This document shows positions 1 to 64,000 of a stretch of 64,000 nucleotides of DNA, one piece after another. Made by a program: the position numbers and the translations under genes. Location of the stretch: contig CAMYKK010000014.1 of NCBI GenBank assembly GCA_947258975.1, positions 1 through 64,000 of the forward strand. The letters run 5' to 3'. How positions within the stretch are numbered: the stretch's first letter is position 1; each line of letters begins with the position of its first letter. Source of the DNA: an uncultured Gammaproteobacteria bacterium (GTDB lineage: Bacteria > Pseudomonadota > Gammaproteobacteria > Arenicellales > JAANXG01). Under the pieces are notes generated by a model, which worked only from the letters and a program-made list of their open reading frames with translations, was not told the DNA's origin and did no database searches.

Positions 1-177
1 TTGCTCTGGAAAGTTTCGATCGGCATAAGGAGAATAGGGTTTTCCCTCGGGATACAATGAATTGAGCTGTCCCTCATCCGCCTGATATTCCTGCGCTAAC
101 GCAGGCGCTCCTATAGCAACTAAAACCACAGTCAGTGTCGTTGCAATCCCAGATTTGATCATGATTTTACGTACCAT
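1..177 (-). CDS. DUF3604 family exported protein, N-terminal part (cut by window edge)
   Basis: Reading the minus strand from the ATG at 177 gives 59 codons that stay open to the window edge. Residues 1-28 form a signal peptide: basic start, hydrophobic core, and a likely cleavage after Ala-Leu-Ala before Gln-Glu. The mature start ends in a Tyr-Ser-Pro-Tyr-Ala-Asp-Arg-Asn-Phe-Pro motif, which in DUF3604 proteins sits just before the metal-binding WGDTHLHT segment. DUF3604 proteins are exported, PHP-like predicted metallohydrolases of unknown substrate. The catalytic part lies outside the window, so the family call rests on the leader and the short YSPY motif. Confidence 0.6.
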   Translation of the reverse strand, partial: MVRKIMIKSGIATTLTVVLVAIGAPALAQEYQADEGQLNSLYPEGKPYSPYADRNFPEQ

Positions 178-1109
178 TGTTTTGTGTTGATAGACCGAAT
201 TAGTTTAAGTATCGTGAAGGCCCTCTTCGGTGCAACTAGAGCAGAGTGGATGCTCTAAACAGTTATTGACTCACAGGTTGATATCAGCCGTCCGCCATCG
301 GCTCCCGTATAACTGTATGGAGTGTCTAGCAACCTTCAATAAGTTTCCCTTCGATGTCTGCTTTGAGTATTTTGCACTCATTCGATTGAATGTACAGAGC
401 AGTCGAATTTGAATTATACAACGTAGCGAGTTGTGTCCGCTATAAACGAGAACGGACATGTATCCATTTTTACTGCGTCCGGCAGCTGTGGGTCGGGAGC
501 CGGGATTCTGTCTTCGACCAGAGGAAGCGATTTGCTGTGGTGCAGCGAATCTCGGCTCCCGGCCTTTTAAACCTGCCGATCGAAATACAAGGTCCGAATG
601 ACTCATTGATACACGGACATTCGGTCGCACACCGCGATTCGGTGGTTCCCTAACCATTTAATATATTTGTTAGCGTCGCTCAAGGACCCATGGTTGGATC
701 CATCGTCATCACACTGCACAGCATGGACGCTATAACGACTCGGGCATTGCGCAAATGAATGCGTAGCAAGTTCCGGCGACACCTCAACATTCACCGAACC
801 CTGCATGGGAATGGGCCGACGGGTCGGTACATCACGGATTTTGAACCCATGTTTTCATGATGTAAATACTCTCGACTACGAAGACCGCCTCATTCAGGTG
901 TGTCTATCAGAGAGCAGGGGGGTTATAATTCAACCCGTTCACAGTGTTACCTGGTTCAGGACACCTTCCTCAGACACCCCCACCTAGTGACTGAATCAGG
1001 TTACTTAGCCCCCCGCCCAAAGCGGGGGGCGCTTTCATATTCTGTCCACGAACTTTACCGTTGCCGCTGATCCATGTATTTTTTTCGCTGTCGTGATTCG
1101 GTAATTGGG
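178..1109. other. Long intergenic stretch, no convincing gene
   Basis: Open frames here lack start signals and family resemblance. Visible structures are an imperfect 15-bp inverted repeat (494-508 with 547-561, one mismatch) and a GC-rich hairpin at 1008-1030. The stretch separates the DUF3604 gene from the Crp/Fnr gene, which is transcribed toward it, and may hold decayed sequence. Confidence 0.4.
1008..1030 (+). terminator. GC-rich hairpin, terminator-like
   Basis: A perfect 9-bp stem GCCCCCCGC/GCGGGGGGC closes a 5-nt loop and is followed on the plus strand by GCTTTCAT, a poor U-tract. It lies about 80 nt beyond the stop of the minus-strand Crp/Fnr gene, so it might also end that transcript, although the minus side has no T-run. 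Confidence 0.4.
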
Positions 1110-1793
1110 TCATTTACGACCGCGGGGAAGCAGCGCTTTCAGCGCGCGTCGATTGGTGACATGGATTTCGCGTCGGCCCAGGCGGACCCATCCGCTACCC
1201 TCGAATGCCTTCAATTGCCGCCCTACGACCTCTCGGGCGGTACCGAGTTCGCGAGCCAGTTCCTTGTGCGAAACATCGATCGGTGTCGAATCCTCGCTGG
1301 CGTGTTTGAGCAACCACTGCGCTAATCGCATCTCGACGCGAAAAAAAGCCACATCTTCCAGCAACATTACATTTTCTATTATTCGTTTACCGAGGTCCGC
1401 ACACACAAACTGCCGGAATCCAGGCGAGCACTCGAACGCTAACTGAAACGACTTCTTAGGTAGCAACGCAACATGGGTGTCCTTCTCGGCGACAGCGTCC
1501 GCCGTAAAGCGTCCTCCGCTGAATAGTATCGCGGTGGATAATGAGCAACTTTGCCCAACCTTGACACGATGTAGCACGATCTCACGGCCGGTGCGGGAAG
1601 TCCGGGACACTCGAATACAACCCTCTGCCACTAAAATGTAGTGGTCGCATTCGTCTCCCACACGATATAAATACACGCCCGCAGACAAACTTTTGGTCTG
1701 CACATGATTTTGTGCGAGAAGCCAAAAGTGATCCCGTATGCTCGTTAGATCGGGAAAGGAACTTAACCAGGTTCCACTCGTAACTACCCCCAC
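1110..1793 (-). CDS. Crp/Fnr family transcriptional regulator
   Basis: The 227-residue length is typical of the family. Residues about 20-130 form a cyclic-nucleotide-binding-type beta-barrel (sensor), followed by the long dimerisation helix. The C-terminal winged helix-turn-helix spans about 165-220, with the recognition region around Lys-Glu-Leu-Ala-Arg-Glu-Leu-Gly-Thr-Ala-Arg-Glu-Val-Val. No N-terminal Fnr-type cysteine cluster is seen, so an Fe-S oxygen sensor of the Fnr kind is unlikely; the ligand is unknown. The gene stands alone. A GTGA-N6-TCAC palindrome at 1986-1999, about 195 bp upstream, matches the half-sites used by Crp-like proteins and could serve autoregulation. Confidence 0.85.
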   Translation of the reverse strand: MGVVTSGTWLSSFPDLTSIRDHFWLLAQNHVQTKSLSAGVYLYRVGDECDHYILVAEGCIRVSRTSRTGREIVLHRVKVGQSCSLSTAILFSGGRFTADAVAEKDTHVALLPKKSFQLAFECSPGFRQFVCADLGKRIIENVMLLEDVAFFRVEMRLAQWLLKHASEDSTPIDVSHKELARELGTAREVVGRQLKAFEGSGWVRLGRREIHVTNRRALKALLPRGRK

Positions 1794-1985
1794 GCGATCG
1801 TTTTACACACGCATGAACACAAGTGCTCGCTATTTTTTGTTTTGTTTGGCGAACACTCACCCCGCGTGGTCGTGCTTCGATCCCGCGTGATCTAGCTCCG
1901 ATTTTTGTTAGGGTTCACACGAGAGCGAGCCAACTATCCCACGCTCCAACGTCTTGCAGGATAACACTCGCGGGAGTGATATAAG

Positions 1986-1999
1986 GTGACGTAAGTCAC
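1986..1999. promoter_or_regulatory. Crp-type palindrome GTGA-N6-TCAC
   Basis: The sequence GTGACGTAAGTCAC is a perfect inverted repeat apart from its central 4 nt and fits the core of the Crp consensus TGTGA-N6-TCACA. It lies upstream of the minus-strand Crp/Fnr gene and within a gene-poor stretch. Binding by that regulator is inferred, not shown. Confidence 0.4.
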
Positions 2000-2063
2000 T
2001 AAAGATCAACGCTTTAACTGGGAGAGCATGACAAACCGGACCAACAGCCAGATGATGACAGGA

Positions 2064-2353
2064 TTAATTGTTCAACGAGTACGCTGAAAGTATCTCCCGG
2101 TCTTTGATTTGCACCCCGTCGCCGAGATGCCGTTCGATGCGCAGAATTTTATTCCATTTGACCATACGTTCACTGCAGGCGAACGATCCCACCTTGATCG
2201 GGCCGGCGTCGGTGGTGACCTCGAGATGACTGATGAAGGCGTCCCCGGTCTCTCCCAAGCGGGCGGGTACAACCTATTGATCCAGTTGTTTGGCGCGAAT
2301 AACTGGTTAACGATCCGCAGCGGCCGTTCAGTCGGCAAGGCCCGATAGGCCAC
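2064..2353 (-). pseudogene. eno: Enolase C-terminal remnant
   Basis: The frame ending at 2064 encodes about 64 residues that follow the enolase C-terminus: a Gly-Glu-Thr-Gly-Asp-Ala-Phe-Ile stretch (family: SGETED-x-x-IA), then Gly-Pro-Ile-Lys-Val-Gly (family: GQIKTG), then Ser-Glu-Arg-Met-Val-Lys-Trp-Asn-Lys-Ile-Leu-Arg-Ile-Glu (family: SRVAKYNQLLRIEE). A weaker trace upstream (2258-2353, Arg-Ile-Val-Asn-Gln) is in another frame, so there is at least one frameshift. The catalytic barrel is gone. This is a decayed copy or a broken transferred fragment; a working eno is expected elsewhere in the genome. Confidence 0.75.
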
Positions 2354-2557
2354 AGTGGGCCGGAATCGCTAGCTCTCTAGATTGAGAATCCGTGCTCCAG
2401 TTGTTTTGATTTCTGTGAGTTTTCACAAACCCTGGGCCAAAACCCGTCAGTCGCAGAGCATGAAAACCCGCTGCGCTAGGCCGGGTGCCCGTACACTTGG
2501 ATTCGGTTCTAAGCTGGCTTACGTGTCAGCCCGCACCGACACCAACACCAAGGTTGC

Positions 2558-2926
2558 TCAGCGATTGCCGCGGTCGCCGCCGCCGTAACCGTGACCACCG
2601 CGGCCGCCACTACCACCGCCACTGTAGCGGCCGCCACCACCACCACCGTAACCGCCGCCACGGCGATTGTCCCGTGGGACCTTCGGCTTGGCTTCATTGA
2701 CTTTGATTTCGCGGCCGCCGAGGCTGGTACCATTGAGTTCCTTGATAGCCTTCTGTGCCTCGCCGTCGCTCGACATCTCGACGAAGGCAAAACCCTTGCT
2801 CCGACCCGTATGTCCATCCGTGATCACGTTGACCGAATCGACCGTGCCGCACTGGCTAAACGTTTCTTCCAGAGTTTGCTGGTTGGCCGAGAACGGCAAA
2901 TTACCGACGTAAAGTTTCCTGCCCAC
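2558..2926 (-). CDS. Glycine-rich RNA-binding protein (RRM domain)
   Basis: This small protein (122 residues) has a single RNA recognition motif at about residues 2-80: the RNP2 motif is Lys-Leu-Tyr-Val-Gly-Asn-Leu and the RNP1 motif is Lys-Gly-Phe-Ala-Phe-Val-Glu-Met. The tail from about residue 85 is Gly/Arg/Tyr-rich. Such proteins bind single-stranded RNA and are often cold-induced. The start chosen is the GTG at 2926, because an AGGAGG lies 4 nt upstream (2931-2936) and the RRM begins immediately. A longer in-frame start at 2971 would add 15 non-family residues upstream of that ribosome binding site. Confidence 0.85.
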   Translation of the reverse strand: MGRKLYVGNLPFSANQQTLEETFSQCGTVDSVNVITDGHTGRSKGFAFVEMSSDGEAQKAIKELNGTSLGGREIKVNEAKPKVPRDNRRGGGYGGGGGGRYSGGGSGGRGGHGYGGGDRGNR

Positions 2927-3163
2927 GATACCTCCTAAAGGCTCAATAACCGCTGAAGAGGATGTGGGCACTTTGCCCGCAGACTCGATAGAAGCGATAT
3001 GAACGGAAGCTCAAAGTATACAGGTTTCCTGGGGCCTGGAAATCCCTCCGGCAAGAATCAACCCAATCATTGCCGGGGCAATATTCCAAGTCTTGATCTC
3101 GCTCCTATGTCTATGCTGGGTCGATCCTTCTCGTTTGCCACCATCGGCTCACAACGGCCGAGG

Positions 3164-3322
3164 GTGTGTAAAAACTCGAAAAATAAAGGCTTATTGGGAC
3201 GAGACTACACTATCCACTTCATTAGAAGAGAACTAGCAATTTAAAATCCACATATTGCAATAAAGCGCATAAAAATGATTCGCTCATTCCACCAACAATT
3301 TTGATTCGGAGTTTTTACACAC
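3164..3322. mobile_element. 159-bp element bounded by 14-bp inverted repeats (MITE-like)
   Basis: GTGTGTAAAAACTC at 3164-3177 is matched by its exact reverse complement at 3309-3322. The interior is AT-rich and has no convincing coding frame. Size and perfect termini resemble a miniature inverted-repeat element or an internally deleted insertion sequence. No clear target duplication is visible. The right end abuts the 5' end of a group II intron fragment. Confidence 0.45.
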
Positions 3323-3436
3323 GTGCGCCGGGAGACCGGCAAGGAGTAGGAGGTGCAAGTCCTCTGCGATGAAGGAATAGCGAACCACATCGGCCCCAAG
3401 CCGTGCGCAGGCATCCGCGAGGGTGTCGGCGAATGT
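3323..3436 (+). mobile_element. Group II intron 5' (domain I) fragment
   Basis: The stretch begins with GTGCGCC, the conserved group II intron 5' boundary type. It continues with the domain I blocks seen ahead of intron-encoded reverse transcriptases: an AGGAGGTGCAAGTCCTCT hairpin, a GATGAAGGAATAGCGAACCAC segment in pieces, and a CATCCGCGAGGGTGTCGGCGA segment. Only about 115 nt remain: there is no reverse transcriptase, domain V or 3' end. The right boundary is approximate, since homology passes directly into a truncated vapC gene. Identification is by recognition of these motifs, not by a search. Confidence 0.6.
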
Positions 3437-3812
3437 ATGGTCACTGGCGTTTCGGCGAGATGCGGAACCAACGATTCCAGAGGTCCGGGAATTGAGAAGA
3501 GCACTGGAATCAGGCGATGAGGTTTTTGTAACAGGTTTAGTATTGCAGGAATTGCTTCAGGGATTCAATAAACTAAAAGCGCATGACCGGATAGTCGAAT
3601 ACTTCAAGGCACTTCCTTTACTGATACCTGAAAGGGAAGATCACATAAAAGCGGCTGATTTGCGCAACCGGTGTAGAAAGAAGGGTGTGCAGGTTGGCAC
3701 AATCGATGCGTTGCTTGCCCAGTTGTGTATTCGCCATGAATTGCAGATGCTTACCACGGATCAGGACTTCACTTATGTGTCGAATGTGGTTCGTTTGACG
3801 ATCTGGTCGTGA
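3430..3812 (+). pseudogene. VapC-type PIN-domain toxin, N-terminally truncated
   Basis: The frame reads Asn-Val-Trp-Ser-Leu-Ala-Phe-Arg-Arg-Asp, then Leu-Val-Leu-Gln-Glu-Leu-Leu-Gln-Gly-Phe, then Gly-Thr-Ile-Asp-Ala-Leu-Leu-Ala-Gln-Leu, then Leu-Thr-Thr-Asp-Gln-Asp-Phe. These are the blocks of VapC ribonucleases (PIN fold, Mg-dependent RNA cleavage). The normal start, Met-x-x-Val-Asp-Thr-Asn-Val-Trp-Ser, is replaced upstream of Asn by group II intron sequence, so the first catalytic Asp is lost. Later acidic residues (Glu of LQEL, Asp of TIDAL, Asp of TTDQDF) remain. A start at 3423 or 3435 could still give a protein, but probably an inactive one. No vapB antitoxin is adjacent. Confidence 0.7.
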
Positions 3813-3865
3813 CTGGTGCTCTTGAAAGACTTTGAAATTCCAACCAGCCGCTTACGAGCGAGAAA

Positions 3866-4098
3866 GTGGTCCCGATGTGTAGAAGGCTTGGCATCGGCCG
3901 CCAAGTAGGCACGGATAAGAGACGGGAATGGATAGCCTTCTTCAGTGATCAGGCGACCAACACCGAACACACTATCTACCGGATCGATTTGGATGCCATC
4001 GTGATTATAGAGATGTCCCCGAAGAAGACGGGCAAGATGCGGAAGAAAACCATAGATATTTGCAAAAACAAAGACTGAGGCAGTACGACAGTGGCTAG
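3866..4098 (+). pseudogene. RelE/HigB-family toxin remnant, frameshifted
   Basis: Residues from about 3950 on match the C-terminal half of phage-Gp49/HigB-type toxins: His-Thr-Ile-Tyr-Arg-Ile-Asp-Leu-Asp-Ala-Ile-Val-Ile-Ile-Glu, then Lys-Lys-Thr-Gly-Lys and an Ile-Asp-Ile-Cys-Lys helix. The frame stops early at 4076-4078. Adding one base near 4071, in an A-rich run, restores the usual ending Arg-Leu-Arg-Gln-Tyr-Asp-Ser-Gly and a stop at 4096-4098. The N-terminal half is not recognisable. The restored frame overlaps the start of the next gene by 8 nt, the usual toxin-antitoxin coupling. Confidence 0.55.
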
Positions 4099-4216
4099 CC
4101 CCAGGCGTAAAAGGCGCGAAGCCAAGGGTTGGAAATATGGCGATGTGCAGAAATTCCTCGAGATGTCAGAAGAGGCAATGGCGTTTATTGAGATGAAACT
4201 TGCTTTGGGCCGGTAA
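4091..4216 (+). pseudogene. Xre-type antitoxin partner, truncated before the DNA-binding domain
   Basis: From the GTG at 4091 the frame encodes 41 residues: a basic start (Pro-Arg-Arg-Lys-Arg-Arg-Glu-Ala-Lys-Gly-Trp), Gly-Asp-Val-Gln-Lys-Phe-Leu, and a Phe-Ile-Glu-Met-Lys-Leu-Ala-Leu helix. This is the usual N-terminus of antitoxins paired with HigB-like toxins, which normally continue into an Xre helix-turn-helix of about 55 residues. Here a stop follows at once, so the operator-binding domain is missing. Confidence 0.6.
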
Positions 4217-4426
4217 CATGTCACGACGAACTTCAGCACGTGTGCGTGTCCAATACGCCACGACATACACGCTAGGTTGGGCGGCGGCTGGAACCTCGAC
4301 GGAGCTGCCCCCAAGCAAGTGTTTTTTGTGGGAAACAGCTACTTCTTTGGCAAGGTGGACAAGGAGACCGCCGCATTTCTGCAGAAGGTGGCCGACGACA
4401 CGGTGCGGAAGTTCTTCGGAAGGTAA
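4217..4426 (+). pseudogene. C-terminal fragment of an unidentified protein
   Basis: Directly after the antitoxin stop, another frame is open for 70 codons and ends at 4426, but it has no usable start. From about 4274 it has the look of real coding sequence: Arg-Leu-Gly-Gly-Gly-Trp-Asn-Leu-Asp-Gly, Gln-Val-Phe-Phe-Val-Gly-Asn-Ser-Tyr-Phe-Phe-Gly-Lys-Val-Asp, then an amphipathic helix (Thr-Ala-Ala-Phe-Leu-Gln-Lys-Val-Ala-Asp-Asp-Thr-Val-Arg-Lys-Phe-Phe). The family is not recognised. It looks like the tail of a gene whose front was lost in the same rearrangements that broke the toxin genes. Confidence 0.35.
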
Positions 4427-4848
4427 ACGAGTCGTCAATGGCACGCACTGGTGTAACCGCAACGGGCGGCATCGTCACACCAAGGTGCCCTCCATGGTAA
4501 GAGGTGACACGATAGTTTTCATCGACTACCGTACTTCGATCCCGACTAGTTCGCGATCTTTGCGTTCTGTGATGGGTGCTGGAAGCCGCTCACCTCGGTG
4601 TTCAGGAGGTTGCTTACTTATTGGATTTAAGTATCAAGCATCTGTTATCTGAACGAAACGTAAAAATCAGGCTGTTAGGGGAGTCGAAAATGTCCTCTAG
4701 TCAGGTCCGATTCCGATCAATGCAGCGTTATGCCACCCATTGAAAAGCAGACGTTGAACATTTGTGCTCCAATGCCTGCTGGGCCGTGAACCGTCCTCCA
4801 GCTAATTGGCGTTCGGCGACCGCAGCACGTTAGGCGACAGCATCCGGC
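4427..4848. other. Intergenic stretch without recognisable gene
   Basis: No supported frame on either strand. Two GTTAGGC/GTTATGC heptamers (near 4731 and 4828) recall attC core sites but lack the matching partner boxes. Confidence 0.4.
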
Positions 4849-5718
4849 TCAGCTGAAGATACTCTTGATTCGCGTTAGTTCCTCGCTGGCTTCCCGTATT
4901 AGATTGAGGCTTTCTTCGGCATTCAGGCCGAGCTTTTTGAACGCAGGGACCTCGCTCCAATTTACTTGGGATGATGGATGAGGGGCACCTCTCCGCACGT
5001 GCAGGTTGGCAATGATCACGATGTCTAAGTATCCGGCCTGCGGGCCGCCATCGTACCGCCAGTCCTCGTGTTGGCCCGCAACGTCGACCAGCGCCGAGGG
5101 CAGTTTCCAGGCCTGCAGTACGAGCTTGCCAATCGCCTGATGGAGCTTATCGCAAACCGCCTCCAGCAATGCGCTGTCGGTGGCGATTTCGGGGTATCGC
5201 TCCGCTTGGGCGATCACCGGGAGTATACCGATATCATGCACCAGACCGGCCAGCATGGCCTCTTCGGCATCGAGGGCCGTTGAAGTCGTTACCAGCACGC
5301 GCGCGATCGCGGCAACTTCAACGCTGTGGCGCCATACGCGGCCTAACTGCACTTTGAGGCTTTCCCCTTTGACTTGGTAGAGCCGTTTCACCATCAGGCT
5401 CATCACGATGGTGCGGATACTTGTGCGCCCCAATCGAGTCACTGCCATGGGGATATTTTCGATAACCAGGCTTCCACGATACAATGGGCTGTTCGCGACC
5501 TGTAGCAGTCGAGCGCTCAGCGCGGGATCGGTTGCGATGATTCCAGAGACATCCTCGCTGCTCGAATCCTGGTCATCAACGATCTGACGTACTTTCAGCG
5601 CTACCTGCGGCAGCATGGGCAACTTGAGGGCGCCGGACTTTATGTCGCGGATCACCTCGGATACGAATTGATCTAGTCTCGGCTTATTGGCTAGCGCTAT
5701 GTTCGGATCTGCTGTCAT
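4849..5718 (-). CDS. HDOD domain protein
   Basis: The 289-residue protein is essentially one HDOD domain (about residues 25-225), a divergent HD fold without the metal-binding His-Asp set. Marker segments are Leu-Pro-Met-Leu-Pro-Gln-Val-Ala near 33, Ile-Ala-Thr-Asp-Pro-Ala-Leu-Ser-Ala-Arg-Leu-Leu-Gln-Val-Ala-Asn-Ser near 61, and Leu-Ala-Gly-Leu-Val-His-Asp-Ile-Gly near 157. HDOD proteins act as regulators or scaffolds in signalling, often with cyclic-di-GMP or two-component systems. There is no output domain and no operon partner, so the specific role is unknown. The ATG at 5718 starts just before the domain. Confidence 0.85.
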   Translation of the reverse strand: MTADPNIALANKPRLDQFVSEVIRDIKSGALKLPMLPQVALKVRQIVDDQDSSSEDVSGIIATDPALSARLLQVANSPLYRGSLVIENIPMAVTRLGRTSIRTIVMSLMVKRLYQVKGESLKVQLGRVWRHSVEVAAIARVLVTTSTALDAEEAMLAGLVHDIGILPVIAQAERYPEIATDSALLEAVCDKLHQAIGKLVLQAWKLPSALVDVAGQHEDWRYDGGPQAGYLDIVIIANLHVRRGAPHPSSQVNWSEVPAFKKLGLNAEESLNLIREASEELTRIKSIFS

Positions 5719-6177
5719 TCGCGGCGTCCTGAATCGCTCTTCGGCGGTATACGTCCCGCGGTCACGCCAGTTCCCATCCTATGTCAGCATCCACGAAAGG
5801 GCGGGGCTCCTTCGTGTTGCACGCGTGTCAGGACCGATGCACCGTCCTACAATTTACGCATAGCCGAAAAAGCGCATTATTGCCAGCTTGCTTTTATACC
5901 CGACGAGGAGTTGCTGGATCGAAGTGCGCGGGAGCACCACCACGTACGAAATGTTCATGAACGGCACCCACAGGGAGGTACGTGGCGGGAGTTCCAAAGC
6001 TGGATGAATGAGGAGGAAATGAAGTTCGAACTTGGGGCCGGCGACATATTCGGCCTGGATTCCAGCATCTGATCCGTACCCGAATTTATTTTTGCGCGGC
6101 AAGCAAACGGCTGGCGCCGACGACCCAGGTCACCGGCACCGGTGTCCGAGATCGCCGTTGATGCGCTGGCCCGTTAA
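5719..6177. other. Intergenic stretch; possible gene remnant at 5848-6072 on the plus strand
   Basis: A plus-strand frame of 75 codons (5848-6072) has no start codon, but its end (Trp-Arg-Glu-Phe-Gln-Ser-Trp-Met-Asn-Glu-Glu-Glu) is protein-like and acidic. It could be a decayed gene end; no family is recognised. Nothing else is supported here. Confidence 0.25.
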
Positions 6178-6846
6178 TCAACTCGTTCCCGTACCGCCGC
6201 TGCTTGTTTTGTCGATGCTGCGGCTGTCGTCGTCATCGCTCTTGGCATCATTGCTGGCCGCATCGTTGCTGGGACCGTCGCTATTGTTATCGTCGCTCCT
6301 ACCGGCAACATTAGTGGTGCCATCGTCGACCTCGATTTCGAGTTGTGTGGAATCATGAACGCGCTGTTCGACGCCGACGAGATTCACTGCGCCACCATTC
6401 AGGATCACCTCGATTTTGGTCTCCATTCCCGGTGCCACGGTGACGGCGGGTCCGGCGGCGCCATCGAAGGTCGTGCTGCAGGTGGTGCTGGCGCCGACGC
6501 CGGGTGTCGCGATCTTGAATTGACCTTGCGCATCGGTGGTGCCCGCGTATGGTGGAACGCCGGGGCAAGTCACGACGACGTTGACACCGGGCACACCGGC
6601 GGCATAGGCCGCCGGGATCGTGATATTGCCGAGGACCGTGAGCAAATATGCCGAGCCCACGCCGGGATGCGTGTTGTAGGCAGCGGCGGCGCCTCCGTTC
6701 ACGGTACCGGTAACGCTGGCAACCGCCGACCCCCCGGCGCCCGCACCCGACGACGTGCCGCCTCCGCCACAGGCGGCCAGGGTCAATGTCAACGCGAGCA
6801 GCGAGGAGCCCAGAATGGCGCATGGTAGCTTGGCTGAATGTCTCAT
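6178..6846 (-). CDS. Lipoprotein with carboxypeptidase-regulatory-like fold, acidic tail
   Basis: 222 residues. A lipoprotein signal ends in Leu-Ala-Ala-Cys (lipidated Cys 26), followed by a Gly-rich linker. Residues about 40-165 hold an extracellular beta-sandwich of the transthyretin/CarboxypepD_reg kind, recognisable by Gly-Thr-Thr-Asp-Ala-Gln-Gly-Gln-Phe-Lys-Ile followed by an Asn-Val-Val-Val-Thr-Cys strand region. Residues about 185-215 are strongly Asp/Ser/Asn-rich. Architecture and leader match the lipoprotein gene at 8226, a likely paralogue. A 14-bp perfect palindrome lies 70-100 bp upstream and contains the same GTGGG-N7-CCCAC core as that gene's promoter. Probably anchored in the outer membrane; function unknown. 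Confidence 0.75.
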   Translation of the reverse strand: MRHSAKLPCAILGSSLLALTLTLAACGGGGTSSGAGAGGSAVASVTGTVNGGAAAAYNTHPGVGSAYLLTVLGNITIPAAYAAGVPGVNVVVTCPGVPPYAGTTDAQGQFKIATPGVGASTTCSTTFDGAAGPAVTVAPGMETKIEVILNGGAVNLVGVEQRVHDSTQLEIEVDDGTTNVAGRSDDNNSDGPSNDAASNDAKSDDDDSRSIDKTSSGGTGTS

Positions 6847-7243
6847 GGTTCGGTCCTCTGTAGTGATTTAAACCCAAGAAAGGCGGCTTGTCCTATGCTG
6901 TTGGGCTTCGCCGCTGAGAATAAGTGGGAAATATTCCCACTTATTCTAGCTTCGACTCAAGCGCTTCGCAACGCAGGCGCACGGATCGCTGATAAACGTG
7001 GTTTCCCGACAGATTACCGGCACGGGCTCGATGCGGGGGATGATCACTCAGAGCTGGAACCGGGCCGGCAGTGTGTCGGACTTAGGATAAATCTAACGCG
7101 GTGGTCGGAAAGTCGGTCCGCTGTAACGATCTATCTTCTTTAATAGCTCACTATTCGCCTCAATAAATCGTCACGCCGGCCGTAAATCTCCCGAAGTCTG
7201 GGTGTCCTGCTTGCAGGTGCGGAATCGTTTCGCTCAAACACGA
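6847..7243. other. Upstream region of the lipoprotein gene, no other gene
   Basis: The 397-bp gap has no supported gene. It contains the 31-bp palindrome at 6917-6947 and otherwise separates the lipoprotein gene from the 3' end of the DUF6502 gene on the same strand. Confidence 0.4.
6917..6947. promoter_or_regulatory. Perfect 14-bp palindrome containing GTGGG-N7-CCCAC (operator candidate)
   Basis: AGAATAAGTGGGAA (6917-6930) is followed after ATA by its exact reverse complement (6934-6947). The inner core GTGGG-N7-CCCAC (6924-6940) is repeated with the same spacing at 8171-8187 in front of the second lipoprotein gene. Without a following T-run it is a poor terminator, and it lies upstream of the minus-strand lipoprotein start at 6846, so an operator is the better reading. 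Confidence 0.55.
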
Positions 7244-8119
7244 CTACGTGTCTTTTGCGTTCGGAGCTTGTTCGAGTTCCGGGTCCTCTTGCAGCTCTTG
7301 ACTGTCGAAGAAATAGACGCCGAAGTTCATGCGGTGCTGCGCGTGCGGAGATTGTCGATCTCGGTGCTGTAGCTGTCGTGCCCGCTTATTCAGGGTCTTG
7401 AGCGCCTTCATGCCTTCTTTTTCGGACAACGCCGCCAAGATCTTGACCGAGTCCGGCGACAAGTCGTCGTAGTACACACTGCGTTCAAGAAAGGGCGGTG
7501 TGCCGCCTTGCACGTTGTGTCTGGCCGCCGCCATGTGGTCGTGGAGATTGCGGCCAAAGTAATACGCCTTTTCGTCAAACCCCTTAGATGGCACGAAGGC
7601 CTCTTCCTGCAGGCACACCCGGTCCTGGTCATCGATCGCGACCGCTTCCAGGCGCAACCACTCGTCCAGGACCGCCCGTGGCCGGATGTCTCTGCTCACC
7701 GAGCTCACCAGGTCCTCGAAACCCGGACCGCCGTCGCCGTGCCGCCGGCGCGGGAGCGGCCGGGGATTGCCGGCGCGGTCAAGAAATCGATCGTCGCTGA
7801 TCCACAGTGCGACCAACTGCGCGCCCAGGTAGATGCTGGCAGGGGGGGGCTCGTCAACCGTGGGTTCACGGCGTAGCCGTCGTACGTCCTTGCGGTGGAC
7901 GCCGGTCAGTAACGTAATGCGGCTATCGGTCTGATTCTTGCCGCGCAGGCGGAATTCTTGTTCCGCAACCTCGACAAAGATCGATTTCAGGATCCCTGAC
8001 AACCACGTGTAAGTCAGCTTGTGATCAAGCAACAACCCCACCAGCGGTCGCAACACGCGCTTTACCGCAGAGACGAGGGCCGGTGGCGCCCGTTGGCTTT
8101 TGGATTCGGTATTCGGCAT
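7244..8119 (-). CDS. DUF6502 family protein, possible DNA-binding regulator
   Basis: 291 residues from the ATG at 8119. The N-terminal third carries the family pattern: Val-Leu-Arg-Pro-Leu-Val-Gly-Leu-Leu-Leu, a Lys-Ser-Ile-Phe-Val-Glu-Val-Ala segment, then Asp-Ser-Arg-Ile-Thr-Leu-Leu-Thr-Gly-Val-His-Arg-Lys-Asp-Val-Arg-Arg-Leu-Arg. The last looks like a helix-turn-helix. The remainder is uncharacterised. A TTG at 8149 is possible, but a TATAAT on the minus strand at 8159-8164 would leave it no leader, so 8119 is preferred. The gene is divergent from the lipoprotein gene at 8226, and the GTGGG-N7-CCCAC repeat lies between them. I infer a local regulator; the family has no established function that I know of. 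Confidence 0.7.
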   Translation of the reverse strand: MPNTESKSQRAPPALVSAVKRVLRPLVGLLLDHKLTYTWLSGILKSIFVEVAEQEFRLRGKNQTDSRITLLTGVHRKDVRRLRREPTVDEPPPASIYLGAQLVALWISDDRFLDRAGNPRPLPRRRHGDGGPGFEDLVSSVSRDIRPRAVLDEWLRLEAVAIDDQDRVCLQEEAFVPSKGFDEKAYYFGRNLHDHMAAARHNVQGGTPPFLERSVYYDDLSPDSVKILAALSEKEGMKALKTLNKRARQLQHRDRQSPHAQHRMNFGVYFFDSQELQEDPELEQAPNAKDT

Positions 8120-8158
8120 TCGTGCGCTCGGCCACACCCGGCTATCCAATTAGCGATG

Positions 8159-8164
8159 ATTATA
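8159..8164 (-). promoter_or_regulatory. -10 hexamer for the DUF6502 gene
   Basis: The minus strand reads TATAAT here, a consensus -10 box that places the transcript start near 8152. The region where its -35 would fall (about 8182-8187) is covered by the right arm of the operator candidate. Confidence 0.4.
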
Positions 8165-8165
8165 C

Positions 8166-8192
8166 TTGACGTGGGTATTTTTCCCACATAAT
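8166..8192 (+). promoter_or_regulatory. Promoter of the second lipoprotein gene with operator in the spacer
   Basis: TTGACG (8166-8171) and CATAAT (8187-8192) give a -35/-10 pair with a 15-nt spacer. The inverted repeat GTGGG-N7-CCCAC (8171-8187) fills that spacer, overlapping both hexamers by one base. A protein bound there would block RNA polymerase, and the same site would cover the -35 of the divergent DUF6502 gene. Confidence 0.5.
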
Positions 8193-8225
8193 CTTTGGCT
8201 ACCGACGTACTCCCAATACCACCTA

Positions 8226-8885
8226 ATGCATTTAGTCGCACACTCCAAAATCCGCCTCACCATCGCTGCCGCCGCATCGTTGTTGCTGACCTCATGCGGC
8301 GGCGGGGGGACCACCGCCGGCGCCGGTGGATCCGGGATCGGCGGCACCGGTATTACGGCCACGGTTAACGGTAACGTGGTCCAGGTCGTCGCCCGGGGCT
8401 GGAGCCCGAATCAGGGCGTGCTACCGGCACGCATGCTGGCAGCGGTCGTCGATTTGTTGGCGGCGCAGGTTCATGCACAAAGCGGCGGCGTCGGTGGTAT
8501 CGGCGTGCGCGGCGGTGGTCAGCAAACGGTGACGGACGCGACGGGCCGCTTCAACCTGCCTAATGTAACGCCCAGCAACAATTTCCAGATTGTGCTGACG
8601 TTACCGGATAATCAGCAGATCGGACTGGCGGTCGGTTCAGTGCTGGCGGGGTCTACGGTGCAAGTTTCCAACATCGTCATCAACAAAAGCCAGAGCAGCG
8701 CAACACCGAGCGCCGTTGACGTTAAACGGGACGAAGACAGCGTGAGCACCGGTGAGGATGACGCCAGTGTGAGTGAACAGAACGCCGGGGAACAGCCGGA
8801 CGGTATCAGCAACGATGAGGCAACTGGCGGTGCGGAAGAGAGCCCCGATGACGATCCGGACGGCGACGACAACCCCAGCACCTGA
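8226..8885 (+). CDS. Lipoprotein with Gly-rich leader and acidic tail
   Basis: 219 residues from the ATG at 8226. A TTG at 8166 lies inside the promoter and would put the signal peptide 20 residues in. The leader ends Leu-Thr-Ser-Cys (lipidated Cys 24), followed by four glycines. A beta-sandwich-like segment at about 95-165 has Val-Thr-Asp-Ala-Thr-Gly-Arg-Phe-Asn-Leu, the same motif as in the lipoprotein at 6178-6846. Residues about 170-219 are rich in Asp/Glu/Ser. The two proteins share leader type, order of parts and upstream operator core, so they are probably co-regulated paralogues. Cell-surface or periplasmic role unknown. Confidence 0.75.
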   Translation: MHLVAHSKIRLTIAAAASLLLTSCGGGGTTAGAGGSGIGGTGITATVNGNVVQVVARGWSPNQGVLPARMLAAVVDLLAAQVHAQSGGVGGIGVRGGGQQTVTDATGRFNLPNVTPSNNFQIVLTLPDNQQIGLAVGSVLAGSTVQVSNIVINKSQSSATPSAVDVKRDEDSVSTGEDDASVSEQNAGEQPDGISNDEATGGAEESPDDDPDGDDNPST

Positions 8886-8887
8886 GA

Positions 8888-8902
8888 GGGGGTCAGACCC
8901 CC
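8888..8902. repeat. GGGGTCAGACCCC palindrome
   Basis: GGGGGTCAGACCCCC begins 2 nt after the lipoprotein stop. The core recurs at 13547, 13573, 19324 and 19345, always next to gene 3' ends or within an operon gap. It is a dispersed palindromic repeat, here a single unit without a T-run. Confidence 0.6.
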
Positions 8903-8930
8903 CAAAACGGTATCTGTCCCCGCAGTGTCG

Positions 8931-9749
8931 TTAGGCAGTGGCGTCGGGGCGAGCTTTTTCGAGCAGGGTGGATGCGTCGTCGGTGGTGCTCCACTGCGCG
9001 AGGCCGATCTTGATCCCCAGATCCACGCTCTGCCCGTTTTGTGCGGTGATTCGCGTGGTGCCGAGAATCGGTTCGAGCTTGTCGATCAGGATCTTGACAC
9101 CCTCGGTGTTGGTCTCCGGCAGCACAACAAGGAATTCGTAATCGGAAAGACGTCCGGCGAAATCGATGTTTCTGACGTTGTCGGCTAATTTGAGGCCTAA
9201 GTCCCGCAGGATCTGCTCACGGTCCGGGCGATCGATATCGTTCCTACGCAGTCCAGCGATGTCGATACGCACAATGGCCAGCGCGTTCCCGTACCGCCGG
9301 GATCGGGAGACTTGTTCGAAAAGCTCGCGATACATACTCGCTGGGGTCAGTAATCCGGTGTGGGTATCCATCCTCGCCACCTCAAGGAGCAGGTCGGCAT
9401 AACCGCCGATTTCGCTGACTAGATCGCTCACGTCCGTGAACAAGACAACTTTGTGATCGTTGCCGCACGCGGCGGTCGACACCCGCAAGCGCTTGTCTGC
9501 GTCATGGATGGGTTGATAGATCCCCTGTCCGAGTTCTTCCGTTGTCTTGATGGGGAGGTCCCCGAACGCGATGTTCTGTGTCTCCTGTTGCACGATGCCG
9601 AGCTGCGCGTAAAAGCCAGGATTCGCCCACTGAACGCGTTCATCCGACCCCATGATGCAGACGCCGACAGGCAGCTGCGAAAGTATATGCTTGACGTCAA
9701 CGGTGAGACCGGGCCATTCCTTCTTTGTTGTATTGTCGTTAGAACTCAC
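8931..9749 (-). CDS. PAS-GGDEF protein with degenerate active site
   Basis: 272 residues from a GTG at 9749, preceded by GAGGG. Residues about 18-110 resemble a PAS domain (Leu-Pro-Val-Gly-Val-Cys-Ile-Met-Gly near 26). Residues about 130-265 form a GGDEF domain, with the start Asp-Thr-His-Thr-Gly-Leu-Leu-Thr-Pro-Ala. The active-site loop reads Gly-Arg-Leu-Ser-Asp-Tyr-Glu-Phe instead of Gly-Gly-Asp/Glu-Glu-Phe, so the two glycines that hold GTP are missing and diguanylate cyclase activity is unlikely. It may sense a ligand through PAS and signal by interaction. It is the last gene of the oxidoreductase operon, 38 nt after the beta subunit gene. Confidence 0.75.
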   Translation of the reverse strand: MSSNDNTTKKEWPGLTVDVKHILSQLPVGVCIMGSDERVQWANPGFYAQLGIVQQETQNIAFGDLPIKTTEELGQGIYQPIHDADKRLRVSTAACGNDHKVVLFTDVSDLVSEIGGYADLLLEVARMDTHTGLLTPASMYRELFEQVSRSRRYGNALAIVRIDIAGLRRNDIDRPDREQILRDLGLKLADNVRNIDFAGRLSDYEFLVVLPETNTEGVKILIDKLEPILGTTRITAQNGQSVDLGIKIGLAQWSTTDDASTLLEKARPDATA

Positions 9750-9787
9750 AATCTACCCTCTATAAAGTGATCAACAGAAAAACCCAA

Positions 9788-10669
9788 TTAACCGGCGCCT
9801 GCTTGCTCAGCAGGTTTGCCTCCGGCGCGGATCATGACTTCGTCAAGGGTATCACTCAATGTCGGACGATTCTCCACGTAATACAGCCCGACCGCCGGCC
9901 GGTCGACCTTGGTGGCCTCTCGAATCGCCGCCAAACGGTTGGAATGGTCATGATCTTCCGGTAGGTTGCGCACCGAGAAATCTAGATTGCGGTAGGTGCG
10001 ATCGGTCTTATCAAAGGTAACGCATGGGGACAAGATATGCAGATATGAAAAACCACGATGTTTGATCGCCGCGCGTATCATTTCGGCAAGGTGGCCGGGT
10101 TGCCCGGCGTAGGCCTGACCAACCCAACTCGCGCCATAGGAGAGCAGCATCATCAGCGGATTAAGGGGCTGGTCGTGATTCTCGAATGGTGAAGTTGATG
10201 TCGTGAAGCCGATGGCGGAGGTCGGGGATACCTGGCCTTTGGTTAGACCATAGATGCCATTGTCGAATAACAGGTAAGTAATGTCGACGTTGCGCCGCGC
10301 GACATGGGGAATATGTCCGCCGCCGATCGCGAAACCATCGCCGTCTCCCCCCACCACGACCACCGTCAGCTTGTCGTTGGCCACCTTGATCCCCGTAGCC
10401 ACCGGCAGCGTGCGGCCATGGAGTGTGTGGAATCCATACGTCTCCATGAAGAAAGGAAAGCGCGACGCGCAGCCGATACCGGACACTATCACCACGTCCT
10501 CGTTGCGCAAGCCGATCTCATTCAAGGCCCACGTAACACCCTCGGTCATACTGTAGTAGCCGCATCCCGGACACCATGTGGGTAGGGATTTCGAGCGGTA
10601 GCCAAGGCGTCCGCTGCCGCGAATCTCTTCGAGTTTGTCCTCAAGGTATATGGGATGTTCGGGAGACAT
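9788..10669 (-). CDS. korB: 2-oxoacid:ferredoxin oxidoreductase, beta subunit
   Basis: 293 residues. The subunit binds thiamine diphosphate: Cys-Pro-Gly-Cys-Gly at 33-37, the ThDP/Mg motif Gly-Asp-Gly-Asp-Gly-Phe at 108-113, and Asp-Asn-Gly-Ile-Tyr-Gly-Leu-Thr-Lys-Gly-Gln at 136-146 (family: NxxYGMTGGQ). With the alpha/gamma subunit it decarboxylates a 2-oxoacid to acyl-CoA and reduces ferredoxin, reversibly. 2-oxoglutarate is the likeliest substrate for this subgroup, but pyruvate cannot be excluded from sequence alone. It lies 24 nt downstream of the alpha gene on the same strand. Confidence 0.85.
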   Translation of the reverse strand: MSPEHPIYLEDKLEEIRGSGRLGYRSKSLPTWCPGCGYYSMTEGVTWALNEIGLRNEDVVIVSGIGCASRFPFFMETYGFHTLHGRTLPVATGIKVANDKLTVVVVGGDGDGFAIGGGHIPHVARRNVDITYLLFDNGIYGLTKGQVSPTSAIGFTTSTSPFENHDQPLNPLMMLLSYGASWVGQAYAGQPGHLAEMIRAAIKHRGFSYLHILSPCVTFDKTDRTYRNLDFSVRNLPEDHDHSNRLAAIREATKVDRPAVGLYYVENRPTLSDTLDEVMIRAGGKPAEQAGAG

Positions 10670-10693
10670 GATGAATTACCTCGTGTTGCGTAC

Positions 10694-12496
10694 TTACGCC
10701 GCGCTCTTGCGTAACTTACGTTTACCCGCGGCGCTGCGAATGGTATCCAGTATCTCGTTAACCGCCATCGGCTTGCCGGTCACGCGATTGAAACGGATCA
10801 CATCGCGTCCCACGGCGCCAGATACCAGGTTGGCAAACTGTCCTTCATAGTTGAGTTCCGGAACGATGACCTCTTTACAGTCTTTGAGGAAGCGTTTGAT
10901 CGGTTTCACCGGCAGCGGCGACAACATGACTACCTTCATGGCCGCGCAGCGAATCCCCTCGGCGCGTGCCAACAACATCGCCTCCAAGGTCTCACCGAAG
11001 GTCGAACCCCATGCCAATAGGCCCACGTCCACCTCGCCGGTGTCGCCGAAACGTTTGTAGATCGTGATACCCGGATGTTTGAGTGCGGCATTCAGTTTTT
11101 CGTGGCGCTTCTCGGTCATCTGAAAATGCATAGCTGACAGATCGTTGGGCCGCCCAAACTCATTGTGCTCGAGGCCGGTGGCGGTATGGATGCCGTGAGG
11201 GTCGCCCGGCACCGCACGCGGACTGATTCCGTCAGCCGTCAGTTCAAACCGCCGGTACGGTTCATTAGCGTTGTCCTGGGTGGGCCGTTTCCACGCGTCG
11301 CGCACGAATGGGTTTTTGTTCGGAAACACCACGGTCTCATAACGGTTTGATAGATACAAATCCAGCAGCACCACCACCGGGGTTTGATAAGCTTCCGCCA
11401 TCTCGAACGCGCGGCCGGCGCAGCGCCAGCAGCCTTCCACATTCGTTGGTGCGAGCACGATGCGCTTGGCGTCACCGTGTCCTCCGAACACGGCGATGTT
11501 GAGATCAGCCTGTTCGGTCTTGGTGGGCATGCCGGTACTCGGTCCGCCACGTTGTGAGACAAAGACCACTGCCGGGACCTCGGCCATTACTCCAAGCCCC
11601 ATCATCTCCGACATCAACGCGAAACCCGGTCCAGACGTCGCGGTTGCCGCGCGTGCGCCGGCAAAACCGGCGCCTACGGTGGCTGAGATTGCGGAAATCT
11701 CATCCTCGGTCTGCAACAACCGGGCGCCGTGTTTGGGCATCTCCACCGCCAATCGCTCCATGATGCTGGTAGCGGGGGTGATGGGATACCCGAAAAACGT
11801 CTCGATGCCGGCGTCGAGACAGCCGCGGACGACCGCCGCGTTGCCGGTCATCATGGTCGAATCGTGCACGCGCGTGCGCCGTGCCGGGGGACCGACCTCG
11901 ACCTTGTCGAAACGGTAGATCTCGGCGCCGTTGTCATAGCCGGCGTTGAATGCCGCGACGTTGCTCTGGGTCACCTCGGCAGCCTTGGTCTGGAACTTGG
12001 CGGCGATGGCATCGATGAAGGCCTGCCGCGGGAGTTGATATAGTCCGGCGACAAATCCCAAGGCAACGATGTTGCGCGAACGACTGGACCCGGTGGCCTG
12101 CTCGGAGATCTCGCGCATGGGCAGTCCATAGGGCAGTTGTCCAGGGTTGAGGTGGCCGGAGATGTGCCAGCCCTCATCGATCATGGTGATCGGCGCGGAA
12201 TCGTAAATCACCGCGCCGAAGTCGCGCACCTCCTCCGCGTGGGGAATGGCGTGCGCGTCATTGAGTGATACCAGCACATCGGTCTTGGGTTTCATCGAAT
12301 ACACCTGTTCGGTGGTGATGCGCGTACGGGCCACGCATTTCCCAAAGCCGCGGATCTCCGCAGGGTATTCGTCGAAGGCGATAACCCGGTATCCGGCGCG
12401 TGCCATCGCGCGCTTGAGGATGTCCCCCACGGCGATGGTGCCGTCGCCGGCTGAGCCGCATATCCCAATTTGTACGTCGGTGTGTATCGAAGTCAC
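10694..12496 (-). CDS. korA: 2-oxoacid:ferredoxin oxidoreductase, fused gamma-alpha subunit
   Basis: 600 residues. Residues about 5-190 are the gamma (acceptor) domain, beginning Val-Gln-Ile-Gly-Ile-Cys-Gly-Ser-Ala-Gly-Asp-Gly. Residues about 220-590 are the alpha pyrimidine-binding domain, with Phe-Gly-Tyr-Pro-Ile-Thr-Pro-Ala-Thr, the activating Glu in Gln-Thr-Glu-Asp-Glu-Ile-Ser-Ala, and Ala-Thr-Ser-Gly-Pro-Gly. The GTG at 12496 is taken as start: it overlaps the upstream stop by one base (TAGTG), and the domain begins at once. An in-frame upstream start (12637) would only read through the preceding gene in another frame. It pairs with the beta subunit downstream. Confidence 0.85.
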   Translation of the reverse strand: MTSIHTDVQIGICGSAGDGTIAVGDILKRAMARAGYRVIAFDEYPAEIRGFGKCVARTRITTEQVYSMKPKTDVLVSLNDAHAIPHAEEVRDFGAVIYDSAPITMIDEGWHISGHLNPGQLPYGLPMREISEQATGSSRSRNIVALGFVAGLYQLPRQAFIDAIAAKFQTKAAEVTQSNVAAFNAGYDNGAEIYRFDKVEVGPPARRTRVHDSTMMTGNAAVVRGCLDAGIETFFGYPITPATSIMERLAVEMPKHGARLLQTEDEISAISATVGAGFAGARAATATSGPGFALMSEMMGLGVMAEVPAVVFVSQRGGPSTGMPTKTEQADLNIAVFGGHGDAKRIVLAPTNVEGCWRCAGRAFEMAEAYQTPVVVLLDLYLSNRYETVVFPNKNPFVRDAWKRPTQDNANEPYRRFELTADGISPRAVPGDPHGIHTATGLEHNEFGRPNDLSAMHFQMTEKRHEKLNAALKHPGITIYKRFGDTGEVDVGLLAWGSTFGETLEAMLLARAEGIRCAAMKVVMLSPLPVKPIKRFLKDCKEVIVPELNYEGQFANLVSGAVGRDVIRFNRVTGKPMAVNEILDTIRSAAGKRKLRKSAA

Positions 12497-13515
12497 TAGT
12501 CGTACTCCCAGAATGGAGAGTATATCGTGCCGTCGGGTTTGAGCTGCAGGATCTCGTCGACGGCGGTGGTGAAGGTGACGTCGTCGCCGGTCATGTTCCT
12601 GGCTGCCACGTCGCCCATCGTCTTTACGTTTTTCCAACCATAATAGAATCGGTACGTGTTATGTTCTGGGGACCAGATCTGGCAAACGTCACCGGCTGCC
12701 CAGATGTCATCGCGGGTGGTTTGCAGTTGGGGATTCACCAGTACGCCACGTTCAATGTCGATCCCCGCATGGCTCATGAAGTCAACGCTGGGCGCTAATC
12801 CATAGAATGGCAGCACCACGTCTCCGGTTAGATCGCTGCCATCGTCGAACACCACCCGCCGGGCTGGACCCGTGCCGTTGCTTTGTTCGACACGGTCGAC
12901 CTGCTTGCCATCGACTACGTCGAGATGCATCTTTTCCAACGCCTGCAAATAACTCGACCGGGTCTCTTGGGTAAGTTCGTGGGGCCAGAAGGTTCGGTCA
13001 CCGGCGACAACGACGACTTTGTAATTGGTCTCAATCAGCGTACGTGCAAGGTCGAGGCCCAGGGCGTCGCCGCCGAGCATGATGACCACGCCGCCGTCGG
13101 GCAAAGCCTCGCGCATCGCCATCGCCACGCGAAAGTTGTTGAAACCATGCATCAACGGGATGGAGTCCAGCAAGCGTTCGGGGACGTAGGCGACGCCCCC
13201 GGTCGCCACCAGTAGCTGGTCATAGGTCACCACCTCACGGTGGGCGAGGGTTAGGGTCCGCTTGTTGGTGTCGACCTCGGTGACCAGGCTCTTGCGGCGC
13301 AGCTTGATTTTATTTTCTTCGTAGAACGCAGGAGGATAGACCAGATAGTCAACCCAGTCACAGCGCCCGCGAAACAGATCCGGAAGGTCGTAGCGGTTGT
13401 AGAACAACAGCGCACCTGCGGAGATGATGGTGATCTGGCTGCCCGGGTCGCGTTCACGCAATACACTGGCGGCATGGCTGCCGGCGACCCCGTTACCGAT
13501 AATGACATGATGCAT
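12496..13515 (-). CDS. NAD(P)/FAD-dependent oxidoreductase
   Basis: 339 residues of the pyridine nucleotide-disulfide oxidoreductase class. The FAD-binding Rossmann motif is at the N-terminus (Ile-Gly-Asn-Gly-Val-Ala-Gly-Ser-His-Ala). A central NAD(P) motif reads Met-Leu-Gly-Gly-Asp-Ala-Leu-Gly-Leu-Asp near 147, and the second FAD motif is Ile-Trp-Ala-Ala-Gly-Asp-Val near 265. The redox-active Cys pair of thioredoxin-type reductases is absent, so it resembles ferredoxin/rubredoxin reductases and the nitrite reductase flavin domain. Placed between a GltD-like protein and the ferredoxin oxidoreductase, it probably moves electrons between NAD(P)H and ferredoxin; this role is inferred. Confidence 0.8.
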   Translation of the reverse strand: MHHVIIGNGVAGSHAASVLRERDPGSQITIISAGALLFYNRYDLPDLFRGRCDWVDYLVYPPAFYEENKIKLRRKSLVTEVDTNKRTLTLAHREVVTYDQLLVATGGVAYVPERLLDSIPLMHGFNNFRVAMAMREALPDGGVVIMLGGDALGLDLARTLIETNYKVVVVAGDRTFWPHELTQETRSSYLQALEKMHLDVVDGKQVDRVEQSNGTGPARRVVFDDGSDLTGDVVLPFYGLAPSVDFMSHAGIDIERGVLVNPQLQTTRDDIWAAGDVCQIWSPEHNTYRFYYGWKNVKTMGDVAARNMTGDDVTFTTAVDEILQLKPDGTIYSPFWEYD

Positions 13516-13540
13516 GGCTCTAGCCTATCCGATAAAAGGG

Positions 13541-13591
13541 AAAAAAGGGGTCAGACCCCATTTGGAAATAATGGGGTCTGACCCCTTTTTT
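13541..13591. terminator. 20-bp hairpin built from GGGGTCAGACCCC repeats, inside the operon gap
   Basis: An A6-flanked GGGGTCAGACCCCA (13541-13560) pairs perfectly over 20 bp with 13572-13591 across an 11-nt loop. On the plus strand it is followed by a T-rich tract, and on the minus strand the stem itself ends in T6. It sits in the 122-nt gap between the GltD-like gene and the next gene of the same operon, so it could attenuate readthrough. It could equally be a repeat insertion tolerated there. Confidence 0.65.
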
Positions 13592-13637
13592 CTTTTTTTT
13601 CCCCGTTTTTTCTTGGCATTTCATGGAATGAATGTTT

Positions 13638-15479
13638 CTATATATCCTGATACATGATCTCTTTGCGGCTGATCGAGATGCAATGGGTGGGGCACACTTG
13701 GTAGCAGGCGCCACACCGGATGCACTCCCGGTTGTCGATCCAGATCGCGCCCACCTGGTCCCAAACTTTCGTCTCCTCCAACGACCCATAGGTTCCGTCA
13801 GGCTGAATCGCGACGTCTTTGACCAGCTTGATGCAATCGCGCGGGGCAACATCGATGCAGGCCCGGCAATAGATGCAGTTATCGATGTCGATTTCATAAT
13901 TGAGATAGCATAGATAACAACGTTTGGCCTCTTCTAATGCGGTGTCCTTATCGAATCCCATTTCCACCTCGGTAGTCATATCGTCGAAGCGGTCTGACAC
14001 CGATGCGGTGGCCATGTGCTGCCGTGGTATGAAGTCGAAACGCCGCTCCCTGAGCGGCTCGTCAACCGCCTCGATACGCACTACTTTGCGCCGCCGCTGA
14101 CGGCCCATCAGCCACTCGTCGACCCTCAGCGAGATGTCGCGTCCGAGGCCTACCGCCTGGATCACGGTAGAGGCACCGCTGACAAAATCGCCGGCGGCGA
14201 ATAATCCCTTCGCCGACGTCATGCCGTTGTCGTCGATCTTGACGTTGCCCCATCGATCAAGTTCCACTGCCACGTCGATGTAATCGTTGACGGTTTTTTG
14301 ACCGATGGCGACCAATATGGTGTCAAAGGGCTCAATGAACTCGGAGCCTTCGATGGGAATCGCTTCGCGCCTGCCGTTGGCGCGCCATGCGCCCAACCGG
14401 TTTTGCACGAAGCGAACGCCCGTGCCGTTGCCATGCTCATCGGTGATCAATTCCACCGGGGTGCGCAGTCCGCGGATTGACACGCCCTCGCGTTTTGCTT
14501 CGAGGATCTCTTCCTCCATTACTGGAATGTACTTCTCGGTGGTACGCAGGTGGATGGTGACGTCCTCGGCCCCGAGCCGCTTGGCGACACGCGCGCAATC
14601 TAGCGCCGTGAACCCGGCACCGATGACCGCCACTCGCTTGCCCACGGTCTTGGTCTCGCCGCGATGCAGAGCGAGCAGGAAGTCGAGGCCGTATTCGGCA
14701 TTAGGCAGATCCAGCACGATGTCGCGGTCATGCTCCAAGTCACGCAACGGCAGCGCGATGGCGGCCATGCAGCCGGTTGTCAGCAGCACCGAATCGAATT
14801 GTTCACAGATCTCTGACAGCTTGATGTCACTGTCGTTGTTACCGACGGTGACTCCGGTCTTTAGGGTGACACCCATGCGCGTGGTGTTGTGCACCTCAAC
14901 ATCAAGGATATCTCGCGGCAGGCGGAACTCCGGAATCCCATAGCGCAGCATGCCACCGGCCCGTGTTTCGCGCTCATAGATCGTTACCGCATGACCGAGC
15001 AACGATAGATCGTGGGCTCCCGCAAGCCCGGCCGGCCCGCCGCCGATGATGGCGACGGTCTTCCCCGATGGAGAATACAGATCCTCGCTGATACGATGGC
15101 CTTCGGTTTTCAGGTCCGCCGCCGCGCGCTTGAGGTGACATATGTTTACCGGCTCGCCGTTGCCCGGCCACCCGTGGCGGCACACCGGTTCGCACGGCCG
15201 GCTGCAGATCCTGCCCAGGACCCCCGGCAGCACGTTGGCAATGCGATTGAGTTCGTAAGATCGTCCATAGCGGTTTTCGACGATCATGCGGATATATGCT
15301 GGAATATTGGTGTCCGCGGGACACGCGGTCTGACAGGGGACGTTTTCCCTGACCCAACCGATTTCGCGGGGATCCGTAGAATAGCGGACTGTGGTTTCGA
15401 CGCGCCGGCCGAATACATTCGGGGTGGAGAAATCCTCTCCCTCGTCAACGTGGATTTTCGAAATCTTTTGGCTGCTCAT
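13638..15479 (-). CDS. GltD-like FAD/NAD(P) oxidoreductase with C-terminal ferredoxin domain
   Basis: 613 residues from the ATG at 15479, which has GGGGGTGG upstream and starts near the conserved region. The N-terminal part (about 40-140) is the glutamate synthase small-subunit Fe-S domain: Cys-Gln-Thr-Ala-Cys-Pro-Ala and Cys-Ser-Arg-Pro-Cys-Glu-Pro-Val-Cys. A FAD site (Ile-Ile-Gly-Gly-Gly-Pro-Ala-Gly-Leu-Ala) and an NAD(P) site (Val-Ile-Gly-Ala-Gly-Phe-Thr-Ala-Leu-Asp) follow. The last 80 residues hold two ferredoxin motifs: Cys-Ile-Tyr-Cys-Arg-Ala-Cys and Cys-Ile-Arg-Cys-Gly-Ala-Cys-Tyr-Gln-Val-Cys-Pro. No gltB is nearby, so this is more likely an NAD(P)H-ferredoxin electron gate for the 2-oxoacid oxidoreductase than part of glutamate synthase. 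Confidence 0.8.
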   Translation of the reverse strand: MSSQKISKIHVDEGEDFSTPNVFGRRVETTVRYSTDPREIGWVRENVPCQTACPADTNIPAYIRMIVENRYGRSYELNRIANVLPGVLGRICSRPCEPVCRHGWPGNGEPVNICHLKRAAADLKTEGHRISEDLYSPSGKTVAIIGGGPAGLAGAHDLSLLGHAVTIYERETRAGGMLRYGIPEFRLPRDILDVEVHNTTRMGVTLKTGVTVGNNDSDIKLSEICEQFDSVLLTTGCMAAIALPLRDLEHDRDIVLDLPNAEYGLDFLLALHRGETKTVGKRVAVIGAGFTALDCARVAKRLGAEDVTIHLRTTEKYIPVMEEEILEAKREGVSIRGLRTPVELITDEHGNGTGVRFVQNRLGAWRANGRREAIPIEGSEFIEPFDTILVAIGQKTVNDYIDVAVELDRWGNVKIDDNGMTSAKGLFAAGDFVSGASTVIQAVGLGRDISLRVDEWLMGRQRRRKVVRIEAVDEPLRERRFDFIPRQHMATASVSDRFDDMTTEVEMGFDKDTALEEAKRCYLCYLNYEIDIDNCIYCRACIDVAPRDCIKLVKDVAIQPDGTYGSLEETKVWDQVGAIWIDNRECIRCGACYQVCPTHCISISRKEIMYQDI

Positions 15480-15880
15480 GGTACGACCACCCCCAAGTGG
15501 CCCAAAAGTCCGATGATAATTTTTCTTGATCCCAAGATAAAGGGGTTCATTGCTCGGCTCGGGCGCGCCCAACGACCGCTGTATCGGGCGGTTCCGTCAT
15601 GTCAGCCCCCAGCGGTCCAATCCGCCTGGCGCCGCACTCACTCACTCTTATAACATGTAAGGAGACAATTTCCGGCAGGGAGAGTTCAGGGTGAGTTGCG
15701 GGCTGTGCCCTTAGAAGGTATGGAAGGATTGGAAAGAAGACGACGCAATAGGGCGGATGGTTGAAAAAGGACCCGCCGGGGGCACGCGTTGACCGCTGTG
15801 GCGCCGATACGGGATACAATACGATGTTCGCTCGATGGGATCCTGCGCCGCTGCAGGCGGGTTATCGATCATCACAGTCA
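15480..15880. other. Divergent upstream region of the oxidoreductase operon and the ThDP gene
   Basis: 401 bp between divergent starts, presumably carrying both promoters. No clear -35/-10 pair stands out, and the open frames across it have no family resemblance. Confidence 0.4.
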
Positions 15881-17485
15881 ATGAATACCTCGGAGATCAT
15901 TGCGAAGTTTTTGTCGCAGGCGGGAATCGGCCAGGTGTTCGGTTATCCCGGTGAGACCAACGTCGAACTCATCGAGGGATTGCGTCGCATCGGCATCGAT
16001 TTCATCCTTGCGTCCCGGGAAGGCACTGCGGGGCTGATGGCACAGGCCTATGGCATGGTCACCGGCCGGCCGGGGGTGTGCATATCGACACTGGGACCAG
16101 GAGCCACCAACTTGGTCAACGCGGTGGCCAACGCTTATCTCGATCGCGCGCCGATGCTTGCTTTCTCCGGCCAGATGGATACGCAAAAGGCGCCGTACTT
16201 CACCCACCAGGTTATCGATCACAATCGTTTGTTCGCGCCGGTGGCGAAGTGGGCCACGGAGTTGCAAGCGGACAACGTCGCCACCGTAATGCGCAAGGCC
16301 TACCGCGTCGCTGCCGCGGAGCGCCCCGGTCCGGTGCACATCACACTGCGCGCCGATGTGGTGAGCGCCGCCGCCGAGGATGTCGACACCGAGTTACCGC
16401 CGGTATCACTTGCCGCGCATCATTTACAAGTGATCGCGCGGGATGGGTGTGACGATCCCATCAAAGCAATCTCCAATGCCAAGCGCCCGGTCTTGTTATT
16501 CGGGAATGCCGCGGCGCGGGCGCAGGCCGGATCCCACATCACCAAACTCGCCGAACACATCGGTTGCCCGATCATCGCATCGCCGATGGCCAAGGGAACC
16601 GTGGCCGAAGATCACGCTTTGTTCGCCGGCGTGCTCGACATGGCTTGTTTCAAGTTGTTGTGGGATCTGCTCACTGCGGCGGACTTGATCCTGTGTGTCG
16701 GCTTCGACGCGGTGGAATTGATCAGTCCGTGGATCCCCAAAGCCCCGGTCGTCCACATCGACACGGTACCCAACACCGACCAGGTGTATGCCGCGCCGTT
16801 CGAGTTGGTGGGACCGGTTCGCGAGATACTGTCCGAACTGCAACGGCAGTTGCCGGCGGGGGAGCGCTGGACCGAGAAAGAGGTGGCCGCGCACCGCACC
16901 GCGCTGCGCGATCAATATTTCAGCGGCCGGGTGGCGGGCAAGTTGAATCCCAGCGATGTCGTGGATGTGGTGCGTGGGGCGGCGGGCCGTAACGCAGTGG
17001 CGACTGTGGACGTGGGATCGCACAAATTGCTGGTAGGGCAGGGGTGGGCCACTTATCGACCCCAGGGCATGTTGATGTCCAACGGTCTGTCATCGATGGG
17101 CTTCGCGCTCCCGGCGGCGATCGCCGCGCAGCTGCTGCTCCCCGATACTCAGGTGGTATGCTTGACCGGAGACGGCGGATTGGCGATGACGCAAGCGGAA
17201 CTGCGCCTGGCTTCGACACTGAAGCTGGGTATTAGGGTCATCGTGTTCTGCGATAATAGTCTGAACCGCATCGAGCTTAGACAGATGCAGTCCAATTATC
17301 CGAGCACCGGCACGCGCATAGCGCCCACCGATGTTGCCAAGCTTGCCGAATCGATGGACTGTGACGGGGTAATGGTGGACCGAGCCGATGAACTCGAACG
17401 GGTGTTGAGCGAAGCGCGTAATGAATCGCGACCGCTGGTGATCGGCGCGCGCATCGATCCGTCGCAGTACCGGTCACACTACTGA
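15881..17485 (+). CDS. Acetolactate synthase-like thiamine diphosphate enzyme
   Basis: 534 residues from the ATG at 15881. A longer frame from 15761 adds 40 residues with no family match. The three domains of the POX/ALS superfamily are present. The N-terminal pyrimidine-binding domain has Phe-Gly-Tyr-Pro-Gly-Glu-Thr and the activating Glu in Ser-Arg-Glu-Gly-Thr-Ala, then Thr-Leu-Gly-Pro-Gly-Ala-Thr-Asn. A central domain follows, and the C-terminal ThDP/Mg site reads Gly-Asp-Gly-Gly-Leu-Ala-Met-Thr-Gln-Ala-Glu with Asn-Ser-Leu-Asn downstream. No regulatory subunit (ilvN) is adjacent and the metal-site neighbourhood is unusual, so a 2-oxoacid decarboxylase or carboligase other than acetolactate synthase is as likely. 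The ftsH-like gene follows after 15 nt. Confidence 0.75.
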   Translation: MNTSEIIAKFLSQAGIGQVFGYPGETNVELIEGLRRIGIDFILASREGTAGLMAQAYGMVTGRPGVCISTLGPGATNLVNAVANAYLDRAPMLAFSGQMDTQKAPYFTHQVIDHNRLFAPVAKWATELQADNVATVMRKAYRVAAAERPGPVHITLRADVVSAAAEDVDTELPPVSLAAHHLQVIARDGCDDPIKAISNAKRPVLLFGNAAARAQAGSHITKLAEHIGCPIIASPMAKGTVAEDHALFAGVLDMACFKLLWDLLTAADLILCVGFDAVELISPWIPKAPVVHIDTVPNTDQVYAAPFELVGPVREILSELQRQLPAGERWTEKEVAAHRTALRDQYFSGRVAGKLNPSDVVDVVRGAAGRNAVATVDVGSHKLLVGQGWATYRPQGMLMSNGLSSMGFALPAAIAAQLLLPDTQVVCLTGDGGLAMTQAELRLASTLKLGIRVIVFCDNSLNRIELRQMQSNYPSTGTRIAPTDVAKLAESMDCDGVMVDRADELERVLSEARNESRPLVIGARIDPSQYRSHY

Positions 17486-17500
17486 AATAAGTAATCGGTC

Positions 17501-19345
17501 ATGGCTATTGAAAAGAAAGCGCAATTAAATTTCTGGTACTTTGCCGCAGCGTTGATGCTGATCCTGTTGTTTCAGGGCTATTGGACCCAGTCAAGGCAGT
17601 TTGAATCGATTCCCTACAGCCAGTTTGAACGAGACCTGGAGCAGGGCTTGATCGAGAGCGTGGTGATCCGCGAGCAATATATAAGCGGTTCCTATAAGAG
17701 CCCGGGGGAGAGCGGCAAAACGCAGTTCATCACCCCACGAGTATCTCCCGATCTGGTCGCGCGTCTGAACCGCGCCAATGTCGAGTACACGGCGGCGGTG
17801 GAGAGCACTTGGCTCAAGGACATCCTGTCATGGGTATTGCCGGTGTTGTTGTTCCTAGGGGTGTGGTTGTTCGTGTTTCGCAAGATCGCGGAGAAGCAGG
17901 GGATGGGTGGGTTCATGTCCGTCGGCAAGAGTAAGGCCAAGGTATATATGGAACGTGACACCCAGACTACCTTTGCGGACGTGGCGGGTGTGGATGAGGC
18001 CAAGGCGGAACTCGTGGAGATCGTTGAGTTCCTCAAAAACCCCGCCGAATCCGGCAAGCTCGGCGCGCGTGTGCCCAAGGGGGTGTTGTTGGTGGGTCCG
18101 CCGGGCACCGGCAAGACGCTACTGGCACGGGCAGTGGCGGGGGAGGCCGGGGTGCCGTTTTATTCCATCAGCGGCTCCGAGTTTGTAGAGATGTTCGTCG
18201 GCGTCGGCGCCGCGCGGGTGCGGGACCTGTTTGAACAGGCACGCAGCCATGCGCCGGCCATCGTATTCATCGACGAGTTGGATGCCTTGGGCCGCGCGCG
18301 CGGTGCCTTTCCCGGTGTCGGCGGGCATGACGAACGCGAGCAGACCTTAAACCAATTGCTTTCGGAAATGGACGGCTTCGATTCCAGCCAAGGATTGATC
18401 CTGCTGTCGGCGACCAATCGTCCCGAGATTCTCGATCCCGCGCTGCTGCGCGCCGGGCGTTTCGACCGTCAGGTTTTGGTGGATCGCCCGGACAAGCTTG
18501 GGCGCGTGCAAATTCTCGAGGTGCACATCAAAAGCAAGACCATGGCCGAGGATGTAGATCTGGAAAAAGTCGCCGCGCTGACCACCGGCTTCAGTGGCGC
18601 GGATCTCGCCAACCTGGTTAATGAGGCGGCGCTGGTGGCGACGCGGCGCAAGGGTGAGGCGGTGACTCTCGACGACTTCACGGTCGCCATCGAGCGTATC
18701 GTTGCCGGGTTGGAGAAAAAGAACCGTCTGCTCAATCCGTACGAGCGCGAGATCGTGGCCTATCACGAGATGGGGCATGCACTGGTCGGCATGGCGGCGC
18801 CCGGCGTGGATGAAGTGCACAAGGTATCCATCATACCCCGCGGCATTGGCGCCCTCGGCTATACTATTCAGCGCCCCACCGAAGATCGTTACTTAATGAC
18901 CCGCACGGAGCTCGAGAACAAAATCGCGGTGTTGCTCGGTGGCCGCGCCGCGGAGAAACTGGTGTTCGACCACCTGTCAACCGGCGCCGCCGACGACCTC
19001 GCCAAGGCCACCGACATCGCGCGCAGTATGGTCACCCGCTACGGTATGGACGAGGGCCTTGGCTATGTCACCTACGACCAGACAAAGGAAAATTTTCTCG
19101 GCATCCCCGGAGCGCCGGTGGGTCGAGAACGGGAGCTGAGCGAACAAACCCTGCGTGCCATCGACGAGGCGGTGCGCAACATCGTGGGCCGGGTCTTCGA
19201 GCGCGCCTATGGCTTGTTGACGAAAAACCGCGCGGTGCTTGACCGCTGTGCCAAGGCGTTGCTGGAAAAAGAGACTCTAGAGGAACAGGACCTGCGGGCA
19301 CTGACCCAGGACCTGCATTCATCGGGGTCAGACCCCGTTGCGTAG
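17501..19345 (+). CDS. ftsH: FtsH-family ATP-dependent zinc metalloprotease
   Basis: 614 residues. Membrane segments lie at about 11-28 and 108-126 with an FtsH extracellular domain between. The AAA+ module has Walker A Gly-Pro-Pro-Gly-Thr-Gly-Lys-Thr at 199-206, Walker B Phe-Ile-Asp-Glu-Leu-Asp at 256-261 and the second region of homology ending Arg-Ala-Gly-Arg-Phe-Asp-Arg at 317-323. The peptidase motif is His-Glu-Met-Gly-His at 422-426. It degrades membrane and cytosolic proteins from the inner membrane. It is not beside rlmE/folP as the housekeeping ftsH usually is, so it is probably a second copy. The last residues, Gly-Ser-Asp-Pro-Val-Ala, are encoded by a GGGGTCAGACCCC repeat that supplies the end of the reading frame. 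Confidence 0.9.
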
Positions 19346-19357
19346 GGGTCTGACCCC
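19324..19357. repeat. Paired GGGGTCAGACCCC repeats forming a hairpin over the ftsH stop
   Basis: GGGGTCAGACCCC (19324-19336) and GGGGTCTGACCCC (19345-19357) are reverse complements separated by 8 nt; the ftsH stop codon (19343-19345) falls between them. The following sequence CTTAGC is a weak U-tract, so terminator function is uncertain. The unit is the same as at 13541-13591. Confidence 0.65.
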
Positions 19358-19386
19358 TTAGCTCCCATTAATATGGAGACGAAATT

Positions 19387-19830
19387 ATGCGTAAATTGTT
19401 ACTGACACTGACCTTGACCTTGCTGGCGGCGGTTGCCGCCGCCGACTCTTTGAAGTTGAAGAGTTATCAAGACCTATTGACCGCAGCAAAGTCCCGCACA
19501 CGGTCCATCGATACCGATCGGCTGCGCCGCTTGCTGGATGAGAGTCCGGACGTGATATTAATCGACGTCAGAATGCCGAATGAGATTGAGAGTATGGGGT
19601 ATATCGACGCCCCCCAGCAGCTCGTGATGCCGCGGGGTTGGTTGGAAATGCGGATTGCCAATCACGTCCTCGAGCGTGACGCCAAAATCGTGCTCTACTG
19701 TGGCGCCGGTTTGCGCAGCACCTTGGCCGCGGACACGCTCCAGCAGATGGGATACACGAACGTGTGGAACTATGAGGAGGGATTTCTCACCTGGAAGCAA
19801 CGGGGACTGCCGGTTGCCACCGGGAACTGA
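19387..19830 (+). CDS. Exported rhodanese-like protein
   Basis: 147 residues with a signal peptide (about 1-19, ending Ala-Ala-Ala) and one rhodanese domain at about 40-145. Marker segments are Ile-Leu-Ile-Asp-Val-Arg-Met-Pro-Asn-Glu and the active loop Tyr-Cys-Gly-Ala-Gly-Leu-Arg-Ser with the catalytic Cys, then Thr-Asn-Val-Trp-Asn-Tyr-Glu-Glu-Gly. It would transfer sulfane sulfur or act as a periplasmic sulfur carrier. A GGAG lies 8 nt before the start. It follows ftsH across the hairpin at 19324-19357 and may share its transcript. Confidence 0.85.
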   Translation: MRKLLLTLTLTLLAAVAAADSLKLKSYQDLLTAAKSRTRSIDTDRLRRLLDESPDVILIDVRMPNEIESMGYIDAPQQLVMPRGWLEMRIANHVLERDAKIVLYCGAGLRSTLAADTLQQMGYTNVWNYEEGFLTWKQRGLPVATGN

Positions 19831-20226
19831 CCGACAAATTGCAATATCGTGAACACTCTGAAGGGTACTGGGGACCACTCAATCCACTGTTAACCTGGAT
19901 TTTCGAGAGTGGCGTTCCCCCCCTGCGTTCCCCCTGTTGTGCGAGGACAAGGCGGAATTGAGGCGGGGACAATATAGGTGCGACGAGGGATTCGCGATGA
20001 GGGATTCGCGGCAAAATGCCGCTCCCACAGGGTGCCGCTCCCACACGATGCCGCTCCCACGCGATGCCCTTAACATGTGGGAGCGCCTTTCAGGCGCGAA
20101 TAGTATCTGCGCCCGTAGCGAATCGCCCGTCGCGCCGGCGTGTGACCCCGTGGCGAAATTTTTCTGGGCGTTGCGAATTATTAAAAAGTAGAATAATCGG
20201 TTTTTCGCTGACGGACGCACAAGACC
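19831..20226. other. Intergenic stretch holding REP repeats
   Basis: This gap between the rhodanese and the ligase-like gene is mainly occupied by REP-type units at 20007-20100. No gene is supported. Confidence 0.5.
20007..20100. repeat. REP cluster (four units)
   Basis: The unit GCGGCAAAATGCCGCTCCCAC is followed by two shortened copies ending TGCCGCTCCCAC. The opposite-facing unit GTGGGAGCGCCTTTCAGGCGCGAA (20077-20100) faces them, making a REP pair with small stem-loops. The same family recurs at 21628-21704 and 24715-24739. Such extragenic palindromes are common in gammaproteobacteria and are usually moved by REP-associated tyrosine transposases, none of which is in the window. Confidence 0.75.
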
Positions 20227-21555
20227 ATGATCTTAAGCGCGACGCGTATGACCACATTGATTCTCGTGCTCACTCTGCTCACGGTGCCGCTGGCCGTGGG
20301 GGGCATGGTGGCCTCGGTGCAGGCTCTGCATGCCGCTGCGTTGGTGCTGGCGTTACTTTATCAATTCCTCCTTGCTGGTGAGCCACAACGCGTGACGCCA
20401 TGGTTGGTGCCGTGGATTGCATTTAGCGCGTATATCGCATTTCAGATCAGCACGGCGTTCGTCGCGCCGGACCCGCTTATGGCATTCACCCGCGAACAAT
20501 GGATGGAACCGCCACTTGACCCGACGCGTTTTCCGAACACCGTCAACATCGGTTTTGCGCTGCAGTCCTGGGCGAGTTTTTCCGTATACTGGATAACCGC
20601 CTGGCTAGTGGCATCTCTGGATCGCCGCGCGCTGCGTTGGGTGCTCGCCGCGATTGTGGTGCTGGCGTCGTTCGAATCCCTGTATGGACTGCTCGCGTTC
20701 GCTGTCGGCCAAGAGAGCATATTGGGCATCTGGTCAAAGACCTATTACACGGGGGATGTCACCGGCACATTTGTGAACCGCAACCATTTCGCCGGCATGT
20801 TGGCCGTGTGCCTACCCATAGGCGCCGCGTTTCTATTCGCCTCGCGGCGCCAAGGCGGCGTGATTCCCTCCCAGCCCCTGCGTTCCGCGGCGACGGTGTT
20901 GTACGTCCTGGTCGTCGGCACGGCCATCGTTAACAGTCATTCTCGCTTAGGTGTGTTCGCCACCCTCATCGGTGTCACTGCCTGGTTTTGGTTGCTCGCA
21001 CGCTCCGCTGACAACCAAGAACAAAAAATGATCCGTTGGATGCCGATCGCAATGATTGCTCTTATTGTCATCGGCACCTTGTGGTTTGGGCCGGTAACAA
21101 TCGTAGAGCGCTTCTTGCGGCTGCCTGACGACACGAATCGCTTGACTATCTGGTCTGCCATGCTCGAATTCCCCCCTTCCGTGTGGCTCTCCGGTATCGG
21201 CGCGGGCGCTTTCGTCGATGCATTCCGCTTGGTGCAACCGGCCGACTTGCAGCGCAGTTACACATTTGCCCACAACGATTGGCTGGAATTCGCGCTCGAG
21301 TTTGGTGTTGTCGGTATTGCGCTCATTGCCGCGGCCCTGATCTATTGGTATCGCCAGTCAAGGCCTAGCCCATTGACGATCGTCCAGCTTGCCGCCGCTG
21401 GCGGGATCATCGCCATGGCGGTTCACAGCGTTGGTGATTTCAATCTTCATATCCGCGGTTCGGCGATGGTGTTTTGGACCGCGGTCGGCATTTTCATGAA
21501 TCCCAATTTACAGCACAGAAATAGAAGGAATGATTTACGGGGTCGGCCCCCTTAA
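20227..21555 (+). CDS. O-antigen ligase/polymerase-like membrane protein (WaaL/Wzy type)
   Basis: 442 residues with about 11 hydrophobic segments and one large periplasmic loop (about 300-360) between the later helices. The loop contains the O-antigen ligase family pattern: Arg-Leu-Thr-Ile-Trp, then Gly-Ile-Gly-Ala-Gly-Ala-Phe, then His-Asn-Asp-Trp-Leu-Glu with a conserved His. An earlier Asn-Arg-Asn-His-Phe-Ala-Gly is typical too. It would join sugar repeats or attach polymer to an acceptor at the periplasmic face of the inner membrane. Ligase and polymerase cannot be told apart from sequence. It is flanked by REP repeats and opens the polysaccharide region. Confidence 0.8.
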   Translation: MILSATRMTTLILVLTLLTVPLAVGGMVASVQALHAAALVLALLYQFLLAGEPQRVTPWLVPWIAFSAYIAFQISTAFVAPDPLMAFTREQWMEPPLDPTRFPNTVNIGFALQSWASFSVYWITAWLVASLDRRALRWVLAAIVVLASFESLYGLLAFAVGQESILGIWSKTYYTGDVTGTFVNRNHFAGMLAVCLPIGAAFLFASRRQGGVIPSQPLRSAATVLYVLVVGTAIVNSHSRLGVFATLIGVTAWFWLLARSADNQEQKMIRWMPIAMIALIVIGTLWFGPVTIVERFLRLPDDTNRLTIWSAMLEFPPSVWLSGIGAGAFVDAFRLVQPADLQRSYTFAHNDWLEFALEFGVVGIALIAAALIYWYRQSRPSPLTIVQLAAAGGIIAMAVHSVGDFNLHIRGSAMVFWTAVGIFMNPNLQHRNRRNDLRGRPP

Positions 21556-21627
21556 GCCGTGTGTGCTGGAGGATGTCCCGAGCTGTGTTTTGGAGGGTGC
21601 CCCGATCTGTGGGAACGCCTCACATAC

Positions 21628-21704
21628 GTGGGAGCGCCTTGTAGGCGCGATTATGGATTCGCGGCAAGATGCCGCTCCCACACGCGGCAAGATGCCGCTC
21701 CCAC
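21628..21704. repeat. REP cluster (three units)
   Basis: GTGGGAGCGCCTTGTAGGCGCGA at 21628-21650 faces two tandem copies of GCGGCAAGATGCCGCTCCCAC (21661-21681 and 21684-21704). A degraded unit precedes at about 21609. It lies between the convergent ligase-like and SYLF genes, the common place for REP units. Confidence 0.75.
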
Positions 21705-21791
21705 AGCATGCCGTTTTCACAACATACCGCTCCACAGACTGTGACTCCCGCAATCACTCCGCCACTGAGGAGTCAGACACTAAGCAACAAG

Positions 21792-22352
21792 TCACCGCAC
21801 GATCTTAGTAAACTTGGCACCTTCCAAGGTCAGGTTGTACATGAGCCCCTTGTTGTTGAAGACAAAGCCCACGATGGGATCCTTGATGTCCACCGTGTTA
21901 ATGTCCTCGCCGACTCCCCACTTCACAATCGCGATCGATCCATCCACGCCGGCTTTCCAACCTGAGCTGCGGCGGAAGTCTTCCAAGGCTGTTTTCCGCA
22001 AGAACACCAGCACGACGGTTTTGGACTGCGCACCGAGCTGAAAGCCGATCGACGCTGCAGCGGTGTTGTAATACTCGACCGTCTTGCCGCCCACCCGCAG
22101 TGCACCCTCCCCATATTCACCACCGATGACGATGCCCGCCTTGATCACATCCGGAAACACCAATATGCCGTTGGCCCTGCTAAGGAAACGGTTGCCGCCG
22201 GATACTTTTTTGCGGAACAGGTCCAGTGCAGCGTCGACCTTGATGTTTATCTCTTCAGCCGATGCAGCCACGGTAGACTCAGTAACAGCTGTCATCATCA
22301 CAGCGGTGACTGCGGCCACAATCCAAATGCTCGGGGCGTTGAAGCTATGCAT
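21792..22352 (-). CDS. Exported SYLF-domain lipid-binding protein
   Basis: 186 residues with a signal peptide (about 1-30) and one SYLF (Ysc84-like) domain at about 45-186. The order is Asp-Ala-Ala-Leu-Asp-Leu-Phe-Arg, Ala-Asn-Gly-Ile-Leu-Val-Phe-Pro-Asp-Val, Gly-Gly-Glu-Tyr-Gly-Glu-Gly-Ala-Leu, then the Gln-Leu-Gly-Ala-Gln region and Gly-Leu-Met-Tyr-Asn-Leu near the end. The domain binds phosphoinositides in eukaryotes; in bacteria it is periplasmic or outer-membrane associated with no settled role. It lies 27 nt downstream of the VanZ-like gene and is probably cotranscribed. Confidence 0.85.
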   Translation of the reverse strand: MHSFNAPSIWIVAAVTAVMMTAVTESTVAASAEEINIKVDAALDLFRKKVSGGNRFLSRANGILVFPDVIKAGIVIGGEYGEGALRVGGKTVEYYNTAAASIGFQLGAQSKTVVLVFLRKTALEDFRRSSGWKAGVDGSIAIVKWGVGEDINTVDIKDPIVGFVFNNKGLMYNLTLEGAKFTKIVR

Positions 22353-22379
22353 TGCGAAACCAATAATTAAGGATGCATT

Positions 22380-22823
22380 CTATCTTTTTGCGCGCGAAAA
22401 AGGAGGGGATTTTAGTTTATTTTCGTATTTTGTCGCTGACAAATGGAGTGTGTCCCGTTTGCGCGGCTGGGCGAGGCGGTACATCAAGGCAACGGCAACC
22501 AATGCGCCGATTGTATCAGCGACCACATCCCATAAATCCGGCGTGCGGTCCGGCACAAACGCTTGATGCCATTCATCGAAAACGCCGTACGCTGTGGTCA
22601 ACCCCACGGCGATCCACAGCTGATAACACCGGTATCCCTCCGTTGACTGTTGCATGGATGCAAGGAACAACGCACCTAGGATACCAAACGCGACGGCGTG
22701 GGCCACCTTGTCCTGGGCAAAGAAATAGTCCTCGATATCGAGTGCAGGTTGATCCGAGAGATAGTAGATCCATCCCATCCAAGCCAGGGCCAGCAGTCGA
22801 GCGGCATTTCGCGGTATGATCAC
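22380..22823 (-). CDS. VanZ-family membrane protein
   Basis: 147 residues from a GTG at 22823. There are four hydrophobic segments, and between the first and second lies the VanZ pattern: Tyr-Tyr-Leu-Ser-Asp-Gln-Pro then Asp-Lys-Val-Ala-His-Ala-Val-Ala-Phe-Gly. A second conserved block is Asp-Glu-Trp-His-Gln-Ala-Phe-Val-Pro-Asp-Arg with Asp-Leu-Trp-Asp-Val-Val-Ala-Asp. Many VanZ-like proteins sit near exopolysaccharide loci, and this one is divergent from the initiating sugar-phosphate transferase gene. Biochemical function unknown. Confidence 0.85.
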   Translation of the reverse strand: MIIPRNAARLLALAWMGWIYYLSDQPALDIEDYFFAQDKVAHAVAFGILGALFLASMQQSTEGYRCYQLWIAVGLTTAYGVFDEWHQAFVPDRTPDLWDVVADTIGALVAVALMYRLAQPRKRDTLHLSATKYENKLKSPPFSRAKR

Positions 22824-23165
22824 TATGTTATCGCATCATCAGAGCTTGCAGATCGGCGCTGGTGATCGTATGCATACCGACCTCGAGCCCCGATATTGAG
22901 GTGTAAATCCTGTCAGCCACAGCATGACATTTATTATAATCCGGCTCTGTTCTTGGCTCCCGGCCGGTAAACTCCGATCACCGGTCTTATTGTTCTTGTC
23001 TTTTCTCAGTAATAAACTACTTTATGAAAATATCGACAAATCAGGCGGTTAACGCAGTACCTGGATCTTCAATCGGTGAGGTTATTTATGTATTATTTGT
23101 TGAAGGTGATCGAATTCGAAGCTGTGGTAAGAGCATTAGTAGCACACTTTAGAATTGGGGGGTAA
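22824..23165. other. Divergent upstream region of the exopolysaccharide initiation gene
   Basis: 342 bp between the divergent VanZ and sugar-transferase genes. It contains one 42-codon frame (23024-23152) starting ATG AAA ATA TCG, too short and unlike any family, which might be a leader peptide. GGGGGG just before the ATG at 23166 is the likely ribosome binding site. Confidence 0.3.
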
Positions 23166-24587
23166 ATGGTAAATCCGTATCAAGGATTGATTCGTCCGCA
23201 CAGCCAGACAATTTTCACGATTGCACGGCTTGTTGATCTTGCCATTGTAGGCGGGGTATTGTGGGTTCTCGCGGTCTTGTACGGCAAGCCGTGGTTGTAT
23301 GAGCACACAATAGCTATCGTGCTGGCGCTTTTGTTATTCGCCTTCTTCTCAGAGGTGTTTTCCCTGTATCGCTCGTGGCGGGCGGCGCCTTTGAGAGCCG
23401 AAGTCCGCGTGGTCCTTATAGTTTGGAGCGCGGTTTTTGTCGGTGAGCTGCTGCTCGGCTATGCGACCAAGACCTCTGCCGTGTACTCGCGCCTGGTTGT
23501 ATTTACTTGGTTTGTGCTCGTACCGATATTGCTGGTCACATTGCGCGTGGCGGTGCGCTACTACCTATGGGCGCTGCGCAAAAAAGGCCGGAATATCCGT
23601 ACTGTCGCCATCGCTGGTTCCGGTGCGCAAGCGCTTAAGTTGAGTCGCACCATTCGGAATGCCGAGTGGTCTGGGTTAAAAGTGATCGGTTTCTACGCAG
23701 ACGACCACGCATCCGATCAACAGCAAGACGGTGGCACGCCATCAAATCCGATTACTTTGCAAGGCGGGTACAAGGATCTTGTCCGCAAAGCCAAGGCAGG
23801 CGCGGTGGACCTCATCTATATCGCGTTACCTATGACCGAGGAAAAGCGCATCAAATCATTGGTAACTGAGCTCAGCGATACCACAGCATCGCTGTATTTC
23901 GTACCAGACATTTTTGTCTCTGGTCTGATCGGATCGCGTTGGGGTAGCATCGGCTCAATTCCCGTTTTGAGTATCCACGAGACGCCGTTTTTTGGTCCTG
24001 ACGGCATGTTGAAACGTGCCGAGGATATAGTCGTGTCGAGCGTGATCCTTTTAATCGCGGTCATCCCGATGTTGGTCATTGCTGCCGGCATCAAGCTGAC
24101 CACCAAGGGTCCGGCGTTGTTCAAGCAACGTCGCTACGGCCTGGATGGAAAAGAAATCATCATGTGGAAATTCCGCACCATGACCGTCACCGAGGACGGT
24201 GACATCATCAAACAGGTGACACAAAACGATGCCCGGGTGACGCCGTTTGGCGCTTTCTTGCGCCGCACCTCTTTAGATGAGCTACCGCAGTTCGTTAATG
24301 TTTTGCAGGGGCAAATGACAGTGGTCGGCCCGCGGCCCCATCCCGTAGCCCTGAACGAAAACTACAGAAAAAAAGTCAATGGTTACATGCTGCGCCACAA
24401 GGTCAAACCGGGCATCACCGGGCTGGCCCAGGTCAACGGCTTGCGCGGCGAGACCGACACGCTCGATAAGATGGAAAAGCGTATTCAACATGATCTCGAG
24501 TACATCAGAAACTGGTCATTGTGGCTCGATCTCAAGATCATCTTCCTCACCATGCTCCGTGGTTTCGACAATAAAAACGCATACTAA
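23166..24587 (+). CDS. wcaJ: Undecaprenyl-phosphate glucose phosphotransferase (exopolysaccharide initiation)
   Basis: 473 residues. Four or five N-terminal membrane helices (to about 130) are followed by a CoA-binding-like Rossmann region with Ala-Ile-Ala-Gly-Ser-Gly-Ala-Gln-Ala near 160. A further membrane segment lies near 285-305, and then the bacterial sugar transferase domain (about 280-470). The catalytic domain has Lys-Gln-Arg-Arg-Tyr-Gly, Trp-Lys-Phe-Arg-Thr-Met, Leu-Arg-Arg-Thr-Ser-Leu-Asp-Glu-Leu-Pro-Gln, Val-Gly-Pro-Arg-Pro-His and Lys-Pro-Gly-Ile-Thr-Gly-Leu-Ala-Gln. It transfers a sugar phosphate, usually glucose-1-P, to undecaprenyl phosphate to start each repeat unit. The sugar specificity and the symbol are assigned by similarity only. 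Confidence 0.85.
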   Translation: MVNPYQGLIRPHSQTIFTIARLVDLAIVGGVLWVLAVLYGKPWLYEHTIAIVLALLLFAFFSEVFSLYRSWRAAPLRAEVRVVLIVWSAVFVGELLLGYATKTSAVYSRLVVFTWFVLVPILLVTLRVAVRYYLWALRKKGRNIRTVAIAGSGAQALKLSRTIRNAEWSGLKVIGFYADDHASDQQQDGGTPSNPITLQGGYKDLVRKAKAGAVDLIYIALPMTEEKRIKSLVTELSDTTASLYFVPDIFVSGLIGSRWGSIGSIPVLSIHETPFFGPDGMLKRAEDIVVSSVILLIAVIPMLVIAAGIKLTTKGPALFKQRRYGLDGKEIIMWKFRTMTVTEDGDIIKQVTQNDARVTPFGAFLRRTSLDELPQFVNVLQGQMTVVGPRPHPVALNENYRKKVNGYMLRHKVKPGITGLAQVNGLRGETDTLDKMEKRIQHDLEYIRNWSLWLDLKIIFLTMLRGFDNKNAY

Positions 24588-25024
24588 TGAGCGAGAGAAC
24601 GGGGTCAGTGTTAGCGCTTTGAGGTTACTCCCGTTTCCTTTCGTGCAGGATAGTGTTTTCCCGTGCGAGCGACGGCCGTTCACAAACGATCGTTTATAGT
24701 TGCTATTGCTCTTCGTGGGAGCGCCCTTTAGGCACGATTTCCCTGCGTCTTTGCTCCGTTGTATTCCGCAATCCCTGACCATACCGGGACGGTTTAAAGC
24801 GTCTTGTCTCCTTCGGGACCGGCGCCAAAAATCACGGTCGGACTCTCTATAACTCTGACCCGTAAGTAGCTAACTTAGCAACAAAAATAGGTATCAGGGT
24901 CCGGGTGTGACTATGTCACCTAGATATCATATATTTCGTAATTTACTTCGTGTTACAGTCGCATCGAGCACGAATGCACACTCCGGGGGGGGTAACTGTG
25001 ACCGTCGCAGATACTGCGAGGCGT
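24588..25024. other. Intergenic stretch with one REP unit
   Basis: 437 bp before the metalloprotease gene. It has a half copy GGGGTCAG near 24600 and the REP unit at 24715-24739. A C(G)8 run at 24984-24992 precedes an alternative GTG start at 24998. Confidence 0.4.
24715..24739 (+). repeat. Single REP unit
   Basis: GTGGGAGCGCCC followed by TTTAGGCACGATT is a diverged member of the family at 20077 and 21628; one stem base has changed. Confidence 0.6.
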
Positions 25025-28000
25025 ATGGCATTGAAACGGCGCTACGCGCTGATCTTCGGCATTCTGCTATTCAGCAGTGCCGCGGCCGGTTGGCTTTATG
25101 CGGCCGAGACCCCTGAGGAACTCGACGCCCACAACGTCCGCGTCAAAGTCCACCCACGTACCGGCAACCTGCGCCTGCTCGGCGCTCGCCGTGATGCTCC
25201 CATAACCATTCCCGGCGCCGCGCCCGCGGTGTTGCCGGAAGATGCCGGTCGGGCAGCGGTGCGAAGTTTCGGGCCTTTGTTCGGCCTTACCCAGCCCGAT
25301 CAACAGACCAAGCTCATCAAAGACACCATCAAATCCCGCGGCGGCTCGCGTCATCGTTATCGTCAGGTCCACGAGGGTGTTCCGGTACTCGCCGGTGAGT
25401 TGTTGATCAATCTGGACGACACGCGACGCCTGACCTCTATGACCGGCGAGGTGAGCCAGGTGCTGACCCTCACCACTCGGCCCGATCTGTCCCGCGCGCG
25501 GGCGCGGCGCACGGCGCTGAGGGCGATGGCAAAGTGGTACGCCCTGCCTGATCGCGAATTCAAAACCAGCGTCCCGGAGCTTTGGATTGTCGACCCCAAG
25601 CTTCTCGCGCCCAGCGACCGCGAGTCGCGCCTAACCTGGCGCATCGAGGTCACAGACAAAACCACACCCCATGCGATACGCGAGTTGTTGTTTGTCGATG
25701 CCACAACCGGTGGCATCACGCTGAGGGTCAATCTGATCGAGTCCGCCAAAAACCGCGAGACCTACACTGCCAACAACACCAGTAGTCTGCCCGGGACCCT
25801 GGTGTGTAACGAATCCGATCCTACCTGTGCGGCGGGTGATGCCGATGCGGTCGCCGCACACAACTATGCTGGCGACACGTATGACTTTTATTTCACCGAG
25901 CACGACCGTGACAGCCTCGATGATGCCGGCCAGACGATGATCTCCACGGTGCATTACAACTCTTTTATCTGTCCCAATGCGTTCTGGGATGGTAACCAGA
26001 TGGTCTACTGCAACGGCTTTTCGCTCGCCGATGACGTGGTTGGCCACGAACTCACCCACGGGGTCACGGAGCACAGCTCGAACCTGTTTTACTACTACCA
26101 ATCCGGCGCCATCAACGAATCGTTCTCCGACCTTTGGGGTGAATTCGTCGATCTGATCAATGTCAGCGGGGACGACAGTGCTGGGGTGCGATGGCTCATT
26201 GGCGAAGACCTGCCGCTCAGTGTCGGCGTGCTCCGCGACATGGCGGATCCCACTCTGTACAGCGACCCCGATAAGATGTCGAGCCCGTGGTATCACACGT
26301 CTTCCAGTGACAACGGCGGGGTGCACACCAACAGCGGCATCAACAACAAAGCGGCGTACCTCATGACCGACGGCGGCGTCTTCAACGGCTATGTCGTCAA
26401 TGGCCTGGGTATCGCGAAGGTCGCCGATATCTATTACGAAGCGCAGACGAATCTTTTGTCCTCGGGCGCCGACTACACCGATCTTTATGATGCCCTCTAC
26501 CAGGCCTGCCTGAACCTGGTGGGTATCGACGGCATCACGCTTGCCGACTGCAACGAAGTGCAAAATGCCACCGACGCAGTGGAGATGAACACCGACCCAC
26601 AAGGCTTTACCCCCGAGGCTGCGGTCTGCCCGGTCGGCCAGAGCGCCAGCGCTCTGTTCTTCGATGACATCGAAAACGGCACCGTTAATTGGGTCTTTAA
26701 TACGCTTTCCGGTAGCCCTGGCCCGGTCTGGGTCCTCGATAGCGGTTATACGGCATCGGGCGAGTACTCGCTCTGGGGTAAGGACACGTTCGGCAGCACC
26801 GATGCGGTGGCGGAGATGAATGTCGATGTCGCGCTGCCGGCGGGCGAGACCGCCTATTTGCACTTCAAGCATTCGTTCGGTTTTGAGCGGGGCCAAGCCC
26901 CCGATCCCGGCACCTACTGGGACGGCGGCTGGCTCGATTACAGCATTGACGGCGGTGGCAACTGGATCGATGCCGGCAGCCTCATCGACGACGGTCAGGC
27001 CTACACCGGCACCATCTACAACAACCCGGCCAATCCCAATGTTGGTCATACTATCTTTGGCGACGAGAGTCACGGGTACGTTTCAACGCGCCTGGATCTT
27101 GGCGCCCTGGCCGGTCAGAACATCCGCTTTCGCTGGCGTATCAGCACCGATGGCTACGTCAGCGGGCCGTTGGGTTGGCAACTAGATGATGTGTGGGTGT
27201 ATACCTGCGGCAATGCCAATGGGGCGCCGTTGATTAACGACGCCACTGTGCCCAATCTCGATGAGCACAGCGCGTCGGGTACCGGTGTGTACGACGTCAA
27301 CGACGCCAACACCGGTAATGATGCCGACGTCGACGGTGACCCGATCAGCTATGCGATCACCGACGGCAACACCGGGGGCGCGTTTGCCATCGACGCTACC
27401 ACGGGCGCGATCACTGTGGCCAGTAGTGCGGCGCTGGACTTCGAGACGAATCCGGTGTTCAACCTCGAAGTCACGGCCACCGCCGGCAGCTTGAACGACA
27501 CCGCCTTCATCAGCGTCAATCTCATCGATGCCAACGAGGCGCCGCAGATTCAGTCCATCACTGCAAGTCCGTCAACCATCAATGACGCTATGACGAGCAA
27601 CTTGACAGTTGTCGCTACCGACACGGATGGACCGCAGTCGTTGACTTACAGTTGGAGTGTGAACCCGGGCGAGGGGACGATTGTAAATCCGAACTCCGCC
27701 AACGCTACGTACATACCACCGAACGTTGTGACTGGGCAGACGTTCACCATTTCGGTGCAAGTCAGTGACGGTGCCGACATTTCCAATGCAAGTGTTGAAA
27801 TAACCGTCCAGGACACCGGCGGTGACATGTCAATGATCATCGATATCCCGGATAGTGGGGGCTACGGAAATGGTTTTGGCAGTGATGAAAATGAGACCGT
27901 ACTGACTGCGGTATTCGAGAATACCGGTGTCAATCTGGAACTGTCGGTAAATGGATATGACATCGATTACGTTGGTGAGGTGGCGGTGTCCCTGAACGGT

Positions 28001-29203
28001 AGTTTTATGGGATTCCTCACTGCAGGGCCTGATAATGGGCTAACCGCGGGCGATACATTCTATATCCCCGTATTGCAACAGATCCCAGGTACAAACAACA
28101 TCGAATTTCGTGAACAGATTGCGGGATACAAGTGGGGCATAAAGGATCTGTTGTTGTCGACGTACCAGAATGATGCCGTACTCATTCCTGATGTTGCGGA
28201 TAGTGGAACCTATGGCAATTACGGTAATAATCCGTATAAGTCTTCTGTATTCTTTGTGTTCGAGTATACCGCTGTCGACATGGAGTTGTCGGTAAATGGA
28301 TTCGACATTGATTATGTTGGGGAGGTAGCGATATACCTGAACGGCACTTTGGTGGGTTATCTGAGCGCGGGTCCTAATGGTGAGCTCACCACGGGTGACA
28401 CAATCTTTATTCCTGCGTCGCAACAGATACCAAACACCAACGTGATCGAATTTCGTGTACAAACTGCAGGATTTACATGGGGCGTACAGGATCTGTTGTT
28501 GTCGACTTTTCAGAACGATGTGGCACTAGTGCCCGATGATGCAGACGGTGGTGCTTATGGAAACTACGGTCACAACCCATATAAGTCTTCCGTAATCGCG
28601 ATATTCGAAAATACCGGTGTCGACATGCAGTTGTCGGTAAATGGATTCGACATTGATTACACAGGTGAGGTCGCGGTTTATCTAAATGGTACTTTTGTAG
28701 CGCATCTCAGCATGGGGCCCAACGGCGGACTCACTACAGGCGATACGTTCTTTATTCCGGCGACGCAACAGATTTCCGGCTCAAACGTCATCGAATTTCG
28801 GGTGTCGGTTTCGGGATATACATGGGGCGTACAGGATTTACTATTATCGACGTACCAGAATGATGTTGTGTTAGTCCCCGACGTTTTAGATAGTGGCGCC
28901 TACGGCAACTACGGTAACAACCCGTATAAGGCCACAGTAATTGCGGTATTCGAAAATACGGGTGTTGATATGGAATTGTGGGTTAATGGATATGATATAG
29001 ATTTCGCCGGCGAGGTAGCAGTGTATCTCAATAACGTATTGCAGGGTTATCTTAGCATCGGCCCAAATGACGATCTCAACGCGGGTGACGTTTTTGTGAT
29101 TCCGGTATTGCAACAGACACCGGGGACCAATGTCATAGAGTTTCGTGAGCAGACGACGGGGTACACATGGGGTGTGCAGGATTTGTTGCTATCGACTTTT
29201 TGA
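25025..29203 (+). CDS. Secreted M4 (thermolysin-like) metalloprotease with cadherin-like domain and four C-terminal repeats
   Basis: 1392 residues from the ATG at 25025 (GAGG just upstream; GTG at 24998 is an alternative). Signal peptide about 1-27, then the FTP/PepSY propeptide (about 30-230). The M4 catalytic domain has His-Glu-Leu-Thr-His at 341-345, the third zinc ligand Glu 365 in Asn-Glu-Ser-Phe-Ser-Asp, exactly 20 residues on as in thermolysin, and the proton-donor His 434. Further on come a MAM/jelly-roll-like segment (about 545-725), a cadherin-like repeat (about 730-840), an Ig-like segment and four 114-residue repeats (about 938-1392). It is an exported endopeptidase; the repeats probably bind carbohydrate or matrix. 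Its place in the polysaccharide locus suggests biofilm work. A fragment of a relative lies at 47358-47615. Confidence 0.85.
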   Translation: MALKRRYALIFGILLFSSAAAGWLYAAETPEELDAHNVRVKVHPRTGNLRLLGARRDAPITIPGAAPAVLPEDAGRAAVRSFGPLFGLTQPDQQTKLIKDTIKSRGGSRHRYRQVHEGVPVLAGELLINLDDTRRLTSMTGEVSQVLTLTTRPDLSRARARRTALRAMAKWYALPDREFKTSVPELWIVDPKLLAPSDRESRLTWRIEVTDKTTPHAIRELLFVDATTGGITLRVNLIESAKNRETYTANNTSSLPGTLVCNESDPTCAAGDADAVAAHNYAGDTYDFYFTEHDRDSLDDAGQTMISTVHYNSFICPNAFWDGNQMVYCNGFSLADDVVGHELTHGVTEHSSNLFYYYQSGAINESFSDLWGEFVDLINVSGDDSAGVRWLIGEDLPLSVGVLRDMADPTLYSDPDKMSSPWYHTSSSDNGGVHTNSGINNKAAYLMTDGGVFNGYVVNGLGIAKVADIYYEAQTNLLSSGADYTDLYDALYQACLNLVGIDGITLADCNEVQNATDAVEMNTDPQGFTPEAAVCPVGQSASALFFDDIENGTVNWVFNTLSGSPGPVWVLDSGYTASGEYSLWGKDTFGSTDAVAEMNVDVALPAGETAYLHFKHSFGFERGQAPDPGTYWDGGWLDYSIDGGGNWIDAGSLIDDGQAYTGTIYNNPANPNVGHTIFGDESHGYVSTRLDLGALAGQNIRFRWRISTDGYVSGPLGWQLDDVWVYTCGNANGAPLINDATVPNLDEHSASGTGVYDVNDANTGNDADVDGDPISYAITDGNTGGAFAIDATTGAITVASSAALDFETNPVFNLEVTATAGSLNDTAFISVNLIDANEAPQIQSITASPSTINDAMTSNLTVVATDTDGPQSLTYSWSVNPGEGTIVNPNSANATYIPPNVVTGQTFTISVQVSDGADISNASVEITVQDTGGDMSMIIDIPDSGGYGNGFGSDENETVLTAVFENTGVNLELSVNGYDIDYVGEVAVSLNGSFMGFLTAGPDNGLTAGDTFYIPVLQQIPGTNNIEFREQIAGYKWGIKDLLLSTYQNDAVLIPDVADSGTYGNYGNNPYKSSVFFVFEYTAVDMELSVNGFDIDYVGEVAIYLNGTLVGYLSAGPNGELTTGDTIFIPASQQIPNTNVIEFRVQTAGFTWGVQDLLLSTFQNDVALVPDDADGGAYGNYGHNPYKSSVIAIFENTGVDMQLSVNGFDIDYTGEVAVYLNGTFVAHLSMGPNGGLTTGDTFFIPATQQISGSNVIEFRVSVSGYTWGVQDLLLSTYQNDVVLVPDVLDSGAYGNYGNNPYKATVIAVFENTGVDMELWVNGYDIDFAGEVAVYLNNVLQGYLSIGPNDDLNAGDVFVIPVLQQTPGTNVIEFREQTTGYTWGVQDLLLSTF
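27836..29203 (+). repeat. Four tandem 342-bp coding repeats
   Basis: Units start at about 27836, 28178, 28520 and 28862. Spacing is 342 bp (114 codons) for the last three junctions. Each protein unit carries Asp-Ser-Gly-x-Tyr-Gly-Asn-Tyr-Gly, Glu-Leu-Ser-Val-Asn-Gly-x-Asp-Ile-Asp-Tyr-x-Gly-Glu-Val-Ala-Val-Tyr-Leu-Asn, and Trp-Gly-Val-Gln-Asp-Leu-Leu-Leu-Ser-Thr. The first unit is the most diverged (it lacks Asn-Asn-Pro-Tyr-Lys); units 2-4 are closer to one another. The pattern resembles calcium-dependent carbohydrate-binding modules, but I cannot fix the family. Confidence 0.85.
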
Positions 29204-29555
29204 GCTAACTTAGGCCATAAGATCAACCAGTTGTTGGGATTGGTGTCCGTTAATTGCAGCCCTTGATGCGATAGTAAATAAGTCGGTCCACTGGCTTAAA
29301 ACTGCACAGTCTTAATTCCAATCTCAGGATCAAGAACCGCCTATACGTGTACACTTGGGACATCGCTGTTGGGGCGAGGCTGTATTGCGCGAGTAAACCG
29401 ACAACTGCGGCAAGTATAGTATCGAATTCCTCTGGATTATCAACTGTTCTCTAGGTTTATTTCTATTGAATGAATTTATCAAAAACGATCGTGAATTATG
29501 TGTTAGGCGAAATGACTTAAATTGAAGTTATCGGCCGGGATGTCGCCGTAATCCC
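29204..29555. other. Intergenic stretch between convergent genes, nothing recognised
   Basis: 352 bp between the protease stop and the 3' end of the glycosyltransferase gene; no hairpin with T-run and no gene seen. Base composition shifts toward AT from here. Confidence 0.4.
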
Positions 29556-30752
29556 TCAGCGTAGCGCTAGAATATCCTCAAAGCGATCTGTTATTGCCTC
29601 AATATCGAAGTGTTTGCGTGCATATTTTAGGCCGTTGCGACCGAATTGGTCGCGGCGTTGTGTGTCCTCGAGAAGCGATATTACGTTTTCGACAAATCCC
29701 TCTGTGTCGTCGGGCTGTACCACGATCCCGGCGCTGTTTTCGTTGATGATCCTTGCTGCAAGGTTTTCCCGCGGTGCCGAAAGCACGACCGGCTTACCAG
29801 TACATAAATAGCTGAGAATCTTGGATGGAACAGAAAAAATACCGGCGTCAGAGCTGAGAATAGCTATCAAAACATCGGCAGTGGCGAGGACATAAGGAAA
29901 ATCTTCATACTTTTGAAATCCTAGCAATATTAGGTTGTTGAGGCCTAATTCGTGTTTTTGTTTTTGCAGGTAATCGGCTCCCATGCCTTCGGAAATAACG
30001 ATTAACTTAACGTGCCGGAGCTTTAGAAGTCGTAAGGCCAGACGCACCAACTTGTCTGGGTCATGTTTCAAGCCAAGTGTGCCGGAGTAAATTACGCACA
30101 GGTCTGCTTCCAAGTCCAGGGCCCGGCTCCAACGATTGTGTTTGTCTGCTGTGATTAAATCATTTATCGGCGCCCAGTTATGTACGACGTGGAGTTTCTT
30201 CTGATCGACGCCGGCTTTTCGCATCAATGGAAAAAAGTCTTCAGAAATAACTACCACCTCGCTGCTCCGACGTAAGAGGCGATTTTCCATATGCTTGAAC
30301 ATAGCGCCGGCTACAGTTCCTACCATCGGAATCTTTTTCTTAAGAATGCGTTCAATCGCTACGCCGACGAGATCCTGTACCCAATAGATGAATTTACTGT
30401 TTAGATTGCTGCTTGCCTTTACGAGCATGGCCTGGGCCACCAACAAGGCGTTGACCGAGATGATGGCCTGCGGAGCAAAGGTGCGGGCCTCGGCGACGAG
30501 CGCTCGCCCGAGCGCACGCTCCTGGCTGAGACGGGAGAGGGGGTTATATTTTCTAAATGTAGTATGACTACCAATAGGGCGAATATCGAGAGATGAGGGG
30601 TCAGAAGGAAGTCGAGACAGTGGCCCGCGGGGTGACAGGAAGCTTGGATAGTATGTATGCAGAACATCGTAGCCCCTTCGTGCGAGGCTGCGACTGAGCT
30701 GCACAGGGAATGCATGTCCGGGATAATCGTTGACAATTACACGGCGGTTCAT
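29556..30752 (-). CDS. Glycosyltransferase family 4 (WcaI-like)
   Basis: 398 residues with the GT-B fold of GT4 enzymes. The N-terminal acceptor domain includes Tyr-Trp-Val-Gln-Asp-Leu near 122. The C-terminal donor domain holds Val-Ile-Tyr-Ser-Gly-Thr-Leu-Gly-Leu-Lys-His (about 220) and Ser-Lys-Ile-Leu-Ser-Tyr-Leu-Cys-Thr-Gly-Lys-Pro-Val-Val (about 310), close to the colanic acid enzyme WcaI. It adds a sugar from a nucleotide donor to the growing lipid-linked repeat on the cytoplasmic face. It is convergent with the protease gene and isolated from other minus-strand genes. Confidence 0.85.
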   Translation of the reverse strand: MNRRVIVNDYPGHAFPVQLSRSLARRGYDVLHTYYPSFLSPRGPLSRLPSDPSSLDIRPIGSHTTFRKYNPLSRLSQERALGRALVAEARTFAPQAIISVNALLVAQAMLVKASSNLNSKFIYWVQDLVGVAIERILKKKIPMVGTVAGAMFKHMENRLLRRSSEVVVISEDFFPLMRKAGVDQKKLHVVHNWAPINDLITADKHNRWSRALDLEADLCVIYSGTLGLKHDPDKLVRLALRLLKLRHVKLIVISEGMGADYLQKQKHELGLNNLILLGFQKYEDFPYVLATADVLIAILSSDAGIFSVPSKILSYLCTGKPVVLSAPRENLAARIINENSAGIVVQPDDTEGFVENVISLLEDTQRRDQFGRNGLKYARKHFDIEAITDRFEDILALR

Positions 30753-31639
30753 CGATTCCCTGAAATCCGACGGTTCCTGCTATCAGACCTGGATGTGCAT
30801 CCATTTGTAGACTCGCATCGGGTTCTCATTTCAATGATCCCGTCTGATCATCGAATTCTTCAGGAACCGGATTAATGAACTCATGCATTGCTTTGTGTAC
30901 ATTCTGCCCCACCTAACGGCCCGGAGCTGGGCTCGGAGAGTCATGCAACGTATTCCCCTACCATTCGTAGTATGTCTTGCGCGTGCCTCGTTCATCGAAG
31001 CTGAAACCTCCGCTTCGGTATGTCGCGCTACGCTTCAACGAGATTCGCCACATATTGCTTTATCTTGACGTCCTTTACAATTCTAATCCGCTTGTACAGA
31101 CTTTAGACTCGATACGTTTGATCGCAGTGATCCTGTGGCCACTTGGTTGCTACTTTTCACAGTCCGACACATTGTTCATATTTACACGTTGGTGTGCGTT
31201 GACTGCTTATACGACTTGCTTCTATGCTGGAATAGTAATCCAAACGTTAATATCCGGGCGGAGGAAGTCCACGATTTTTAGAATTTGACAGTAATATTGA
31301 GGTAGAGCTCTGGGTAGGCGCGCGGACGGGAGACATCGATACGATCGTGTACATGGGAAAACCAGGTCGATGCGAATCCGAGAATGTATTAGATCGGCCG
31401 CTCTGCTTCAATGCAGACTTGATCTTCCCTACGCTAAGTTGGGGAATCGCGGGTGATGACGCTTATTAGATCGCAGTGCTGAGAAATCCGGTGGGTCAAG
31501 AAGTAGGTCTGCGAGAGGCAAGCCAAAGCAATCTCAATTCTCGCAGCATTACCTTTTACATAAAGAGATTGCTTCACTAAGCCTGGTTTTGTGGTAGATA
31601 CATAAGAAAGCATGCTGTTTGGAAAAGTTATCTCAGTAT
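30753..31639. other. 887-bp stretch without a supported gene
   Basis: AT-rich compared with the left part of the window. Frames are short and unlike known proteins, so it may be degraded coding sequence left between acquired genes. It must carry promoters for the divergent glycosyltransferase and methyltransferase genes. Confidence 0.4.
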
Positions 31640-32599
31640 ATGAGTACCAGCACAATTAGATCCGTAGTTGCGGCCCTCGAAGAAGCGGAATCAGGGGGAA
31701 TATTGACCGAAACTCCAATATTGGAGGGTTTTTCCGGTGAAAAGCTCATCGGGCTGTTGCAGCGTCTAGCAAGCGATTGTAAGAATGAACGAGATTGCTA
31801 TCTAGAGGTCGGTGTGTATCAAGGACTCACATTGTTGTCGGTGGCGATGTCGATGAACGGTGGGCATGCATATGGAATTGACAACTTTTCTCAGCTTGAT
31901 CCTGACGGTCGGAACCAGAGAATCGTTTCAGAGCGAATAAAAGCCTTGAATCTGCAAAACGCCTCTGTCGTTAATATGGACTATGAAGACGCGTTAGAAG
32001 ATCTAAATAATATTATCGGTGACAAAAAAGTTGGGCTTTATTTTGTCGATGGACCACACGACTATCGAAGTCAATTGATGTGCTTAGTGCTCGCGAAACC
32101 GCATTTGGCTGAAGACGCGGTCATCATTATAGATGATTCAAACTATCGCCATGTCAGGCAGGCGACTCGTGATTTCCTGGTCGCTAATCCGGAAGTGAAA
32201 TTGTTGTTTGAAGCCTATACGTCAAGTCATCCATATAATATGAATAAGGATGAAGTTACTTCCGCCAGAGCCGGGTGGTGGAACGGCGTGAACGTTCTCG
32301 TGATAGACCGTACTGATTCCCTCGGCACAAGGTATCCACCAACTCTGAGGGACCGCACATTATTCGAAAATGATCATGTAATTCATAGTTCACGTGCCGC
32401 AACTTTTTCGCCATATATGGCACGGCTAATGGCGAGTGTTCTGTCGCTAAATATTCTTCGTGCAGGGCTCGAGCTCTATAAAGTCATTTTGCATGTTTTT
32501 CAACGTCCGCACGCATTGAGAGGCAAGTACAGAACAATGAATACGTTTAGTGAGGAACTTCCGAAGGCAAAACTAAACGACTCACTGTCGGACGAATAG
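31640..32599 (+). CDS. Class I SAM-dependent methyltransferase (Methyltransf_24-like)
   Basis: 319 residues from the ATG at 31640; a TTG at 31619 would add seven. Motif I is Tyr-Leu-Glu-Val-Gly-Val-Tyr-Gln-Gly-Leu-Thr (about 54), an acidic motif II follows (Tyr-Gly-Ile-Asp-Asn), and the Methyltransf_24 hallmark Tyr-Phe-Val-Asp-Gly-Pro-His-Asp-Tyr lies near 135, followed by Ile-Ile-Ile-Asp-Asp-Ser. The C-terminal 80 residues are less conserved and basic. It probably O-methylates a sugar or a non-sugar substituent of the polysaccharide. The flippase gene follows after 49 nt. Confidence 0.75.
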   Translation: MSTSTIRSVVAALEEAESGGILTETPILEGFSGEKLIGLLQRLASDCKNERDCYLEVGVYQGLTLLSVAMSMNGGHAYGIDNFSQLDPDGRNQRIVSERIKALNLQNASVVNMDYEDALEDLNNIIGDKKVGLYFVDGPHDYRSQLMCLVLAKPHLAEDAVIIIDDSNYRHVRQATRDFLVANPEVKLLFEAYTSSHPYNMNKDEVTSARAGWWNGVNVLVIDRTDSLGTRYPPTLRDRTLFENDHVIHSSRAATFSPYMARLMASVLSLNILRAGLELYKVILHVFQRPHALRGKYRTMNTFSEELPKAKLNDSLSDE

Positions 32600-32648
32600 G
32601 CGCCTCAGTTCAGTTATTTGTTGTCTTTTGCCACATGAGTCGAATCGC

Positions 32649-34094
32649 ATGCTCTTGATTAGAAATGTGATCGGCCGCGCGAAACACTCGCCATTATTCG
32701 CTCGCTGGTGTAGTTACGGCGCCCGCGCGACGAGCTTCTTGGCGATACTCCCGTTCTTACTGCTCTATTTGAACGCCGCAGAACTTGCACTTTGGTTCCT
32801 CTTCTTGACCATCGCGGGCTTACAGTTAGTGATCGATAGCGGGTTGAGCGCGACGTTTATGAGAGCCATATCTTATGCAATGGGTGGTGCTAAGGAAATC
32901 GGTGATCTGCGCGACCCAGACAAGACAGTGGGCGGGGGCCAGCCAAATTTGGACCTTGTGAGCAGAATCGTCGCCACGATGGGCAAAGTGTATATATGGT
33001 TGGCTTTAGGCTGGATAGCGATATTACTAGCAGTTGGCACGGTGGCAGTATCGGGCCTGGTGAGCCAACTCGAGAATCCCGGTGAAGGATGGCTAGCGTG
33101 GGGTGTATTAATCATTACCTCAGCGTTTCGCCTGTATGGATTTCGGTTCGTCGCGTATTTAATGGGCGTTAATGAGGTTGCAGTTCTGCGACGGTGGGAA
33201 GCCATGGTGTGGCTGATCATAATTCCTCTTGCTGTCGCAGGACTGATGTTGGGTGGTGGATTGCTTGCAGTGGTGTTGGCGACTCAGATAGCTGCGGTGC
33301 TGGGAGTGTTGATTAATAGGCATCTTACTCAGACAGTGCAGGCCCACCTGTATGGCAGGCTGGTGAAGTATGGCTTTCAGCAACAGCTGTTTAGTGCGCT
33401 GTGGAGCCGCGCATGGCGTAGTGCCGTTGGTGTCTTTATGACTACTGGTCTTGTGCAGTTGACTGGCGTTTTTTATGCGCAAATTGGCGCCGTCCAGAGT
33501 GTGGGGGCTTATCTGCTGGCCTTGAATTTGATTCGATTTCTTATGCAATTCAGCCAAGCGCCGTTCTATAGCAAGCTCCCCTTGCTTGCCAGGCTGCGAT
33601 CCGAGGGAAAACTTGCGCAACAGCAGGTGCTCGCCGAGCGTGGTATGCGGTGGTCCTTCTGGTGCCTAGCTGCGGGGATTGTCGGGGTTAGTTTCGTTGG
33701 TGAACCAGTTGCAGAGTATTATCGGTCGCAGGTTGGTTTTGTAAGCATTGAGTTATGGATGCTTATGGGATTCGCGGCATTTCTTGAGCGTTACGGCGCA
33801 ATGCATCTTCAATTGTACAGCACGACGAATCACATAGTGTGGCATATTGCCAATGGAATTACAGGCGTAGTGTATTTGATCAGTGTGATGCTGCTGTTCG
33901 AAGGGTTGGGCGTCTACGCATTTCCCATTGCTCAAATATTGAGTTATTTGGCGTTCTATGACTGGTATGCCGCTCGTATGTCATACAATGCGTTCAGAAT
34001 CCCGATCTTACGTTATGAAATGAAGACCAGCATAATTCCATTTGCGGTGCTCTGTATTGCTGCCGCCGTCATCGCCATAATGCCTAACACATGA
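32649..34094 (+). CDS. Polysaccharide flippase-like membrane protein (first copy)
   Basis: 481 residues from the ATG at 32649 (a TTG at 32628 is possible), with about 12 hydrophobic segments and short polar loops, as in the MATE/Wzx superfamily. The first helix pair is preceded by a basic stretch, and the loop at about 80-105 is polar and glycine-rich. No single motif proves Wzx, but size, topology and context (methyltransferase before, polymerase-like gene after) support translocation of lipid-linked repeats across the inner membrane. A second flippase-like gene is at 52227. Confidence 0.65.
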   Translation: MLLIRNVIGRAKHSPLFARWCSYGARATSFLAILPFLLLYLNAAELALWFLFLTIAGLQLVIDSGLSATFMRAISYAMGGAKEIGDLRDPDKTVGGGQPNLDLVSRIVATMGKVYIWLALGWIAILLAVGTVAVSGLVSQLENPGEGWLAWGVLIITSAFRLYGFRFVAYLMGVNEVAVLRRWEAMVWLIIIPLAVAGLMLGGGLLAVVLATQIAAVLGVLINRHLTQTVQAHLYGRLVKYGFQQQLFSALWSRAWRSAVGVFMTTGLVQLTGVFYAQIGAVQSVGAYLLALNLIRFLMQFSQAPFYSKLPLLARLRSEGKLAQQQVLAERGMRWSFWCLAAGIVGVSFVGEPVAEYYRSQVGFVSIELWMLMGFAAFLERYGAMHLQLYSTTNHIVWHIANGITGVVYLISVMLLFEGLGVYAFPIAQILSYLAFYDWYAARMSYNAFRIPILRYEMKTSIIPFAVLCIAAAVIAIMPNT

Positions 34095-34357
34095 GGCATA
34101 CACCCTACTACTGTGTGCTTCTGACGGATTGGTGAAAATAGGGCAAAGGCACTCGGTAAGCATGCGGGTGGTACGCCTAAGGTGCAAAAATGCAGTACGA
34201 CGCTCGGGTAGGGCTAGTCGTTGACGTGCCCACCTGGATATGATGTAGCGGGCTAAAAGGTATTGGTACGGGAGAGTCGGTCCTTGTGGAAGGGCCAGAG
34301 TTCAGTATGGGGTAACTGTTGCCGATCGCTAATTTTGCGTTACGGCGGAGAAAGATC

Positions 34358-35776
34358 GTGACCAAGAGATTTCCAACGCTCGAATTTTGGGTTCTTGTGT
34401 TCTTACTGATTCTGCAGCGAAGTCCGTTCCTGGTGCAAGACGATACGCTCCGGATGGGGCTTACGAGTGTTGGATTAGGGATTATCTGGTTTGTTATTGC
34501 TAAAAACCTGGTATTGCTTTTTGGCCGTGACATGAACTTGGTGTTGTCGGTTAAGCGATATCTTTTTTGGCCGTACGTGGCGTTTGCATTGCTGCTTTAT
34601 TTTGCGCTACTGCGAGGTTATGCCGTGGATTCCGTGTCTAAAGAATTTCTTGCCAGGCATCTCGTATGGTGGACAACTGTATTCTGTTTTGCCGCAGCGT
34701 TATTTTTGGTGCCAAGATCGTTAGCTACACTAGTTAGACTGCGTCGGGGAATTTACTGGGGTGTGGGGCTCTATGTCACTTTTAATGTTGTCCTACATTT
34801 CTTCGGTATTGAGTCCGTACGAGAAATTACGGTTTGGGGATCATTCGGGAAGGCGACGATCCTTTCATCATTAGGTTTAGATTCTTCTCGAGTCGTTTTC
34901 GCCACAGGGACAGGCCCCGGTCCTTTTGGGGTCGTGTCTGCGTTGGGGTTTATTGCGGGAAGCCTCATCGCTTCAGATAAAAGTGTAAAGCGTACTTCAA
35001 GATGGCTTGCCGCAGGGATCTGTCTTATTAGTTTATACGCGTTACTCCTCTCTGACTCGAGAGCAGCGGTGTTTTGGTTGCTGGTGACCTATCTGATTAT
35101 GTGGCTTGCTATAGGCAAGCTAGATCGGTTTGTAGTTTATCTACCACCGGCAACTATCGCTCTTCCGACGATTATACTTAGTATTGCGTTTTTCGTCGCT
35201 AATACGCAGATAGGAGATGAACTGGGGAGACAAGCAGGTGCAAATAATGTGGAAAGTTTATCAAACAGAAATATTGTATGGGAGACCACTTTAAATGAAT
35301 TGCGGGATTTCGAACCCATACATTTGATCGGATTTGGTGTGCAGGGGCAAGTAGCTTCTGGTGTCGGTACCCAGTATTCAAAGATATTTTCCGCGAACTA
35401 CGCGCATAACATAGACAAAAAGACGGCCCACAACTATATACTTCAGTACATTTTGGATATGGGATATGTAGGCTTGCTGACGTTCTTTCTATTAACGAGT
35501 CGAGCAATAAAGACCCTAATTAGCGCGGAGTTCGAAAAGCATGGCAAAATTCATCTTTATTGCTTGAGTTTTATTTTGCTAGCAGGCTCTACGGGAGTTG
35601 CGCCGACAATATATGTCAACGAGATATTCACGGTGTTAATCTTGTTAATCGCTTCGCTGGTACGCCGGCCCTATACGACTTATTCGAGTGAACCACGCGT
35701 GGGGGTTAACGTGGGCGTAACACGCATGTCTGCTGGTTGGAGCGCTGCTGCTAAACGGAGCAGTAACTCGCGTTAG
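34358..35776 (+). CDS. O-antigen polymerase/ligase-like membrane protein (second copy)
   Basis: 472 residues from the GTG at 34358, which has GGAG 7 nt upstream; a TTG at 34319 is the alternative. About 11 membrane segments surround a large periplasmic loop (about 295-360) that ends in Lys-Thr-Ala-His-Asn-Tyr-Ile-Leu-Gln-Tyr, the His-Asn pattern of the Wzy_C/O-antigen ligase family. A second marker is Ser-Asp-Ser-Arg-Ala-Ala near 237. It is distinct in sequence from the proteins at 20227 and 47740. Probably the polymerase paired with the flippase upstream. Confidence 0.75.
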   Translation: MTKRFPTLEFWVLVFLLILQRSPFLVQDDTLRMGLTSVGLGIIWFVIAKNLVLLFGRDMNLVLSVKRYLFWPYVAFALLLYFALLRGYAVDSVSKEFLARHLVWWTTVFCFAAALFLVPRSLATLVRLRRGIYWGVGLYVTFNVVLHFFGIESVREITVWGSFGKATILSSLGLDSSRVVFATGTGPGPFGVVSALGFIAGSLIASDKSVKRTSRWLAAGICLISLYALLLSDSRAAVFWLLVTYLIMWLAIGKLDRFVVYLPPATIALPTIILSIAFFVANTQIGDELGRQAGANNVESLSNRNIVWETTLNELRDFEPIHLIGFGVQGQVASGVGTQYSKIFSANYAHNIDKKTAHNYILQYILDMGYVGLLTFFLLTSRAIKTLISAEFEKHGKIHLYCLSFILLAGSTGVAPTIYVNEIFTVLILLIASLVRRPYTTYSSEPRVGVNVGVTRMSAGWSAAAKRSSNSR

Positions 35777-35856
35777 AGCCATTCAGCTTGCTACGCTTTG
35801 GAGCCTTGCCGACGTAGCAGTTTTTAGGTCGAGTAATGTTATTGTGAATACATGAC

Positions 35857-36645
35857 ATGTCTGGTCGCTTCTTGAAGTCGTTGGTGCGGTATACGAAGCC
35901 CGTACGGTACGAAATTGATAGAATAACATTCATGATATCGGCCGATCAGCAGGCCGTGGCAGCCTTGCGGGGTATTTGCGTTGGGCGTCCAATGCTGGTC
36001 GTGGGAAACGGCCCAAGTCTTAATAAGACTCCCCTTGACGAGTTTGCAGGCGTTACTGCGATCGGTATGAATAAGATCGACTTGTTGTTTGATCGTGTTA
36101 AGTGGCGCCCGGATCTTATCGTTTGCATGAATAACCTCGTAATACGTCAACACTGGAAAACTTTTATGGCGAGTGAAATACCGGTTTTCCTGAGCTGGAA
36201 GGGAAGGTGGATGATCAGCCGTGAGCATAGATCGGCGGTCAACTACTATCTCACGAGGCCGTCTCCGGAATTTTCTCGAGATATCACTTCCGGTATTGGG
36301 GCGGCCGGTACGGTGACCTACGCAGCGCTTCAGTTTGCGTATTATATGGGAGCTGATCCGGTGATACTGGTGGGTGTCGACCATTCGTTTGCATTTGAAG
36401 GTGAGCCAGCCAGCATTGCGAAGCGCAAAGGACAGGATGTTAATCACTTTGATCCAAATTATTTCAAGGAAGGGCAATGGTGGGGGCTTCCAAACTTGGA
36501 ACTCAGTGAGTTAGGCTACCAAAATGCGAAGGCGGCGTTTGAGGCGGATGGGCGGCGCGTACTAGATGCAACAATTGGGGGGCAGTTGACGATTTTTAGT
36601 AAGATTTCAATCGAGCAGGCGCTCCGAGAATGCAAGATCGATTGA
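35857..36645 (+). CDS. DUF115 (MptE-like) family protein
   Basis: 262 residues. The core begins Met-Leu-Val-Val-Gly-Asn-Gly-Pro-Ser-Leu-Asn at about 46, the nucleotide-binding-like motif of DUF115. It continues with Thr-Ala-Ile-Gly-Met-Asn-Lys-Ile and Gly-Ala-Asp-Pro-Val-Ile-Leu-Val-Gly-Val-Asp-His-Ser-Phe near 165. Relatives include archaeal 6-hydroxymethylpterin diphosphokinase and the flagellin-glycosylation protein Maf. In polysaccharide loci the family is thought to act in nonulosonate or sugar transfer; the exact reaction is unknown. A cytidylyltransferase of the nonulosonate type lies in the same locus (44185). Confidence 0.75.
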   Translation: MSGRFLKSLVRYTKPVRYEIDRITFMISADQQAVAALRGICVGRPMLVVGNGPSLNKTPLDEFAGVTAIGMNKIDLLFDRVKWRPDLIVCMNNLVIRQHWKTFMASEIPVFLSWKGRWMISREHRSAVNYYLTRPSPEFSRDITSGIGAAGTVTYAALQFAYYMGADPVILVGVDHSFAFEGEPASIAKRKGQDVNHFDPNYFKEGQWWGLPNLELSELGYQNAKAAFEADGRRVLDATIGGQLTIFSKISIEQALRECKID

Positions 36646-36771
36646 AAGCGCGGCCTTGTCGATTGACTGGACCGTGCCCTGGTTGGTAATGCGCCACATT
36701 GGGAATTGAGAGACTCCTTCCGGTTGGGTACTCTGTCACCCGCCAATCCTTACCAGCGTTGGAGGGATAAG

Positions 36772-37593
36772 TTGTACGTGACCACGTTAAAGCTAAGAAT
36801 CCGGAAATTGACTCCGAGGCCGTTAAGGAAGCTAATTAAACGGTTGATTCGGGGGAATCAATTTGACGAGGTCGCGATCGTTCACCAGGTGATTACATCG
36901 AGGAACTGTCGATACGCAAACACAGGCGTCATGATCGATGTTGGGGCGCATTTTGGTACCACAGCAGAGACCTTTCTTCGATCGGGATGGAATGTCTACG
37001 CTTTCGAGCCCGATGCGGACAATCGAGAAATACTGGAGGGCGTTCAGGCACGCTACAGTAAGCTGCGGATCGACGCTCGTGCGGTGTCGGATACCGATGG
37101 ACAAGAAATGCCCTTTTATAGGAGTGATGTATCCACGGGAATTAGTGGATTGTCAGCTTTCCATGAAACGCATACGCAAGCAGGAATGGTAACCACTGTC
37201 AGCTTGGCGCACTTCTGCGAAGAAAATAAAATTGAAAATGTTGATTTTCTCAAGATCGACGTGGAGGGTTTCGATCTGTTCGTTCTGCAAGGTTTCGATT
37301 GGGAATCAATCACGCCGTCTGTCATCGTATGCGAGTTCGAGGATAGAAAAACACGACCTTTAGGTTACACTTTTACTGACCTCGCGGGTTTCCTGGCGAA
37401 CAAGGGGTACGAGATCGCCGTATCCGAATGGCAGCCAATCGTGGAATATGGTCAACGACATAAATGGAACAGGTTGTTTTCGTACCCTGGAGATTTAGAG
37501 AATAAGGACGGTTGGGGTAATTTAATTGCATTTCAAAGCCCCCAATGCTTTAGGCAATTCACGCATCTAGCTAGCCGTTACGCGCCGAAATAA
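36772..37593 (+). CDS. FkbM-family methyltransferase (first copy)
   Basis: 273 residues from the TTG at 36772, preceded by GGAGGG at 6-nt spacing; a GTG at 36778 and a TTG at 36706 are alternatives. Motif I is Val-Met-Ile-Asp-Val-Gly-Ala-His-Phe-Gly near 54, then Val-Tyr-Ala-Phe-Glu-Pro-Asp, and the FkbM hallmark Val-Asp-Phe-Leu-Lys-Ile-Asp-Val-Glu-Gly-Phe-Asp near 160. FkbM enzymes O-methylate sugars or polyketides using SAM. The basic N-terminal 35 residues are outside the domain. A second FkbM gene lies 1.3 kb downstream. Confidence 0.8.
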   Translation: MYVTTLKLRIRKLTPRPLRKLIKRLIRGNQFDEVAIVHQVITSRNCRYANTGVMIDVGAHFGTTAETFLRSGWNVYAFEPDADNREILEGVQARYSKLRIDARAVSDTDGQEMPFYRSDVSTGISGLSAFHETHTQAGMVTTVSLAHFCEENKIENVDFLKIDVEGFDLFVLQGFDWESITPSVIVCEFEDRKTRPLGYTFTDLAGFLANKGYEIAVSEWQPIVEYGQRHKWNRLFSYPGDLENKDGWGNLIAFQSPQCFRQFTHLASRYAPK

Positions 37594-37846
37594 ACTTAGG
37601 TCGAAAGCCAAAATATTGGATTTATACTGCCATCGAACTTCTTCATCGTCGATGGCGGTTGAGCCGGCTCGGTTGACCAAGTGCCAAGTCAACGATCACG
37701 AGGTGAATACAATCGGAGTTCAGTGGACGCGCGCGAGGGAACAGTTCGATGCATGGCTTGATAAAAATATTTTCAGTATCGGTTTTCAACCACAAACGAA
37801 GCAAGAGTCCAGCGAGGCAAAGGCAAATTAACATCGGACAGCTGTT

Positions 37847-38803
37847 GTGGCTGTTGCGGAAGCCCGAATGATAATGGAGGAAATTCAACAGTTTGATCCC
37901 GAGAGCTACGGCGAAGAAGTAGGGAACGTTGTGGTGATTGTCGGTGCGCCCCGCTCGGGGACTACACTACTTGGCAAGACCCTTGCCCAGTTTAGTTCAG
38001 TTTTCTATCTAGACGAGGCCACAGCTTTGTGGCGGGTAGGAAATGCGAGCCTTCGAACCGATGTTTTAGACGAGTCGCATGCGAGCCCGTTTGTCGTATC
38101 GCACATTAGGCAGGCTCTGTGCTCGAAGGTGGCGGCGGCTGGAAAAACAATCTTGTTGGAAAAGACACCCGCTAATTCACTGCGACCAAGGTATTTGAAA
38201 CAAGTCTTGCCAAGCGCGAAATATATTCACATAGTTAGAGATGGCAGAGAAGTGATACCTTCGGCTAGAAAAAAGTGGTTACATGAAATCGATAATAACA
38301 GACACCTCTATGGTAAAAAAAGTCATAAATTAAGGCACCTAAGAATCCAATTTCGAAAGGCTCGAGATATACCGAGACATGAGCTGCGCTACTACATGCG
38401 CGACATGCTTGAAAGCGCGCTCTTTTTTTCGGGTCTTAGAACGCGAAAAATTTGGGGTCCGAGATTTCTTGGGATTGAGCAAGCCGTAGAGGAATATGAA
38501 CCTATTGAAGTATGTGCGATGCAATGGCAGTCCTGTGTCCAATCGATTATTAGGAATAAGCGCTATCTTGGCGAACAGAGCGTACTGGAATTGAGATATG
38601 AGGATCTGTGCCGCGATCCTGAAAGAGTCATTGGGCGCGTTGTTGATTTCTTGGATTGGAGTTGGACAGCAGATCTTGAAGCCGCGACGGCCAGAATAAG
38701 AAGTAACTCAAATAGTAATTGGGTAACAGAATTGACCGAAGACGAGAGGGCACGCGTCATTGATATTATTGCTGCGACACTAACGGAGTTGGGATACCAC
38801 TAG
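37847..38803 (+). CDS. Sulfotransferase family protein
   Basis: 318 residues. The 5'-phosphosulfate loop is Ile-Val-Gly-Ala-Pro-Arg-Ser-Gly-Thr-Thr-Leu-Leu at about 30-41. The 3'-phosphate-binding motif is His-Ile-Val-Arg-Asp-Gly-Arg-Glu-Val near 128, and Tyr-Glu-Asp-Leu-Cys-Arg-Asp-Pro lies near 245. These are the PAPS-binding elements of Sulfotransfer_3 proteins. It likely adds sulfate to a sugar of the polymer. No PAPS synthesis genes are in the window. An ATG at 37868 (Met 8) could be the real start. It is flanked by two FkbM methyltransferase genes. Confidence 0.85.
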   Translation: MAVAEARMIMEEIQQFDPESYGEEVGNVVVIVGAPRSGTTLLGKTLAQFSSVFYLDEATALWRVGNASLRTDVLDESHASPFVVSHIRQALCSKVAAAGKTILLEKTPANSLRPRYLKQVLPSAKYIHIVRDGREVIPSARKKWLHEIDNNRHLYGKKSHKLRHLRIQFRKARDIPRHELRYYMRDMLESALFFSGLRTRKIWGPRFLGIEQAVEEYEPIEVCAMQWQSCVQSIIRNKRYLGEQSVLELRYEDLCRDPERVIGRVVDFLDWSWTADLEAATARIRSNSNSNWVTELTEDERARVIDIIAATLTELGYH

Positions 38804-38850
38804 ACGACATCGTGATGAAGCGACTATCAAGTTGGTACTAGGATTCTTCG

Positions 38851-39582
38851 GTGAATGCCGCGTTCGTAAAGTTGAGGAAACTGGCGAATGCCGTCACGCA
38901 TCCGCTTGCATTCAAAGCGCTCATTCACGGTACGGCACCGGCAATTGAACACAAGAAATTGTTGCGGTCCCTGAACATCAATACAGTGATCGATATTGGT
39001 GCCAATAAAGGGCAGTTCACGCTGGTAGCTATGGAAGTGTTTTCGGATGTTAAGGTGATTGCGTTTGAGCCGCTACGCGGACCGTCTGCGACATTTAGAA
39101 GGATATTCAAGGATGAGAAGAACGTCGCGCTCTATCAATGTGCAATTGGCCCCGAGAGCGCGCATGCAACAATGAATATTTCGGCGTCGGACGACTCGTC
39201 GTCGCTACTCGAAATAACCGACAAACAGACCGCGATGTTTCCTAATACTGAAAAGGTGGGTACGGAGGACATACGGATCGCGCCGCTTTCAGAAATCGTC
39301 TCGACGGCGGATCTTCGTGCTCCCTTATTACTCAAGATTGATGTGCAAGGCTATGAGCTGGAGGTTCTCAAAGGATGTGTTGAATTGCTCAAAGTCGTAG
39401 AGTTCGTGCTTATAGAGTGCTCTTTCATAGAGCTGTATGGCGGTCAACCGCTAGCCGATGACGTGATTCGGCAACTACAGGCATATGATATAAACCTGGC
39501 GGGAATTTATAACTTAACATATAGCCGTGAAGGCCTCTGCGTACAGGGCGATTTCTTCTTTTGCAGAGGTGCATCGCGCTGA
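38851..39582 (+). CDS. FkbM-family methyltransferase (second copy)
   Basis: 243 residues from a GTG at 38851. Motif I reads Val-Ile-Asp-Ile-Gly-Ala-Asn-Lys-Gly-Gln near 46, followed by Val-Ile-Ala-Phe-Glu-Pro-Leu. The FkbM block Leu-Leu-Leu-Lys-Ile-Asp-Val-Gln-Gly-Tyr-Glu-Leu lies near 158, and Glu-Cys-Ser-Phe near 190. Gln in place of the usual Glu before Gly-Tyr is common in the family. It shares fold but little sequence with the gene at 36772, so it is not a recent duplicate. Probably an O-methyltransferase of the polysaccharide. Confidence 0.8.
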   Translation: MNAAFVKLRKLANAVTHPLAFKALIHGTAPAIEHKKLLRSLNINTVIDIGANKGQFTLVAMEVFSDVKVIAFEPLRGPSATFRRIFKDEKNVALYQCAIGPESAHATMNISASDDSSSLLEITDKQTAMFPNTEKVGTEDIRIAPLSEIVSTADLRAPLLLKIDVQGYELEVLKGCVELLKVVEFVLIECSFIELYGGQPLADDVIRQLQAYDINLAGIYNLTYSREGLCVQGDFFFCRGASR

Positions 39583-39649
39583 CCGCTGCATAGGTATTTC
39601 GTAGATGGCCGGTATAACAGGGACAGTGCTGATTTCAGTCGGACATGCT

Positions 39650-39850
39650 TCACACGGCGTGCTCGATACGTGTGAACAACAGCGATCCGATCTTTTCAAC
39701 GAGGTGCCGGGCCTCCAGTCCACGGTAGAGCATAGGTCCAACCGCATGGATTCGTGGGATTACTGCGCCGAGTGTCAGTGTTCTTAATTTCCACGTTCGA
39801 TGGCGAGGCCCGCGCGCGAAGGTCATTACGATTACGCTAAATGTCATCAA
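39650..39850 (-). CDS. Short uncharacterised ORF after the exported protein gene
   Basis: 66 codons from the ATG at 39850, overlapping the 3' end of the upstream gene (39837) by 14 nt on the same strand. The sequence has hydrophobic patches and ends Leu-Leu-Phe-Thr-Arg-Ile-Glu-His-Ala-Val. No family is recognised. The coupling-like overlap is the only support; it may be a truncated gene or chance. Confidence 0.25.
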   Translation of the reverse strand: MMTFSVIVMTFARGPRHRTWKLRTLTLGAVIPRIHAVGPMLYRGLEARHLVEKIGSLLFTRIEHAV

Positions 39851-41783
39851 ACTCGAGATGCAGAATTCCCCATTCTGAAATAGAAGGCACCCGGAACAGT
39901 AACTTTCCGCTATCGTCGCTCCAACTAACCTCTGTGGGTGGCGCGTCGGGTGTATACCAAAACGCTGCTCTAACTTGTGCCCCGAGACGGGCGATTCTGT
40001 TTAGTTTTATGGATGCCTGCTGTGGTTTGTATGTTCCAAATACAACTCCCCTGGTATTGAGTCTCGTTAGGTGTATGCTCATTGAAGGCCTAATTCGATC
40101 AGTACGAATGCGAATAGAAGCGAATAGATCCTGCTCCTTGTGAATCATAACTGGTGCGAGCGCAGAGAGCTGTTGTGAAGTCAAGTTTTGTGGGCCAAAT
40201 ACGGGAGTTTGGGAATCTGCCAAACTTCGCTGCGAGTTGGCGCTGAGTTCCGTAAGCGCGCCGGTGAGCGCGATTGCGCGGAAGCGATTCAGCCGATCGA
40301 CGTCGAGGGTGTGTTCGCCAAGCTGGCCACCGCTCAACAGTAATGCGAACGGAATGTGATGCCGGACTAATCTGGTGATCACGCGAATAGTCTCGTCATG
40401 GTTGTATCTGTTAGTCGGAATTACGACTCCGACTATCGGTCCGGTGTCGTAGTGATCGAACAACTGGGGGTATTTTCTTACGAACGCATAGAGGTCTGCA
40501 TAGTCCTCAGGGCGACCGAAGTAACGTGACTTTTTGCTTCCCATGAATACATCCCAAGGAACAAGAGGGCTGGCGCCCAGGGCGTAGTAGCGCGCGATAC
40601 GTAAGCGAGTCTGCGCAACCGAACTAGGGAACATCGACACGACGTAAGGCCGGCCAAGTGCGCGAGCCGTAGCCACCCTAAGGGCATCGGTAGCGATGTC
40701 GGCACTAGGGGCTTCACCGATTATGTAATCAACGAAGTCGATCAGGAATAGATGCGTTGGTATCGGGCGTAAGTCATGAATATTGATGGACATCGGGACT
40801 CTGCGAGCGCGATAGTTGTCGAGCAAACGTCGAAGCTTTTTATAGAAGGGGCGCACAGTTTCTCTAAGATAAGCAGACCAGAACGGCGTTGTGTCTAGCC
40901 GGGTAAGTCTCTGAATATATTCGGAATTAGTCTTGATTCCTAAGCTATTTTTCAAATAGCGGCGATAATCAAATTCAATACCCGTACGAAGCCCGAGCTT
41001 GCGCACGAGCGCTCCGGGTGCGTGCTGTTGTAGGTACGAACCGAAGCCTCTGAGTGTGGCTTCGTGAAAGTCGCCCCCCCAAGGGACCGTGGCTGCCTGA
41101 AAGCGTGCGCCATCAATATGCAGCGAGTCAGAGCCTGCGTCGAGAATGTGTCTAACGCGAGTGAGTAGAGCATCTTGGCTCTCGGGATCGGTCGTTGTTA
41201 TCCACGGTGTATCCCAAGCTTTCATCCATGGCGCCGTGATTGGGTGACCGTCAAGATCGAGCGCGGTGCCACGAGCCTTGGAAAGGGCTAGTGTCGAGTT
41301 AATCGTCCCGCCAAATATTGCGCCACTCGACTGAACTTCTCTAATGAAACTGGCATCCGTGCTGTAGACCCATTCACAACGGGTGGCATGAAAAGCCTTT
41401 AATGTGTCAATTGAGTCGCGCCTTTTCCAACGCGTGGAGAAAATCACGTCCGATTGCTTTGGGCCGCGAATTCCTAAAGGTGGCAGCCCAGACTGGCCAT
41501 CGGTCAGGCGCCAAGCCGATGCGTCAGACGTCGGTGCATTGGATTGTTGAATGAAGACATCGGCCGTCCGTGACAAGGCTGCGGGGGGCTCACCAACTGC
41601 AGCACCGTGCGTAAGGTGGTGTGCCGTATATACAAGTACCCAGAGCAGGCACTTTAGTACGTGGATTGGTAACACCACACAGCGCACGCGAGAGCGAGAG
41701 TTGATCAAGCGCGGGTGAATGTTGGATTTGCCGTCAAACTGATTAGGGAATCGGTTGAGCGGATCGTATTTCGCATCGATCAT
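39837..41783 (-). CDS. Exported or membrane-anchored protein, possible glycoside-hydrolase-like barrel
   Basis: 648 residues. A basic N-terminus of about 33 residues is followed by one hydrophobic segment (about 34-55), a type II anchor or late signal. The middle (about 110-460) alternates beta and helix in a way that suggests a TIM barrel, with acidic residues at strand ends such as Ser-Leu-His-Ile-Asp-Gly-Ala-Arg and Leu-Ile-Asp-Phe-Val-Asp-Tyr-Ile-Ile-Gly-Glu. The last 90 residues look like a beta-sandwich. The family is not recognised with certainty; a periplasmic glycan-cleaving enzyme is an inference from fold and setting. Confidence 0.5.
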   Translation of the reverse strand: MIDAKYDPLNRFPNQFDGKSNIHPRLINSRSRVRCVVLPIHVLKCLLWVLVYTAHHLTHGAAVGEPPAALSRTADVFIQQSNAPTSDASAWRLTDGQSGLPPLGIRGPKQSDVIFSTRWKRRDSIDTLKAFHATRCEWVYSTDASFIREVQSSGAIFGGTINSTLALSKARGTALDLDGHPITAPWMKAWDTPWITTTDPESQDALLTRVRHILDAGSDSLHIDGARFQAATVPWGGDFHEATLRGFGSYLQQHAPGALVRKLGLRTGIEFDYRRYLKNSLGIKTNSEYIQRLTRLDTTPFWSAYLRETVRPFYKKLRRLLDNYRARRVPMSINIHDLRPIPTHLFLIDFVDYIIGEAPSADIATDALRVATARALGRPYVVSMFPSSVAQTRLRIARYYALGASPLVPWDVFMGSKKSRYFGRPEDYADLYAFVRKYPQLFDHYDTGPIVGVVIPTNRYNHDETIRVITRLVRHHIPFALLLSGGQLGEHTLDVDRLNRFRAIALTGALTELSANSQRSLADSQTPVFGPQNLTSQQLSALAPVMIHKEQDLFASIRIRTDRIRPSMSIHLTRLNTRGVVFGTYKPQQASIKLNRIARLGAQVRAAFWYTPDAPPTEVSWSDDSGKLLFRVPSISEWGILHLEFDDI

Positions 41784-42170
41784 ACGGATATGTTGATACT
41801 ACACCCCACCACAGGTCTAGAAACCCACGATGCTATTTTGAGCGTGCCAAATGTCCATTATCCTATCCCATGCCACTGAGCATAGGAAACTCCCGACCTA
41901 AGGGCAAGCGACGCGGTTTGATACATCTTCACCACACCTCAAGATTCTGGTTTGGCAGAAAGATGTTGGAGTGCGTCAGACCTGTATGCAACGTTGAGCA
42001 AGCAATTCTAATAACAGATAACAGAGCCGGGACCGCACTATGGCCAGTTGGCGGTGGTGCCGCGGGAATCCGATAGAGGTTTACGATTTGCGCCACCAGT
42101 GTCACACGAACCTGTAACGAGGGTCGCTTCGCAGGTTACGATTACGCAGGCTTTAGCGCGTGCGGGGTCG
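41784..42170. other. Intergenic stretch, nothing recognised
   Basis: 387 bp between the exported protein gene and the end of the SMP-30 gene. No supported frame, repeat or hairpin. Confidence 0.4.
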
Positions 42171-43043
42171 TCAGCCGGCAAAGGTGAATCCGGGAAGACC
42201 CTGAGTCTGCGTGCGGCAGGTGAATAAGGACCCGGCCAGCGGTTGCGCAGCCAGTTCGGCCGGAGTCAATCCCGCTCGGGCCGTGGTGATGAACAGCGTG
42301 TCGAGACCAGATCCACCGAAGGTGCACGAGGTGACGCGGGCCGTCGGCAGTTCAATTGACGTGAGCAAGCGGCCGGTAGCCGGGTCCCATCGGGCCACAC
42401 GCCACCCGTCCCATTCCGCCACCCAGAGCATGCCCTCCCGGTCGATAGTCATGCCGTCGGGGTAACCGCAGTCCTCAGGTAGTACCAGGGTGGGCCGCCG
42501 ATTGCTAAGGTTGCCGGTCTCGCGATCGTAGTCAAAGCAATCAATCCGCCGCGTGGGTGTGTCGATGTAATACATGCGGTCTTGGGCCGGGTTCCAGGTC
42601 AGTCCATTTGATATGCTCACTTTACGCAATCGCTTTTTAACGCTGAGGTCGGGCTCCAAAGTGTAGAGGCTGCCTTGGTTCGGCAACTCTGCTTGGTTCA
42701 TTGTGCCTGCCCAAAAGCGTCCTGCGGGGTCGCATTTCCCGTCATTGAAGCGGTTTTGCGGTCGGTCGGCCTCGGGATCACATATCGACTGGAGGCGGCC
42801 GTTGTCCTGATCGAGAAAGGCAAAGCCGTCTTGCTTAGCCACGACTAGTCCGCCCGACTGCCGGATCACTGCCGCCCCGACCAGCCCGTCCACTGGGAAG
42901 GTTCGCTCAATTGTCCCGTCGAGCCGGCTGATGTGTACCGATTTGCCCAGGATGTCCACCCAGATGAGCCGCTCGGCGCGCGCATCCCAGCAGGGTCCCT
43001 CGGTCAGGTCGGCCCGGATCTCGATAAACAACTTGGCTTGCAT
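42171..43043 (-). CDS. SMP-30/gluconolactonase family protein
   Basis: 290 residues forming a six-bladed beta-propeller of the SGL family. Landmarks are Leu-Thr-Glu-Gly-Pro-Cys-Trp-Asp near 13 (metal-ligand Glu), Asn-Arg-Phe-Asn-Asp-Gly-Lys-Cys-Asp-Pro-Ala-Gly-Arg-Phe-Trp-Ala-Gly-Thr near 97-115, Ser-Asn-Gly-Leu-Thr-Trp near 145 and Tyr-Pro-Asp-Gly-Met-Thr-Ile-Asp near 195. Family members hydrolyse sugar lactones with a divalent metal. It may belong to sugar catabolism rather than polymer synthesis: its composition is more GC-rich than its neighbours and it stands alone on its strand. Confidence 0.85.
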   Translation of the reverse strand: MQAKLFIEIRADLTEGPCWDARAERLIWVDILGKSVHISRLDGTIERTFPVDGLVGAAVIRQSGGLVVAKQDGFAFLDQDNGRLQSICDPEADRPQNRFNDGKCDPAGRFWAGTMNQAELPNQGSLYTLEPDLSVKKRLRKVSISNGLTWNPAQDRMYYIDTPTRRIDCFDYDRETGNLSNRRPTLVLPEDCGYPDGMTIDREGMLWVAEWDGWRVARWDPATGRLLTSIELPTARVTSCTFGGSGLDTLFITTARAGLTPAELAAQPLAGSLFTCRTQTQGLPGFTFAG

Positions 43044-43271
43044 AGGTCTACACTATAGCGAAACACGCAGCCGCGTATAGAACGCCAATACGGGCGCCAC
43101 GGGAATGCGGCCCCGGGACCAGCTTGACCCACTCACGAACGACTCGCTACCATGCATCAGTTTGAGTGCCGACATCCACCGCCTCACCATGGACCTGAAA
43201 AACTGTGCCATCCCTGTGGACAATGCTTTCGTGCTGGAAGACCAGTAAAGCCAAGGTAGTGGCATAAGCTC

Positions 43272-44228
43272 ATGTCGCTAATCAGCGTTGTCATCCGGAC
43301 GTACAATGAGTCGCGGTACCTGGCGGAGGTGCTCACGGCAATAACGCGCCAGGAAATCTTCCCGCATAAGCTAGAGATCATTGTTGTTGATTCTGGTTCC
43401 ACCGATGGAACGGTAGATATCGCTCGTTCCCATGAGTGCCACGTAACATCGATTTCCAAGGAACAATTTACCTTCGGCCGTTCACTCAACGAAGGATGCC
43501 GTATCGCCTCCGGCGATTTACTGGTGTTTATTAGCGGACACTGCGTACCAGTCGATGGTCGCTGGTTGTGCAATCTGATAGATCCCTTGATCAAGGGGGT
43601 CTCAGGGTATAGCTATGGTCGTCAGATCGGCCGTGAGGGTAACAAATTCAGTGAATCGCAGGTGTATAAAAAGTATTATCCGATAGAAAGCAAGCTGCCT
43701 CAAGAAGGCTATTTCTGCAACAATGCCAACGCGGCCCTGACAAGGCAGGAGTGGGAACGATACCGCTTTAACGAGGATTTAACGGGCCTAGAGGACATGT
43801 TCTTGGCCAAGCAAATAATCGCGGGCGGTGGCCACGTTGCTTATGTGGCAGAGGCCGTTGTATATCACGTGCACCACGAGACATGGAAACAGATAAAGAT
43901 TCGGTATGAGCGAGAGGCTATCGCCTTGCAGCAGATCATACCGGAAGCGCACATATCGCCAATCGACCTGGTGAGGTGTGTGTTTTCCAGTGTTTATCTG
44001 GATATCCGCGCGGCCATACGCCATGGATGCGCAGCCCAAAGTTGGCGCGAGATCTTTTTGTTTCGTTGTTGCCAGTATTGGGGCAGCTTTGTCGGGAATC
44101 GGGAACACCGAAGATTGTCCCACGCAAGAAAGCGGCAATACTTCTACCCAAACGAACATATCAACGAGAAACGACCTTTCAAAGATGAAACCGCAGATAA
44201 CGGCACTATTGCCACTAAAGGCTCATAG
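43272..44228 (+). CDS. Glycosyltransferase family 2
   Basis: 318 residues. The GT-A domain occupies the first 220: Ile-Ser-Val-Val-Ile-Arg-Thr-Tyr-Asn-Glu at 4-13, Ile-Ile-Val-Val-Asp-Ser-Gly-Ser-Thr-Asp-Gly-Thr near 36-47, and a His-Cys-Val-Pro loop near 96. Then Phe-Cys-Asn-Asn-Ala-Asn-Ala-Ala and Glu-Asp-Met-Phe-Leu-Ala follow (acceptor and catalytic-base regions). This resembles rhamnosyltransferase-type GT2 enzymes. It is the first gene of a tightly coupled set with the cytidylyltransferase (44-nt overlap), dehydrogenase and SDR genes. Confidence 0.85.
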   Translation: MSLISVVIRTYNESRYLAEVLTAITRQEIFPHKLEIIVVDSGSTDGTVDIARSHECHVTSISKEQFTFGRSLNEGCRIASGDLLVFISGHCVPVDGRWLCNLIDPLIKGVSGYSYGRQIGREGNKFSESQVYKKYYPIESKLPQEGYFCNNANAALTRQEWERYRFNEDLTGLEDMFLAKQIIAGGGHVAYVAEAVVYHVHHETWKQIKIRYEREAIALQQIIPEAHISPIDLVRCVFSSVYLDIRAAIRHGCAAQSWREIFLFRCCQYWGSFVGNREHRRLSHARKRQYFYPNEHINEKRPFKDETADNGTIATKGS

Positions 44229-44871
44229 TGAGCGAGTTCCCAATAAAAATTTTCGATCGCTTTGCGGAAAACCGTTGTTCCGTTGGATTTTGGATACGCT
44301 GCTGAGCATTGACGCGATACGGCAAGTAGTGATTAATACCGACGCAAGAGAAGCGTTGCGAGCAAACGGATTGGAGGAGTCTGATCGGATATTGATACGT
44401 GATCGAAGACCCGAGATATGTGGCGATCTGGTGAGCATGAACCGCATTTTAGCGGATGACATCGAATCGGTTACCGCAGATCATTGCCTCATGACCCATG
44501 TCACTAATCCTCTGCTTTCGAAGGAAACAGTCGAGAGAGCGATAGAGGTCTTTCGTGAGGCGAATGACAATGACTCCCTGTTCTCGGTAACCCGACATCA
44601 AACGCGGTTCTACCGCGGAGACGGTTCGCCAATCAATCATGATCCCGGTAACCTCGTGCGCACTCAAGATCTCGAGCCTTGGTATGAGGAGAACTCCTGT
44701 CTCTATCTCTTCACGCGGGACAGCTTCGAACAGACAAACGCAAGAATAGGGACGTCACCGATTCTATACGCGACCCCAAAGTTGGAGTCTGTGGACATCG
44801 ATGAGCCAGAAGACTGGGTGATGGTGGAGGCGTTGCTTGCGCGCGTTCAGGAGGCCTCCGCAGCGGGGTGA
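44185..44871 (+). CDS. Acylneuraminate cytidylyltransferase-like protein (NeuA family)
   Basis: 228 residues from the ATG at 44185; the longer frame from 43978 only reads through the GT2 gene. The N-terminus Ala-Leu-Leu-Pro-Leu-Lys-Ala-His-Ser-Glu-Arg-Val-Pro-Asn-Lys-Asn is the CTP-binding motif (family: IPARxGSKGIPxKN). Then follow Gly-Lys-Pro-Leu (about 28), Val-Ile-Asn-Thr-Asp and Val-Asp-Ile-Asp-Glu-Pro-Glu-Asp-Trp near the end. NeuA enzymes activate nonulosonic acids or KDO as CMP-sugars. No NeuB-type synthase is in the window, so the substrate is open. It overlaps its neighbours on both sides. Confidence 0.8.
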   Translation: MKPQITALLPLKAHSERVPNKNFRSLCGKPLFRWILDTLLSIDAIRQVVINTDAREALRANGLEESDRILIRDRRPEICGDLVSMNRILADDIESVTADHCLMTHVTNPLLSKETVERAIEVFREANDNDSLFSVTRHQTRFYRGDGSPINHDPGNLVRTQDLEPWYEENSCLYLFTRDSFEQTNARIGTSPILYATPKLESVDIDEPEDWVMVEALLARVQEASAAG

Positions 44872-45809
44872 GTGAGATGCGAGTTTTGGTAACATGTCCC
44901 CCAATGCTCGGGATGATTGGCGATGCCGAGAATTTGTTTCGGGACAAAGGCATTGAACTAACATGTCCCCACGTCACTCAGACACTGTCCGAACAACGAT
45001 TAATGGAGCTCGTACCGTCCCACGATGGTTGGATCATCGGCGATGATCCCGCTACTTGGTCAGTTTTCGAGGCAGGTCGGCGCGGCAGGCTGAAGGCGGC
45101 AGTTAAATGGGGCGTAGGCGTAGACAATGTGGACTTCGCTGCTTGCCGGGAATTCGGAATCAAGATAGTTAATACGCCCGGAATGTTTGGCGCCGAGGTG
45201 GCAGACGTAGCGCTGGGATATGTGATCGCGCTGGCGCGTGAAACTTTCGATATCGATCGACGGGTTAGGGCAGGAGAGTGGCCAAAAAACCGCGGTATTT
45301 CTTTGGCGGGCAAGACCGTCGGGCTGATCGGCTATGGTGATATAGGGAGAAACACCGCGATGCGTCTGTCTGCAGTGGAGATGCGTGTGTTGGTATTTGA
45401 TCCTGTTTGTGCACAGATTCCCGAGGAGGGCGCGGGCCTGGAATTGGCCGTGTGGCCGCAGCGGGTGGGAGAGTGCGACTTCCTGGTTTTCACATGTCAG
45501 CTCAATGAGTCAACGCGGCACATGCTTGATGCGGATGTGTTCGCCCAATGTAAGGACTCTGTTCGAGTCGTGAACGTGGCGAGGGGACCAATTATCGAGC
45601 AAGAGGCGTTGGTGCAATCGCTGCGCAGTGGCAAGACACATTCCGTTGCCTTGGATGTATTCGAGCGGGAGCCGCTGTCAATGGAGTCGCCGCTAAGATC
45701 GTTCCCGCTTTGTATATTCGGGTCCCACAATGCTTCTAACACCGCGGAGGCGGTGATCCGGACGAATCACCAAGCGATAGATTGTATGTTCGAATTCCTT
45801 GGTGTGTGA
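44868..45809 (+). CDS. D-isomer-specific 2-hydroxyacid dehydrogenase (phosphoglycerate dehydrogenase-like)
   Basis: 313 residues from a GTG at 44868, overlapping the previous stop by 4 nt. The substrate domain has Ala-Val-Lys-Trp-Gly-Val-Gly-Val-Asp-Asn-Val-Asp near 79. The Rossmann motif is Val-Gly-Leu-Ile-Gly-Tyr-Gly-Asp-Ile-Gly-Arg near 150, with Asp in the usual NAD position after it. The catalytic set includes Arg in Asn-Val-Ala-Arg-Gly-Pro, Glu in Asp-Val-Phe-Glu-Arg-Glu-Pro-Leu and His 284 in Gly-Ser-His-Asn-Ala. Within the cytidylyltransferase cassette it probably oxidises or reduces a sugar-acid precursor; the substrate is unknown. Confidence 0.85.
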   Translation: MSEMRVLVTCPPMLGMIGDAENLFRDKGIELTCPHVTQTLSEQRLMELVPSHDGWIIGDDPATWSVFEAGRRGRLKAAVKWGVGVDNVDFAACREFGIKIVNTPGMFGAEVADVALGYVIALARETFDIDRRVRAGEWPKNRGISLAGKTVGLIGYGDIGRNTAMRLSAVEMRVLVFDPVCAQIPEEGAGLELAVWPQRVGECDFLVFTCQLNESTRHMLDADVFAQCKDSVRVVNVARGPIIEQEALVQSLRSGKTHSVALDVFEREPLSMESPLRSFPLCIFGSHNASNTAEAVIRTNHQAIDCMFEFLGV

Positions 45810-46570
45810 TGAGCGGAGCAACAGGCAAGATAGGGGTCCTACTCACCGGTTCAACTGGTGGGATCGGAACGACCCTGGCAGCCGCCTTCATGGAGCACGG
45901 ATATTGCGTGATTGGTATCGACAATCGGGAGCCGTCGCATCGCAATACAGATGCTTTTGTTCGTTGCGATCTTGGGCGGCTGAGCGAATCGCACAGCGAG
46001 CGGGAGAAGCTGGAAAATCAGATCGCCGCGTGTTTGGAGAAACACCAGTCTTCCGTGGGGGTGTTGATCAACAACGCAGCTACGCAGATGCTCGGCTCAT
46101 TCGAAGAGCTAGCACTCGTCGATTTCAACAGAAGTCTCGCCGTCAACGTGATTGCGCCATTTGTGCTTGCGCAGATGTTTCTGAGTTTATTAGGCGAGAG
46201 CAAGGGGCGGATTATCAATATTGGCAGTATTCACGCCCGCCAAACTAAGCCACAATTCGCCGCCTACGCCACGTCGAAGGCGGCGCTGCTTGGTCTGACA
46301 CAAGCGATGGCGGTTGAGCTTAGTGATCGGGTGACGGTTAATATCATTCAGCCGGCGGCAATTGATACAGAAATGCTGAGGGCGGGGTTCCAATCCAATC
46401 CTGAAGGACTGAAAATACTGCAGTCTTACCACCCCATTGGACGTATCGGTAATCCTAAAGAGGTCGCAGAGGTAGCGTTGTTATTAGCCTCTGGCAAGGT
46501 CGATTTCTTGAACGGCAGTGCGATTGACTTGCATGGAGGTATCGGTATACGACTCAACGATCCTGCCTGA
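45809..46570 (+). CDS. SDR family oxidoreductase
   Basis: 253 residues from the ATG at 45809, which overlaps the previous stop by one base. The NAD(P) motif is Thr-Gly-Ser-Thr-Gly-Gly-Ile-Gly-Thr near 14-22, Asn-Asn-Ala-Ala near 83, and the catalytic triad Ser (Asn-Ile-Gly-Ser-Ile-His), Tyr (Tyr-Ala-Thr-Ser-Lys) and Lys are present. The ending Gly-Ser-Ala-Ile-Asp-Leu-His-Gly-Gly is typical of classical SDRs. It is the last gene of the GT2-cytidylyltransferase-dehydrogenase-SDR set and probably modifies the sugar activated by the cytidylyltransferase. Confidence 0.85.
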   Translation: MSGATGKIGVLLTGSTGGIGTTLAAAFMEHGYCVIGIDNREPSHRNTDAFVRCDLGRLSESHSEREKLENQIAACLEKHQSSVGVLINNAATQMLGSFEELALVDFNRSLAVNVIAPFVLAQMFLSLLGESKGRIINIGSIHARQTKPQFAAYATSKAALLGLTQAMAVELSDRVTVNIIQPAAIDTEMLRAGFQSNPEGLKILQSYHPIGRIGNPKEVAEVALLLASGKVDFLNGSAIDLHGGIGIRLNDPA

Positions 46571-47357
46571 TCAGAGTGATGGTTTGTGGATGTAGTCCTA
46601 CGAGCGTCACATGTCCTAGTACAAACATAACACATGTTGAGTCCATCACTACGATTTTTTCTGCCGTTGCGGGCGTAAGAGTCCTGTTATGGAGGATAGA
46701 CCCGAAAGTGCTAGGCTTCGATTCTGACTTTGTTTGAACTCAGGTGCAAAATTCACAATTCACGAGTGCGCTAAACGCTAGTCTTGGTTTGCTGAGATGG
46801 CAGTTATAGAAACGACGTCATCAACTCGGACGACAACAGACGGCTGGATCGGATGCTACGAGATTAATATGTAGGGAAGGCGCCGGATTGGCAACGGGAA
46901 GATTAATCAGTTCCCTGGAATCGTAATTTTGGTCTTGTCAATCTGAGTCACAATTGTCTTTGACCTTATCAATATTTCATCAGAACAACTTTCTTCGCGT
47001 TCTAACTCTTGACGGGTGCTTGCTGTCGGAATTTCATCAGATCACATTGATTTCTGCATCGCGCGGGTAAAGACACAAAATAACTCCGCAGAAACCAAAA
47101 CTGGAATAGTACTGCCGCCGCTCGATAATGTCCCGCGGTGCACTGCCCATGCTGGTCGTTTAACGAAAGGTACGATGTGGTCAGACCCGCTGACTGTAAC
47201 TAACTTTTTGCTCGGGCTCAGAATCAACGGTTTTCATTCCAGCTTTCCTTCCCTACCGGTGCGAAAAGGGCGCGGATGCTCGAGCTTCGGCCTCTTTTTT
47301 CTGCGACCCAGTCCTTCGAATCAATTAAAATTTTAGTAGTCGAACCGAAGGCGAAAT
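46571..47357. other. 787-bp stretch without a supported gene
   Basis: AT-rich and without recognisable proteins. A weak stem (46575-46582 with 46643-46650, followed by a T6 run) might terminate the upstream cassette. The rest is probably decayed DNA at the edge of the acquired block. Confidence 0.35.
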
Positions 47358-47615
47358 ATGGCTGATCCCTCTATCTATTTCGATCCCGATAAGATGTCGA
47401 GCCCGTGGTATCACACGTTTTCCAGCGACAACGGCGGGGTGCATGCCAACGGCGGCATCAACAACAAAGCTGCATATCTGATGACCGACGGCGACACCTT
47501 CAACGGCTATGTCGTCAGTGGCATTGGGATCGGAAAGGTCGCCGATATCTATTATGAGGTCCAGACCAATCTATTGGTCTCGGGTTCCGACTACGCCAAT
47601 TTATACTCGGCTTAA
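47358..47615 (+). pseudogene. Fragment of an M4 metalloprotease gene
   Basis: The 85-residue frame aligns with residues about 408-493 of the protease at 25025, beginning Met-Ala-Asp-Pro and covering Asp-Lys-Met-Ser-Ser-Pro-Trp-Tyr-His-Thr, the proton-donor His region and Asn-Asn-Lys-Ala-Ala-Tyr-Leu-Met-Thr-Asp-Gly. Most residues are identical, but many third positions differ, so it comes from a paralogue or an old copy, not a recent duplication. The HExxH zinc site and everything else are missing, and a stop follows at 47613. It is a relic. Confidence 0.85.
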
Positions 47616-47739
47616 TGATATCGCCGTTATCGACGGCGGTTTCGGAAAGAACATAGACAATACTCAAGTATCTCCCTGAAGAGATATCAATGTGCAGGCT
47701 TGATCGAAAAGACCATTACCCGCGTGGTTGGGGGCATGC

Positions 47740-50049
47740 TCATCGTGATGGGGTGTTCGTCTCGTCGCGTACGACGTTTGGTTCTTGAACGGCGGGGACT
47801 TCTTCGGACGCCAGTCGGGTGCGGTTGTGTTCTATGTCATTATGAGTAGTTTGGTCACCCGGTTGCACCGCCTGTGAATCCGGAACTTCAACAAGCGGTG
47901 TCGAAGGTTCAGCTTTTGGTACGGTTATCCACTTTCTCGTCTCTTGTTCCAGACCGGCCGTATCGAAATTCAGTTGGAATAGTTGGCGTACTTGTTCGAG
48001 GATTGCTGATTCAGGAGTGTCTTCTTTGAGCGGTCGTATGTCGGTTATCGTATCCACCAGCGTGTACCGCGCAGATTGTTGTTCGGTAGCGGGTTGGGAA
48101 GTCAATCCGTTTACCGGCGGCTCGATAGACACCTGCATCCCCGTTAAGACATCGGCCTCTGCCCGTGGTAGTTCCTGTGGATCCGCGATAGTACGTTCCG
48201 TTAACGCGCCTAGCGTCGATATTTCAGCGTCAGCATCCAGCGTGTCGCTTGCGTCATGCTGTAAGGGTGCCTGGTGAGCGATATTGCCCTCGACGAATTT
48301 TGGGGATGTGCTGGACGCCTGCTTGGAGGCGTTCTGGTAGTGTTCGAGCACATCGATGGATGAATTGTGCGTATAGAGATAAAAAAGGAATCCTGCGGCA
48401 ACCAAGACCGACGCGGTAAAGAATTGCAGACGAAAACGCCGGTCGCGTCTTGGGATCTGAGGGGATCGGTCCATGGAGGCCGATTCGTAACTGCTTTCTT
48501 GGCTATCGTCGGGCTGTGTGAGTGCGCCAGTGCGTGGCGCCGAGAGCGGCACCAGCCCCAGTTCGGGAAGCCGCTCTTTAGTTTCTGGGAGCGTGAACTC
48601 CAGTTGTACCGGTGAGAGGGGCTCGAGCTCCGGTACACGCGGTGGTGATCCGGAACCGGCAAATTCCGCCGCGGAATCGGGAGCGAACACCTCGGTTTCG
48701 GTGTCCACCCGGGCCCGCGTTTGCGGCCGGTGCCGCTTGTTCAGAAACAGGGCGTGAACCAGAAATGACACGCCGCCAAATCCGAGCAGCGCGCGAAACA
48801 GTGTAGTCTCAGTCAGATAAAAACTGAACACCATCAAAAAGATCAGCAATGTCAGCCAGCCAAGTGTTGCCGCTTGGCGTGATATCCAGCGATCAATTCC
48901 CGCCAGCAACAGCCCCTGCAAAAGGCTCAATACGATAAGGCCGGCGAAACCGAATCCACCGTAGAAGTTCGATAGTGAGTCCGAGGCGATACTGCCAAAT
49001 TCCCGGTCGGGATTGGCCGTTAGGTAAGCCACCCGGTTCAGGTCGAAGTAGTCGCCACCGAACAGTTTCGTCCACAGCAGAGAATTGTTAAAGCCGTAAT
49101 GAGGAAACACCGAGGGGATCGTATCGGCGATATAAAGATAGCCATTGGGCATTCTTGCAAACAGACGTTCCCACGCCATGGTTGACGCGAAGCTGAGCTG
49201 TTCCGGTAGGCCGCCAACATCGCGCAGGTCGTGCGTAAACATGAACAAGTAGCTAAGGACGAGAAACACAATACCGAGTACCCAGACAGCGGACATCACC
49301 GAGAATTTTGCCGGACGAAGCTGCGCAAGCCGTTTGTGTGGAGCACGCAGCAGAATCCAAGCGATAAAGCACTGAATCAGCAGTATCATCAGCGGTTCTT
49401 TGTGAACGAGAGCGAATTTTCCCCACACGGCGACAATAAAAGCGGGTACAAAAAACAAGGTTGCCAGAGTTCGTTTCTTCAAAAACACCAATATCCCGCA
49501 AAAGGCGACATATGGCAGGAAGTTATAGGGTAGCCACACCGCCAGTGTGGGTTTGAATTGAGTCGTTTCCAGTCGATACTGGAGGAGGTCTCTGGCGCTT
49601 CCCCCCACCAAAACACGTATCAACTGCACGATTTCCTGATACCACAAGAGCAAGAATATGAGTAGATAGCTGTAGGTCAAGATGAGGAGTAGGTTTTCTC
49701 GAACTCCAGTGTCGCTGTTGCCGGTAACGGGTAGAATGCACAAATTGGGATGGACTTTCGGCCGGCCCCAGCATAGATCGGACATGCGCACGCCAACGTG
49801 AAATGCAAGAAAACCCAGACTGGCGATCATGATCGATCGCAATGGGGTATGGTCGGCGACGTAGTTTGCGGACCGGGTTTGATATTCAAAACCAATGGCC
49901 ACCAGCACCAACCCGATATAGCTCATCATGATGAAGCTGATGGTATAGGCCCCAACACAACTGAAATTCATCCACCGGCGGCGCGTCAGGATAAGCAATA
50001 GCGTAACCGCGATTACTAGGCCGTACGCATAGAAGCGGGTCTCGTTCAT
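47740..50049 (-). CDS. O-antigen polymerase-like membrane protein with long periplasmic tail (third copy)
   Basis: 769 residues. The first 440 hold about 12 membrane segments with large loops containing Asp-Leu-Leu-Gln-Tyr-Arg-Leu-Glu and Glu-Arg-Leu-Phe-Ala-Arg-Met-Pro-Asn-Gly, like oligosaccharide repeat-unit polymerases. A polar, Pro/Glu-rich linker (about 445-540) leads to one further helix (about 543-563) and then a 200-residue acidic, low-complexity tail. The extra tail is unusual for Wzy proteins, which end near residue 450. Either a domain has been fused or a separate envelope protein gene has merged in frame. It is the only minus-strand gene between 46.6 and 55 kb. Confidence 0.7.
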   Translation of the reverse strand: MNETRFYAYGLVIAVTLLLILTRRRWMNFSCVGAYTISFIMMSYIGLVLVAIGFEYQTRSANYVADHTPLRSIMIASLGFLAFHVGVRMSDLCWGRPKVHPNLCILPVTGNSDTGVRENLLLILTYSYLLIFLLLWYQEIVQLIRVLVGGSARDLLQYRLETTQFKPTLAVWLPYNFLPYVAFCGILVFLKKRTLATLFFVPAFIVAVWGKFALVHKEPLMILLIQCFIAWILLRAPHKRLAQLRPAKFSVMSAVWVLGIVFLVLSYLFMFTHDLRDVGGLPEQLSFASTMAWERLFARMPNGYLYIADTIPSVFPHYGFNNSLLWTKLFGGDYFDLNRVAYLTANPDREFGSIASDSLSNFYGGFGFAGLIVLSLLQGLLLAGIDRWISRQAATLGWLTLLIFLMVFSFYLTETTLFRALLGFGGVSFLVHALFLNKRHRPQTRARVDTETEVFAPDSAAEFAGSGSPPRVPELEPLSPVQLEFTLPETKERLPELGLVPLSAPRTGALTQPDDSQESSYESASMDRSPQIPRRDRRFRLQFFTASVLVAAGFLFYLYTHNSSIDVLEHYQNASKQASSTSPKFVEGNIAHQAPLQHDASDTLDADAEISTLGALTERTIADPQELPRAEADVLTGMQVSIEPPVNGLTSQPATEQQSARYTLVDTITDIRPLKEDTPESAILEQVRQLFQLNFDTAGLEQETRKWITVPKAEPSTPLVEVPDSQAVQPGDQTTHNDIEHNRTRLASEEVPAVQEPNVVRDETNTPSR

Positions 50050-50298
50050 CGATGCCCTTGGACGAAGCGTGACGCGATCACTTTGCAGTTTCCCCCTATG
50101 TTCTCTGTGGAAGCAGTGTAATTAATCGGGAGCCCAGACACTACCAACGCTAATATCGGTTGTCGACGAACTGGAAACGTTCGTGGTTTTTCATGAGGAT
50201 TCAGGTGTTATGATTCAAAGTTTCATGATGTGCGATCTGGTCGGGATGGGCATCCAATCAGGGATCACGATGCAATGGGGTAACCATTCCAGATAACA
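50050..50298. other. Divergent upstream region of the polymerase-like and amidotransferase genes
   Basis: 249 bp between divergent starts, relatively AT-rich and likely to carry both promoters; no clear hexamer pair or repeat was identified. Confidence 0.35.
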
Positions 50299-52224
50299 AT
50301 GTGCGGCATTGCGGGTATCGTTAATCTAACAGAATACAAGCCGGTAGCGGAAGGGTTGCTCCGCGCCATGGCAGACACAATGGTACACAGAGGGCCGAAC
50401 GACAGTGGCGTATGGGTGTCGGATGACCGGCAAACCGGGATGTCACACCGAAGGCTGTCCATTGTCGATTTGTCACCGGCAGGCCGCCAGCCGATGACGA
50501 ACGAGGATGGCTCGGTATGGGTTACATTCAATGGTGAAATCTATAATTTTCGCCAGTTGCGACTGGAGTTGGAAAACAAGGGCCACCGGTTCAGATCCAA
50601 CACCGACACCGAAGTGCTGGTTCATTTGTATGAAGAACATGGCAACGCATTTGTCGAGGCGCTGGACGGCGACTTTGCCATTGGGCTGTGGGATGACGCC
50701 AAAAAGCGACTCGTGTTGTGCCGGGACCGGGTAGGTGTCAAGCCGCTGTACTATATCAGAACGCAATACCGGCTCTATTTCGCGTCTGAAATAAAGGCCT
50801 TGCTGCAAGCTGCCGACGTCGAGGCGCGCCTGAATAAGCGCGCGTTCTATCATTACCTCAGCTATTTGGTTGCCCCCACACCGCACACCATGGTTCGGGG
50901 CGTGAAGAAGCTTCCGCCTGCCGGGATCCTGGTGGTTCAGCAGGGCGATACCCGCGTGCCGGATGTCAGGCTATTTTGGGAAGCGTTACCGCGCCGGCCG
51001 CAACTCAGTGAAAATCTCGATGAACAGCTGAAGAGCTTGTTTGAATCGTCGGTGAGAAAGAGATTGATGAGCGATGTCCCGCTCGGTCTGCTGTTCTCAG
51101 GGGGGGTGGATTCGACGCTGAATCTTTGCATCTTCAGCGCTTTGCGTGATGCGGGCGTGGCAAAAACATTTACCGTCACGATGGAAACCGACGGCGATTT
51201 TCTGGGGGATCGGGAGCATGCCAGGGAGATGGCTAAGGTGCTGGGCAGCGATCATCACGAAATCAGAATTACCAACCGGGATATGGTCGAAGTGGCCTTG
51301 AAACTGGCTGGTATCCAGGATGAGCCGATCTCCGATCCCACCAACATACCGCACTACTTTGTCACGCGGTTGGCCAGAGAGTCCGGTTGCACGGTTCTTC
51401 AGGCGGGCGAAGGGGCTGATGAACTATTTTGCGGTTACGATAAGTATCTTCGTTTCATGCGCTATGAGGAAAAATACTGGCGTCCATTATCCAAGCTGCC
51501 CCGATTTGTGCCCGCGATGGCGAGCGGAGCTTTGCGCATCATGAAGACAAGCTCGCGCTTGAGAAAGATCCAAGATAGCTTATCGCGCATGGCCAAAGGC
51601 CAGAAGTTCTTCCTGTCATCGGTGCTTGCCTTCTATGAAGGTGAGAAACGTTGTTTGCTCTCCAGGCATCTGCTCGATGAACTCGGTGACACGGATTCGT
51701 TCGAGGTCGTGGTGCCGTATTATGAACGGCTTCATGAACATAAGCCGCAGGCAAGCCTGCTGGATGCAATGACCTATATAGATCTCAATGTGCAATTACC
51801 GGAGTTGCTTTTGATGAGGGCGGACAAGATGTCGATGGCCAACTCGGTCGAAGTGCGTGTTCCTTTTCTCGACCGTGACCTGATAGATTTTGCACTGAGC
51901 GTTCCGCAATCGTTCAAATTACGGGATGGTGTACTCAAAGAGCCCTTGAAGCGCCTGGCATCTCAATACGTCCCGAGAGAGCGCGTATATCGGCCAAAAA
52001 TAGGTTTCGGCACACCGGTATTGGATTGGTTCAAGAAGGGGGAATTGCGCGACGATTTTGTTGCGCAGCTGCACGTTGATCGCACCGACATCGGTTTACT
52101 GTTCGACGTCAAACAGATCGAAAACAAGCTGCATCACGGATTAACAAGCGTAAACGATGCGTTTCAACTATGGACCATATATAACTTTCTAAAATGGAAG
52201 CAGGCTTACGCGGTTCAGGTCTAG
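50299..52224 (+). CDS. asnB: Asparagine synthase (glutamine-hydrolysing) type amidotransferase
   Basis: 641 residues. The class II glutamine amidotransferase domain starts Met-Cys-Gly-Ile-Ala-Gly, so Cys 2 is the nucleophile after Met removal. The synthase domain has the PPi-loop Leu-Leu-Phe-Ser-Gly-Gly-Val-Asp-Ser-Thr near 265, Gly-Glu-Gly-Ala-Asp-Glu-Leu-Phe-Cys-Gly near 373 and Arg-Val-Pro-Phe-Leu-Asp-Arg near 517. It forms an amide from an acid using glutamine and ATP. Asparagine is the default product, but homologues in exopolysaccharide loci are thought to amidate uronic acids or peptides. It is coupled to the flippase gene 2 nt downstream, which supports a role in the polymer. Confidence 0.85.
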   Translation: MCGIAGIVNLTEYKPVAEGLLRAMADTMVHRGPNDSGVWVSDDRQTGMSHRRLSIVDLSPAGRQPMTNEDGSVWVTFNGEIYNFRQLRLELENKGHRFRSNTDTEVLVHLYEEHGNAFVEALDGDFAIGLWDDAKKRLVLCRDRVGVKPLYYIRTQYRLYFASEIKALLQAADVEARLNKRAFYHYLSYLVAPTPHTMVRGVKKLPPAGILVVQQGDTRVPDVRLFWEALPRRPQLSENLDEQLKSLFESSVRKRLMSDVPLGLLFSGGVDSTLNLCIFSALRDAGVAKTFTVTMETDGDFLGDREHAREMAKVLGSDHHEIRITNRDMVEVALKLAGIQDEPISDPTNIPHYFVTRLARESGCTVLQAGEGADELFCGYDKYLRFMRYEEKYWRPLSKLPRFVPAMASGALRIMKTSSRLRKIQDSLSRMAKGQKFFLSSVLAFYEGEKRCLLSRHLLDELGDTDSFEVVVPYYERLHEHKPQASLLDAMTYIDLNVQLPELLLMRADKMSMANSVEVRVPFLDRDLIDFALSVPQSFKLRDGVLKEPLKRLASQYVPRERVYRPKIGFGTPVLDWFKKGELRDDFVAQLHVDRTDIGLLFDVKQIENKLHHGLTSVNDAFQLWTIYNFLKWKQAYAVQV

Positions 52225-52226
52225 AG

Positions 52227-53531
52227 ATGGGTAAAGACACTAGAAGCCTGACCAAACTGAATATTCTGATGTCTCTGGTGAAAGCCGCGCTGCTCTTGTA
52301 CACCTTACATATCGCGGAAGCGGCGCTGTCCGCGGCGGCGCTTGGCCTGATTCTATTGTCGCGGCGGGTGGCGGTCACAATGGCGGCCCTTATTCAAGTT
52401 GGCGCGGCGCAGGCAATTCAGCGATTTGTCTCAATATACAACAACGACCCAGTTAAGCAGTCTTCGTACTATTCCGCCTCAATGCTCATCGTGGCGGTGA
52501 CCGTGTTGCTCTTTGGCCTTCTGTCGTTTGTGTTAGGTGACAGCTATGGGCCTTTTCTATTGGGCCTAGACAACTACAACACGACACTGTTTTGGGGCAC
52601 TGTTTTGCTGACAGTGGGATTTACTCTCAATTTCGTGAGCTATGCGTCGTGGATTTCCCACTTCAAGGTGGTACATGCGAACGTCATCGAGATTCCCGTG
52701 GTCGCCGGTGTTTTATGGTTCGTGCTGGTTTATCTTGATTCTGCTGATGCGAGCCAAATCGTGCTTGATTTGGCGCTGCTCACGGTGCTGTTTGCGATCG
52801 GCGGGGTGTTTTGGTTCCAGGTCACCCTAGGCCGGACCAACCGTTTGCTCGTCAAACCACAACCGGGGGTCATCGGACAGACCCTCGGTTTTGGCATCCC
52901 ACGGTGTATCAACGCCTGGTTAGACGTTGGGCTGCTGACGGTTGCTCCGTGGATGCTGCGCACCGATACGGAACAGGCGGGCTACTTCATTGTGGCGTTG
53001 GTGGTCTACCGGATGATGCAGATCGGGTTGGCGCCGATTACGCAAATACTGAGTCTGAAGATCGCCGGCAGCCACGCCGCGGAATTTAAGCGCAGATTCC
53101 TTCAGGCGTTCTGGAAATTGCTCGGCATCACGGTTTTTCTTGCCGGGATGTTGAGCATCGCCATCTACCCCCTGTCGGAGGAGATCTTGGGCTTCGTCTT
53201 CAGCAACGTTGACTATATCGAGGGCGTAAACTTCTACTTCCGAAGTGTGTTAATTGTGTTTCCGATGGCGATGCTGTACTACGTTTGCCGCGACGTGCTG
53301 GACCTGGGTTACGCCAGGCCTCTTGTGTTGTACTGTCAATTGGCCGCTTATACGACTTTTTTCACTGCGTACTTTTTAGGGATGAATGTCTTCGGCATGG
53401 GGCTGCACGGATCGGTGGCGTTGGCGTTTCAATTGATGATTGGGGTTTTGGCCCTGGCCACTTTGGGTTGCGCCGGTTTCGCATTCCGGCATCGAGAGCA
53501 GGCGCAGAACCTGGAACCGGCTGGGTCATAG
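52227..53531 (+). CDS. Polysaccharide flippase-like membrane protein (second copy)
   Basis: 434 residues from the ATG at 52227, 2 nt after the amidotransferase stop; an ATG at 52194 would overlap it by 31 nt. It has about 12 hydrophobic segments evenly spaced with small loops, the topology of Wzx/MATE-type transporters. A basic, polar N-terminus precedes the first helix, and the last helix is followed by a short charged tail. It probably moves lipid-linked repeat units across the inner membrane and would serve the polymerase encoded at 47740. Sequence differs clearly from the flippase at 32649. Confidence 0.7.
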   Translation: MGKDTRSLTKLNILMSLVKAALLLYTLHIAEAALSAAALGLILLSRRVAVTMAALIQVGAAQAIQRFVSIYNNDPVKQSSYYSASMLIVAVTVLLFGLLSFVLGDSYGPFLLGLDNYNTTLFWGTVLLTVGFTLNFVSYASWISHFKVVHANVIEIPVVAGVLWFVLVYLDSADASQIVLDLALLTVLFAIGGVFWFQVTLGRTNRLLVKPQPGVIGQTLGFGIPRCINAWLDVGLLTVAPWMLRTDTEQAGYFIVALVVYRMMQIGLAPITQILSLKIAGSHAAEFKRRFLQAFWKLLGITVFLAGMLSIAIYPLSEEILGFVFSNVDYIEGVNFYFRSVLIVFPMAMLYYVCRDVLDLGYARPLVLYCQLAAYTTFFTAYFLGMNVFGMGLHGSVALAFQLMIGVLALATLGCAGFAFRHREQAQNLEPAGS

Positions 53532-53608
53532 TGGCGTATGTGTCCACTCGGGGTGTTCTACGGGGGTCGATTGGATCCCGCGCCGTTGCCCCGGTTGATT
53601 AGGTAACT

Positions 53609-55099
53609 ATGGGCCGGCGGCCGAAGTTACTTGGCGCGGTGGTAGGTCTGGGCCTAACCGTGTGCGCGGCGGGAACAGCGTTTACAACAGCATATGGCGC
53701 GGATTCGCTGCCGCGAAGGGTGTCCGTTCTCAACTCCGGACCTGCAGTAGCGGCGATTATCACGGCGAACCCACCGGTAAGGCGGATTCGCGTTCCCGTA
53801 GCAGGTGATCCCGGACCCTGCGGTCCCGAGCGGGTGGGCAAGTCCCTTGCGGCATGTCTCAATCAGTTCATAGAAAATAAAAACGACGCCAACGCCCTCC
53901 ATTTCGATATTGATGCAGGCGACTATCTGCTAACCGAAACCATTTTTCTTTTTCGGCGCGACCACGTCCGTTTCTCCGGAGCGGGTGTTGATAAGACCAT
54001 ACTCAGAATGGACCGGTCGCTGGAGCAGACGCGAAGCGGAAAAATCGACCTTGTATTCACCTTCAACATGATCGACTCGAGTTGGATATCGTTGCGCGAC
54101 ATGACCCTCATCGGCAGCAATCTGAGCGGCCAGAGGGCGGTCGGCGTGTGTCCCACCAGCGGTGCCAAGGTGCACCACATTACCCTGTCCGGTCTGAAGG
54201 TTAGCGACTTCACATCTTACGTGTTCATTGCCGGCCGGGCGATTCCCGATCAGCAGTTGACGCAAAGAGCCCTCAGCGGCCGTGCGGGTCCGGTCCGATT
54301 CAGGAAATATCTGGATGCAAATCCGCGGTCTGACGCGTGCGCAGGCAGCGTGTCGGATCTGCAGCTGAGAAACAGCGATATCAGGCTGCAGAACGTGGCG
54401 TTTTATCTCGTGCCTTATTCATCATGGGGCGCCACGGAGAACGCAACACCTGTCAACTGGCGAGAACTCGCAGACACGGCGCGCAGCGGTAACCAGCGTT
54501 TTGTCGTCCGCGGCAACCGATTCACGACGGACAGCGAAGCGGTATCAAGTGTGATCAAGGTGCAGGGTAGCGGAGATCTTCGGATCGAGGGCAATACGTT
54601 CGATGCGGCCAAGTTCACCCGCGTGTTCGAGCATGGGGCGGCGATCAATATTGCCGCCAACCTGAATAACGTCATCGTGCGCAACAACCATATTCGCTTT
54701 CCCGCGAATCATCAGTGGCCCACGCAGGGGCTCGTGGTGCAAAGTGGCTTCGGTAGGCACGACCAGTTTGGCGTTGGCGCCAATCGTATCGCCGTGCCGG
54801 CGCAAAACGTCAATATTTTGGAAAACAACTTCGATTACGCCTTAATCATGGTCAACGATACCTGTCTCTGCCGCCCGGACAGACGCTGTCTTTCTGCGTT
54901 CTGTGACAACATGGACGCGGCACAAAGGGACGGACGCGAGGCGCTGGATAACATCGTAATCACCGGAAATCGACGCAACGGTATGGAAGGACAGGACCAA
55001 CAACTGGTCGCCCGGTTATGTGCCATCAATTCACGTAATTGGAAATGGCTTGATACCGTGAGTTGCAGGGAAAACGTCTCGATCAAATACGGACCCTGA
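53609..55099 (+). CDS. Exported parallel beta-helix protein
   Basis: 496 residues with a signal peptide (about 1-31, cleavage near Ala-Tyr-Gly-Ala). Residues about 90-460 form a right-handed beta-helix: repeating short strands with Asn ladders such as Leu-Arg-Asn-Ser-Asp-Ile, Val-Arg-Gly-Asn-Arg-Phe, Ile-Glu-Gly-Asn-Thr-Phe, Val-Arg-Asn-Asn-His-Ile and Ile-Leu-Glu-Asn-Asn-Phe. The fold is that of pectate-lyase-like polysaccharide lyases and epimerases. Eight cysteines, several paired near 400-420 and the C-terminus, suggest disulfides. It may trim or epimerise the exported polymer; no catalytic set can be assigned. Confidence 0.7.
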   Translation: MGRRPKLLGAVVGLGLTVCAAGTAFTTAYGADSLPRRVSVLNSGPAVAAIITANPPVRRIRVPVAGDPGPCGPERVGKSLAACLNQFIENKNDANALHFDIDAGDYLLTETIFLFRRDHVRFSGAGVDKTILRMDRSLEQTRSGKIDLVFTFNMIDSSWISLRDMTLIGSNLSGQRAVGVCPTSGAKVHHITLSGLKVSDFTSYVFIAGRAIPDQQLTQRALSGRAGPVRFRKYLDANPRSDACAGSVSDLQLRNSDIRLQNVAFYLVPYSSWGATENATPVNWRELADTARSGNQRFVVRGNRFTTDSEAVSSVIKVQGSGDLRIEGNTFDAAKFTRVFEHGAAINIAANLNNVIVRNNHIRFPANHQWPTQGLVVQSGFGRHDQFGVGANRIAVPAQNVNILENNFDYALIMVNDTCLCRPDRRCLSAFCDNMDAAQRDGREALDNIVITGNRRNGMEGQDQQLVARLCAINSRNWKWLDTVSCRENVSIKYGP

Positions 55100-55105
55100 G
55101 TCCGT

Positions 55106-55945
55106 TTACTTATGCGCATCGTTGTCAGACGTGGACGATACCGGTCGCGCAATAAAGATGTGATACCAGCCCAATAATCGCCCCAGAACCGAAAGCATTC
55201 TGCCCTGCGGTGGTAATAGTTTGCCGACACCGGGCAAGTAACCCTGGGTGAATCCACACTTTCGATGCGATTCGATCTCGAAACCTGCCAGCGCCAGCAT
55301 GGACTCTATTTGTTTCCGGGACCGGATTCTCGCCGGGATCGGATTGTCCAGCGGCACCGCATCCGTCTTGTGACATTGCCAGTGTGCTAGGGGTGTGCGC
55401 ATCCTGTTCTGTAGTAACCAGGTGGCCGAAATGTACGCGTTGAAAAAGCTGTACTTCGAGTACAGGCCCACAACCAGCCGCCCCCCTGGTTGCATGAGCT
55501 TCCTGATTCGCTGCAAAACCTGCTGTTCGTGGTCGATGTGATGAAGTACGCCAAATGAGTAGATGTAGGCGAACCTTGTCTCTATTTCCTGCGCCAGCAG
55601 GTCTCCCTCGTAGAATCTATCGATAGGCAAGTTGTGGAGGCGAAAATTCGCCTTGGTCAGTTCGATGTGGTTTTTGGTGATATCCAATCCCGAGTAGATT
55701 GCACCGTTACGCGCCATTTCAACACCGTCTATTCCGGCACCGGTCCCGATCTCCAGTACGTTAACACCTTTGAGTCGCGCAAACCCACAAAACTCCGGCA
55801 AGCATGGCAGCTCATAGCCATAGCGATAGGCGCGCATCTCCTCGAAGTACTGCAGGCTTCCTTTCGGTGCGGAAGTGCAATGTTCACCCACGGCCCGGGC
55901 ATTCCAACGTTTCTGTATGTTCGTGATACTCATCGATGGATCCAT
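55106..55945 (-). CDS. Class I SAM-dependent methyltransferase
   Basis: 279 residues. The SAM motif is Val-Leu-Glu-Ile-Gly-Thr-Gly-Ala-Gly-Ile-Asp near 64-74, followed by the acidic residue in Tyr-Ser-Gly-Leu-Asp-Ile-Thr. Motif post-I is Ala-Tyr-Ile-Tyr-Ser-Phe-Gly-Val-Leu-His-His-Ile near 130 and Gly-Gly-Arg-Leu-Val-Val-Gly near 160, a Methyltransf_11-type pattern. The gene converges on the beta-helix gene and diverges from the three-domain protein at 56215. Sugar methylation is the likely job, given the neighbours. Confidence 0.8.
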   Translation of the reverse strand: MDPSMSITNIQKRWNARAVGEHCTSAPKGSLQYFEEMRAYRYGYELPCLPEFCGFARLKGVNVLEIGTGAGIDGVEMARNGAIYSGLDITKNHIELTKANFRLHNLPIDRFYEGDLLAQEIETRFAYIYSFGVLHHIDHEQQVLQRIRKLMQPGGRLVVGLYSKYSFFNAYISATWLLQNRMRTPLAHWQCHKTDAVPLDNPIPARIRSRKQIESMLALAGFEIESHRKCGFTQGYLPGVGKLLPPQGRMLSVLGRLLGWYHIFIARPVSSTSDNDAHK

Positions 55946-56214
55946 GTGCGAGCGAATCGAATTTGCCCGGGATGATAACTTTAACAGCGCGGCAGTTCCG
56001 CTCAGCGCGGCGTATGCGCCTCAATATTCGGACCGCGGTCAGATTCTATCAGACACGAATGCATAGCCGGACAGGATTTTTGTGTCAGCGATTGATCCAG
56101 TACTATAGCGCCACCGTGTAAAAGAGTTGATCAACGAGGTGCGCCGGTGAAGACAGCTTATATCTCGAACCTGGCTTTTCAGCTCGGCAGATATTCCCTG
56201 CGTCAAAATATCAG

Positions 56215-58584
56215 ATGAAGTACTCTCCCGATTCCTTTGAACGGAAGTACCGCCTGGAGAGAGATCCCTGGAACGCCAGAGATCCTGCAAATGCCCACTA
56301 TCACGAAGCGCTGAGGCGGTTTTGCCTCGCCCACGCTACCAAGAAGAACAATCTGAAGGTGCTCGATCTCGGTTGTGGCGAGGGCGGGTTCAGCAATGCA
56401 CTCGCGAGCGCCGGCGCTGACGTATGTGGCGTGGATGTGTCCCCAACGGCGATAGCGCGGGCGCGAGAAGAATTTCCGCAACATCGATTTTTTTGTGGAG
56501 ATATCAGGGAGCTATCCTCGCTGGCGGATCTGGATGCGGCGTTTGATCTTATCCTCTGCGGCCAGGTGCTTTACTACTTCGATTTAAACGGAATCGAGAA
56601 TGTCCTGAAGGGTATCGACGACAGACTTGCGCTGGACGGCACAGTGATATTAGCGTCCAACTGCAAAGGAGGAAAATGGTTCGAGAAGGATTATTTTCTC
56701 GGGTTGTGTAAACGCTCATTCGACCACCTGGATCATCAGGCCCACGCCCATCACCTGTTTTTCGCCGGCAAGAAGACCAAGACCGCAGTGGTCATCACGG
56801 TGGATTACGAAACCGTTGAGCATGGACAAAAATTGAGTCTGGACGACGCGCTTTGGGAGCGCACCATATTCGCGCCATGTGCTGACCTGCTGCGCGTGGT
56901 TGCGGGTCACGGCGCGAAACTGACGGTTATGGTGGAGATGGGCGAGTTACTGTTTCTCGAGAAATATGCTCCCGCCATCGCAACAACCATGCAGCAGCAG
57001 CTGCAGTCGATGGTCGCGGAGGGGCACGACGTTCAGCTCCACTTGCACCCGCGGTGGTTGCCGTTGAACGGCGCGACCGTAGGCCCCGATGGGGTGGTAG
57101 CCCTGGCCATGAATAAGATCAGACTGCACGACATGACCGCCGATGATATCGACGTGATGTTTTCGGCGGCGCGGCAGAAACTGGAGTCAATGCTCCAGCC
57201 CGTGTGCCCGGCCTACCGGACGCTGTGTTTTCGCGCCGGCAAATATCAGATTCAACCGCACGCAGCAATTTTTAATGCCATGGCAAGGAACGGGTACATC
57301 TGTGATAGTTCGGTCTGGCATGGCGGCTTCCTGATGTCGTATGACAACGCGCCTGGCTATGATTTCAGGCCGCTATGGCACCCGTGGCGCCCATATTGGC
57401 CGGACCGGATCGATCTTTGCGTGCCCACCAACCACGAGCCCGGCTTGTCCGGGATCTTGGAGCTGCCGATATTGTCCCGGGACCGGGAGCGATGGTCGTT
57501 CGACGGGGCGGATTCCACTGCGTTGATAGGTGCCTTCGAGGAGCATCGGCACTTTGGCGGTCCACGCATCATGATCGGTCATACCAAGCTGGTTACCGAA
57601 AAATCGCTGACCCAGTTGTCGCAGGCGCTGGCTTATCTGCGTGACAAATCAGCAGTTGAATTTCGCACCCTGCGTGATGTCGCAGTGGAGAATGCCGGCC
57701 GCTACCGAGATGCCGATATCACGGGCAGCTTCGTTGCCGATATGGCCGGGCAAGTCTGTTCCCCGCAAAGCCTCTACGAATTTTCCCCTGCATACCAGAA
57801 GCGCAAGGTAGCATTGATCGGGCATACGATCCTGGACAGCGCTGCGGGGGGAGAAAAGGTTCGGGTGTTGGACGTCGGCTGCGGTACTGGAGAATTGTTG
57901 ACCCTGCCGTTGAAACACTGGCTGGATTCATCTCATGCGCAGAACGTATACATTCAAGGTATCGACATCGACGCCCGGAGCATTCATCGCGCCAATCGAA
58001 CCGTTGCGGAGAATCGGCTGACAGGTATTTCCTTCACCGAACAGCAACCTGTAGGCTTGGCGGACGACTATGATGTGGTGATCTGCTCGGAGGTGCTCGA
58101 GCATTTGGCCGACCCCGCGGCGTTGGCGGCCGAGCTGTGCAGACTCGTCGCGCATGACGGGACGTTGGTTGTCACGGTACCGAACGGTTACGGCTACCTG
58201 GAGACCGAACGACGATTGACACGCAATTCTTTTGATGTGATTAGCAGTCTACCCGGGCCGATAAAACGTACTCTGATGCGGGTATACCGGACGCTTAGAA
58301 GGCATGCGTTAAAAAACGCGAATCGACCTTCGAACGGTCGGACACACGGGCTGATGGGTACAATGAACTATGAGAATGATGTCCACGTACAATTTTTTAG
58401 CGCCGCGGCCATCAAGAAGCTGTTCCAGACTCAGAATTTCGACATCGTCGACAGTTACAACATTCAATTGTTTGGTGGTTTGCTGGGTTCGGTGCTGGAC
58501 AAAGCGCTCTACAGGGAGAGTGTTTTGAGCAGGATGCCATTGTGGTTGACTTCAGGCTGGCTGTTTGCGCTGCGGCGGAAGTGA
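56215..58584 (+). CDS. Three-domain fusion: methyltransferase - polysaccharide deacetylase-like - methyltransferase
   Basis: 789 residues. Domain 1 (about 1-180) is a class I methyltransferase with Val-Leu-Asp-Leu-Gly-Cys-Gly-Glu-Gly-Gly at 49-58. Domain 2 (about 190-475) looks like an NodB/polysaccharide deacetylase: Val-Ile-Thr-Val-Asp-Tyr-Glu (catalytic Asp and first acidic position) near 194 and His-Asp-Val-Gln-Leu-His-Leu-His-Pro-Arg-Trp near 271 with metal-type histidines. Domain 3 (about 530-789) is a second methyltransferase with Val-Leu-Asp-Val-Gly-Cys-Gly-Thr-Gly-Glu near 549 and Val-Leu-Glu-His-Leu-Ala-Asp near 623. No signal peptide is present, so it works in the cytoplasm, perhaps on a lipid-linked sugar. 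Fusion of all three is uncommon. Confidence 0.8.
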   Translation: MKYSPDSFERKYRLERDPWNARDPANAHYHEALRRFCLAHATKKNNLKVLDLGCGEGGFSNALASAGADVCGVDVSPTAIARAREEFPQHRFFCGDIRELSSLADLDAAFDLILCGQVLYYFDLNGIENVLKGIDDRLALDGTVILASNCKGGKWFEKDYFLGLCKRSFDHLDHQAHAHHLFFAGKKTKTAVVITVDYETVEHGQKLSLDDALWERTIFAPCADLLRVVAGHGAKLTVMVEMGELLFLEKYAPAIATTMQQQLQSMVAEGHDVQLHLHPRWLPLNGATVGPDGVVALAMNKIRLHDMTADDIDVMFSAARQKLESMLQPVCPAYRTLCFRAGKYQIQPHAAIFNAMARNGYICDSSVWHGGFLMSYDNAPGYDFRPLWHPWRPYWPDRIDLCVPTNHEPGLSGILELPILSRDRERWSFDGADSTALIGAFEEHRHFGGPRIMIGHTKLVTEKSLTQLSQALAYLRDKSAVEFRTLRDVAVENAGRYRDADITGSFVADMAGQVCSPQSLYEFSPAYQKRKVALIGHTILDSAAGGEKVRVLDVGCGTGELLTLPLKHWLDSSHAQNVYIQGIDIDARSIHRANRTVAENRLTGISFTEQQPVGLADDYDVVICSEVLEHLADPAALAAELCRLVAHDGTLVVTVPNGYGYLETERRLTRNSFDVISSLPGPIKRTLMRVYRTLRRHALKNANRPSNGRTHGLMGTMNYENDVHVQFFSAAAIKKLFQTQNFDIVDSYNIQLFGGLLGSVLDKALYRESVLSRMPLWLTSGWLFALRRK

Positions 58585-58595
58585 TCCCGCGGTTC

Positions 58596-60767
58596 TCAAC
58601 GTGAACGGTCTCGCGCATAGTCTATGACGGCCAGGGCAACACGGGTTGCCGCCAGTCCCGCGCGGGCGTCCGCGCCAACGACCGGAAACGTTTGCCCGCG
58701 AACCGCAGCGGCAAATTCCCGCAGGCAATCGCGCTGGCCTTTGTCGCCCCGTCGTAACTTGGTGCGCACCTTGCCGCCCCGGTACTTGAAGCCGGCAAAG
58801 TTATCGACGTGGGCGGTGTTACCGTTACCGAAGGCCTCGAAATACTCTTTGCCCATACGTTTATCACCAATGCAGGTGTAGAGCACACTGGCGTGTGACC
58901 CGTCGGCGTAACCGAGCAGTACGCTGGCGTTCGGGTTCGTACTCTTGATTGGACCCGCCATAACAGCGGCAATCGCCACCGGTTCTCCGCCCATAAACCA
59001 GTTGGCAAGATCAAAGAAGTGGACCCCCTCTCCCAATAGACGTCCGCCTTCCGCGGTCGTATTGCTCCAGTCGTTCGCCAATGCCCCGATATTCGCCCGC
59101 GCATACAGCATGCGCACACCCGATCGACCAATCGCTTCGCGCAGTGCCAACAAGTAGGGCGAGAAACGGCGGTTAAAACCCACGCGTACGACCAGTCCCT
59201 GCCGATCGGCAGCGGCGACGATACGGTCCGCGTCTGCCACGGTTGTTGTCATGGGTTTTTCGATGAACACATGCTTGCCGGCATCCAGGGCATCCAACGC
59301 AATGCGGGCGTGGGTGGCGTGTCTCGTAGCGATCAACACCGCCTCAACACTCGGGTCGTCCAGGAGGACCCGGTAATCGCTGGCAGTCAGCGGCACCTTG
59401 TAGCGCCGGGCCGCAGCCGCGGCACTGGCGCCCGTGCGGCTCGCGATCCCACGCACCCAGAACTCGCCGCCCAGCGTCTTGAGTTTCGGCAGGTGCATGG
59501 CCTTTACGTAGGACCCCGCGCCGATGATCCCCAGGCACACCGGTCCGCTACCCGTGTGCTTGATGACGGCGGGCGCGATACTTGCAACCTCCGAGCGTGT
59601 CCCGGCGTGTGCTATTTTCACCGCCTCGGGTAATGCCGGCGGCTCGCCGTAGTCGAGCAATACTCCGAGCACGGCCGGATCACCCTGCTTGACTCGCGCA
59701 TAAGCCGCTACCGCATCATCCACGGCGAAGCGTTCGCTGACGAGATCGGTGATGTTCATAGACGCCGTTTGCAGCATCCAGAGGAAATGCGCCAGATTAC
59801 GCCCCTCGCTCCAGCGTACCTGGTTGACGCCATAGTCGTGTCCGCGGATTTCGTAATCGGGATCGTAGCGTCCGGGCCCGTAGGAACACGACATTCTCAG
59901 CTCCAATTCCTTGGCGTACATCTTGGCGCGCTGCAGCTTGAGGCCGACATCCCCGACCAGTGAAACACGTCCCGATTTACGACACAGGTCGAACCCGAGA
60001 TTGACCGGCGCATTGCTGTCGGATGCAGCGCAGATCAAAACGCCGTCAAGCCCAATACCGTCGGTTAACGCCAGTACACGCTGTACACTGTCGCATTCAT
60101 CTAGGGTCCACGCCTCGGTATTTGCGACGGTCTTGCTCATCGCCACTCGTTCGGCTGACAGATCAATGCCATAGGCCCGGTAGCCCATGCCGGCCAACAT
60201 GCGGACGGTGAGCTGGCCGATCAGTCCGAGGCCCACGACGCCGACGCGTTCACCGGGCGTCAGCTCCAACCGGCGTATACCCTGCATGGCGATACACGCC
60301 AGTGCGGCAAAGGCTGATTGCTCCATGGGCACGCCATCCGGGACCCGTGCCGCGAGATTGCGCGGCACCACGACATATTCGGCGTGGTTGGCATAGTGTG
60401 TTCCCATGCAGGCAACGGTGTCGCCGGGTTGAAAGGGCATAGAGGCATCGTCAACCTCGACAACCGTGCCGGCGCTGCTATAACCGACCGGATTGGAATC
60501 GGCGAGCTTGTTCTGAACGGTCTCGAGAGTTTGGCGAAGCCCCGCGGACTTGGCCATCTCCCAGACCTGCTGCACACGGTCACCGGACGATACCGCTTTC
60601 TCGTAGAGACCGAGTACACCTGAGTTCCGCGACACTGCCGCGCCTTCCGTACCGCTGCTGATCAGGGAATAGCGATTGCGCACCAAGATGGTGTTTTTGA
60701 GCCGACCGGGTACCGGTGCATCGAGCACGGAGACCTTGCCTTGCCCAGATAGGAAGACCTGTTTCAT
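58596..60767 (-). CDS. Bi-domain oxidoreductase: zinc-type alcohol dehydrogenase fused to Gfo/Idh/MocA dehydrogenase
   Basis: 723 residues. The first half (about 1-370) is a medium-chain dehydrogenase: Gly-Asp-Thr-Val-Ala-Cys-Met-Gly near 98 and the Rossmann motif Gly-Val-Val-Gly-Leu-Gly-Leu-Ile-Gly near 178. The second half (about 400-720) is a Gfo/Idh/MocA protein: Leu-Gly-Ile-Ile-Gly-Ala-Gly-Ser-Tyr near 406 and Glu-Lys-Pro-Met-Thr-Thr-Thr near 505. This pair of domains is a known family in polysaccharide loci next to heparinase-like and wecB genes, as here. It probably catalyses two redox steps on a nucleotide sugar or uronate. It overlaps the upstream gene by 4 nt. Confidence 0.85.
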   Translation of the reverse strand: MKQVFLSGQGKVSVLDAPVPGRLKNTILVRNRYSLISSGTEGAAVSRNSGVLGLYEKAVSSGDRVQQVWEMAKSAGLRQTLETVQNKLADSNPVGYSSAGTVVEVDDASMPFQPGDTVACMGTHYANHAEYVVVPRNLAARVPDGVPMEQSAFAALACIAMQGIRRLELTPGERVGVVGLGLIGQLTVRMLAGMGYRAYGIDLSAERVAMSKTVANTEAWTLDECDSVQRVLALTDGIGLDGVLICAASDSNAPVNLGFDLCRKSGRVSLVGDVGLKLQRAKMYAKELELRMSCSYGPGRYDPDYEIRGHDYGVNQVRWSEGRNLAHFLWMLQTASMNITDLVSERFAVDDAVAAYARVKQGDPAVLGVLLDYGEPPALPEAVKIAHAGTRSEVASIAPAVIKHTGSGPVCLGIIGAGSYVKAMHLPKLKTLGGEFWVRGIASRTGASAAAAARRYKVPLTASDYRVLLDDPSVEAVLIATRHATHARIALDALDAGKHVFIEKPMTTTVADADRIVAAADRQGLVVRVGFNRRFSPYLLALREAIGRSGVRMLYARANIGALANDWSNTTAEGGRLLGEGVHFFDLANWFMGGEPVAIAAVMAGPIKSTNPNASVLLGYADGSHASVLYTCIGDKRMGKEYFEAFGNGNTAHVDNFAGFKYRGGKVRTKLRRGDKGQRDCLREFAAAVRGQTFPVVGADARAGLAATRVALAVIDYARDRSR

Positions 60768-62782
60768 TGCAAGAGCCCTTGCACACTTATGGGGCCGGAG
60801 CTTGCAAAATAAATGTCGATCGTCAACACCGTCTCCTTCACAGTATCTTGAACCATCTCCAAGGTTTTGGACGGCGCCAGCCGGCCGTATCCAGGGCTGA
60901 CTTTATCATCGACAAGCCGCGCGCTGGAATTCCTGTCCCAGCGGACAACGATCATGTCGCCTCGCCACTCAATCTGGGCTTGATGTGCGCTCATGACCAG
61001 CGCAATGCCGGGCGCGAAGTGAAGATAGCGCACCGTGTGATGGTTCCCTTTTGCGTCGATTCGATCGCGGCAGTGGAACGCGCCGGTATCGATTTGGAAA
61101 ATGATGGTCCGTTGGTGTAGCACCGGGTCCGGCAAGTCGCGATAGCCGGTATGACCCGCGGTGACTATCACTGGATTGTTTTCCGCTACCGTGGTAGTGA
61201 CGTTGATGGGGCGGGCGCTGTTGGCAATACGAAAATTTCCTCTCAACGGGGCTATTTCGCGGTCATCAACAACCAGGCTGTTGTGCGCCCGCGTGGCCCG
61301 GAACCGATCATGTGCAGCATAGTCTCCGCTGTATAGATATGACCCTGGATCGATCAACAACGACCTGCCGCCCAGGAACAATTCAAAGCTCAACAGGTCG
61401 TTATGACCGTGACCACCCAAACCATTCTGCCCAACTTCGCCGATATCCATAAACAGGAAATTCTCTTTGCTCTTGGCAATAAACACTCCTCCGTCGCGAA
61501 AGTGCCGATGAACGCTGCGATGGGGTGACATCTCGGGCATGGATCGCCATCGCTTCAGGGCATCCGACCCAAACAACCATAAACCGGTAACCGGGATGGT
61601 ACGGGCGGCCGATTTGAGGTCACCATCGTCGAAATACATCGCCGCAACGCCAATTCCAGCACGATGATCACGCACCGGAAGCTGTTCGAAAGCAAAAATT
61701 ACTGCATCGTCACTATCGCCGATCAGCGGGCACTGACCGTCAGGTCGAAGAAACGCTGCATTGTAACGCGCCGCCGCCCGCAGCCGGGCGCGTTCTGTCT
61801 TTGCGAGCGGGAGAGCTGATCGGTCCAGGGCGATACTGCCCAGCAAAAATAACTCCAGCGCCAGCCGGTGATAGGCGGTGGCTTTCTCAAAGTTCACCCC
61901 ATCGGGCAGGAATTGCTGCAGCACCTCCCGGCTTAGCCGATATCCCGCGAATCGTCGCCAATGATGTGCCTGGGGATAAGACTTGTCCAGTGTGCGTGCT
62001 ATCAGTAGCAGCGCCACCAGCTGCGCCGCGAAATGATTGCCCGCATGATCGGTCAGTTCCAGCGTGCGCATCACGAATTCACCGTGCGCCGCCAATTCTC
62101 GAAGTATCAGCGACGCATCGCGGTCGGTGAGCCCGACCTGCCTCGCCATATCCGCGAGTAAGCACAGTTCAATGCCACGCATCGCCCCCTCCATTGGGTA
62201 CCAGTTAACAGAGTGAGCGAGCGGATTACTATTGCTCCAATCTGCAAGAATATTAAGCGCCGCCGACGTACGCTGGATGCCACCGTCCAGAATATCGGCT
62301 TGGATGAGGGTAGGCAGGAAAGACAGTCGTGACAGCTCCCAAGGAAATTTCACATCGTAGGGCCTGTCGCGTAGGGCTGTGTGATCGTAATTGCGGTAAT
62401 AATCGGGCGCCCACTCGTGATCCAGCCGCCAATCCCGGTGCCACGGCCACGGCGTTGACTTTGGCAGTGGCGTCTCGAACACTGTGAAATCGCGCTCGAT
62501 TACGGCATCGGCGCCGGCGATGAGACGGGCGCCGTCAATGAGCCCCAATTCAGCGGCCTTGCGAACAGCCGACTGGCCGTCCAGTGCAACGACCGCATAT
62601 GGCGCGTGTCTACGCCAATCGCGCGCACGGGGATCGCTGGCCCACCGGTTGATCCGACGTTCCAATTTTTGCCAACCCCCAGTCAGTTCCATCATCTTCA
62701 GATGCGCTTCCTGCCGGGTCCTGAAGACGATTGTCCTGGGTGATTTGGTCAGAACTCGAGTAAACAGCGAGGGTTTAGTCAC
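60764..62782 (-). CDS. Heparinase II/III - alginate lyase family protein
   Basis: 672 residues from a GTG at 62782. An alpha/alpha-toroid domain (about 90-330) contains Trp-Glu-Leu-Ser-Arg-Leu and Asn-Trp-Tyr-Pro-Met-Glu-Gly-Ala-Met-Arg-Gly-Ile-Glu. The C-terminal heparinase II/III beta-sandwich begins near 400, with Gly-Gly-His-Gly-His-Asn-Asp-Leu-Leu-Ser-Phe-Glu near 445 and Leu-Ile-Asp-Pro-Gly-Ser-Tyr-Leu-Tyr. Family members cleave uronate-containing polymers by beta-elimination. No clear signal peptide is visible, as in many locus-encoded copies. Linked to the bi-domain oxidoreductase (4-nt overlap) and wecB, it implies a uronic-acid-containing polymer. Confidence 0.8.
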   Translation of the reverse strand: MTKPSLFTRVLTKSPRTIVFRTRQEAHLKMMELTGGWQKLERRINRWASDPRARDWRRHAPYAVVALDGQSAVRKAAELGLIDGARLIAGADAVIERDFTVFETPLPKSTPWPWHRDWRLDHEWAPDYYRNYDHTALRDRPYDVKFPWELSRLSFLPTLIQADILDGGIQRTSAALNILADWSNSNPLAHSVNWYPMEGAMRGIELCLLADMARQVGLTDRDASLILRELAAHGEFVMRTLELTDHAGNHFAAQLVALLLIARTLDKSYPQAHHWRRFAGYRLSREVLQQFLPDGVNFEKATAYHRLALELFLLGSIALDRSALPLAKTERARLRAAARYNAAFLRPDGQCPLIGDSDDAVIFAFEQLPVRDHRAGIGVAAMYFDDGDLKSAARTIPVTGLWLFGSDALKRWRSMPEMSPHRSVHRHFRDGGVFIAKSKENFLFMDIGEVGQNGLGGHGHNDLLSFELFLGGRSLLIDPGSYLYSGDYAAHDRFRATRAHNSLVVDDREIAPLRGNFRIANSARPINVTTTVAENNPVIVTAGHTGYRDLPDPVLHQRTIIFQIDTGAFHCRDRIDAKGNHHTVRYLHFAPGIALVMSAHQAQIEWRGDMIVVRWDRNSSARLVDDKVSPGYGRLAPSKTLEMVQDTVKETVLTIDIYFASSGPISVQGLLQ

Positions 62783-62882
62783 GTGACGACGGGCGTGATT
62801 ATTTTGGTGGGATAGATACTAAGGAAAAATCGGCCCGGAGTCTTTGACTGCGATCCCGTTTCTGCAGCGGAGCGGGATGGAT

Positions 62883-64000
62883 TCACGTGATCCGCAGAAG
62901 TTCTTGCATACTCGCGACGACGCGCGCAGCGGTGCGCCCATCCCACAACTCGGGTTTGACCCGCTTCTTGTTTCCGCCCCGTAGCACGGCACTCACGCGA
63001 TTTTCGATATCCTCGATCTTGCACAATTGGTTCGTTCCTTGCAGGACAGTGACAGGCCGCTCGGTGTTATCGCGGATCGTTAAACACGGAATCCCGAGAT
63101 AGGTGGTTTCTTCTTGAATACCGCCGGAATCAGTAATTGCAAACCGGCAGTTAAAAATGAGATTCATGAATCGAACGTAACTGAGCGGCTCGAGCACATG
63201 CAGATTATCGTTACGGATCAGATCCGGTAACATCCCGAATTGCTCCAGATTTTTTCTGGTTCTGGGATGAATCGGGAACACGAGCGCCGTGTTCTTGCTA
63301 ATCTGGGACAGCGTCGCACATAACGCCCGCAGGGCCTCTGGATTATCGACGTTGGACGGCCGGTGTAACGTGACCACGCCATAATTACCTTTCTTGACAC
63401 CCAGTTCTTTATGGAATTGTTCCGCTTCGATTTTTGCTCTCAGCATTTCCAAGGAATCCATCATGATGTTGCCGACGCGAATGATTTTTGCCGGGTTTAT
63501 TCCTTCCGCGACAAGGTTTTCGTCGGCATCGGATGAAGGCGTCCAAAGAACATCGGCCAAGACATCGGTTGTTATTCGATTTATCTCTTCCGGCATTGTC
63601 CGATCGAACGAACGTAGCCCTGCTTCTAAGTGGGCAATCAAAGGCCGGTGAAGTTTCGCTCCGCCGGTTGGGGTTTTCTGCATAATGGCCGTAGTTTGAT
63701 CTTGTTCGTCCGTGTATCGAAAAGAGACCTTTGCGGTGGCGAGAGCGCAGGCCAAAGTGGAATTAACATCTCCCACAACAACGACTAAATCGGGACGCGC
63801 GTTCATAATGAGCCGCTCATAGGCAACCATAACCCGGCCCGTTTGCTCGGCATGCGTACCGTTGCCGATCCCAAGATGCACGTCCGGGTCCGGCAGCTGC
63901 AGATCTTTGAAAAACACGTCAGACATATTAAGGTCATAATGCTGTCCCGTGTGGACGATAACGGGCTTGCCCCACTTTTGGTCTTTCAACGCGTGATAAA
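62883..64000 (-). CDS. wecB: UDP-N-acetylglucosamine 2-epimerase (non-hydrolysing), 5' end outside the window
   Basis: The frame is open to the window edge: codons before the in-window TTG at 63989 read Tyr-His-Ala and continue the family sequence, so the start lies beyond 64000. Recognisable blocks are Val-His-Thr-Gly-Gln-His-Tyr-Asp, Val-Val-Val-Gly-Asp-Val-Asn-Ser-Thr, His-Leu-Glu-Ala-Gly-Leu-Arg-Ser (catalytic Asp/Glu region), Thr-Leu-His-Arg-Pro-Ser-Asn-Val-Asp and Ile-Thr-Asp-Ser-Gly-Gly-Ile-Gln-Glu-Glu. The enzyme makes UDP-ManNAc, precursor of ManNAc and ManNAcA residues. About 25 N-terminal residues are missing. It is the promoter-proximal gene in view of the heparinase/bi-domain operon. 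Confidence 0.9.
   Translation of the reverse strand, partial: YHALKDQKWGKPVIVHTGQHYDLNMSDVFFKDLQLPDPDVHLGIGNGTHAEQTGRVMVAYERLIMNARPDLVVVVGDVNSTLACALATAKVSFRYTDEQDQTTAIMQKTPTGGAKLHRPLIAHLEAGLRSFDRTMPEEINRITTDVLADVLWTPSSDADENLVAEGINPAKIIRVGNIMMDSLEMLRAKIEAEQFHKELGVKKGNYGVVTLHRPSNVDNPEALRALCATLSQISKNTALVFPIHPRTRKNLEQFGMLPDLIRNDNLHVLEPLSYVRFMNLIFNCRFAITDSGGIQEETTYLGIPCLTIRDNTERPVTVLQGTNQLCKIEDIENRVSAVLRGGNKKRVKPELWDGRTAARVVASMQELLRIT

Follow-up and report, generated by a model that had tools for sequence, protein, structure and literature searches.

The window, a stretch of 64,000 nucleotides from an uncultured gammaproteobacterium, carries a DUF6502 gene that is single-copy in the genome and is flanked by genes for two putative surface lipoproteins, A and B (Table 1). 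Its product is a full-length match to PF20112 (121.3 bits against a cut-off of 27, profile positions 3–265 of 268), a family for which Pfam gives no function, and a literature search found no paper naming DUF6502, in agreement with the original prediction that no function is established for it. Two identical copies of a 17-bp inverted repeat, GTGGG-N7-CCCAC, had been noted at this locus; both are present, the first (OA) starting 78 nt upstream of the lipoprotein A start codon inside a longer palindrome and the second (OB) lying between the divergent DUF6502 and lipoprotein B genes. They are the only two such sites in the window (0.08 expected), a number reached in 1 of 100 shuffles. As a genome-wide marker the literal pattern had to be rejected, giving 13 sites against 11 in the reversed control and no enrichment. 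The form with an A/T-rich centre, TGGGWWWNWWWCCCA, occurs twice in the 5.49 Mb genome (reversed control 1), both times at this locus and flanking DUF6502, which fits the proposal of a self-contained circuit as far as the sequence of its own genome is concerned.

Table 1. Features of the DUF6502 locus in the window; promoter elements, operators and protein roles are predicted.
Feature	Position	Strand	Description
Lipoprotein A gene	6178–6846	-	ORF, 222 aa; lipobox LAAC and GGGG; acidic Ser/Asp tail; predicted target
31-nt palindrome holding operator OA	6917–6947		Perfect 14-bp arms, 3-nt centre; OA = GTGGGAAATATTCCCAC at 6924–6940
DUF6502 gene	7244–8119	-	291 aa; predicted autoregulatory DNA-binding protein; PF20112, E 4e-35
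Winged-helix domain	7580–7852	-	Residues 90–180; pLDDT 85.5 when folded alone
Helix-turn-helix	7868–7927	-	Residues 65–84, DSRITLLTG-VHRKDVRRLR; from model and alignment
-10 box TATAAT, DUF6502 promoter	8159–8164	-	Starts 23 nt from the operator start
-35 box TTGACG, lipoprotein B promoter	8166–8171	+	Predicted from likeness to the consensus only
Operator OB, GTGGGTATTTTTCCCAC	8171–8187		Predicted to be common to two divergent promoters, one for DUF6502 and one for lipoprotein B
-10 region, lipoprotein B promoter	8187–8194	+	CATAAT/ATAATC/TAATCT; read from the sequence
Lipoprotein B gene	8226–8885	+	ORF, 219 aa; lipobox LTSC and GGGG, then SGIGGTGIT; acidic tail; predicted target

When analysing the intergenic region between DUF6502 and lipoprotein B, OB was found to begin on the final base of TTGACG and to end at the A/T-rich -10 region of lipoprotein B, where either CATAAT (8187–8192), at 15 nt from TTGACG, or TAATCT (8189–8194), at the usual 17 nt, may serve as the -10 box. 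The repeat had been described as filling the spacer from TTGACG to CATAAT and as covering the -35 region of the divergent DUF6502 gene, and both placements were borne out; since TATAAT on the minus strand starts 23 nt from the operator start, one operator would lie over the -35/-10 spacers of two divergent promoters. The -35 sequence under the DUF6502 operator is poor (GTGGGA). The CCCACGTCAAGTATAAT stretch at the DUF6502 -10 box is retained in the window and in loci L031–L033, L059 and L060, and of 46 site-bearing loci, each judged by its best promoter-like pair, 24 have a -10 box that begins 23–25 nt from the operator start. Loci of the Nitrosomonas type keep the right half TTCCCAC and have TTGTAA as left half-site, which makes a fair -35 box spaced 17 nt from TAAAAT. 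A generic promoter scan of positions 6800–8300 did not list the DUF6502 and lipoprotein B promoters. Judged against the predicted promoters, these site placements favour repression by occlusion.

To see whether the repeat recurs beside DUF6502, loci were taken from 10 of 60 genomes of relatives, from 15 of the 299 genomes in a phylum sample and, for another 28 loci, from named genomes, while 14 control genomes had none; removing the near-duplicates L038, L044, L061, L062 and L070 from 54 loci with larger flanks left a set of 49. Start codons were chosen by a simple rule, and distances to the ATG may therefore be off in some loci. A strict palindrome was found within 350 nt upstream of DUF6502 in 30 of these 49 loci, which are not all independent (shuffles: mean 0.48, largest 2), and a matrix trained on the 30 identified a site in 16 of the 19 others (p ≤ 0.017 each), bringing the total to 46 of 49 loci and to 21 of 24 protein clusters at 60% identity. 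The sites are concentrated in this upstream stretch, which holds 45 of them in 17,150 nt; in the more distant parts of these loci, over 1 kb upstream or 0.4 kb downstream, there are 10 in 387,516 nt. Loci of the Aromatoleum group carry an additional perfect site 0.7–0.8 kb upstream. The enrichment elsewhere that a regulatory role for DUF6502 implied is seen; it is strong and specific to one spacing.

Among the relatives, 9 of the 10 DUF6502-positive genomes have GTGGGWWWNWWWCCCAC, compared to 2 of the 50 that lack the gene (Fisher p = 4e-8). The tenth DUF6502-positive relative, G001, has an AAGGG..CCCTT variant before its DUF6502, and of the two positive genomes lacking the gene one (G009) is 77% complete and the other (G020) has its site inside a gene. 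The site in G020 and that on G017:C601, both within reading frames, are probably due to chance; for those in L111 and L117 no target is evident, and in some relatives sites adjoin unrelated genes. G001 and G003 each have a single copy of AAGGGAWWWWWTCCCTT, located before a second-type DUF6502; the 14 other genomes searched, one of which (G002) also has a second-type gene, contain none. The link was much weaker in the 299-genome phylum sample than among the relatives, the exact GTGGG form being found there in 3 of 15 DUF6502-positive genomes (G000, G202 and G330) and in 7 of 284 others (p = 0.01). The G202 match lies on a different contig, and the site before its DUF6502, GTGGGATTGTGTCCCAC in DUF6502 sense, falls outside the exact pattern, which is a narrow probe because other sites differ in outer bases or spacing.

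A hold-out of 136 loci that had not been used for the matrix was drawn from 369 genomes of the window's class (99 DUF6502-positive) and from 385 genomes of a second class, the one to which G202 belongs, presumably Alphaproteobacteria (15 positive), omitting ten fragments or sub-threshold matches of the window's class (two each in G439, G399 and G526, together with G415:C27, G406:C28, G664 and G362:C144). In the second class a site was found in 12 of 13 loci at the p floor of 0.01. In the window's class the first matrix found a site in only 28 of 123 loci, with 23 of 34 when the His75-type loci there are taken alone at the same p floor, and this low recovery led to the N6 spacing, as many matrix-negative loci have the same half-sites one base pair further apart. 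The combined count comprised 185 loci, after dropping four near-duplicates (L070 being kept) and L205 (the same gene as L204) and merging L273 with L278 as one gene; L014 and the nine plasmid loci L153–L161 were kept outside it.

With spacing classes defined on the same loci on which they were counted, TGGGW-N5-WCCCA was found exactly at 41 of 94 loci with a His75 protein, and at 65 with at most one mismatch, while the N6 form was found at none; at loci with Thr, Ser or Asn at position 75 the N6 form was exact in 37 of 85 and present with at most one mismatch in 49, and N5 again in none. Any other spacer from N2 to N10 was found at no more than 5 loci per class, so that no other spacing is favoured. 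At one mismatch, 29 of the His75 loci and 36 of the Thr/Ser/Asn75 loci have no site, and 6 of the 185 loci, one of them with an N6 site, have another residue at position 75 and belong to neither class. After thinning to below 70% protein identity the pattern persisted (N5 44/67 and N6 0/67 for His75; N5 0/74 and N6 40/74 for Thr/Ser/Asn75). On a tree of 114 clear-site loci, protein type and operator type agreed in 114 of 114, with one change of each. The N5/N6 split is a clade difference and not a repeated co-variation, and with a single spacing change on the tree residue 75 is to be taken as a clade marker and not as a proven contact; a causal role of this residue in the spacing is unsupported.

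The clade split still matters because both types can be found within one genome, each beside its own site. In G305 two paralogues with the residues HRK at positions 75–77 have N5 sites, a paralogue with TRK has an N6 site, TTGGGAAAATAATCCCAA, immediately ahead of its start and one with NRR has neither, and G487 harbours one HRK paralogue with an N5 site and one second-kind paralogue with an N6 site. Six further genomes with both types (G365, G406, G501, G537, G614 and G642) have a site at one mismatch for only one type, always of its own kind, and G455, also with both, has a site for neither at this stringency. Such paralogue-matched sites would be left unexplained by a genome-wide regulator distinct from DUF6502. 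A cognate operator thus adjoins the gene of its own presumed regulator and changes with the protein, the spacing having changed once in evolution.

An operator before every DUF6502 gene can be rejected. Nine plasmid loci were fetched from 75 matching records, with a site upstream of DUF6502 in those of Methylocystis iwaonis, Azospirillum lipoferum 4B and Microvirga lotononidis. Rhizobium accounts for five of the nine, R. etli CFN 42 and R. johnstonii 3841 among them. None of the five has an upstream site, but all contain a perfect ATGGGA-N5-TCCCAT 1.9–2.1 kb downstream, counted from the start of DUF6502; where a DUF5666 gene is annotated, as in three of the five, the palindrome lies just past this partner gene, and in R. 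etli it comes directly after TTGACA. No site was found upstream of DUF6502 in L080 by matrix scan or in a 6.7 kb stretch of Acinetobacter haemolyticus, in which NRR replaces HRK, and L053 has GTGTAATTTTTTTACAC instead of the operator.

The neighbourhood of DUF6502 is conserved, as had been expected; its usual member is not a pair of GGGG lipoproteins, though, but a downstream gene whose product, judged by its sequence, is secreted or lipoprotein-like and combines GIGGTG repeats with a DUF5666 domain. In the first set G-x-GGTG was found in 34 of 45 downstream genes, and 7 of 7 scanned partners of other DUF6502 genes matched PF18914 (DUF5666). Among the hold-out loci, 87 of 126 downstream frames are similar to a DUF5666 partner, and G-x-[GR]GTG is present in 36 of 46 frames at His75 loci and 31 of 74 at Thr/Ser/Asn75 loci (reversed motif 1 and 2, respectively). 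DUF6502 and its partner gene overlap by 4 nt in three annotated plasmids. DUF5666 appears in a hub-gene table in PMC10714799, and a literature search with the operator letters gave nothing relevant by title.

Lipoproteins A and B take the place of the DUF5666 partner in the group to which the window belongs. Both have a lipobox followed by GGGG, the motif D-A-x-G-x-F and an acidic tail, as previously described, and their profiles match with an hhalign probability of 99%, to which the leader and low-complexity parts contribute. Lipoprotein B keeps GSGIGGTGIT, of which GIGGTG is invariant in 8 of 8 aligned relatives and is shared with the partners of other DUF6502 genes; it has no match to PF18914 at E ≤ 1, and a weak stretch resembling CarboxypepD_reg (PF13620) stays below the cut-off (14.2 bits against 32.3). 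Lipoprotein A itself does not match PF13620, though its relative at L063 passes (39.6 against 32.3) and 3 of 8 aligned A relatives reach E ≤ 0.01. The operator stays with lipoprotein A in relatives when the gene lies elsewhere or unlinked: it was found at 9 of 9 of the strongest A matches in DUF6502-positive relatives, including one unlinked copy. Three weaker A-like genes examined in DUF6502-positive genomes (L135, L149 and L152) have no operator, nor do those in the DUF6502-negative G006 and G010 and on G009:C77. Two DUF6502-negative genomes do have a site, G014 a weak one (14.6 bits) at one A-like gene and G009, on contig C12, a perfect one at an A-like fragment at the contig end.

To get a better view of the protein itself, its structure was predicted with AlphaFold2 (full-length pLDDT 83). 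The helix-turn-helix-like stretch of the original prediction corresponds in the model to a helix at residues 65–72, a turn and a helix at 76–84; a winged helix, for which a structure prediction had been proposed, is predicted after it, followed by a helical C-terminal part. PF20112 is matched at E ≤ 1 by all 49 aligned DUF6502 proteins, in which S66 and R76 are invariant and residue 75, in the putative recognition helix, marks the clade. The structural scores are weak. For residues 36–88 the best PDB match was the acetyltransferase HBO1 (Z 6.9), followed mostly by DNA-binding helix-turn-helix domains (sigma factors, DeoR, IscR, TrpR and PcaR; Z 5.5–6.8), while residues 90–180 alone matched winged helices (IclR, MarR, IdeR and RuvB), led by the IclR family with Z 6.8 and an rmsd of 2.5 over 68–69 residues. 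The matches were thus mostly nucleic-acid-binding domains at Z 5–7, under the trusted level of 8; Foldseek gave no match under E 0.4 for the DUF6502 models and the best sequence relative in the PDB, at E 0.7, was not convincing. HetR, matched over the whole length with Z 6.8, has an rmsd of 10.9 over 217 residues and was unusable. With all Z scores under 8 and no significant Foldseek match, the predicted fold supports the regulator case without deciding it.

Taken together the best explanation, to which we give a probability of about 0.85, is that DUF6502 is a sequence-specific DNA-binding regulator of itself and of the flanking surface lipoproteins, and we would hold with the same confidence that DUF6502 itself binds the predicted operator. 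That it acts as a repressor is probable, at lower confidence than binding. The possibility that it binds the operator and activates, by a MerR-like twist or as a recruiter, is unlikely: the operators are close to the promoters and the poor -35 under the DUF6502 operator is of a kind found at some activated promoters, but no MerR-like twist is needed at the lipoprotein B promoter, where TTGACG and TAATCT have the usual spacing. A site within the -35/-10 spacer, as found here, is typical of occlusion, and the replacement of the left half-site by a fair -35 in Nitrosomonas-type loci and the position of the R. etli site directly after TTGACA speak against activation as well.

Association alone names no binder, and since some sites adjoin unrelated genes an unlinked transcription factor could be imagined, with DUF6502 merely as one of its target genes. 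We regard this as very improbable, as the site accompanies DUF6502 in at least two classes, shifts its spacing with the clade even between paralogues in one genome and is nearly absent from relatives without the gene, and as no other recurring regulator gene was seen among the neighbourhoods listed, which were inspected by eye. A function of the palindromes as RNA hairpins, as terminator or leader structure, is more improbable still. A simple terminator scan did flag OB as terminator-like (4 found in the stretch, 1.5 expected), and the DNA is palindromic, but the terminator reading of OB is unlikely; many sites lie across promoters with the -10 box downstream, and the A/T-rich centre, the spacer fixed at N5 or N6 and the clade shift fit a dimer on DNA. 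Chance likeness of two palindromes in an A/T-rich stretch, to which the near-equal genome-wide count of the literal pattern and its reversed control could point, is already refuted by the shuffle tests and the recurrence across genomes.

For a regulator of this kind we infer direct binding, dimerisation and repression over activation. Two copies of DUF6502, presumably as a dimer, would bind the palindrome GTGGGA-N5-TCCCAC (core TGGGW-N5-WCCCA). OB would sit in the -35/-10 spacers of both divergent promoters, that of DUF6502 and that of lipoprotein B, and OA would serve lipoprotein A. Bound DUF6502 would keep RNA polymerase off these promoters and, by this exclusion, limit its own level and hold both lipoproteins down until a signal released it. 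In other bacteria the same switch would mostly lie next to an operon that encodes a DUF5666 protein with GIGGTG repeats.

Divergent autorepressors of the TetR/LacI type have an operator between two promoters. The arrangement proposed here resembles them in that the regulator is divergent from its target with one palindromic operator over both promoters, and differs in the domain arrangement of DUF6502 and in having surface lipoproteins as targets. The predicted winged helix resembles the N-terminal one of the IclR family (PcaR, BlcR and Thermotoga maritima IclR), but the DUF6502 model has a further helix-turn-helix before it and a helical part at the C-terminus, and no IclR sequence model figures in the 24 families that the 49 DUF6502 proteins match at E ≤ 1.

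The original view of DUF6502 as a regulator of this locus is supported and can be widened. DUF6502 is best read as a new family of transcription factors that control their own genes as well as surface proteins of the GIGGTG/DUF5666 type, probably by repression. Its predicted operator and proposed regulatory role are new from this analysis, as are the two spacing clades. We consider it likely that DUF6502 founds a Pseudomonadota-wide transcription factor family with two DNA-binding units, dedicated to the GIGGTG/DUF5666 surface system, in which the palindromes of the clades differ by one base pair in spacing (N5/N6), tied to the helix with H75-R76-K77. DUF6502, found in 99 of the 369 genomes that were sampled from the window's class, hereby gains a concrete proposed role and a candidate binding site. 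The operator offers a handle on the regulon, and hence the role, of the DUF5666/GIGGTG surface proteins, and the spacing difference of one base pair between the clades is a natural experiment in how a dimeric regulator, as DUF6502 presumably is, changes its operator geometry.

Departures from the usual operator sequence were found 5' of DUF6502 in several loci. In three loci of the Nitrosomonas type (L035, L039 and L077) the left operator half reads TTGTAA and also serves as a -35 box, situated 17 nt from TAAAAT/TAGAAT. In locus L053 a palindrome of equal size, GTGTAATTTTTTTACAC, in which GGG is replaced, occupies the expected operator position. On five Rhizobium plasmids the operator is instead located 3' of DUF6502, and in four of these loci it precedes an annotated small frame.

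Features at DUF6502 loci and in the window
Feature	Locus	Position	Length
Operator 3' of DUF6502, Rhizobium plasmid (R. etli)	L155	4946	
Operator 3' of DUF6502, Rhizobium plasmid	L156	5059	
Operator 3' of DUF6502, Rhizobium plasmid	L158	4881	
Operator 3' of DUF6502, Rhizobium plasmid	L160	4927	
Operator 3' of DUF6502, Rhizobium plasmid	L161	4934	
Small frame after operator, R. etli	L155	5172-5420	82 aa
Outer-membrane beta-barrel-like third gene	L034	6481-7260	
Outer-membrane beta-barrel-like third gene	L065	7819-8583	
Outer-membrane beta-barrel-like third gene	L071	8371-9180	
Outer-membrane beta-barrel-like third gene	L050	5686-6447	
HDOD-domain and GGDEF-type genes flanking the lipoprotein cluster	window	4849-5718 and 8931-9749	

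DUF6502 and DUF5666 are often adjoined by a third gene, encoding an outer-membrane beta-barrel-like protein; two of the four products scanned matched Phenol_MetA_deg and one such gene, in Methylocystis, is annotated "outer membrane beta-barrel". No recognisable GIGGTG partner was found downstream of DUF6502 in loci L045 and L054, which for L045 may be an artefact of the simple gene finder used. A DUF6502-like gene (30% identity) lies near one end of two records labelled Acinetobacter phage (H46 and H47).

Two GTGGG-N7-CCCAC matches in G000 (G000:C33:3997 and 4349) were rejected as operators, since their sequence, GTGGGTTCGAATCCCAC, resembles a tRNA T-arm. In three related genomes (L112 in G002, L113 in G004 and L114 in G005) a Crp/Fnr-type regulator gene, an assignment checked with Pfam in L112, neighbours a perfect operator at a distance of ~0.1 kb, and a response-regulator gene lies ~1 kb off. 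A further perfect operator, at position 1581 of L116 (G012:C227) and not linked to DUF6502, stands immediately 5' of a small cytochrome-c-like gene (Pfam match under cut-off) followed by an FAD oxidoreductase gene, the product of which is similar to flavocytochrome c; the regulon may thus extend further.
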